From a virus, in the IMG/VR virus record IMGVR_UViG_3300029448_000357, positions 1 through 26,594 of that record: a stretch of DNA of 26,594 bases; one strand, given 5' to 3'. Position 1 is the first letter of the stretch. Each line of letters starts with the position of its first letter. The notes under the pieces are model-generated. The model made no database searches. It was not told the DNA's origin and saw nothing but the letters and a program-made list of their open reading frames with translations. The position numbers and the translations under genes are program-made. Positions 1-26,594 of the stretch are shown one piece after another.

Positions 1-63
1 TCAGCGCGAAAAGCTCAAATGCTTGCTAAAGAGTATAAGGCTGCAGGTGGAGGTTACAAGTAA
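1..63 (+). CDS. C-terminal end of an unidentified rightward gene (partial)
   Basis: Only the last 20 codons are in the window, in the frame that ends with TAA at 61-63. They encode a basic, glycine-ending tail (…KEYKAAGGGYK). The stop overlaps the ATG of the next gene in a TAATG arrangement, the coupling seen across this genome, which supports a real gene rather than a chance open frame. Being on the + strand, it probably belongs to the far end of the late rightward operon. The function cannot be read from so short a piece. Confidence 0.6.
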   Translation, partial: SARKAQMLAKEYKAAGGGYK

Positions 64-314
64 TGGCTCTCAAAAAGCCTCAAAAGTCTCTTAAGGCTTG
101 GACAAAACAAAAGTGGCGCACTAAGTCAGGTAAAAAGTCTAGCGAAACTGGCGAGCGCTATCTTCCTGAAAAGGCTGTCAAGTCTTTATCAGCTAAAGAG
201 TATGCTGCTACCACTAGAAAAAAACGCGAAGATGCTAAAAAGGGCAAACAACATAGCAAACAGCCAAAGAAGATTGCCCAGAAGACGCGAAGATATCGTT
301 CTAAAAAGTCTTAG
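63..314 (+). CDS. Small very basic protein, DUF5872-like (hypothetical)
   Basis: The product is 83 residues, with lysine, arginine and serine dominating and almost no hydrophobic stretch. Motifs include WTKQKWRTKSGK near residues 13-24, ERYLPEKAVKSL near 31-42 and KKGKQHSKQPKKIAQKT near 59-75. I recognise this as a small protein recurrent in marine phage genomes, close to what I recall as DUF5872; its function is unknown. The charge would suit nucleic acid binding, but that is inference. The ATG overlaps the upstream stop (TAATG). Its last 14 bases overlap the 3' end of the leftward operon on the other strand, so the two transcription units meet tail to tail with no spacer. Confidence 0.8.
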   Translation: MALKKPQKSLKAWTKQKWRTKSGKKSSETGERYLPEKAVKSLSAKEYAATTRKKREDAKKGKQHSKQPKKIAQKTRRYRSKKS

Positions 315-525
315 TATTTAGTGCGTCTAGCTCCTTTTCTATTTTTTCATGTAATCCTTGGAAGCAGTTTAGAGCCTGATCAAGAACAGTAGTAACAATC
401 TTATGTTCTTCAGGCTCTTTAAATATTTTAGATACTTCCTTCATAGGAACCTGATTAAACTCAGTCATTAAGTTTCCTGTCGAATCAAAAAATATTCTAA
501 AACCAATTAGATTACCCTCAGACAT
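301..525 (-). CDS. Hypothetical protein, last gene of the leftward operon
   Basis: The product is 74 residues, starting MSEGNLIGFRIFF. The frame extends upstream to a TTG at 543, but the ATG at 525 is preferred because it overlaps the stop of the preceding gene by 8 bases (ATGTCTGA), as is usual here. The N-terminal half is beta-like and hydrophobic (NLIGFRIFFDSTGNLMTEFN). The C-terminal half is amphipathic helix with many Glu and Lys. I do not recognise the family. It is the most distal gene of the leftward unit, just after the gene behind the ribonucleotide reductase, and its 3' end overlaps the convergent gene on the + strand by 14 bases. Confidence 0.7.
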   Translation of the reverse strand: MSEGNLIGFRIFFDSTGNLMTEFNQVPMKEVSKIFKEPEEHKIVTTVLDQALNCFQGLHEKIEKELDALNTKTF

Positions 526-745
526 CACGAGTTTCCATCTCAATTCTAACGATGTCTAACCCCTCAAGATAATCCTTAGACTCCATTAAAAGTTTTAGCT
601 GCGATTCTATTGCTTCATAGAAAGCATCATGATCGTGGAAGGCCATAGGGTTACTAATAATAACCTCTACAGCCATCGCGTGTTTTCGTACATCTGCTTC
701 GTAATATTCTCTCATTGTTTTCATTATCTGTTGTGGGCTTAACAC
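518..745 (-). CDS. Hypothetical small helical protein, GTG start
   Basis: The product is 75 residues and looks mostly helical (MLSPQQIMKTMREYYEADV…). The start is GTG at 745-743, supported by a near-perfect Shine-Dalgarno AAGGAGGT four bases upstream; this is stronger than most sites in the operon. It lies 9 bases downstream of the ribonucleotide reductase stop, so it is transcribed with that gene. There are no cysteines and no membrane segment, and I do not recognise a family. The C-terminus is acidic and ends MTETRDV-like (actual MET-RDV). A helper role for nucleotide metabolism is only suggested by position. Confidence 0.75.
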   Translation of the reverse strand: MLSPQQIMKTMREYYEADVRKHAMAVEVIISNPMAFHDHDAFYEAIESQLKLLMESKDYLEGLDIVRIEMETRDV

Positions 746-754
746 GATACCTCC

Positions 755-2626
755 TTATATCTCACAGTTATTTCCAGTACACGCTAAGGTTTGTGAACCT
801 TCTGTCATGTCGCTGCTTTCTGATATGTTCCAATCCATACTGTCTGGAAACTCTGATTTTAATGTATTATAAGTCTCTAAGTCAATAGGCTCGTAGGGGG
901 CTTGTTGGTAGGTATGCTCTGAGTAGGGTAGAAAACTAATACCACTGATCTTATCGAACTTATTGTACAGCCATTGGCCCACCTCAAGGAACTCATCATC
1001 ACGATAATAACAAGTCATTGATGGTTTATGTTCGCACCAGTAATCTTGATATATCTCCCATAGTTCTAACTGCTCCATAGCACCCATCTCAGAGGCTGTC
1101 ACAGCCCCGTCAGGAGACTTTATGGGGAAAGAGAATACCTTGGTAGTGGGCGACATTACATCGTCTTCTACTGGGATTCCAGAGGCTTCAAGTACGGTGC
1201 ATAAAGGGTCTCTAGCGTCTGCTCGTACACGTCTAATGTATTGAGATGAATATCGAGGGTGGATTCCACTCGCACTATCAACAAGCTGACTAACAGTGCC
1301 GCTAGGCTTAACGGCAGTAATAGCAGTAGAGGTATTAATACCCAGTTTTTTAGCCCATTCAGCATTTGTTTTAACTGCTTCTTCGCGTAACTCAGTAAGC
1401 CATGTCTTGAGTACACCTTTATCCCTCCTTCCTGACAGCGTAGGGTGATCCATAATACCCGTAAGACTAACGCCAAGCAGTGCTTCTTCTTCGGTATTGT
1501 TTTTCCAAATCTTTCTTAAGTACCTAAAGTCTGTAAGGGTAGCCTGTAAAGTTCCAAGGATAGTTGCAACACGTACTTTCCGTTTGAGGCACGACAGCGT
1601 ATCGGTTGACCGGACAACAACTTCTGATAAGTTGCAGAACTGGTAGGGTCGAAGGATAATTTCGGAGCATGGATTAGTTCCAAAGTCATAGGTAGCATCT
1701 CGTCGCTCATTTTTTGCAGCTTGCTTTTGACTTGCAACCCTAGAGAACATTCCTCGTTCCCCAGACCTTGACTCGTATAAACTTTTCCACTCATTTAAAA
1801 ATGCCTCAAAATCTGGTTTTTCTGTATAGCATGCACTGTTGTTTGCTAGTCCTCGTTGTGGGTTATCTTGCCACCACTGTCCTGACTTGCATCGTCGGAT
1901 TCTGTCGTCAGTGAGATTACTGAGACTGATGAGAGCACTTCGCCTAACTCCTCCGACGACAACGATTTGTGCAATCTTACAGCAGATATCGTGACACTCG
2001 ATGGAGGAAAGCTTACGTCCAGCAGCCTCCCTAAAGACCTCTGTGGTAAATTTAAAGAGGTCAACAAGAGGTTCCGCACCAGACGCTCTACCTCCAAAGG
2101 TTTTAAGGGCTGCCCCCGCAGGTCGTACTCCAGATACGTCCCACTTTGGAAGTTGACCCGAATACAACAGGCTAACAAGTTCTCGATATGCTTTAGCCCA
2201 TCCAATTTTGCTGTCAGCGACGTGTATAATTGTATCGGTTTCATGAAATTCTTCTGCTACCTCCGGTAATTTAGATATGTATTGTCGTTCAACGCTAAAG
2301 CCTACGCCTGTACCGCACATAAGGACGTACATCATCTCATCAAAAGCTTTTGGATGGTCGATAGGCATATAGCTACAGTTAAACCCAGCTACATTATCAC
2401 GGTCTAGGGCTTCTCCTGCTGTCATCAAAGCTCTCATGCTGGGCATAACATCTAAATCATGAATGTCCTTGAACATGTCGTTAGCTTCTTCCAGTGTTAT
2501 TTTTTGCTTATCTATCCAGAAGTTCAGGTAACGATCAATTGTTTCTTCCCAAGTCTCACGACGCTGTTCGTTTGGCAAGTACCTAGCGTATCGTGATTTG
2601 TGTATGTATTGTTGATATAAGTCCAT
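755..2626 (-). CDS. nrdJ: Class II (adenosylcobalamin-dependent) monomeric ribonucleotide reductase
   Basis: This enzyme reduces ribonucleoside triphosphates to deoxyribonucleotides using a coenzyme B12 radical, feeding phage DNA synthesis. At 623 residues it resembles the monomeric Lactobacillus leichmannii-type enzyme (739 residues) but is shorter, as phage forms often are. Visible active-site residues are C84 in FNCSY and C331 in FCNLS (the redox pair), and N318-x-C320-x-E322 in NPCSEI (the thiyl-radical cysteine with its Asn and Glu). AVKPSGTVSQL at 438-448 is the phosphate-binding loop. The C-terminus CTGNNCEI carries C616 and C621, the pair that re-reduces the active site. The ATG at 2626 follows AAAGGA and overlaps the stop of a 38-residue gene (TAATG). 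B12 would have to come from the host or the medium. Oxygen tolerance fits an aerobic host. Confidence 0.95.
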   Translation of the reverse strand: MDLYQQYIHKSRYARYLPNEQRRETWEETIDRYLNFWIDKQKITLEEANDMFKDIHDLDVMPSMRALMTAGEALDRDNVAGFNCSYMPIDHPKAFDEMMYVLMCGTGVGFSVERQYISKLPEVAEEFHETDTIIHVADSKIGWAKAYRELVSLLYSGQLPKWDVSGVRPAGAALKTFGGRASGAEPLVDLFKFTTEVFREAAGRKLSSIECHDICCKIAQIVVVGGVRRSALISLSNLTDDRIRRCKSGQWWQDNPQRGLANNSACYTEKPDFEAFLNEWKSLYESRSGERGMFSRVASQKQAAKNERRDATYDFGTNPCSEIILRPYQFCNLSEVVVRSTDTLSCLKRKVRVATILGTLQATLTDFRYLRKIWKNNTEEEALLGVSLTGIMDHPTLSGRRDKGVLKTWLTELREEAVKTNAEWAKKLGINTSTAITAVKPSGTVSQLVDSASGIHPRYSSQYIRRVRADARDPLCTVLEASGIPVEDDVMSPTTKVFSFPIKSPDGAVTASEMGAMEQLELWEIYQDYWCEHKPSMTCYYRDDEFLEVGQWLYNKFDKISGISFLPYSEHTYQQAPYEPIDLETYNTLKSEFPDSMDWNISESSDMTEGSQTLACTGNNCEI

Positions 2627-2742
2627 TACTGTTCCTTTAAATATTTTTGGGGTGATTTTCGTTTAGGCGGTGTTGCTCCCTTTTGTTTAAATTTTTTCTT
2701 TCTATTAAACTTATCGGAGCGTTCTTGCTTTCGATCTATCAT
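2626..2742 (-). CDS. 38-residue basic microprotein between endonuclease I and ribonucleotide reductase
   Basis: This short frame begins MIDRKQERSDKFNRKKKFKQ and ends in a proline/lysine-rich tail (…KRKSPQKYLKEQ). Its ATG overlaps the endonuclease I stop (ATGA) and its TAA overlaps the reductase ATG (TAATG), so it exactly fills the space between two sure genes. GAAGGA lies just upstream of the ATG. About half the residues are Lys, Arg or Gln. The gene is supported by this double coupling and by filling an otherwise non-coding gap; no function or family is recognised. It could instead be only a translational relay to the reductase. Confidence 0.7.
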   Translation of the reverse strand: MIDRKQERSDKFNRKKKFKQKGATPPKRKSPQKYLKEQ

Positions 2743-3215
2743 AGTCCTTCTTCTTTGTGGTCCATGTTAATCCATTCATCTGGTAAAGATTCTTCACTAA
2801 ACCATCTGAATCCTTTTGAGCTTGCCCACTCACCGTGAGACCTTTTGGTTCCGTCTGTGCGCCTTTTAGCTTGAGGCATTGGTGCGTTAGGATCGGAAAA
2901 CAAAAAGACAAGCTCGTAGTTTTCGGGAAGAGACTTGTTTATCCAAACGTATTTAGTATATTCAGGTGCATCCCAAAAACGTCCTTTAGCCTCTAGAAGT
3001 ATTGTCTTACCATCTACTTCTTTAACGAAGTCTGCATGATACGTGTGCTCTACAACATAGTCAATCTTTTTTGTGTGGATGTCCCACTCAGATAAAGGAC
3101 CAGAATGTAGTTTATATTCCCAGTGAGAATCGTAGCCCGGCTCTGTATCTTTTTCTCTAGGTCTAACAACTCTTTTTTTTCGGTATCCTTTTCGAATGTT
3201 TGGTGGTTTACTCAA
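2739..3215 (-). CDS. T7-like endonuclease I (Holliday junction resolvase), TTG start
   Basis: The product is 158 residues, close to T7 gp3 (149). Enzymes of this family cut branched DNA, resolving replication and recombination intermediates, and help degrade host DNA. The PD-(D/E)XK catalytic set is visible: E33 in HWEYKLH, D62 in HADF, and E75-x-K77 in LLEAKGRF. The N-terminus is strongly basic (RKGYRKKRVVRPR). No ATG lies near the conserved start. The TTG at 3215-3213 overlaps the TGA of the 56-residue gene before it (TTGA), and AGAGGAG lies ten bases upstream, so a coupled TTG start is the best reading. It sits between the nuclease cluster and the reductase. Confidence 0.9.
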   Translation of the reverse strand: MSKPPNIRKGYRKKRVVRPREKDTEPGYDSHWEYKLHSGPLSEWDIHTKKIDYVVEHTYHADFVKEVDGKTILLEAKGRFWDAPEYTKYVWINKSLPENYELVFLFSDPNAPMPQAKRRTDGTKRSHGEWASSKGFRWFSEESLPDEWINMDHKEEGL

Positions 3216-3382
3216 TGTAATACTGCTCCTCTTTTTTCTATTTCTAACTCTAGAGCAGCATGAAGATTATACAGCGACTCGTCATCAACAGTTTCAATGT
3301 CGTTTCCGCTGGTAAAGTGTGCAGCAAAACCAAGAATTAGTATTTCAAAAGGAATTAAAATTCCCTGTTGATCATCTTCCAT
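3212..3382 (-). CDS. Hypothetical 56-residue protein
   Basis: The frame starts MEDDQQGILIPFEILILGFA and continues with an acidic helical segment (DDESLYNLHAALELEIEKRG). The region around residues 8-20 is hydrophobic but short, and may be a partly buried helix rather than a membrane anchor. The start overlaps the preceding gene by 28 bases, and the TGA overlaps the TTG start of endonuclease I. Without this gene there would be a 139-base hole in an operon with almost no gaps. The composition resembles small hypothetical proteins in marine phages. No function can be assigned. Confidence 0.7.
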   Translation of the reverse strand: MEDDQQGILIPFEILILGFAAHFTSGNDIETVDDESLYNLHAALELEIEKRGAVLH

Positions 3383-3663
3383 GTCTGCATCTCAGCTTTA
3401 ATATCTTCCAGAGTGTATGTATTAATAGGTCTGTTGGGCTGTTTAGCCACTAGCCCTTTTAGTTTTTTACGCACCCATCGTGGCGAAAAGGTACTAAGAA
3501 AAAACTTGTTGTTGGAAAAAACATGTGTCTGATCAGGTAGAAGTTCTTTGTAATTATTTAAAGTGATCATCTTGGCTTCTTCTTCAGAGACTAATGTTTT
3601 TAACCAAGCAACAAGAATAGGTCCAACTTGCTTGTTGATTTGTTTAATTATCTTTCTGTTCAT
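3355..3663 (-). CDS. Hypothetical protein (102 residues)
   Basis: A basic protein starting MNRKIIKQINKQVGPILVAW. Residues 1-22 predict an amphipathic helix. The middle has HVFSNNKFFLSTFSPRWVRKKLKGL (about 47-71, split here by reading), an aromatic and basic patch that could bind nucleic acid. The ATG overlaps the stop of the RecB-like nuclease by ATGA, so the two are probably translated together. It lies within the recombination-nuclease cluster, which suggests a role in DNA processing, but no catalytic motif is seen and I do not recognise the family. Confidence 0.75.
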   Translation of the reverse strand: MNRKIIKQINKQVGPILVAWLKTLVSEEEAKMITLNNYKELLPDQTHVFSNNKFFLSTFSPRWVRKKLKGLVAKQPNRPINTYTLEDIKAEMQTWKMINREF

Positions 3664-4520
3664 ATAAGAATCTCTTCGACTCGTGGGGTCACTACAACTT
3701 TTGTAAAATATGTAGGGCCGTTAGAATATTTAAATGCTCTAAGCCCTTCGCCATCGTTAGCGTCTGAGTAGCATTCAAACTTATAAGGACAGTATGCACA
3801 CCCAGAAGGTAGCTTCATGTTTCCTTTTTGTCCTTCAGGTATAGGAGCATAGCATCTTTTTGGCGGGGTGTCAACAGCAATCGCTGCTCTAACCTTTTCT
3901 ATTTTCTGCTTTACATTGGGCTTTTCAAGATCATCGGGTCGGAACAAACACAACTCGCCGCTCTCTTTATTAATAACAAGAAAGCCTCCTTCGTTTGTTT
4001 CCTCAGCAGTCTCATAGCCAGACAGCTGTGCAAGGTATCCAAAAGGATCGTTGTTAACCAATGAACCATCTTTAAATTTATTAAAAGAAAACCTTGATGC
4101 GGTTTTAACGTCCACTACTTCGCCATCTATCTTACAGTCCATGTGGCCTTTAACACCAGACACGTCTATTTCTTTCTGTTCTGAAGTAACATCATGGCCT
4201 GACATTCGGACTAACATCAAAACTATTTCTTCTAAGATGTGTCCATAAAGAAATTTAATTTGTGTTGAGCCACTAACGACATGAGGCGCTGAGTCTTTTT
4301 GGCTTTCATACCACAGCTGTCGCAAAGGCCTTCCAATGTTTGACATTCGAAGCCTAAAGCTGTTCTCGACTTCTCGTGGTTTTGACCAAGCAAGTATGCT
4401 TTCTTTCATACGTGAAAGAGTTAAGTCTAGTTCTTCTTCAGAGATATTTAAAGCTTCTCCAGTTGAAAGACCTTCGAGGCTAGAATATATATCTTGAATA
4501 AGAGTATCTAATGTTTTCAT
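3660..4520 (-). CDS. RecB/Cas4-like PD-(D/E)XK exonuclease
   Basis: The product is 286 residues. The nuclease core runs from about residue 86 to 200: GHILEE (H94, E97/E98), GHMDCKIDG (D127) and VVDVKTAS (D137-x-K139), followed by DPFGYLAQLSGYE at 158-170, the QxxxY-like helix of RecB-family nucleases. Cysteines C241, C244 and C250 near the C-terminus (GCAYCPYKFEC), with C223 upstream, resemble the iron-sulfur cluster ligands of Cas4 and AddB. The usual N-terminal cysteine is missing: the matching segment reads NIGRPLRQLWYE. The likely role is 5'-3' exonuclease work in recombination or host DNA recycling, a substitute for T7 gp6. It is coupled by ATGA overlaps to both neighbours. Confidence 0.88.
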   Translation of the reverse strand: MKTLDTLIQDIYSSLEGLSTGEALNISEEELDLTLSRMKESILAWSKPREVENSFRLRMSNIGRPLRQLWYESQKDSAPHVVSGSTQIKFLYGHILEEIVLMLVRMSGHDVTSEQKEIDVSGVKGHMDCKIDGEVVDVKTASRFSFNKFKDGSLVNNDPFGYLAQLSGYETAEETNEGGFLVINKESGELCLFRPDDLEKPNVKQKIEKVRAAIAVDTPPKRCYAPIPEGQKGNMKLPSGCAYCPYKFECYSDANDGEGLRAFKYSNGPTYFTKVVVTPRVEEILI

Positions 4521-5032
4521 AATTTATCCATGTTTATTTTAACGCAAATCATTTCATCTCGTGCGTTGTCAACTGAGCATTTAAACCACTCTCCTCGACG
4601 TTCGTAAAGGCTTTCCAGTCGCCTATGTATTTCTGCTTCTGCTGCTCGTCTATCGTCAACCTTACAAAAAGATTGTATTTCAAAGTCTCGAAAAGGCGTA
4701 GAGGTTTGATAACCCTTTAGTCTATCCATTGCGTCTACAGCCATTCCTACTTTTACCCAGCCTTCAAACGCAGGATTAGTTATAATATAAACTTCTCCTT
4801 TTTTAGAAGACTTATAGTTCTGCAAGGAACTAAATGCAGCCTCTTCAAAACCTTTATATCTTCCGGGCTTGTGAAGCGGATGTGATTTTGAAATGTACTT
4901 ACCGTCTACAAACATTTTAGTTTGATCACGTCGCCAAACGGCTTCTGGATTATCCTTATAATATTTACCTTTACCTCTTTTATAATTCATTGCTACATTC
5001 TCAGTGTGTGTCTGCCCAGTTGTTCCCGACAT
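4517..5032 (-). CDS. GIY-YIG family nuclease (T5orf172/MUG113 type)
   Basis: The product is 171 residues. The C-terminal part is the nuclease domain: EVYIITNP at 80-87 for the GIY strand, WVKVG at 92-96 for the YIG strand, R104, a helix with E132/E134 and H136 (AEAEIHRRLE), then GEWF at 147-150 as in T5orf172 proteins. Residues 1-75 form a separate basic, aromatic N-terminal region (DGKYISKSHPLHKPGRYKG) of unknown fold, perhaps DNA binding. The start at 5032 has AGGAGA at ideal spacing, better than the internal ATG at 4990, so the gene overlaps the end of the polymerase by 32 bases. It may be a homing-type or a resident DNA-processing nuclease. Confidence 0.85.
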   Translation of the reverse strand: MSGTTGQTHTENVAMNYKRGKGKYYKDNPEAVWRRDQTKMFVDGKYISKSHPLHKPGRYKGFEEAAFSSLQNYKSSKKGEVYIITNPAFEGWVKVGMAVDAMDRLKGYQTSTPFRDFEIQSFCKVDDRRAAEAEIHRRLESLYERRGEWFKCSVDNARDEMICVKINMDKL

Positions 5033-6761
5033 TATACTCTCCTGTTAGTTCACATTTCAAGTTAAAATCTTTAGCTGCCTTTTCAATTGCTGCAATTCCT
5101 AGCTCGCCTACTTTATCTGCTACATCTTTATGTGCTTCAATCTGCCACTCATCGTGGACGTTAGCCACAAAGTGTGCGTCTAAGTCTTTGATACTTTCTT
5201 GTAAGTTGACCAGCGCTTGCTTCATGACAATAGCGCCAGCACCTTGTAGCAAAGTATTTAGTGCGGCATGTTCAGAACGAACAAACAACTTACGCTTATC
5301 TAAGCCTTTAAGGTAGCCTCTTTTAGACGCTCGTGCAACTCTGTCTTTAAGATTTTTGAATGCAGGGAGATTATCGAAGAAAGACTGTCTAAGTCTTCCA
5401 CCATCCTTTGCGTCTCCACCAACCACTGATCCAAGCTTTGCATCTCCTGCACCGTATAGGAGGGCATAGATGAAAGTTTTTGCCTGAGGTCTTGATTCAA
5501 GTCCCGCAGCCATTTGATTTGCTGTGTGTATGTCTCCGTTGAGAAGTTCATAAGTAAAGCCCTCGTCATTCATATAGTGTGCTAACATTCTAAGCTCAAG
5601 GCCGCTGGCATCAATACCAACTAAACGATAGTCTTTATCGACTGTCCAACATTCTCGACACTCTTTGCCGTAAGGACTGCTTGTACTAGGCACTTGCGCC
5701 ATGTTGGGGTGGCTGTGCGTCATTCGGCCTGTTACTGCACCAATAGTATTTACGTATCCACGAATGCGCCCATCGTCTTCCATCTCTTTAAACCAAGAGT
5801 TTATTTGTGCTATGCGCTTTTGAAGCATCAGATACTCAGCAATGATAGCTGCTTCGGGTATGTTTTTTATCTGCGATAATACTTTTTCATCAACAATTGG
5901 TTGTCCCGTAGGCGTAAATTTTGTAGGCTTCCAGCCAAACTCCAAGAGATATTCTCCAATTTGTTTTCGAGAGCCAAGATTAAAAGGTTCAGAATCACGG
6001 CGAACAAGATGCTGGTTTGGATCTTTAGAAAACTTTTCATACTCTTCATCAGATAGCCTAACCTTCTTGCTTTCTCCCTTAACATTAGCCATCTTAGAAA
6101 GGCTTCCTGCCTTAGTGTATACAGCCGTCAGCTCTATAGATGTTTCTCGTGGCTTAAATGTTTTGTGTACTTTCTTTTCTGCGCTAATTAACTTTTCATT
6201 TAACTCAGCCAAAAGCTCCATTGCGTGTTGTTGATCTAGCTTGAAGCCCCTATTGCGCTGTTCGTTCAGTATGCGATAAACATCATGCTCTAGTTTTATT
6301 GAGTAAGCACCAAATTCTGCAGACTCTGTTCGAGAAAGATGTCTATAAACTTTATAATTTAAAGATACATCTTGCTTGCAATACTTGAGCATTTCAGGTG
6401 TATAGTATTCAAAGTTATCGTATTCAATTTTCCTGTGACGTAACCTATAGCCCCAGCTTTCAAGTCCGTGGCCTCCTTCTCGTGCTGGATTAAACAATCG
6501 AGAAAGCACTAGAGTATCTACAATGTTTATTGATCCATCGTCAAGGTCTACACCATGTAGCTTTTTTATAACGGGTATGTCGTAACCTAAAATATTATGA
6601 CCAATTAGTTTCTTTGCGTTCTTTAAAAAATCTATTCCTTTATCAATGGACTCTGGATCATACTCGTAAGTCTTTCCGGTCTCAGTATCCATAGCAACTA
6701 TACAAAATATTTTTGTGGGGTCTAGCCCGTCTGCTTCAATGTCAAAGACATAAGCTGTCAT
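5001..6761 (-). CDS. polA: Family A DNA polymerase with 3'-5' exonuclease, T7-like
   Basis: This is the replicative polymerase, 586 residues. Exonuclease motifs are intact: D7-x-E9 (FDIEADGL), GHN…YD at 54-61, and Y127…D131 (YCKQD). Polymerase motif A is DASGLELR with D384. Motif B is KTFIYALLYGAG with K428, Y432 and Y436. Motif C is VHDEW with H536-D537-E538. The residue equivalent to E. coli position 762 is Tyr (Y432), as in T7. It is over 100 residues shorter than T7 gp5 (704), consistent with no thioredoxin-binding loop. The ATG overlaps the helicase stop (ATGA), preceded by GGAG at good spacing. It works with the primase-helicase and single-strand binding protein encoded just upstream. 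Confidence 0.96.
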   Translation of the reverse strand: MTAYVFDIEADGLDPTKIFCIVAMDTETGKTYEYDPESIDKGIDFLKNAKKLIGHNILGYDIPVIKKLHGVDLDDGSINIVDTLVLSRLFNPAREGGHGLESWGYRLRHRKIEYDNFEYYTPEMLKYCKQDVSLNYKVYRHLSRTESAEFGAYSIKLEHDVYRILNEQRNRGFKLDQQHAMELLAELNEKLISAEKKVHKTFKPRETSIELTAVYTKAGSLSKMANVKGESKKVRLSDEEYEKFSKDPNQHLVRRDSEPFNLGSRKQIGEYLLEFGWKPTKFTPTGQPIVDEKVLSQIKNIPEAAIIAEYLMLQKRIAQINSWFKEMEDDGRIRGYVNTIGAVTGRMTHSHPNMAQVPSTSSPYGKECRECWTVDKDYRLVGIDASGLELRMLAHYMNDEGFTYELLNGDIHTANQMAAGLESRPQAKTFIYALLYGAGDAKLGSVVGGDAKDGGRLRQSFFDNLPAFKNLKDRVARASKRGYLKGLDKRKLFVRSEHAALNTLLQGAGAIVMKQALVNLQESIKDLDAHFVANVHDEWQIEAHKDVADKVGELGIAAIEKAAKDFNLKCELTGEYNVGNNWADTH

Positions 6762-8401
6762 ATCTCATCTCCAAGCTCATCCATCATCGTATCTATATCG
6801 ACTTCTGATAAGCGTCCAGTTTCTTTGTCGTAAAACAAATGCGTTGCAAGTCCAACGTCTCCTGTATATCTAGATTTTAGGACACGTACTTTAGTTGTTG
6901 AAGCAACCATTGGATCATCAGACTGTTGGTTACGCTCTAAGCTTATCACACAATCGCTAAGCTGTGCAATAGATTGAGAGCCACGTAAATGATTTAGTGC
7001 TGTTTCAATACCGTTTTCATGACCACGATCACCTTGAGTTCTACGCAAGTGTGAAACAAGTATCATCCCACAGCCTGTTTCTTCTACAAGAGTTCTTAGC
7101 CTGTGCATAATCATGTCAATGGCTTTGCGCTCATCAGGATCTTCAGACAACAAGACCAACATGTGAAGGTGGTCAAGAACTATCCATTTACAATCACAAC
7201 CTATGATCATGTATCGCAGCTTGCTAAATACACTTTCAAGGTCGTTCATGCCAAGGTGACCATACACCCAAACTCTATCTTTGTTTTCGCCATCAAACAT
7301 TTGGTGGTGTATCTGGCGAAGATCGTCTTGATCAAAAAGATTACGAACACTGTCAAGGTGCAGTCGGGCATCAGCTTCAATAGAAAGTATGCCGTCAATT
7401 GTACGCTGCCAGTTTTCTTCGAGGGCCATAACGCCCACATTATCTTTAGTCTTTTTAATCAGCCAGTGTTCAAGCTCACGAGTAACACTCGACTTACCAA
7501 GGCCTGTGCCTCCTGTCAAAGTAATTAACTCGCCTGCACGTAACCCCTCAAGTTTTTCATTGAGACCCTTCCAAGGGAACGGAATAGAATCTTTACGCAC
7601 ACGATTGAGATAGTTGTCTACGTTTTCCGAAACATTAAGAACGCCAGAAGGTGTGTAGAGTTTTGAGTTCCACCAGTGGTGCACAAAAGATTTATGCTGA
7701 CCAGCACGTAACATGTCGTTAGCATCTTTGAAGTCTACCGGAAGCTCCATGATCTTAGCTTTACCGGGGCGCAAAAGCTTTGCAACTTTCTTTGAGGCAT
7801 CACGACCATGCTTGTCGTTATCAAAACAAATAATAATATTATCAAAAGATTCTAGAAATTCTAAGCTTTCCTTCACATCACGGTCGGCTGACTGAGCGCC
7901 ATTGCGAATAGATACAACAGGCCATTGAGACCCCATCAGCTCGTAGGCTGACATAGCATCTACTTCGCCTTCGACAATTGTTACGTACTTACCACCACTT
8001 TGAAACAACTGTTGACCAAAAAGCCCAGCGCCTTTGTTGGTTCCTGACCATGCAAAGTTTTTGTTAGGCTTACGAATCTTAGATCCTACCTCTTCGTTGC
8101 CAGAATAATAAGGATAAATATGTTCTACAATCTGGCCTGTAGAATCTTTAACAGAGCGAACCCTGTATTTCTTTGCTGTTTGTAAACTAATTCCTCTGTC
8201 AGTTAGAGGATAATATTCTCCATGGTTTATAGTCATAGGTGTCTTCTTAAAGTTAGAAATAGAAGTCACATTATTTTCCTGTTTAGGTTTAGGAACAAAA
8301 ACTCCACAGCTAAAACACTTTAAAGATCCATCATCGTTCATAGCTGCAGAGTCAGAACCCCCACACTCAGTGCAGGGGATGTGAGTTTGAACAAAAGACA
8401 T
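6758..8401 (-). CDS. Bifunctional primase-helicase, T7 gp4-like
   Basis: The product is 547 residues and unwinds the fork while priming the lagging strand. A zinc ribbon uses C10/C13 and C29/C32 (PCTECGG…KCFSCG). The TOPRIM domain has VEGEVDAMSA (E144, D148) and CFDNDKHGRD (D194, D196). The RecA-like helicase domain has Walker A GGTGLGKS at 297-304, Walker B WIVLDHLHML (D410), the LVSHLRR segment around 448-454, and RVLKSRYTGD at 506-515, whose R511 is the likely arginine finger. All core residues are present, so it should be active. The start at 8401 has GAGGA just upstream. It is coupled by ATGA to the polymerase, the arrangement expected for a T7-type replisome. Confidence 0.96.
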   Translation of the reverse strand: MSFVQTHIPCTECGGSDSAAMNDDGSLKCFSCGVFVPKPKQENNVTSISNFKKTPMTINHGEYYPLTDRGISLQTAKKYRVRSVKDSTGQIVEHIYPYYSGNEEVGSKIRKPNKNFAWSGTNKGAGLFGQQLFQSGGKYVTIVEGEVDAMSAYELMGSQWPVVSIRNGAQSADRDVKESLEFLESFDNIIICFDNDKHGRDASKKVAKLLRPGKAKIMELPVDFKDANDMLRAGQHKSFVHHWWNSKLYTPSGVLNVSENVDNYLNRVRKDSIPFPWKGLNEKLEGLRAGELITLTGGTGLGKSSVTRELEHWLIKKTKDNVGVMALEENWQRTIDGILSIEADARLHLDSVRNLFDQDDLRQIHHQMFDGENKDRVWVYGHLGMNDLESVFSKLRYMIIGCDCKWIVLDHLHMLVLLSEDPDERKAIDMIMHRLRTLVEETGCGMILVSHLRRTQGDRGHENGIETALNHLRGSQSIAQLSDCVISLERNQQSDDPMVASTTKVRVLKSRYTGDVGLATHLFYDKETGRLSEVDIDTMMDELGDEI

Positions 8402-8402
8402 A

Positions 8403-8636
8403 TTAGTCCTCGTCTGTTTCGTTTACCTCTTCAATAAGTACAGCTTCTTCATTTAGAAACTCTTGAACTTTTGCATGCAAAGCAACCGCCGCAGCCTGTG
8501 CGATAACAACACGATCTTCAAGGCTTCGAACATCTTGCTCTGCTGTAACTAAAAGCTGGAAGGCCTTCTGGCCCTCCGGTGCAAGTTGGGTCACATCGTA
8601 TGTTGTGTCCTGATGGACATAAGTAATATTACTCAT
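8403..8636 (-). CDS. Small acidic helical protein, DUF6447-like (hypothetical)
   Basis: The product is 77 residues. The N-terminus NITYVHQDTTYDVTQLAPEG is a short beta hairpin of the kind seen in phage proteins that begin with a YDV/YDL turn. From about residue 23 a long helix follows (QKAFQLLVTAEQDVRSLEDR…), with heptad-like spacing, probably a coiled coil. The tail is acidic. It resembles DUF6447-type small proteins known from cyanophages, but this is recall by eye. It sits between the single-strand binding protein (TAATG overlap) and the helicase, so a replisome-associated role is possible. Confidence 0.75.
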   Translation of the reverse strand: MSNITYVHQDTTYDVTQLAPEGQKAFQLLVTAEQDVRSLEDRVVIAQAAAVALHAKVQEFLNEEAVLIEEVNETDED

Positions 8637-9058
8637 TAAATTTCATCCTCCTCCTCTTCGACATCAAACTCAGCACCAGCTGGCGCATCATATTCTACAA
8701 GATCTAAAACTTGCATAGCTTGAAAATCTAAGCCACGAAAGTCTTGACCATTCCACTGCGTTTCCCACTCTTTGTATTGAACCTTTACGTGAGAGCCATT
8801 ACCGACTGTGATGTCGATTTCACGCTTGCTTTTATCATAAAGCTTTGGCGCTTCTCGAATCATTCCACGAGGCCCATCAACCTTGCGCTTAATAATAAGT
8901 GCTGGTCCTTCATCCATGTCTTTTACAGCAAAGCCACGGTTACGAAAGCTACTGGCAACATCGTCATCGACTACGAGGTTAACAGAATAAGCGGGGGTAA
9001 ACTTGGTGTTTGGTGTGGTAACAAACGACCAATATGCTCTTCCTTCTACAACTGCCAT
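8636..9058 (-). CDS. Single-stranded DNA-binding protein, T7 gp2.5-like
   Basis: The product is 140 residues with an OB-fold pattern: an N-terminal strand set (GRAYWSFVTTPNTKF), a central region AVKDMDEGPALIIKRKVDG, and a strand after GNGSHVKVQYKEW at 87-99 that is typical of phage gp2.5-like proteins. The tail DVEEEEDEI is strongly acidic, the hallmark by which these proteins contact polymerase and helicase; unlike T7 gp2.5 it ends in Ile rather than Phe. The ATG has AGGAGA at seven bases. It is smaller than T7 gp2.5 (232 residues), as in related marine phages. It coats unwound template at the fork and stands three genes upstream of the polymerase. Confidence 0.85.
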   Translation of the reverse strand: MAVVEGRAYWSFVTTPNTKFTPAYSVNLVVDDDVASSFRNRGFAVKDMDEGPALIIKRKVDGPRGMIREAPKLYDKSKREIDITVGNGSHVKVQYKEWETQWNGQDFRGLDFQAMQVLDLVEYDAPAGAEFDVEEEEDEI

Positions 9059-9061
9059 ATT

Positions 9062-9280
9062 TTATCTCCTGTATAGATAAGTAATAAAGTTAGGTATTTG
9101 TTTAAGTATATACTCTTCAGTTAGTTCGATACCTTGATCGACTGCTTGCATCTTAATCCATGTTTGCATCAATGTCAAGGCTGGCTTTTCTGGTAGATGT
9201 ACGCCCAGCATCATTACAAATGCACGAGCAAGCACATCTTCTATTGTTTCATCGTTGGTTAAATCGTTATATTCATACAC
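9062..9280 (-). CDS. Hypothetical protein (72 residues), GTG start
   Basis: An all-helical looking protein with an acidic N-terminus (NDETIEDVLARAFVMMLG) and a C-terminus ending in FITYLYRR. The start is GTG at 9280; no in-frame ATG lies before the conserved-looking body, and only a weak GAG-type ribosome site is seen. Its TAA lies within the ribosome-binding region of the single-strand binding protein gene, so the two are tightly linked. There are no cysteines or catalytic motifs. The family is not recognised; it lies between DUF3310-linked genes and replication genes. Confidence 0.65.
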   Translation of the reverse strand: MYEYNDLTNDETIEDVLARAFVMMLGVHLPEKPALTLMQTWIKMQAVDQGIELTEEYILKQIPNFITYLYRR

Positions 9281-9287
9281 CTCGCTC

Positions 9288-9533
9288 TCACTCTGTTAGG
9301 GTTGCTGTTAAAAGAGTATTGAGTTTAACGGTATCTAAAAGATAATTAAACTCTTCTGCTCCCAAGTCTGAAGACATCGTAACAGCACCGTCTGTTTCTG
9401 TCAACAGAATAAATGTGCCGTGTGTATTATTACCAACTTCTTGTATAAGTTTATCCATTGCCCTTTCAATCTTAGAAATAAGAGTAACCTCTGTAGGTTT
9501 ATCTTTTCCAAAATCACCTGTAACAATCTTCAT
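9288..9533 (-). CDS. Hypothetical protein (81 residues)
   Basis: The ATG at 9533 is chosen over an upstream GTG at 9569 because it has AGGAGGT six bases away and overlaps the DUF3310 stop by ATGA. The protein (MKIVTGDFGKDKPTEVTLIS…) has an alpha/beta look: a helical middle (RAMDKLIQEVGNN), two hydrophobic strands (GTFILLTETDGAVTM) and a final helix. There is no signal peptide or membrane segment. I do not recognise the family. Its position next to DUF3310 and before the replication genes suggests an early role in DNA metabolism, without direct evidence. Confidence 0.7.
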   Translation of the reverse strand: MKIVTGDFGKDKPTEVTLISKIERAMDKLIQEVGNNTHGTFILLTETDGAVTMSSDLGAEEFNYLLDTVKLNTLLTATLTE

Positions 9534-9820
9534 GAATTTACCTCCTCTATAAGTTTTTCTATATACCACTTACACTTTCTAAGATCTTCAATGGGCTTTC
9601 CTTTGTAGTCGTAGCGCCAAAGATATTTTAAGGCGTTGCCCTTTAGGTAGCCCCTAAACTCATGATCAGGCATTGAAGATTTAATAGCCTCAATAGCTTC
9701 GATTGCGCCCTTGTTGTAGTGGTCTGGCCTTGTTACTGGGTCAGGATTTTTTCTAATAGAAAGATCGTTAAGTTTTCTCATAGTATCCCAACCATCAGGA
9801 CTTATATTATCTATAGACAT
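9530..9820 (-). CDS. DUF3310 family protein
   Basis: The product is 96 residues. The family signature is clear from residue 28 to the end: DPVTRPDHYNKGAIEAIEAI, then EFRGYLKGNALKYLWRY at about 54-70, KGKPIEDLRKCKWYIEKLI at about 73-91. DUF3310 proteins (sometimes labelled SaV-like or nucleotide kinase) are common in phages of many hosts, usually in early or nucleotide-metabolism regions; their biochemical activity is not established. The ATG overlaps the preceding 56-residue gene (TAATG), and the stop overlaps the next start (ATGA). Confidence 0.9.
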   Translation of the reverse strand: MSIDNISPDGWDTMRKLNDLSIRKNPDPVTRPDHYNKGAIEAIEAIKSSMPDHEFRGYLKGNALKYLWRYDYKGKPIEDLRKCKWYIEKLIEEVNS

Positions 9821-9990
9821 TAGTATTCTCCTTCTCTAATTCTTTGAAGTATATCATAGGTTTGTTCATAACTCAAGTTTAAAGCTTCAAGACCTTTAAG
9901 TATTGCACCGTAGTCAGGGCTTTCGCTGCAATAAATATTCATAAATACAAGATCTGAAATAATAGCTTCGACATCGGTTGCTTCGAGCAT
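9820..9990 (-). CDS. Hypothetical 56-residue protein
   Basis: The frame (MLEATDVEAIISDLVFMNIY…) is a small acidic protein predicted to be helical, ending YDILQRIREGEY. The ATG at 9990 has AGGAGGAG five bases upstream, one of the strongest ribosome sites in the operon, and the TAA overlaps the DUF3310 ATG. These two facts make it a convincing gene despite its size. C21 is the only cysteine. No family is recognised. Fifty-six bases of non-coding sequence separate it from the gene before it. Confidence 0.8.
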   Translation of the reverse strand: MLEATDVEAIISDLVFMNIYCSESPDYGAILKGLEALNLSYEQTYDILQRIREGEY

Positions 9991-10046
9991 AACTCCTCCT
10001 AGTATAAAGTTAAGTGGCTAACGCTCCGGACTTCTGCTGGTCAGTG

Positions 10047-10199
10047 TTATACCAAACTGCCTGTTAAAAAAGAATCTATAATCTGCATACAAGAATACAT
10101 AACAAACATCATGAACCCTATAGCTCCAGCAGGATAAATTACATTAACTTTCCACGGGTTGTCCCGTAGCCACTGTTCTATTTCTTTATCTGTCATCAT
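10047..10199 (-). CDS. Single-pass membrane microprotein (50 residues)
   Basis: It starts MMTDKEIEQWLRDNPWKVNV, a charged, probably cytoplasmic head, followed by about 22 hydrophobic residues (VIYPAGAIGFMMFVMYSCMQ, roughly 20-39) long enough to span a membrane, and a short tail. The ATG overlaps the stop of the 92-residue gene (ATGA); an alternative start is the next ATG, one codon later. It lies two genes downstream of the alternative oxidase. It could be a membrane partner, a small regulator of host membrane functions or a holin-like peptide; only the membrane segment is certain. Confidence 0.7.
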   Translation of the reverse strand: MMTDKEIEQWLRDNPWKVNVIYPAGAIGFMMFVMYSCMQIIDSFLTGSLV

Positions 10200-10474
10200 A
10201 TGATGTTTATATATTCATCGTTGATAATTGTTTGGACATGAATATATCCTTCAGGCCAGTATGTATAAGACTCTGCAAGAGCTTTTGCTGTTCTTCGTAC
10301 TGAGTCCTCAAAATTAGTAAACAGCCCTATCTCTTCTTTATAGTACCAAAAAGGAATGCGAAGCACTGGCTCTGCTGGTCCGTTATACTCGTAGTAGACA
10401 ACTATTTCTGCGTCGTTGCCTATTGGCCCGTCGTTGCCAAACATTTTTACATGCTTGTTTTCTGGTTGTTGCAT
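10196..10474 (-). CDS. Hypothetical protein (92 residues)
   Basis: Starts MQQPENKHVKMFGNDGPIGN and is rich in Tyr, Trp and acidic residues (VVYYEYNGPAEPVLRIPFWY at 25-44). It looks like a small beta-rich domain followed by a helix (DSVRRTAKALAESY) and a final beta pair. The ATG has AGGAGGGG upstream. It follows the alternative oxidase by 8 bases and is coupled to the membrane microprotein downstream (ATGA), so it is co-transcribed with both. There is no recognised family and no catalytic motif. Confidence 0.75.
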   Translation of the reverse strand: MQQPENKHVKMFGNDGPIGNDAEIVVYYEYNGPAEPVLRIPFWYYKEEIGLFTNFEDSVRRTAKALAESYTYWPEGYIHVQTIINDEYINII

Positions 10475-10482
10475 AACCCCTC

Positions 10483-11046
10483 CTAAAAAGAAAGTTTAAA
10501 GTTTGCATCGGCGTGTCGCTGCTCATCAGCCCTAACATAATAAATTAGTGTTGATAACTTTGCCTCTGGACCAAGCCCATAATAAGTTCTTGCGGACTCA
10601 GGACATTCAACATCTTTTATCTTACCAGATGTTACAAGAAATAAATATTGTGTGTAACTGTTTACTGCCTCCTCTTCAAAGTAGTGAACCATTCGATGTG
10701 CTGTTTTTGGCGCACAGATATAAAGTATTAGATAAAAATGCCAGAAAATAAACTGAGCCGTTACGATTAGTCCACGCTCAAAGACATTAGGTTTTGCAAT
10801 GTCAAGAAAAAACATAAGGTGCATACGCTCGTTCTTAGCTTCTTCTAGCATTTGATCTATATAAGAATCATAATCACTTCGAAGACCTCTTAAACTTTTA
10901 AGATGCAAAAGCATACCTGCTACCATAGCTGGGACAGCCGCCACTGTTTCAAGAACTACAGCACGATGTCCATATCTTTTAGCAAAAAAAGTATCAGCAA
11001 TCCATTTAAAAAAACTCGTCATGCTGCGAGCAAAAAAGTCTTTCAT
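10483..11046 (-). CDS. aox: Alternative oxidase (AOX/PTOX family di-iron quinol oxidase)
   Basis: Members of this family oxidise membrane quinol and reduce oxygen to water without pumping protons. The 187-residue protein keeps all six expected iron ligands: E33 in LETVAAVP, E73 and H76 in NERMH, E124 in FEEEAVNSY, E175 and H178 in RADEQRH. Y131, the catalytic tyrosine of the family, is also present. The membrane-bound helical region (FIFWHFYLILYICAPKTAHR, about 99-118) matches the monotopic surface of AOX. The wording of the motifs is closer to mitochondrial/bacterial AOX than to any other di-iron protein. It lacks the long N-terminal extension of mitochondrial forms. AAGGAG lies seven bases before the ATG. 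The preceding gene encodes a three-helix membrane protein. Confidence 0.93.
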   Translation of the reverse strand: MKDFFARSMTSFFKWIADTFFAKRYGHRAVVLETVAAVPAMVAGMLLHLKSLRGLRSDYDSYIDQMLEEAKNERMHLMFFLDIAKPNVFERGLIVTAQFIFWHFYLILYICAPKTAHRMVHYFEEEAVNSYTQYLFLVTSGKIKDVECPESARTYYGLGPEAKLSTLIYYVRADEQRHADANFKLSF

Positions 11047-11349
11047 CTATATCTCCTTTAATAAGGCTACTGTTAACATAAAAAATGATATGCCGTTTAA
11101 CATTATCAAAGCCCTGTCTCGCCAGATGACAGACACCCAAGTCCATAGGGCTATTCCAACACACCCAAACATAAGATCATAGATGCGATACTCTGGTCCG
11201 GCTGACCTCAAGGCTAAACTACAAAGAACAGTAACAGATGCAACCCATTTTAAATACCAATCAAAGTCGTCAGGATACCAATTTCTATCAGGTTTATTGC
11301 GACCCAGTGCGCGAACAGCTGGGTCACCTTTGCCTTCGTTACCCTTCAC
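11047..11349 (-). CDS. Three-helix membrane protein next to the alternative oxidase, GTG start
   Basis: The product is 100 residues. A basic, charged N-terminus (KGNEGKGDPAVRALGRNKPD) precedes three hydrophobic segments at about 33-50, 57-77 and 80-98. Tryptophans cluster at segment ends (WYLKWVAS, WTWVSVIW). It resembles small membrane proteins I recall from marine phages, including DUF6552-like ones, but I cannot confirm this. The GTG start overlaps the previous stop (GTGA), with no clear ribosome site, so translation is probably coupled. Its TAG abuts the oxidase ATG. A role in anchoring or supporting the oxidase is inferred from adjacency alone. Confidence 0.8.
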   Translation of the reverse strand: MKGNEGKGDPAVRALGRNKPDRNWYPDDFDWYLKWVASVTVLCSLALRSAGPEYRIYDLMFGCVGIALWTWVSVIWRDRALIMLNGISFFMLTVALLKEI

Positions 11350-11678
11350 AGGTCGCTAGGCCATGCAAGAGATGAACTATATTTGTAATAACTAATGATA
11401 CTGTTTGTAATTAATAATAAAAACTCTCGCTGTTCTGTTACTTCCATTTTTTTAAATATATGTAAAAGTCCTTCTCCTGTTGTGGTAAAAGGTAGATACT
11501 CAATATCTAGTTGTCGTGCGGCCTCCTGCAAATGAGGAAGCTCCCAGTTAAGTTGTTTTAAAATATCTATAGCACTAAGACTGTTATTATCCATAATCTT
11601 TACTATATCAAAAGCATCATCTACTTGAATATCTGATGCTAAAACATATACATCGTTTTCAATGTGTACAGTAGCCAT
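11346..11678 (-). CDS. Hypothetical protein (110 residues)
   Basis: Begins MATVHIENDVYVLASDIQVD, a beta-hairpin-like start, and continues with mostly helical sequence (AIDILKQLNWELPHLQEAAR) and a helix QREFLLLITNSIISYYK near the C-terminus. There is no membrane segment of full length. The ATG is four bases from the DUF932-like gene stop region, with AAAGGCGG upstream, and the stop overlaps the GTG of the membrane protein. It belongs to the same transcript as the alternative oxidase. The family is not recognised. Confidence 0.75.
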   Translation of the reverse strand: MATVHIENDVYVLASDIQVDDAFDIVKIMDNNSLSAIDILKQLNWELPHLQEAARQLDIEYLPFTTTGEGLLHIFKKMEVTEQREFLLLITNSIISYYKYSSSLAWPSDL

Positions 11679-11679
11679 A

Positions 11680-12624
11680 TCATGCCGCCTTTAAATATTT
11701 ACGAAGAGTTGAAATAGAATCTTGCTGTCGCTTGAACTGAACCGAAGCAAGAGTATTTTTATTACGGACATTATCAGCGTGGGTTGTATAGTCTGTTACT
11801 GCATTGTATGCAGCCCACTCTGTGTTACCCATTCGAGGTACGTAAGTATTACAATAAACATTCCACAAATAATTGTAACCTGTATTAGTTCTTTTGAGTG
11901 ATCGTCCAATTTCATTAGGGCTTATCCTTTCTTCAAAAATAAGATCATGTACTTGATCACCAACTCCAGCAATTTCTGCAAACATCAAACAAGCATTAAT
12001 AGGTTCCATTGAAGCAGTATACATTTGCTTCCAAACTTCTCGTTCAGCTTCAAAAAAGTCTAGGGATTTTACTATGGTCCTTGAAGCTTTATCAAGATCT
12101 AAGTTTGTTGTGTGATTGCCTTTGAAGACTGCAACTTCTCCAGAAATAAATACTTGAAGATTCGTACACGCTTGCTGGATTGCCGCCGCACTGATGACAA
12201 ACGGAAAGCTACTATCAATAGATGTTGTAGCCAACAAACCTAATGAGGCAGTGTCACCATCTGGAGTTTCATAAGTATGAGAAGGCAGTTTATATTTTAC
12301 AAACGATCTTGCACCATCGTGGCTCACTGCGATCTGCTCGCTGATGCCCTCAGTATTTAACCCGCTCCGCAAGATTATTTCTCGCGCAGTTTTGATAACA
12401 TCTTTAGGCGCTACTGCCTTGTGTCGGGCTGAATGAATACCTAAACAAGCGCCGCTATCTGTTCGATAGGTTACATATTTATCTGCCTCACGTAACTGGA
12501 AAATACCTTCTTCTTCTTCAACATCAAACAAAACAGGGGTCGTTTTGATATCAAAGTCAGCGTCACCAAAGCCCCCGAAAGTATCGGAGGCGTTAGAGTT
12601 AAACATACTTATTACATTATCCAT
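11680..12624 (-). CDS. DUF932-like phage protein
   Basis: The product is 314 residues. The N-terminal 30 residues are acidic and flexible. The body has the order seen in DUF932 proteins: a beta-rich part (GIFQLREADKYVTYRTDSG), a helix pair, then strands with SFVKYKLPSHTYETPDGDTA and SLGLLATTSIDSSFPFVISA, a short cysteine-containing turn (QACTNLQVF), and a long helical C-terminal half (ASRTIVKSLDFFEAEREVWK). DUF932 proteins occur widely in phages and plasmids; their molecular role is not known. The ATG has AGGAG eight bases upstream. It follows the 68-residue gene by 13 bases, and a possible promoter lies just before that gene. Confidence 0.7.
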   Translation of the reverse strand: MDNVISMFNSNASDTFGGFGDADFDIKTTPVLFDVEEEEGIFQLREADKYVTYRTDSGACLGIHSARHKAVAPKDVIKTAREIILRSGLNTEGISEQIAVSHDGARSFVKYKLPSHTYETPDGDTASLGLLATTSIDSSFPFVISAAAIQQACTNLQVFISGEVAVFKGNHTTNLDLDKASRTIVKSLDFFEAEREVWKQMYTASMEPINACLMFAEIAGVGDQVHDLIFEERISPNEIGRSLKRTNTGYNYLWNVYCNTYVPRMGNTEWAAYNAVTDYTTHADNVRNKNTLASVQFKRQQDSISTLRKYLKAA

Positions 12625-12637
12625 GTGCTATCTCCTA

Positions 12638-12844
12638 TTAAGCCGCACGTTCAACGATTAACTGGCGTGGAATATCTACTAACTTTCGGAAGCCAACTGG
12701 TCGTGACTTAGAATGCTGAAGATAAAAACCATATTTACCAATTTGAAAACTGTAAAAACATTCACCTTTTGAAATGCCGTAGCGGTTCTTCACCTTACGC
12801 TTACGAATCATATAGCTTTTGTTAAACAACTTTCCTGTGTTCAT
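12638..12844 (-). CDS. Small basic protein (68 residues)
   Basis: The ATG at 12844 is chosen because AGGAG lies eight bases upstream; the frame stays open to another ATG at 12910, but that one has no ribosome site and would fall on the start of the putative promoter's transcript. The product (MNTGKLFNKSYMIRKRKVKN…) is very basic in its first half and carries aromatic strands (GECFYSFQIGKYGFYLQHSK). It could be a small nucleic-acid-binding protein. The family is not recognised. It precedes the DUF932-like gene. Confidence 0.7.
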   Translation of the reverse strand: MNTGKLFNKSYMIRKRKVKNRYGISKGECFYSFQIGKYGFYLQHSKSRPVGFRKLVDIPRQLIVERAA

Positions 12845-12900
12845 GTTAACTCTCCTGTGAGTTTGGTAGTTTGAAAGCCTCATCGCTTCGAGGCCATTAC

Positions 12901-12929
12901 AAGGTAACATGGTTGTCGACGGTTGTCAA
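12901..12929 (-). promoter_or_regulatory. Possible internal leftward sigma70 promoter
   Basis: On the minus strand TTGACA (12929-12924) is followed after exactly 17 bases by TACCTT (12906-12901). The -35 is a perfect match; the -10 is weak. It lies in one of the few real gaps of the operon (12845-12925). A direct repeat of CGACAACC sits in the spacer, and a 5-bp stem GCCTC/GAGGC lies in the expected leader. It would drive the DUF932-like, oxidase and replication genes separately from the small early genes. Confidence 0.4.
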
Positions 12930-13120
12930 GCCCAATCACGCCCATGCTTTTTTCTATACAGCATCTCGAAGGCATCCAGATAATCAAGATACTTGTCTAT
13001 TTCATCTTTGAAATATCTTTTATAATACATCTTCTCAACGCCAATAGCTATTTGTTTATCGTGAGAAAAACTAAAGTCCCACGCCTGTTTTAGTAAACTT
13101 AATCTAAGATCTTTTCTCAT
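12926..13120 (-). CDS. Hypothetical protein (64 residues)
   Basis: A basic, aromatic-rich, probably all-helical protein (MRKDLRLSLLKQAWDFSFSH…, ending MLYRKKHGRDWA). The ATG overlaps the preceding stop by ATGA. The stop lies inside the -35 element of the possible internal promoter, so this is the last gene before that control point. The family is not recognised; no motif is seen beyond the alternation of charged and aromatic residues along two helices. Confidence 0.7.
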   Translation of the reverse strand: MRKDLRLSLLKQAWDFSFSHDKQIAIGVEKMYYKRYFKDEIDKYLDYLDAFEMLYRKKHGRDWA

Positions 13121-13320
13121 AATTCACCCCAATCCTTGCCTAATATATCTACAGCGTGTATAATCTTATCATGATCTTCATCAGTAAGAATTGGTAGCAC
13201 GTTACCTGCTTCAGGGTACTCATCAAGCTTCACAGAATATAACTCAATGAACTTATCATCAGGGTAATAAATATAATCTACAGTTATATCTAAACTAATT
13301 TTAAGATTTCTAGTTTGCAT
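13117..13320 (-). CDS. Hypothetical protein (67 residues)
   Basis: The frame is open from 13392, but the ATG at 13320 (MQTRNLKISLDITVDYIYYP…) has AGGAGG exactly six bases away. An ATG two codons earlier touches the ribosome site and is unlikely. The protein is acidic, beta-rich at the start (LKISLDITVDYIYYPDDKFI) and helical at the end (DHDKIIHAVDILGKDW). Its stop overlaps the next ATG (ATGA). The family is not recognised. Confidence 0.7.
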   Translation of the reverse strand: MQTRNLKISLDITVDYIYYPDDKFIELYSVKLDEYPEAGNVLPILTDEDHDKIIHAVDILGKDWGEL

Positions 13321-13330
13321 CTTCATCCTC

Positions 13331-13531
13331 CTAAAAATATTTGTAATGTAAACGCCATTCCCAATCTGGGTATTCAACTTTGCAAGCTTCAAAGTCTTCT
13401 ATGGCTGCAAGCACCATTCCTTTGACATCTTGCTCCGGCCCACCATCAAGAGGATAAGCACGAGTGTAACCAAACTCTTTGTCAGGCGTCATGCGATACT
13501 CAACAGATATCCAATGTCTTTTTTCTCTCAT
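13331..13531 (-). CDS. Hypothetical protein (66 residues)
   Basis: Starts MREKRHWISVEYRMTPDKEF. The pattern is two or three strands (WISVEYRM, YTRAYPLDGG) followed by a helix (VKGMVLAAIEDFEACKVEYP) and a closing WEWRLHYKYF strand, a compact alpha/beta microdomain. The ATG overlaps the preceding stop (ATGA), and the last codons contain part of the next gene's ribosome site. There is one cysteine. The family is not recognised. Confidence 0.7.
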   Translation of the reverse strand: MREKRHWISVEYRMTPDKEFGYTRAYPLDGGPEQDVKGMVLAAIEDFEACKVEYPDWEWRLHYKYF

Positions 13532-13755
13532 GTTATTTTTACCTCATAATCAGTTTCAATCCAAACTTTAGCGCCGCAAGACAAAGGCTTATCGGGCGAG
13601 TAGACAACTCGACAAACCTCTAAACCTTCAACAATAATTTTAGCTGTATTGGTTTTACGATTTTGTTTATAATCTTTTACAGTAATTACAGGCAAGTCTT
13701 TACCTTTATTATTAGCTTTAATGTTATGCTGATTAACATGAATTCTAGTTTTCAT
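13528..13755 (-). CDS. Hypothetical protein (75 residues)
   Basis: The ATG at 13755 (MKTRIHVNQHNIKANNKGKD…) is preferred over the GTG at 13767, because that GTG is itself part of the GAGGTG ribosome site five bases before the ATG. The product is basic and beta-rich: PVITVKDYKQ, TAKIIVEGLEVCRVVYS, and a closing KVWIETDYEVKIT. It looks like a small beta-barrel or sandwich. The gene follows the HhH-GPD-like gene by 8 bases. The family is not recognised. Confidence 0.72.
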   Translation of the reverse strand: MKTRIHVNQHNIKANNKGKDLPVITVKDYKQNRKTNTAKIIVEGLEVCRVVYSPDKPLSCGAKVWIETDYEVKIT

Positions 13756-13763
13756 ATTACACC

Positions 13764-14366
13764 TCACTGTACTAAATAATTATAATGAGCTTCAGAAACT
13801 TCAAAGCCATTGTTCCATGATTTGTCTCTATCTCCTAGAAAATTACACCAATTGTTCCAAAGTTGTTCAGTCCCAATACTGTGACAAATGTTTACATACT
13901 GATTTATTTTAGATTTTTTAAGCTCTTGAGACTTTAAAGTATTTGAAAGTTTCAAATGCTTTTCATCAATTCCATACATCCTAATATTATGAGTGTCAAT
14001 ACAACCGACTAGCCCTGCGGCTAACTGGCAAACAAATCCAGCTTTAGCCAGCCCAAGCCCCGGCACTCTAAGAAATATTTGCATGAGTGTCGCAGCCTTA
14101 TCGCTCTCAGATTTTTTAGAGTTTACAACCGCCATGAACTGACCGTACATAAAATCTTTACGAGTCTGAAGGTAATTATATGTTTTCTTTTTGTTGCCCC
14201 ACAAGAAGCGCGAAGCGCCTCCAACGGTCTTTACATCTTGCATCTGATAACCTACGGTTGACCAATTTTGCTGAATGCTGAGAGCCACCATGAGTATCAC
14301 ATCTGATAAATTATTTGCAGACTCTTGAGCATATTGCTGGATTGCTGTGCCGTGAATGTTATACAT
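13764..14366 (-). CDS. Helix-hairpin-helix (HhH-GPD-like) protein, possible DNA glycosylase relative
   Basis: The product is 200 residues. Residues 100-130 carry the HhH-GPD signature: FLRVPGLGLAKAGFV (the hairpin) followed by GLVGCIDTHNIRMYG, which matches the V-D-T-H strand with the conserved Asp (D124) of endonuclease III-type glycosylases. The lysine of bifunctional enzymes is replaced by Ala at the matching place, with Lys one residue later, so if active it would be monofunctional. There is no iron-sulfur cluster motif at the C-terminus. The N-terminal 95 residues are helical. AGGAG lies before the ATG. It may repair or scan DNA bases, or it may have kept only DNA binding. Confidence 0.65.
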   Translation of the reverse strand: MYNIHGTAIQQYAQESANNLSDVILMVALSIQQNWSTVGYQMQDVKTVGGASRFLWGNKKKTYNYLQTRKDFMYGQFMAVVNSKKSESDKAATLMQIFLRVPGLGLAKAGFVCQLAAGLVGCIDTHNIRMYGIDEKHLKLSNTLKSQELKKSKINQYVNICHSIGTEQLWNNWCNFLGDRDKSWNNGFEVSEAHYNYLVQ

Positions 14367-14589
14367 TGCGTATCTCCTGTAAAAATTTACTTACACTTAA
14401 ATTAGAACCCATCACTGCTTCGTGGAACTCGTAGACATCGGCCATCGTCCAAGATTGATTGAGCCTCTTGCCCCACGCCTCTACTAAGATACCACAGAAA
14501 TCGTCGTCGTCAAGGCAGTAACGCACCTTGCGATTGTAATTTAATTTCTTGATTCTTTGAAGGTTACCAATAGCTATTTTGCTACTCAT
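14359..14589 (-). CDS. Hypothetical protein (76 residues)
   Basis: A basic N-terminal half (SKIAIGNLQRIKKLNYNRKV) is followed by an acidic run (CLDDDDFCG) and a helical end (FHEAVMGSNLSVSKFLQEIR). Two cysteines, C25 and C32, flank the acidic run. The ATG overlaps the preceding microprotein stop (ATGA) and the end overlaps the HhH gene by 8 bases, so the three are translationally linked. The family is not recognised. Confidence 0.7.
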   Translation of the reverse strand: MSSKIAIGNLQRIKKLNYNRKVRYCLDDDDFCGILVEAWGKRLNQSWTMADVYEFHEAVMGSNLSVSKFLQEIRNV

Positions 14590-14735
14590 ATTTCTTCATC
14601 CTCAAATCGAGACTTGCGATATCTATCATATTTTTTATTAAAATCTTCATCATCAATCGTCAGCCAAGCCACAATGATGACACCAGAAAACAATAAAAAC
14701 AAAAAGAAAAATAAATTAAATTCAATCACTTGCAT
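14586..14735 (-). CDS. Single-pass membrane microprotein (49 residues)
   Basis: Starts MQVIEFNLFFFLFLLFSGVI; about 20 residues (7-26) form a strongly hydrophobic helix with four consecutive aromatic or leucine groups, followed by an acidic then basic cytoplasmic tail (DDEDFNKKYDRYRKSRFEDE). AGGAG lies four bases before the ATG, and its TGA overlaps the next ATG, so the gene is well supported. The asymmetry of charges suggests the tail is cytoplasmic. The function is unknown; candidates are a membrane-directed host takeover factor or an adaptor for another phage protein. Confidence 0.78.
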   Translation of the reverse strand: MQVIEFNLFFFLFLLFSGVIIVAWLTIDDEDFNKKYDRYRKSRFEDEEI

Positions 14736-14820
14736 GAACTCCTATGATAAAACCAATGCCCATAAAAACAGCGTTAGACATAAATATAAAGGCGAGTAAA
14801 AGTGTGGGGTCATAATACAT
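14722..14820 (-). CDS. Very small membrane peptide (32 residues)
   Basis: Starts MYYDPTLLLAFIFMSNAVFM and ends IGFIIGVHASD. Nearly the whole chain is hydrophobic with small residues, so it should insert in a membrane. GAGGA is placed about eight bases upstream. The ATG overlaps the end of the preceding gene, and the stop lies 14 bases inside the next microprotein gene. Together with that gene it forms a pair of adjacent membrane microproteins. A chance open frame of 33 codons cannot be fully excluded, but its spacing and ribosome site argue for a gene. Confidence 0.55.
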   Translation of the reverse strand: MYYDPTLLLAFIFMSNAVFMGIGFIIGVHASD

Positions 14821-14983
14821 CTTGTAAATCCTCACGTAAAAAAGAAATTAAAGGGTGGTCGAGACCCGCATCAACGGGCCTTGCCTGAATTATTTCACAC
14901 CACGATTCATCGCAGTAGTAAACATTAAAGATTCGAACGAAACCGAAGTCTTCGCTGTAACACTCGTCGTTAATAGTATACAC
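14810..14983 (-). CDS. Hypothetical 57-residue protein, GTG start
   Basis: The frame begins just two codons after the previous stop and has no ATG; GTG at 14983 is the first possible start, with GGGAGG ten bases upstream. The product (start VYTINDECYSEDFGFVRIFN, read with initiator Met) is acidic, with three cysteines (C8, C24, C29), aromatic strands and a helical end (LISFLREDLQDVL). It fills an otherwise empty stretch of the operon. The cysteines are not arranged as an obvious zinc site. The family is not recognised. Confidence 0.58.
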   Translation of the reverse strand: MYTINDECYSEDFGFVRIFNVYYCDESWCEIIQARPVDAGLDHPLISFLREDLQDVL

Positions 14984-14986
14984 GGC

Positions 14987-15103
14987 TTATCGGCCTCCCA
15001 TAACTTTAAAATTATATTTTAACATTGCCCATCCATGATGGTCGTCGTCGCAAGCAGATATAAAACTTAAAAGATCATCAATGGTCATCATGTTGGTATT
15101 CAT
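14987..15103 (-). CDS. Hypothetical 38-residue protein
   Basis: The ATG at 15103 is chosen: it has GAGGAA upstream, lies four bases after the previous stop and carries the palindrome AATAATATTATT shared by two other starts nearby. The open frame runs back to an ATG at 15196, but that would overlap the zinc-ribbon gene by 89 bases. The product (MNTNMMTIDDLLSFISACDD…, ending YNFKVMGGR) is a short helical protein with an acidic centre. The family is not recognised. Confidence 0.6.
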   Translation of the reverse strand: MNTNMMTIDDLLSFISACDDDHHGWAMLKYNFKVMGGR

Positions 15104-15107
15104 AATA

Positions 15108-15326
15108 TTATTCCTCATCCCAAGGTAGCATTTTTTCCCAACAAGGCGGACAATGATAAACACCGCTATCAGCCCCAATAAGTATTTCACGATCATCTGC
15201 GTTTAGATCTGGAAAGACGTGTTGGACTAACGCATTTCGGTCGGCCTTATAGTTTTCCCAAGATTCTTTGGGGACATCAACGGCCTGTAAAGATTTACAC
15301 ATATTGCATTCAGACATGACATACAT
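15108..15326 (-). CDS. Small zinc-ribbon-like protein (72 residues)
   Basis: Two CxxC knuckles are visible, C7-x-x-C10 (ECNMCKS) near the start and C59-x-x-C62 (HCPPCWE) near the end, separated by about 50 residues of helical acidic sequence. This is the arrangement of a two-knuckle zinc ribbon. The ATG at 15326 overlaps the preceding TAA (TAATG), and GAGGAG lies eight bases upstream. Small phage zinc ribbons often bind host transcription or replication proteins; here that is only inference. It is among the first genes of the leftward transcript. Confidence 0.75.
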   Translation of the reverse strand: MYVMSECNMCKSLQAVDVPKESWENYKADRNALVQHVFPDLNADDREILIGADSGVYHCPPCWEKMLPWDEE

Positions 15327-15526
15327 TACATTAACTCCTCTAATTCTAAGTATTGGTCGTGGATTTCATCGTACCATTCATCAACGATATCAATGCAATC
15401 TTCTAAGCTTTCAGCTTCGGTCCAAACATCCCCCTTGTCATCCATGATGAGCCAAAAGAATTGTATATTCTTTAGGGTGAAGTAGCGATACTTATAAAGT
15501 TTAGAATTTAATTTTTTTAATTTCAT
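15326..15526 (-). CDS. Hypothetical protein (66 residues)
   Basis: Basic beta-like N-terminus (MKLKKLNSKLYKYRYFTLKN) followed by an acidic C-terminal half (EAESLEDCIDIVDEWYDEIH). The charge split between halves is marked. The ATG carries the shared upstream palindrome AATAATATTATT but has only a poor ribosome site. It begins 4 bases downstream of the previous gene and its stop overlaps the zinc-ribbon ATG. The family is not recognised. Confidence 0.7.
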   Translation of the reverse strand: MKLKKLNSKLYKYRYFTLKNIQFFWLIMDDKGDVWTEAESLEDCIDIVDEWYDEIHDQYLELEELM

Positions 15527-15530
15527 AATA

Positions 15531-15746
15531 TTATTCGCCCTTGTAATTGAAAGTCATGTTACTACCATCAGAAAACTCTACTGCCGTATGGCAACCGTAT
15601 AACGAATCTGTATCAAAAGGATTTGGGAAGTATTCCCAGACTTTAGCTTCAGGGTCGAAGTCTAAAACTATATCCTCATGCAGCTCCCGTTTAAAATTTC
15701 TGCGGTTGTCACAACACCAATCAAAAAACTTTTCAGCCAGATCCAT
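15531..15746 (-). CDS. Hypothetical acidic protein (71 residues)
   Basis: Starts MDLAEKFFDWCCDNRRNFKR and is rich in Asp, Glu, Phe and Trp. A helix (1-22) is followed by strands (DIVLDFDPEAKVWEYFP, HTAVEFSDGSNMTFNYKGE), a small alpha/beta domain. C11 and C12 are adjacent and C52 lies later. AGG lies upstream of the ATG together with the palindrome AATAATATTATT seen at two other starts. Strong acidity and early position are common in phage host-takeover proteins and DNA mimics, but nothing more specific can be said. Confidence 0.7.
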   Translation of the reverse strand: MDLAEKFFDWCCDNRRNFKRELHEDIVLDFDPEAKVWEYFPNPFDTDSLYGCHTAVEFSDGSNMTFNYKGE

Positions 15747-15785
15747 AATATTATTCCTGTACGATTTAAATTAAAAGTTTATGAA

Positions 15786-15806
15786 ACCCTGATTAAGCAT
15801 CAGGGT
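15786..15806 (-). terminator. Stem-loop over the stop codon of the first leftward gene (weak terminator or attenuator)
   Basis: ACCCTGAT (15786-15793) and ATCAGGGT (15799-15806) form a perfect 8-bp stem with a five-base loop that contains part of the TAA stop. On the minus strand it is followed by TTTC and then AT-rich sequence, not a full U-run, so termination would be partial. It may stabilise the 3' end of the first message or reduce readthrough into the small genes. Confidence 0.5.
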
Positions 15807-16308
15807 CAGTTTCAAGGTAAGCCATAATAATATCAAGCTTCGCTTCGAAGGTAGCAAGTTTCTTTTCGGTTGCATCCTGTCGCTTTGTGATGGCGTCGAA
15901 TCGTGCTTGGAACTCAGAGAGTTCTGCCGTGTCTGCTTGAATCTTTTTAGCCGGAGCCGCCTCGATCTTCTTAGCCTTTACAGGCTTCGGCGTGTCTTTA
16001 ATCACTGGCTTGGCCTTCTTAGCCTTTACAGGCTTCGAGGTCATCATGTTGATAAACTTCTTTGGAACCGTCTCAGCTTCGAAGAAGCGACCCACATCGG
16101 CATGAGTGATGGGAGTTTCAGTGTGTTCATTCTGAAACTTTAAGAGAATGGCGCTGAAGACTTTGGAGAGTCTGTAAGACTCAGTGGAGTTGTTGCCACC
16201 GATCTTGCCAAAGTGCTTGGCTACAGCATAAAGCTGTCGTGAAGATGCGGGACGATTCCCATCTACGTTAACGAAAATCTCTGATTTTTGAAGGTTCGAA
16301 ATGCTCAT
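15793..16308 (-). CDS. First leftward gene: N-terminal domain, Lys/Pro/Ala linker and C-terminal coiled coil
   Basis: The product is 171 residues. The ATG at 16308 has GGAG seven bases upstream and is preferred to an in-frame start at 16344. Residues 1-95 form an alpha-helical domain (PASSRQLYAVAKHFGKIGGN… VPKKFINMM). About 98-130 is a linker with two KPVKAKK units and further Lys/Ala/Pro. The last 40 residues (ELSEFQARFDAITKRQDATE…) make a heptad coiled coil, probably for oligomerisation. The layout resembles phage proteins that bind DNA with the basic linker. As the first gene after the early promoter region it may act in regulation or DNA organisation. No family is recognised. Confidence 0.8.
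   Translation of the reverse strand: MSISNLQKSEIFVNVDGNRPASSRQLYAVAKHFGKIGGNNSTESYRLSKVFSAILLKFQNEHTETPITHADVGRFFEAETVPKKFINMMTSKPVKAKKAKPVIKDTPKPVKAKKIEAAPAKKIQADTAELSEFQARFDAITKRQDATEKKLATFEAKLDIIMAYLETDPDA
15967..16037. repeat. Pair of 23-base perfect direct repeats in the linker of the first leftward gene
   Basis: The 23 bases at 15967-15989 recur exactly at 16015-16037, 48 bases apart. Both copies lie in the same reading frame and encode the KPVKAKK unit. Perfect identity down to third codon positions suggests a recent duplication or slippage rather than selection on the protein alone. Confidence 0.85.
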
Positions 16309-16477
16309 GTCATTACTCCGTAATGTTTGAAAGAATGTTTGCAAGCCGTCATCGGTTTTGCCATTCCATTAAGCTCACAACTCAGGAAATTTTGCAACCT
16401 CTTTCCCTGCGCATTATGCGGTTGTGAAAGAGCGTGTGATGCGATCGGGTGAGAAAACTTGGTGGGTGATTTTTGAT

Positions 16478-16494
16478 CAATATAGAATATATTG
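16478..16494. promoter_or_regulatory. Operator-like inverted repeat
   Basis: CAATATA and TATATTG form a perfect 7-bp dyad around GAA. Its size and symmetry fit a dimeric repressor or activator site. It lies about 170 bases upstream of the first leftward gene. No protein in the window is an obvious partner. Confidence 0.4.
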
Positions 16495-16534
16495 GAGGTT
16501 GTTGAAATCTTTGGAGTTTTTTGAATCGAGTTAT

Positions 16535-16550
16535 AAATCTTTAAAGATTT
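16535..16550. repeat. Perfect 16-bp palindrome
   Basis: AAATCTTTAAAGATTT equals its own reverse complement over all 16 bases and includes one of the three CTTTAAAG copies in this intergenic region. It could be a protein-binding site or part of an origin. Confidence 0.6.
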
Positions 16551-16617
16551 CTAAAGGTTTTCTGAGGGTGTCAACCAGAGACTCTAAAAACTTTGGAGCC
16601 TTTTGCGTGTGTGTACA

Positions 16618-16634
16618 AAGACTTTCAAAGTCTT
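16618..16634. repeat. Inverted repeat AAGACTTT-C-AAAGTCTT
   Basis: An 8-bp dyad with a single central base. The spacing suits a protein-binding site better than a hairpin. A further 5-bp stem, AGGCT/AGCCT, follows at 16638-16651. Confidence 0.5.
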
Positions 16635-16780
16635 CGTAGGCTTGTGAGCCTGTGTAGGGGTACGCAGGTGCCCATGCCCCCTCCCCCGTATATATATACA
16701 TGCTCAAACATTTTCCAAAGGTTTTGGAGTGTCTACCAGTTTGCCCCACCGACCTTTAAAGCCCCCTAAAACTTACAGGC

Positions 16781-16804
16781 ATAAAAAAAGGCCCACCGGC
16801 CTTT
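16781..16804 (-). terminator. Intrinsic terminator in the early leader
   Basis: Read leftward, AAAGGCC (16804-16798) pairs with GGCCTTT (16793-16787) around a four-base loop, followed directly by further T residues to 16783. This is a textbook Rho-independent terminator for leftward transcription. In the rightward direction the T-run after the stem is only three bases. It lies about 60 bases after the expected start of the leftward promoter transcript, upstream of every leftward gene. Confidence 0.75.
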
Positions 16805-16863
16805 AAAGAGTATCCCACGAAAGTGGGCGAGTAGATGTATGTATATGCACCTCTGGCGGGTAC
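16783..16863 (-). ncRNA. Predicted short leader RNA (about 80 bases)
   Basis: A transcript from the perfect leftward promoter should begin near 16863 and end at the terminator near 16783. Before the terminator hairpin it contains a second stem CCCAC/GTGGG (16827-16814). A 15-codon GTG frame (16850-16803) ends with UAA at the base of the terminator stem, but has a poor ribosome site. It may be a stable small RNA, or the attenuated leader of the early operon. Its existence depends on the promoter and terminator predictions. Confidence 0.45.
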
Positions 16864-16870
16864 AAATATT

Positions 16871-16899
16871 ATTATACACCTGTATTTCAGTTTTGTCAA
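16871..16899 (-). promoter_or_regulatory. Leftward sigma70 promoter, perfect consensus
   Basis: On the minus strand TTGACA (16899-16894) is followed after exactly 17 bases by TATAAT (16876-16871). Twelve of twelve bases match the consensus. It should be a strong early promoter for host RNA polymerase, about 560 bases upstream of the first leftward gene. The bases before the -10 (AGGTG) resemble those of the rightward promoter (AGGTA). Confidence 0.85.
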
Positions 16900-16932
16900 T
16901 GAAATAATACCAAAAAAAGATAAAAATAGTTC

Positions 16933-16961
16933 TTGACAAAGACTCTATATAGGTATATAAT
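16933..16961 (+). promoter_or_regulatory. Rightward sigma70 promoter, perfect consensus, directly before terS
   Basis: TTGACA (16933-16938), a 17-base spacer and TATAAT (16956-16961) match the consensus exactly. The expected transcript start, six to eight bases after the -10, falls at 16968-16969, on the ATG of terS. No ribosome site can therefore be part of the message. The spacer holds the dyad CTATATAG (16945-16952), a possible repressor site. Confidence 0.85.
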
Positions 16962-16968
16962 GTAATAC

Positions 16969-17373
16969 ATGGAAACTAAAAAAGAATTGACAGTAAAACA
17001 ACAAGACTTTCTTGACAGTCTTATAGCTTGTGGTGGAGATGCACGAAAAGCTGCAGAAGTAGCTGGATATGCTCCGGGCAGTTACACATCAGTAGTAAAA
17101 GCCCTTAAGTCTGAAATACTAGATTTAGCTGAAAGTGTGTTGGCGATTAACGCCCCTAAAGCTGCGCTGAAGCTCGTTCAGGTTATGGACAGCGATGAGC
17201 CTATCCCACAGGCTAATATGCGACTACAGGCCGCACAGACGCTCCTAGACCGTGTAGGAGTAGCAAAGAAAGAAAGACTAGATATTAAGGTTGAGACACC
17301 TAGTGGTTTATTCATATTGCCTGCCAAAGCGCCTACAATCATAGAAGATGTAGAATATGAAGAGGCGTACTAG
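16969..17373 (+). CDS. terS: Terminase small subunit
   Basis: The product is 134 residues. The small terminase recognises the packaging site and loads DNA on the large subunit. The N-terminus ELTVKQQDFLDSLIACGGDA followed by ARKAAEVAGYAPGSYTSVVK is the typical helix-turn-helix of phage small terminases. A central helical oligomerisation part (APKAALKLVQVMDSDEPIPQ, ANMRLQAAQTLLDRVGVAKK) and an acidic C-terminus (EDVEYEEAY) follow, the latter probably contacting the large subunit. It is the first gene of the rightward operon, and its ATG coincides with the predicted transcript start. It overlaps the next gene by 17 bases. Confidence 0.9.
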   Translation: METKKELTVKQQDFLDSLIACGGDARKAAEVAGYAPGSYTSVVKALKSEILDLAESVLAINAPKAALKLVQVMDSDEPIPQANMRLQAAQTLLDRVGVAKKERLDIKVETPSGLFILPAKAPTIIEDVEYEEAY

Positions 17374-17584
17374 CAGCACAATTCCTTTTGGTTACAAATT
17401 AATAGATAATGATTCTGAACACATCGAAGAGGTCACCAGCGAACTTGAAGCTTTAAACAAGATCCTACCGATGATTAAATCAAAATCTTTATCTTTACGC
17501 GAGGGTGCGTTGTGGTTGACCCATAAGACTGGTCGCTCTATTTCACATCAAGGATTACAAAAAATAATCAATAAAGATGGATAA
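17357..17584 (+). CDS. Small HTH-like protein resembling part of serine recombinases
   Basis: The product is 75 residues, starting MKRRTSSTIPFGYKLIDNDS. The segments IPFGYKLIDND, SLSLREGALWLTHKTG and RSISHQGLQKIINK follow the order seen in the Recombinase domain that lies after the catalytic domain of large serine recombinases (a PFGY-type start, a helix, then ISHQGL and a recognition helix). There is no catalytic serine domain, so it would be a stand-alone DNA-binding module. It lies between terS (17-base overlap) and terL (8-base overlap), so a role in packaging-site recognition is possible. The similarity is by eye. Confidence 0.6.
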   Translation: MKRRTSSTIPFGYKLIDNDSEHIEEVTSELEALNKILPMIKSKSLSLREGALWLTHKTGRSISHQGLQKIINKDG

Positions 17585-19259
17585 GAACGATTGGGATTTA
17601 AACCCACAAAACTACTTACAAAATGAAGACGGAAGCTTTAAATTAAAAGCTGATGGTACTCCTAAGAAAAAGCCCGGAAGACCTAAAGGTGTTAAGGGCA
17701 GAGGATATAACTATCACTCAAAAACTAAAGCAAAACAAGAAGCTTCAAAAACAGTAAGAGCAAAGAAAAAAAAGATAGCGCAGGCCCGTTCTGCTATTTC
17801 TAGGTACAAAAAGTCTGTTGAGAAAACTGAAAAAGCCCTAGACCTTCTAGATGACAACAATAAAAGTAAAGTTGTCGAAGATACATTTGTAGAGAAACTT
17901 TCTCCTTCATTAAAAGAAGAAGTAAAAGAGAATGTTATCTTTAAGCCTAATGAAGGCCCACAAATGGATTTCTTGGCTGCAGGCGAAACAGATGTACTGT
18001 ACGGCGGAGCGGCTGGTGGAGGCAAGAGCTATGCGATGTTGGTTGACCCGCTTCGTTTTGCTCACCGGGGAGCGCATAGAGCATTAATCCTGCGACGTTC
18101 TATGCCAGAGTTACGCGAACTTATTGACAAATCACGCGAACTCTACCCCAAAGCCTTTCCCGGATGTAAGTACCGTGAGGTAGAAAAACTTTGGAATTTT
18201 CCAAGCGGTGCAAAAGTTGAGTTTGGATTCTTAGAACGTGATGCAGATGTGTATCGCTATCAGGGCCAAGCTTATAGTTGGATAGGTTTTGATGAGATTA
18301 CGCACCTACCAACAGAGTTTTCGTGGAACTATTTAGCTTCGCGTTTACGAACAACTGATTCAGAGATAACGCCTTATATGCGCTGTACGGCTAACCCCGG
18401 CGGGGCTGGCGCACACTGGGTTAAGAAAAGATATATCTCTCCTTCACCGCCCAACGATTCTTATGTAGGTGATGATGGGATTACAAGAAAATTTATTCCG
18501 GCTCGATTAAACGACAATCCGTATTTAGCTCAAGACGGGCGATACGAACAAATGCTAAAGAGCTTGCCGCCTACCCAGCGCAAACAGTTACTTGAAGGCA
18601 ACTGGGAAATTTCAGAAGGCGCAGCATTTACAGAGTTTGATAGAGGCCTTCACGTTATTGATCCGTTTGAAATCCCATTACACTGGGAACGTGTTAAAGG
18701 CCTTGACTATGGTTACGCATCAGAGTCCGCATGCGTTTGGGCAGCACTAGATCCAAGCGACGGGACACTGATTGTTTATAGAGAGTTATATAGAAAGGGT
18801 CTTTTATCTACAGAGTTAGCAGAAATGTTAACAAACATGGAACTAAGTGATCCAACCTCTGTCAGAGGCGTACTAGATACAGCGTGTTGGTCTCGAACAG
18901 GAACGACAGGCCCGACAATTGCAGAAACATTAATACAAAGTGGACATAAGCTTAGACCTGCAGACAAGAATCGTATTGCAGGTAAAATACAGATACACGA
19001 ACATTTAAAAGTTCAACCATCTGGAAGACCACGAATGCAAATATTCAACACTTGTCCAAATTTAATTCGTGAATTACAAAGCATTCCACTTGACAAGAAC
19101 AATCCTGAAGATGTAAATACACATGCGCAAGACCACGCTTACGACGCTTTAAGATATCTTATCATGTCTAGGCCAAGAATAAATGATCCATTAAGTCAAA
19201 TAAGATCTTTGCAGCGTGAACAACATTTTCAGCCATTTGATTCAACATTCGGTTATTAA
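17577..19259 (+). CDS. terL: Terminase large subunit
   Basis: The DNA-packaging motor, 560 residues. The ATPase has Walker A GGAAGGGKS at 143-151, Walker B WIGFDE with D239-E240, and the coupling motif TANP at 271-274. The nuclease domain has D377 (GLDYGYAS), D434 (GVLDTACW) and D519 or D523 (AQDHAYDALRYL). About 120 residues precede the ATPase: a lysine-rich stretch with KKPGRPKGVKGRG at 31-43, which holds a GRP core like an AT-hook, then a charged coiled coil (ISRYKKSVEKTEKALDLLDD). No ribosome site is seen, and the ATG overlaps the previous stop, so translation is probably coupled. It acts at the portal during head filling. Confidence 0.95.
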   Translation: MDKNDWDLNPQNYLQNEDGSFKLKADGTPKKKPGRPKGVKGRGYNYHSKTKAKQEASKTVRAKKKKIAQARSAISRYKKSVEKTEKALDLLDDNNKSKVVEDTFVEKLSPSLKEEVKENVIFKPNEGPQMDFLAAGETDVLYGGAAGGGKSYAMLVDPLRFAHRGAHRALILRRSMPELRELIDKSRELYPKAFPGCKYREVEKLWNFPSGAKVEFGFLERDADVYRYQGQAYSWIGFDEITHLPTEFSWNYLASRLRTTDSEITPYMRCTANPGGAGAHWVKKRYISPSPPNDSYVGDDGITRKFIPARLNDNPYLAQDGRYEQMLKSLPPTQRKQLLEGNWEISEGAAFTEFDRGLHVIDPFEIPLHWERVKGLDYGYASESACVWAALDPSDGTLIVYRELYRKGLLSTELAEMLTNMELSDPTSVRGVLDTACWSRTGTTGPTIAETLIQSGHKLRPADKNRIAGKIQIHEHLKVQPSGRPRMQIFNTCPNLIRELQSIPLDKNNPEDVNTHAQDHAYDALRYLIMSRPRINDPLSQIRSLQREQHFQPFDSTFGY

Positions 19260-19262
19260 TAT

Positions 19263-21437
19263 ATGAGTGAAGACATCCTAGACAGCGCAGACAATCTTTA
19301 TTTTACAGAAGTAGAAAATGAAGATGGCCTTAATGTTGAGTTAGACGAGACCCTCAAATCTAATCTTGCAGGTCTTATTGAAGCTCGTTTTATTAGTGCA
19401 GAAGAAGCGCGTGAACACGACGAAGATCGTTGGATTAAATCATATCATAACTTTCGTGGCATCTATCCAAAACACGTCCCTTTCCGTGAAAGTGAAAAGT
19501 CTAGAGTATTTATAAAAATAACTAAAACAAAAGTGTTGGCTGCATACGGGCAGCTAATTGATGTTATTTTTGGAACAGGTAAGTTTCCTATTGGTGTTAG
19601 TTCTACGCAAATACCAGAAGGTGTTTCTGAGTATATGCACCTTACGCAAGAAATGTCTCCGGGAATTGAAACAAGCTCAGCAACTCCCGTTGGTACTAAA
19701 AACGAAGAACAAAAAGAAAATCCGTTTGAAGTAGGCTTTGAAGGCGACGGCAAGATCTTAAAACCCGGAGCAACTTATCAAACCAATAAGTTTATCGACG
19801 AAATAGTCGAAGAAAACGAAGAGCGTTTTGTAGAAGGACCACACCCAGATCCACAGGTTCTTGAAATAGACCCCGCTAAAACAGCTGCGCGAAATATGGA
19901 AAAATTAATTCACGATCAAATTGATGAGTCTAATGGCTCAAGTGAATTACGAAATTCAATTTTTGAATCATGTTTATTTGGAACAGGCATCATCAAAGGC
20001 CCGTTTAATTTTAATAAAACTTTACATCGCTGGGAAAACAGCGAAGAGACAGGAGACCGTGAATATAACCCGTTATTTGTTAGAGTACCTCGCATTGAGT
20101 TTGTTTCTATTTGGGATTTTTTCCCTGACCCTAGCGCCACTAGTCTAGAAGAATGTGAGTATGTTCTTCACCGACACAAACTAAACAAATCACAAGTTAG
20201 AGGCTTAACAAAGCTTCCTTATTTTAATGAAGATACGATTCGTGAAGTTTTAGCTCTTGGTCCAAACTACACTGAAAGAGATTATGAGCATGAGCTAAAA
20301 GATGATCAACGCTCAAACGAGTATGGCAGCGGTCAGTATGAAGTCCTAGAATATTGGGGAATCATGGACGCTGAGTATGCTCGTGAAATTGGAATGGATA
20401 TTGGGGATGATGTTGATGACCTCGATGAAATTCAAATCAATGCTTGGGTATGTAACGGTTTAGTTCTTCGTGCAGTTGTAAATCCTTTTACACCTTCACG
20501 CATACCTTACCATGCGTTTCCTTATGAGCGAAACCCCTACAGTTTTTTTGGCATTGGTATTGCAGAAAACATGGATGATAGCCAGCAGGTCATGAATGGT
20601 CATGCACGTATGGCAATCGACAACTTAGCTCTTAGCGGCTCATTAGTATTTGAAGTAGATGAAACAATGCTGGCTGGTGGTCAGAGCATGGAAATATATC
20701 CCGGCAAGATATTCCGACGACAATCAGGAATGCCCGGACAAAGCATTCATGGCTTAAAGTTTCCCAATACTTCACAAGAAAATATGATGATGTTTGATAA
20801 GTTCCGACAGTTAGCTGATGAGCAAACAGGCATACCAAGCTACTCACACGGAATGACAGGTGTACAAAGCATGACGCGAACTGCATCAGGCATGTCAATG
20901 CTACTTGGTGCAGCATCACTTAACATTAAAACAGTTGTAAAAAACTTAGATGACTTTTTACTTAAGCCTTTAGGCCAATCATACTTTCAATGGAATATGC
21001 AATTCTTTGAAGGTGATTTAGATACTCAAGGTGATCTAGAAATTAAAGCTATGGGTACAAATAGCCTAATGCAAAAAGAAGTACGTAGTCAGCGACTAAC
21101 TATGTTCTTGCAAACAGCCCAAAACCCAGCAATTGCTCCATTCGTTAAAATGTCTAAGCTTATATCTGAACTTGCGTATAGCTTAGATCTTGACCCAGAT
21201 GAAATTCTTAACGACCCAGAAGAAGCTGCAATTGCTGCACAAATAATAGGAATGCAAAATAATGTTGGACAAACAACTGGCGGCGAGACTGTCCCCACTG
21301 ACGAACAACCCGGAGTTATGGGAAGCCCTGAAGGAGTACCTCAACCACCGCAAGACCTTGGAGTTACAGGGACTGGTGATGGCAACATCGGAACAGGAAA
21401 TGTACCGCAAGCAGGGGAGAGTGAATTTTCTGGATAA
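19263..21437 (+). CDS. Portal protein
   Basis: The product is 724 residues; the portal forms the dodecameric ring through which DNA enters and leaves the head. It is recognised from position directly after terL, its size and typical segments: YHNFRGIYPKHVPFRESEKS near 61-80 and FPDPSATSLEECEYVLHRHK near 290-309. Further ones are NPYSFFGIGIAENMDDSQQV near 430-450 and TASGMSMLLGAASLNIKTVV near 539-558. The last 55 residues are Gly, Pro, Thr and Asn rich and probably disordered; this part also encodes another protein in a second frame. The ATG at 19263 has no clear ribosome site and lies three bases after the terL stop. Confidence 0.88.
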   Translation: MSEDILDSADNLYFTEVENEDGLNVELDETLKSNLAGLIEARFISAEEAREHDEDRWIKSYHNFRGIYPKHVPFRESEKSRVFIKITKTKVLAAYGQLIDVIFGTGKFPIGVSSTQIPEGVSEYMHLTQEMSPGIETSSATPVGTKNEEQKENPFEVGFEGDGKILKPGATYQTNKFIDEIVEENEERFVEGPHPDPQVLEIDPAKTAARNMEKLIHDQIDESNGSSELRNSIFESCLFGTGIIKGPFNFNKTLHRWENSEETGDREYNPLFVRVPRIEFVSIWDFFPDPSATSLEECEYVLHRHKLNKSQVRGLTKLPYFNEDTIREVLALGPNYTERDYEHELKDDQRSNEYGSGQYEVLEYWGIMDAEYAREIGMDIGDDVDDLDEIQINAWVCNGLVLRAVVNPFTPSRIPYHAFPYERNPYSFFGIGIAENMDDSQQVMNGHARMAIDNLALSGSLVFEVDETMLAGGQSMEIYPGKIFRRQSGMPGQSIHGLKFPNTSQENMMMFDKFRQLADEQTGIPSYSHGMTGVQSMTRTASGMSMLLGAASLNIKTVVKNLDDFLLKPLGQSYFQWNMQFFEGDLDTQGDLEIKAMGTNSLMQKEVRSQRLTMFLQTAQNPAIAPFVKMSKLISELAYSLDLDPDEILNDPEEAAIAAQIIGMQNNVGQTTGGETVPTDEQPGVMGSPEGVPQPPQDLGVTGTGDGNIGTGNVPQAGESEFSG

Positions 21438-21492
21438 TCTCCTAACACTCCCAGCCCAAGTAAAAGCCGCAAAGGAATTCAAAGATGAGTAA
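21262..21492 (+). CDS. Small helical protein overprinted on the portal C-terminus
   Basis: The product is 76 residues in a second frame, with 176 bases shared with the portal gene and 8 with the next gene (ATGAGTAA). Its body (NNPELWEALKEYLNHRKTLE, MATSEQEMYRKQGRVNFLDN, LLTLPAQVKAAKEFKDE) resembles a small protein often found after portal genes of podoviruses: a helix ending in a charged loop, then a YRKQGR-type motif. It also fills the 47-base space after the portal stop. The ATG at 21262 has AGGA eleven bases upstream; a later start is possible. The low-complexity portal tail is what one expects when a second frame is under selection. Confidence 0.72.
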   Translation: MLDKQLAARLSPLTNNPELWEALKEYLNHRKTLELQGLVMATSEQEMYRKQGRVNFLDNLLTLPAQVKAAKEFKDE

Positions 21493-23173
21493 AAAGTTTC
21501 CAGACTTGACAGGTGACAGTAAAGTCACACAAGCAGATATTCTTAAAGGCCGTAAAGTTTTTGCAGATGGCGGATCTTTAATGGTACCTGTTGAACGTAA
21601 AATGTATGCTAAAGGTAGATTAGTTACAAGTGCAATGAAAATGATCAAAAAAGCATTTGAAAGTGGAAATATTTCTGAAGACGCAATAAAAAAAGCAGAT
21701 AAAATTCATTTTGAACTAGAAGCTAACGACTTTGCAGGCACTGGTAGAACTACAGAAAAAGGTAAAAGAGAAATGGTTGCACAAGAACAAGGTGTAACTG
21801 TTGACGAAGTAGATATTATTGAAACTGCTTTTGCAAGAGCTTCTGGAGGAGGTGAAAGTAAATCTCTTATAGAAGAGTTAAAAATGGTTGGTCGTGCTTT
21901 AACAACAGAGCCTACTCGCGCTCAACAGCGAGCAGCAACCCTTGGTGGTACTAAAGAAACAAGAGAAAGTCGTATAAAAGCAGGGAAGTTTGGCGCAGCT
22001 GGAGCAGGCGTTGGTTCGTTGTTAACTGGTAGCGCTATGTCAGCTTGGAATATGATAAACGATGAGCCTCCTACAACTGAAAAAGAAGCTTCAGATTTTG
22101 AAAAAGCGTTTAGCTCTGCATTTAAAGCAGGTGAAAATACTTTTGAATTTGATGGTAAACAGTACACAACGGAACTAAAGCGCGAAGCAAAAAGCGTTGG
22201 CGGTATATTAGGTAAAAAACTTTTAAGCTTTGCAGGTGCAAAAGCATCTAGAGATGCACCTAAAGTTACAGCCGCACGTAAAGCAGCTGTTGCAGATGAA
22301 GAGGCAGATAGAGCAGCAGAAATGTTAGAAGATGCTCTAATGGAAGATCCAGAGTTTTTAGATCGTATGGACCCAAATGATTTAGAAGCACTAATGGCTG
22401 ATTTGCCTCCATCGTATCGTGCTAAGCTTTCGCCAGATATGGGAGATGTTCAAGAAGATACGCTAGAGCTTTTACGAGGAATGGACCCTTCTGAAGTTGC
22501 TGACAACTTACAATTGTTTAATAGCTTAGGAGAACTAAAGAATTATACTCAGGAACTTAATCCTAGACAAACTCGTGAGTTTATTTCTAATGTTTCGCCC
22601 GAAGACTACGATATGTTTAAAGGGTTTAAGGGGCTTATCCAAGAACTAGGCCCACGCGAAATGAAAGCACATGGCGGAACTATAGGCCTTCTTGTTCCTG
22701 TAGAAGGCATGAAGCCTGATGGAGAAATGGAAGACGACTACGTTTCGTATGTCATGGACGAAACACTTTCAGATGACGAAATAGAATATGTTAATAAAGC
22801 ACTAGAGTCTGATGATCGACTCAGTGAATTGTTTGATAAGATTGTTTTATCATCAACAGAATTTACAGGAGCTGGAGAAGTTGACGGACCCGGCACTGGC
22901 ACATCAGATGAAATACCTGCACGACTTTCAGACGGAGAGTTTGTATTCACAAAGAAAGCAGTAGATCAGATTGGTGTAGAAAAACTTGAAGAAATGATGA
23001 AAGACGCAGAAAACGAATACGATGCGTCTCGACAAGACATGGCACTTGGTGGACTCATGAACGATCCAACACAAGATGAGAAAGCTAACTTGCCAGACCA
23101 AGCTATGGAAGACGAGCAGATTGAAGAGCAGATGCTTGACGCTAATCGCATTCCTAGCTTAATGAGACGGTAA
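21485..23173 (+). CDS. Putative virion protein with dockerin-like loop (562 residues)
   Basis: Starts MSKKFPDLTGDSKVTQADIL; AAGGAA lies before the ATG. Residues 6-20 read PDLTGDSKVTQADIL, like the calcium loop of a type I dockerin (Asp at 7, 11 and 18). Glycine motifs recur: FADGGSL near 26-32, KAHGGTIGLL near 395-405 and LGGLM near 520. The segment VDGPGTGTSDEIPARLSDGE followed by FVFTKKAVDQ near 465-494 is a motif I know from marine phage virion-associated proteins. A small-residue helix (AAGAGVGSLLTGSAMSAWNM, about 172-191) could insert into a membrane. Between portal and scaffold genes, an internal or ejected virion protein is likely; the role is not proven. Confidence 0.6.
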   Translation: MSKKFPDLTGDSKVTQADILKGRKVFADGGSLMVPVERKMYAKGRLVTSAMKMIKKAFESGNISEDAIKKADKIHFELEANDFAGTGRTTEKGKREMVAQEQGVTVDEVDIIETAFARASGGGESKSLIEELKMVGRALTTEPTRAQQRAATLGGTKETRESRIKAGKFGAAGAGVGSLLTGSAMSAWNMINDEPPTTEKEASDFEKAFSSAFKAGENTFEFDGKQYTTELKREAKSVGGILGKKLLSFAGAKASRDAPKVTAARKAAVADEEADRAAEMLEDALMEDPEFLDRMDPNDLEALMADLPPSYRAKLSPDMGDVQEDTLELLRGMDPSEVADNLQLFNSLGELKNYTQELNPRQTREFISNVSPEDYDMFKGFKGLIQELGPREMKAHGGTIGLLVPVEGMKPDGEMEDDYVSYVMDETLSDDEIEYVNKALESDDRLSELFDKIVLSSTEFTGAGEVDGPGTGTSDEIPARLSDGEFVFTKKAVDQIGVEKLEEMMKDAENEYDASRQDMALGGLMNDPTQDEKANLPDQAMEDEQIEEQMLDANRIPSLMRR

Positions 23174-23294
23174 GGCTACCTAAAAACTTTTTTAGCCCCT
23201 TATCACAACTATAACTTTTAGGCCACCTTGTAACATTGAGACCCCATGTATTTGGCTACCTCAGTAAGAAACAAGCCCCGAAAAGGAGAAAGAC
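23174..23294 (+). other. 121-base gap before the scaffold gene with a stem-loop
   Basis: GGCTA (23174-23178) can pair with TAGCC (23193-23197), or TAAAAA with TTTTTA inside it. No U-run follows, so a terminator is doubtful. GGCTACCT occurs twice (23174 and about 23253). AAAAGGAG, the ribosome site of the scaffold gene, lies at the end. No gene is seen. Confidence 0.45.
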
Positions 23295-24131
23295 ATGACT
23301 GAAGTACAAGAACCACAAGCTAATCCGTATAACGCTAAAAAGCCTTGGCACGAGGAGTCAGAATCAGCTGGCGGATCAGCAGAGAGTCTATTTCTTGAGC
23401 AAGAAAGTTCCGATGAGGCTACCCAAACCGAAGAAGGTTCGGCCCCTCAAAAACAAAAAGGAACTAACTACAAGAAAAGGTATGACGATCTAAAAAAACA
23501 TTATGATGAAAGGATAGCAGAATTCAAACAAAAAGAGCAAGAGTTGTTGGCACAAGCACAAAGTGTTCAGCCAGCATATCAACCTCCAAAGTCTGAAGAA
23601 GAACTTGAACAGTTTCGAACTGAATATCCTGATTTGTATGAAACCGTAGAATCTGTTGCACATCTACGAAGTCAGAAAGAAGTACAAGCCCTTCAACAAA
23701 AGATGCAGGCTATCGAAGAGCGAGAAGCAATGATTTCTCGACGAGAAGCTGAAACTAAGTTGCGAGAGCGTCACCCTGACTTTGAAGATATTCGTGGAGA
23801 TGAAGGGTTTCATGAATGGGCTAAAAGCCAGCCTGATGAAATTCAGAACTGGATTTATAACAACCCTAATAATGTTGGACTAGCAAGTCGTGCTATAGAT
23901 ATTTATAAAATGGAAATGGGAATAAGTGTAAACATTCCTAAAACTCAGTCAAGTCAAAAAACTTCTAGAAAAGATGCTGCAAGTTTAGTATCTACAAAAA
24001 CTACAGCAGTGGATACAAAGCAGCCAAAAATCTGGACAATTCGGGAAATCGCTGCTCTGTCTATGGACGACTATGATCGACTTGAAAAAGAAATTGATAA
24101 AGCCGCCCAAGAAGGCAGAGTAATTAAATAA
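23295..24131 (+). CDS. Capsid assembly scaffolding protein
   Basis: The product is 278 residues. The composition is that of phage scaffolds: an acidic, disordered N-terminus (about 1-55), a highly charged coiled coil (KKRYDDLKKHYDERIAEFKQ onward and QALQQKMQAIEEREAMISRR), and a helical C-terminus (AALSMDDYDRLEKEIDKAAQ). A compact middle part with RERHPDFEDIRGDEGFHEWA is seen in scaffold proteins of related phages. It has no cysteine. AAGGAG lies well placed before the ATG. Its position immediately before the major capsid gene, 23 bases apart, agrees. It directs head assembly and leaves before DNA filling. Confidence 0.85.
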   Translation: MTEVQEPQANPYNAKKPWHEESESAGGSAESLFLEQESSDEATQTEEGSAPQKQKGTNYKKRYDDLKKHYDERIAEFKQKEQELLAQAQSVQPAYQPPKSEEELEQFRTEYPDLYETVESVAHLRSQKEVQALQQKMQAIEEREAMISRREAETKLRERHPDFEDIRGDEGFHEWAKSQPDEIQNWIYNNPNNVGLASRAIDIYKMEMGISVNIPKTQSSQKTSRKDAASLVSTKTTAVDTKQPKIWTIREIAALSMDDYDRLEKEIDKAAQEGRVIK

Positions 24132-24154
24132 CTTTGTTTTAAGGAGTCAATATA

Positions 24155-25117
24155 ATGGCTAGTAACACATCAGACGAAAACTTTGCACAATCATCAGGAA
24201 GTAACTTTTCTGGCAATAACTTTATGCCAGAGCTGTATTCCAAGAAGGTACTTAACTTTTTTCGAAAAGCATCTGTAGCAGAAGCAATTACTAACACTGA
24301 TTACGCAGGAGAAATTTCTGCGTTTGGTGATTCAGTTAAAATCATCAAAGAGCCAGTAATCACTGTTGATCAGTATGAGCGTGGTGGTACTGTAACTGCA
24401 ACAACATTAACTGACAACGAAGTAACTCTTGTTGTTGATACGGCTAACGCATTTAAGTTTATTGTTGATGACATCGAAGCTTCAATGTCTCACGTTAACT
24501 TTAAAGAAGTTGCTTCATCTTCAGCGGCCTACGCGCTCCGTGACGCATTTGACACGGGCGTAATCGCTAAGTTGTTTGCAGGCGTTTCTGCATCTTCTCC
24601 AAACCATATCCTTGGTTCGGATAGTGCAACAGACCTTGCAGGCGGTACTTTTGACGGCACAGGTAATCTTGACATCGGCTACGCTTCTGGCGAGCATGAT
24701 CCAATTGATGTTCTTTCACACATGGCACGTCTCCTTGACGAGCAAAGTGTTCCTGAAGAAGGTCGTTGGTTCCTTGCTAACCCAGAGTTCTACGAGCAGC
24801 TTGTACAGACTAGCTCTAAGCTCATGAGCGTTGATTTTAATGCTGGTCAGGGTTCAATCCGTAACGGTCTCGTATCTTCTGGTAAGTTGCGTGGCTTTGA
24901 CATGTACAAGACTAATAACATTGCAGCTACTAGTAACGCAGCTGGTAAGTGTATTGCTGGTCATATGTCATCTACTTGTACTGCACAGACTATCGTTAAC
25001 ACTGAAGTAGTCCGTGATACTGCAAGCTTTGGTGATATTGTACGTGGTCTTCACGTCTACGGAGCTAAAGTACTTCGTCCTGAAGCACTTGTTTCTGCCT
25101 TCTACGGCATCGACTAA
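24155..25117 (+). CDS. Major capsid protein
   Basis: The product is 320 residues, the expected size for an HK97-fold shell protein. The N-terminal arm is Ser/Asn rich (NTSDENFAQSSGSNFSGNNF); then come MPELYSKKVLNFFRKASVAE, a beta-rich domain (KIIKEPVITVDQYERGGTVT), a long helix set (AYALRDAFDTGVIAKLF) and WFLANPEFYEQLVQTSSKLM near the spine. The closing part (TEVVRDTASFGDIVRGLHVY) is typical of capsid proteins. AAGGAG precedes the ATG. Codons differ from the neighbours, with more C-ending codons (TTC, GAC, ATC, CGT), as in very highly expressed genes. A strong terminator follows the stop at once. Confidence 0.93.
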   Translation: MASNTSDENFAQSSGSNFSGNNFMPELYSKKVLNFFRKASVAEAITNTDYAGEISAFGDSVKIIKEPVITVDQYERGGTVTATTLTDNEVTLVVDTANAFKFIVDDIEASMSHVNFKEVASSSAAYALRDAFDTGVIAKLFAGVSASSPNHILGSDSATDLAGGTFDGTGNLDIGYASGEHDPIDVLSHMARLLDEQSVPEEGRWFLANPEFYEQLVQTSSKLMSVDFNAGQGSIRNGLVSSGKLRGFDMYKTNNIAATSNAAGKCIAGHMSSTCTAQTIVNTEVVRDTASFGDIVRGLHVYGAKVLRPEALVSAFYGID

Positions 25118-25125
25118 AGCGGAGT

Positions 25126-25149
25126 GGGGGATGAAATACTCCCCCTTTT
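25126..25149 (+). terminator. Intrinsic terminator after the major capsid gene
   Basis: GGGGGA (25126-25131) pairs with TCCCCC (25140-25145) around an eight-base loop, followed by TTTT. It begins nine bases after the capsid stop. The stem also covers the ATG of the next small gene, so reading into the later genes must pass through or around it. Confidence 0.8.
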
Positions 25150-25307
25150 CTATTATGCCACAGATTGGAAATGAAAAAAATCCTATTCGTATGAGCGCTA
25201 ACAAAACAGTTAAAGTTAGCGGTCAATATTTAAAGAGCGAAAACAAAAAAAAGTACGATGAAAACTATGATCGTATTTTTGGGAGGAAAAAAAATGAAAC
25301 ACGGTGA
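25131..25307 (+). CDS. Small basic protein (58 residues)
   Basis: Two starts are possible: ATG at 25131, with GGAG (25121-25124) at ideal spacing but inside the terminator stem, or ATG at 25155 (MPQIGNEKNPIRMSANKTVK…) without a ribosome site. The product is Lys/Asn rich with a YDENYDRIFGRKKNETR end. Small proteins beginning MP-I-… are common between capsid and adaptor genes of marine phages; their role is unknown. The end overlaps the next gene. Confidence 0.6.
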   Translation: MKYSPFSIMPQIGNEKNPIRMSANKTVKVSGQYLKSENKKKYDENYDRIFGRKKNETR

Positions 25308-25479
25308 TAAGAAAAAGCGAATGATGTATAAGGGTGGTATGAAAGTAATGAGTATGCCTATGATGGAAAAACGTAGGCCTATGATGGAAGGTGGCTCACC
25401 CCGTCAAGGAGCTTCAGGAGCGCAGCCTGTTTACGGAAGCACTGTTGCAGATGCAATGCCTACAGGAAGCGCCAACTAA
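25294..25479 (+). CDS. Methionine- and lysine-rich small protein (61 residues)
   Basis: The ATG at 25294 has GGGAGG seven bases upstream and is preferred over an in-frame ATG at 25258. The first half (MKHGDKKKRMMYKGGMKVMS) and the following PMMEKRRPMMEGGSP carry an exceptional share of Met with Lys and Gly. The tail (GAQPVYGSTVADAMPTGSAN) is neutral and flexible. Its stop overlaps the next ATG (TAATG). It may be a minor head protein or head-associated peptide. The family is not recognised. Confidence 0.68.
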   Translation: MKHGDKKKRMMYKGGMKVMSMPMMEKRRPMMEGGSPRQGASGAQPVYGSTVADAMPTGSAN

Positions 25480-25643
25480 TGAGCACTCAAATCGAAAAAA
25501 AATCGTATAAATCTATTCAAGAAAAAGAGCAGATATGTGCGGAAATGACGGAAAACCAATTTCCTTATCAAAAACAAGGAGAAATAAAGTTTCCTAAACT
25601 TCGTAATGAGCAGGAGCGTCCTGATGAAAGTAGACGCGCCTAA
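25479..25643 (+). CDS. Hypothetical 54-residue charged protein
   Basis: Starts MSTQIEKKSYKSIQEKEQIC, and is rich in Glu, Gln, Lys and Arg with hardly any hydrophobic residue, so probably disordered (…LRNEQERPDESRRA). The ATG overlaps the previous stop (TAATG), and its last 20 bases overlap the next gene. One cysteine, C20. It is supported by its exact fit between two neighbours; the function is unknown. Confidence 0.6.
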   Translation: MSTQIEKKSYKSIQEKEQICAEMTENQFPYQKQGEIKFPKLRNEQERPDESRRA

Positions 25644-25770
25644 AGGCTATCACTGGATGAAAAAAGGATCTTCATACAAATTAATGAAAGATCCTAAAGA
25701 TGGCTATAAACCACACAAAGGTGCTTCAAAAGAAGCTAACTTTGAAATTCAAAAGGTTCATAAAAAATAA
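25624..25770 (+). CDS. Small basic phage protein (48 residues)
   Basis: The product begins MKVDAPKGYHWMKKGSSYKL and continues DGYKPHKGASKEANFEIQKV. The words APKGYHWMKKG and YKPHKGASKEA are ones I recognise from small proteins encoded just before the adaptor gene in marine podovirus genomes. AGGAG lies seven bases before the ATG, and the TAA overlaps the adaptor ATG (TAATG). The high Lys and His content suggests contact with packaged DNA; this is inference. Confidence 0.75.
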   Translation: MKVDAPKGYHWMKKGSSYKLMKDPKDGYKPHKGASKEANFEIQKVHKK

Positions 25771-26540
25771 TGGCTGCTACCTATCTTGAAATTACAAACG
25801 AGTTGTTGCGAGAGCTGAACGAAGTAGCTCTTACATCGGCTACGTTTGCTGGGGCTATTGGGGTTCAACAACACATCAAAGACTGTGTGAACAGAGCATA
25901 CCTTGATATTGTTAATGAAGAACCTCAATGGCCTTTTTTAGCTACAGCTACTAGCGGGTCAACAGATCCGTTTTACGGTAATGTATATGTAGAAACTGTA
26001 GCAGGCACACGTTGGTATTTGTTAAAGCCTACGTCATCTAGCTTGACAACAGATTACGGCTATATTGATTGGGATAATTTTTACTTAACAACAATTGGCG
26101 TGTCTGGCGAGTCAGCACCCTTTATAAGTAAAAATATTAAATTTACAACCACAGAAGAATGGAAAGACTTTGTACGCACAGCAGAAAACCAAGATGATGC
26201 AGATACGCAAAATTATGGTGAGCCTCGCAAAGTTATTATTAGCCCAGACAATCGCAAGTTTGGACTAAGCCCTATTCCAGATAAAGTTTATCGCGTTTAT
26301 TTCTTTGCGTACAATCTGCCAACAGAACTAAGCGCACACGGGGATGAGATTGTGTTCCCAAATATTTACAAGCCTGTATTACTTGCTAGAGCTAGATACT
26401 ACATTCATCAGTTTAAAGAAAGCTCGCAAGCTGCAGCATTTGCATTAGAAGATTATCGACGTGGCTTAAAGCTTATGAAAGGAAACCTCATGAGTCCAAC
26501 GCCAAACTATATGAAAACAGATCGCGTGAGGTTTGTATAA
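25770..26540 (+). CDS. Head-tail adaptor / tail tubular protein A-like
   Basis: The product is 256 residues. The N-terminus YLEITNELLRELNEVALTSA and the following TFAGAIGVQQHIKDCVNRAY, then NEEPQWPFL, are characteristic of the adaptor that joins the portal to the tail in podoviruses (T7 gp11/P22 gp4-type position). A beta-rich middle (GTRWYLLKPTSSSLTTDYGY) and a helical end (KPVLLARARYYIHQFKESSQ) complete it. It is coupled to the small gene before it (TAATG), and its stop abuts the next ATG. It acts in closing the filled head and attaching the tail nozzle. Confidence 0.82.
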   Translation: MAATYLEITNELLRELNEVALTSATFAGAIGVQQHIKDCVNRAYLDIVNEEPQWPFLATATSGSTDPFYGNVYVETVAGTRWYLLKPTSSSLTTDYGYIDWDNFYLTTIGVSGESAPFISKNIKFTTTEEWKDFVRTAENQDDADTQNYGEPRKVIISPDNRKFGLSPIPDKVYRVYFFAYNLPTELSAHGDEIVFPNIYKPVLLARARYYIHQFKESSQAAAFALEDYRRGLKLMKGNLMSPTPNYMKTDRVRFV

Positions 26541-26594
26541 ATGTCTCAGCCCTTTGGCGTTTCATGTAGAGGCGGTCTAAACACCAACCTCAAC
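26541..26594 (+). CDS. N-terminus of a tail/stabilisation protein (partial)
   Basis: Eighteen codons reach the window end: MSQPFGVSCRGGLNTNLN. The CRGGLNTN-type start resembles the N-terminus of podovirus tail tubular B/stabilisation proteins, which follow the adaptor gene. The ATG is placed directly after the adaptor stop. The short length limits confidence. Confidence 0.6.
   Translation, partial: MSQPFGVSCRGGLNTNLN

Follow-up and report, generated by a model that had tools for sequence, protein, structure and literature searches.

A promoter-proximal terminator as a candidate attenuator in the leader of the replication operon of an HMO-2011-group marine phage

How is a replication operon transcribed when its promoter, perfect in sequence, runs almost at once into an intrinsic terminator? 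The question is raised by an ocean virus record of 26,594 bases, analysed at its full length and referred to here as the window. It is a member of the HMO-2011 group of marine phages; its TerL is closest to those of the Pelagibacter phages HTVC115P, HTVC103P and HTVC104P (63-66% identity), followed by those of HMO-2011-type phages. The site is a divergent gap of about 660 bases that separates the leftward replication operon from terS, with the following features:

16871-16899, minus strand: leftward promoter TTGACA-17-TATAAT, 12/12
16783-16804, minus strand: intrinsic terminator AAAGGCCGGTGGGCCTTTTTTT, identified from the sequence, by hairpin search and against shuffles
15793-16308, minus strand: first leftward gene, 171 aa, without known family, about 556 nt behind the predicted RNA start
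16933-16961, plus strand: divergent rightward promoter TTGACA-17-TATAAT, its -10 box ending 7 nt before the terS ATG
16969-17373, plus strand: terS, terminase small subunit, first gene of the rightward packaging/structural module

The promoter, the terminator and their setting

An earlier note had described TTGACA-17-TATAAT on the minus strand followed by a 7-bp hairpin with a T-run, ahead of the leftward genes, and inspection of the sequence confirmed all of this, the leftward genes running from 16308 down to about 301. The -35 box TTGACA (16899-16894) and the -10 box TATAAT (16876-16871) are separated by 17 nt, and the RNA is predicted to start at about 16864 on the minus strand. Sixty nucleotides behind this start begins the terminator stem of the hairpin AAAGGCC-GGTG-GGCCTTT (16804-16787, minus strand), a perfect 7 bp with 4 of 7 pairs G-C (-10.2 kcal/mol), which is followed by TTTT to 16783, giving 7 T in all; the RNA from promoter to terminator has a predicted length of about 82 nt. 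The consensus hexamers thus lie within the 16-18 nt spacing of sigma-70 promoters, and the G+C hairpin stands directly before the T-run as in Rho-independent terminators. As a chance control, 200 dinucleotide shuffles of the window were scanned on both strands and contained on average 0.03 perfect promoters and 0.005 perfect 7-bp/T6 terminators each; since the shuffles rarely gave either and never both (0/200), the observation is real and not due to chance.

The terminator is located between the operon promoter and the first gene, where no other sigma-70 site with two or fewer mismatches was found in the window, and this is the arrangement of an attenuator at the level of sequence. The parts and the missing second promoter are direct observations. 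Weak sigma-70 sites occur in the leaders of some AT-rich relatives, and there may be operon promoters invisible to consensus scans. As read from their sequences, the leftward genes appear to include DNA polymerase, helicase-primase and ribonucleotide reductase. The phage also carries an alternative oxidase gene (10483-11046, minus strand; Pfam AOX, E 9.4e-62).

We favour, with a probability of roughly 0.55, an intrinsic, default-on, promoter-proximal attenuator that would free an RNA of about 82 nt, with read-through feeding the leftward operon. Host sigma-70 polymerase would initiate near 16864 (minus strand), and transcription would end after about 82 nt, at 16783-16786, unless formation of the hairpin were blocked. 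Termination would yield a short structured RNA and lower the flow into the replication operon, which would be supplied by read-through past the terminator because the leader has no other strong promoter. We infer the RNA start and end, the efficiency of termination and the dependence of the operon on the leftward promoter from these elements.

The second perfect promoter, facing terS, was absent from the earlier note. In 132 of 151 upstream regions the end of the terS -10 box is separated from the ATG by 6-7 nt (window: 16956-16971, plus strand), and the terS mRNA is therefore predicted to be leaderless or nearly so. Many IMG/VR contigs stop upstream of terS, at distances of 114-800 nt, which suggests a hypervariable region where assemblies tend to break. 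The gap was also considered as the place of a cohesive end or of packaging, but this was rejected, since the accumulated contig ends are spread over that range with no fixed point.

Distribution of the terminator among relatives

About 140 related upstream regions were compared, the relatives having been collected by terS-based scans; extra pattern scans returned mostly already-known contigs, plus unrelated sequence. The sets comprised clade A (L002-L021 and L047, terS identity 88-94%, with the window; 22 leaders), clade B (L022-L026, 81-83%; 5 leaders), L027 (72%; 1 leader), the HTVC115P-type phages (L113-L139; 26 leaders), an intermediate set (L142-L156; 12 leaders) and the HTVC103P-type phages (L193-L272; 75 leaders). 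Conservation of the parts is likewise observed directly. The leftward promoter is present almost throughout, at 12/12 or, in a minority, 11/12, and the first gene is near-universally preceded by a long untranslated leader, its length being roughly 400-800 nt. Divergent promoters also occur at the terS gap of the more distant HTVC033P, with no T-run within 160 nt of them.

Counted as a T-run at +50 to +105, the terminator was found in all 22 clade A leaders, the window among them, in 19/26 HTVC115P-type leaders, and in none of the 5 clade B, the single L027, the 12 intermediate and the 75 HTVC103P-type leaders. Cultured HTVC115P has it, and cultured HTVC103P and HTVC104P are without it. The hairpin search agreed with this count except for L019, which it probably missed because the stem, with its wobble pair, is too weak for the cut-off. 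On the terS tree the presence of the terminator needs 5 changes, of which well supported branches force at least 2.

Within clade A the stem sequence is uniform except for the one wobble change in L019. The HTVC115P-type phages carry a different stem, AACCCUGCC/GGUGGGGUU, at the same distance, which has CCGGTGGG in common with clade A and shows one-sided changes only. As no pair is altered on both sides, covariation speaks neither for nor against the stems of the two sets. Conservation in the near clade may be mere recency, and the presence of two different stems at one position suggests that the terminator is useful in both lineages or was gained twice. A host origin of the terminator was also considered. 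In Psychromonas, Marinobacter, Pantoea and Alcaligenes, canonical terminator hairpins end in the HTVC115P-type GGTGGGGTTTTTTTATGCCTG, a match that counts for the attenuator reading; for the clade A terminator, the collection of bacterial and archaeal genomes contained no exact match.

These counts bear on the earlier note in two ways. Its alternative of an abundant RNA of about 80 bases or an attenuator before the leftward operon fits the presence of promoter and terminator in every close relative, in leaders without a second strong promoter, but control of the whole operon is weakened as a feature of the group because most lineages with the promoter and leader lack the terminator. Conservation of the stem, which it had proposed as a check, holds for the near clade only: another stem replaces it in the HTVC115P-type phages, and elsewhere it is absent. 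The terminator is specific to certain lineages of a larger phage group whose control region is otherwise shared, and attenuation is not needed in general, as clade B, L027 and all HTVC103P-type leaders do without it.

The leader RNA and the sequences behind it

Behind the promoter, the leader contains the following elements:

16846-16864, minus strand: predicted RNA start and 5' hairpin UGUACC...GGUGCA, from the predicted fold
16814-16827, minus strand: second hairpin CCCAC-UUUC-GUGGG, from the predicted fold
16803-16850, minus strand: 15-codon GTG frame, probably not translated
16743-16761, minus strand: terminator sequence present once more, as CTTTAAAGGTCGGTGGGGC, but lacking a T-run; also in near relatives
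16730-16739, minus strand: conserved box CTGGTAGACA (CTAGTTTACA or CTAGTTAACA in other lineages), possible operator, from lineage comparison
16657-16714, minus strand: conserved block AAAATGTTTGAGCA-TATATATA-G-run-ACCTGCGTACCCC, from lineage comparison

The 86-nt leader folds at -26.3 kcal/mol, compared with -18.2 +/- 3.0 in shuffles (z -2.7), into three predicted hairpins: the 5' hairpin UGUACC/GGUGCA, CCCAC/GUGGG and the terminator. Among near relatives the 5' hairpin shows a UG/UA change on one side only, and a similar C-rich/CCAG/G-rich hairpin is found at the 5' end in most lineages, with modest covariation (31-56 of 500 shuffles were as good). The second hairpin has an invariant stem and a varying loop among near relatives, and the linker CAUAUACAUACAUCUACUC, unpaired and free of G, differs among them in both length and sequence. 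The CCCAC arm of the second hairpin can pair with the terminator GUGGG, a C-rich/G-rich complementarity expected from composition. A riboswitch-like attenuator would call for a conserved alternative pairing of similar stability; this antiterminator pairing is weaker than the terminator fold by about 5-11 kcal/mol in seven variants, which counts for the default-on attenuator reading. No match above the gathering score was obtained for the leader with the Rfam 15 covariance models; no known RNA or tRNA was found, and sub-threshold hits (miRNA, CRISPR repeat) were taken as chance.

Trp-type leader-peptide attenuators have a leader hairpin followed by a terminator, and this leader resembles them in that respect. 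The GTG frame that the earlier note had offered as the basis of a translation-linked switch does exist at 16850-16803, but it differs from theirs in not being conserved: its start codon is missing in 7 of the 22 clade A leaders (L002 and L016-L021). A leader peptide is therefore unlikely, the switch is not supported, and a trp-type attenuator was rejected.

The G/C block just downstream of the terminator is the more conserved element, and an odd one. Starting 44 nt beyond the T-run, it consists of the box CTRGTDKACA and, behind a spacer of about 19-21 nt, of a stretch like ATTTTGTATAAGCA, then TATATATA and finally G- or C-runs, and it is kept by lineages with and without the terminator. A second box site lies at 16569-16578 (minus strand) of the window; in HTVC115P/103P types, and in L082, L083 and their kin, box-like sequence also lies within the terS promoter spacer, and in L212-L232 the box is just upstream of the leftward -35. 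Judged by this recurrence, the box is possibly the operator of a shared regulator. The G/C runs keep fixed places between constant flanks but switch strand from one near-identical contig to another (L229, L231, L133, L134, L137, L138, L213 and L214). L229 and L231, for example, are identical in 395/416 columns, and their differences are limited to a 13-column stretch (CCCCACACAGGGGGGGTGG vs CCCACACACCCCCCCATGG) and an 8-column stretch further on.

Other readings and the meaning of the terminator

In lambda pR'-tR' (6S RNA), a constitutive strong promoter, short leader and intrinsic terminator precede the late genes, which are served by the antiterminator Q; the lambda N/nut type uses boxA and boxB in the leader together with the small arginine-rich N protein, and here CTCTTTAA resembles boxA by eye only. 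Regulated antitermination, in which a phage or host factor would load at the promoter or leader RNA and allow polymerase through the terminator at a particular time, is possible but unlikely here. In its favour, the layout of strong promoter, short leader RNA, intrinsic terminator and long downstream operon is that of lambda Q at pR'-tR' and of AlpA in Pseudomonas aeruginosa, where the alpB promoter also has an intrinsic terminator close behind it. The binding site proposed for AlpA lies between -35 and -10, and AlpA lets polymerase bypass the terminators downstream (PMC7969949). A second terminator near +740 in some HTVC115P-type phages would suit such a mechanism, as would the small basic first or second leftward proteins of many relatives. 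Proteins of this kind head the operon in other lineages, although they are not the first gene in the window; those with a motif like S-S-I-Y-N...GGKSK (L116, L123, L136, L139, L203, L235, L244 and L259) are, from their sequences, candidate RNA-binding regulators. HTVC103P-type phages (L148, L152, L203, L225, L244 and L256) have the repeated ribosome-site element ACAACTGGAGGTTGA in front of many of their leftward genes.

Against antitermination, no antiterminator family was matched among the first leftward proteins scanned in the window, including any relative of AlpA or Q. The promoter spacer varies between clade A subgroups (AAACTGAAATACAGGTG and AAACTCTCATACACCCT) that all bear the terminator, so no fixed binding element is seen at the promoter, which sets the locus apart from both likened systems. 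Moreover, the same promoter and leader are kept in lineages that dispense with the terminator. In lambda the layout controls late genes, and here the downstream operon holds replication genes. By analogy, the arrangement may work like lambda pR'-tR' or AlpA, with no regulator visible; we do not claim membership.

Lambda oop RNA is about 80 nt long, antisense to a gene and bounded by a promoter and a terminator of its own, and the RNA predicted here resembles it and similar short phage RNAs in size and layout. A phage small RNA acting in trans as the product that matters, with the operon expressed from elsewhere, is nevertheless unlikely. The perfect promoter, an RNA that is compact, structured (z -2.7, as above) and closed by a terminator of its own, and the G-free linker, which could be a seed region, agree with it. 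But the linker varies among near relatives and has no other similar site on either strand of the window with up to 3 mismatches, Rfam gave no match, no alternative promoter for the leftward operon was found, and lineages without the terminator would not make the RNA; unlike oop, it overlaps no gene and sits in an operon leader.

We consider it improbable that leader and block together form an undescribed phage control element, in which a shared 5' hairpin, a repeated operator-like box present also in the terS promoter and short strand-swapping G/C-run modules would, in one lineage, be coupled to transcription by the terminator through an antitermination factor. Priming of replication by the RNA at an origin in the adjoining block (box, TATATATA and G/C runs), with the terminator setting the primer end, would suit a highly conserved AT-rich and G/C block at the divergence point of two gene modules, but is very improbable, as the block is conserved also in lineages without the terminator and its G- and C-runs swap strands, unlike a fixed RNA-DNA hybrid.

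Under the attenuator reading, the terminator appears to be a brake specific to certain lineages, set in an otherwise common leader, and not a system of a new kind, since close relatives keep it and most other lineages lack it. HMO-2011-type phages are described as dominant and widespread in the ocean (PMC9038755), and the timing of their genes appears little studied, as the words promoter and terminator are both absent from the main text of that paper. The pelagiphage transcriptome paper PMC12753301 is about other phage groups, and in the literature we found no described case of a comparable leader for the HMO-2011 group. Cultured phages with the terminator (HTVC115P) and without it (HTVC103P and HTVC104P) share the same promoter and leader, and the timing of their leftward genes could be compared directly in the presence and in the absence of attenuation.
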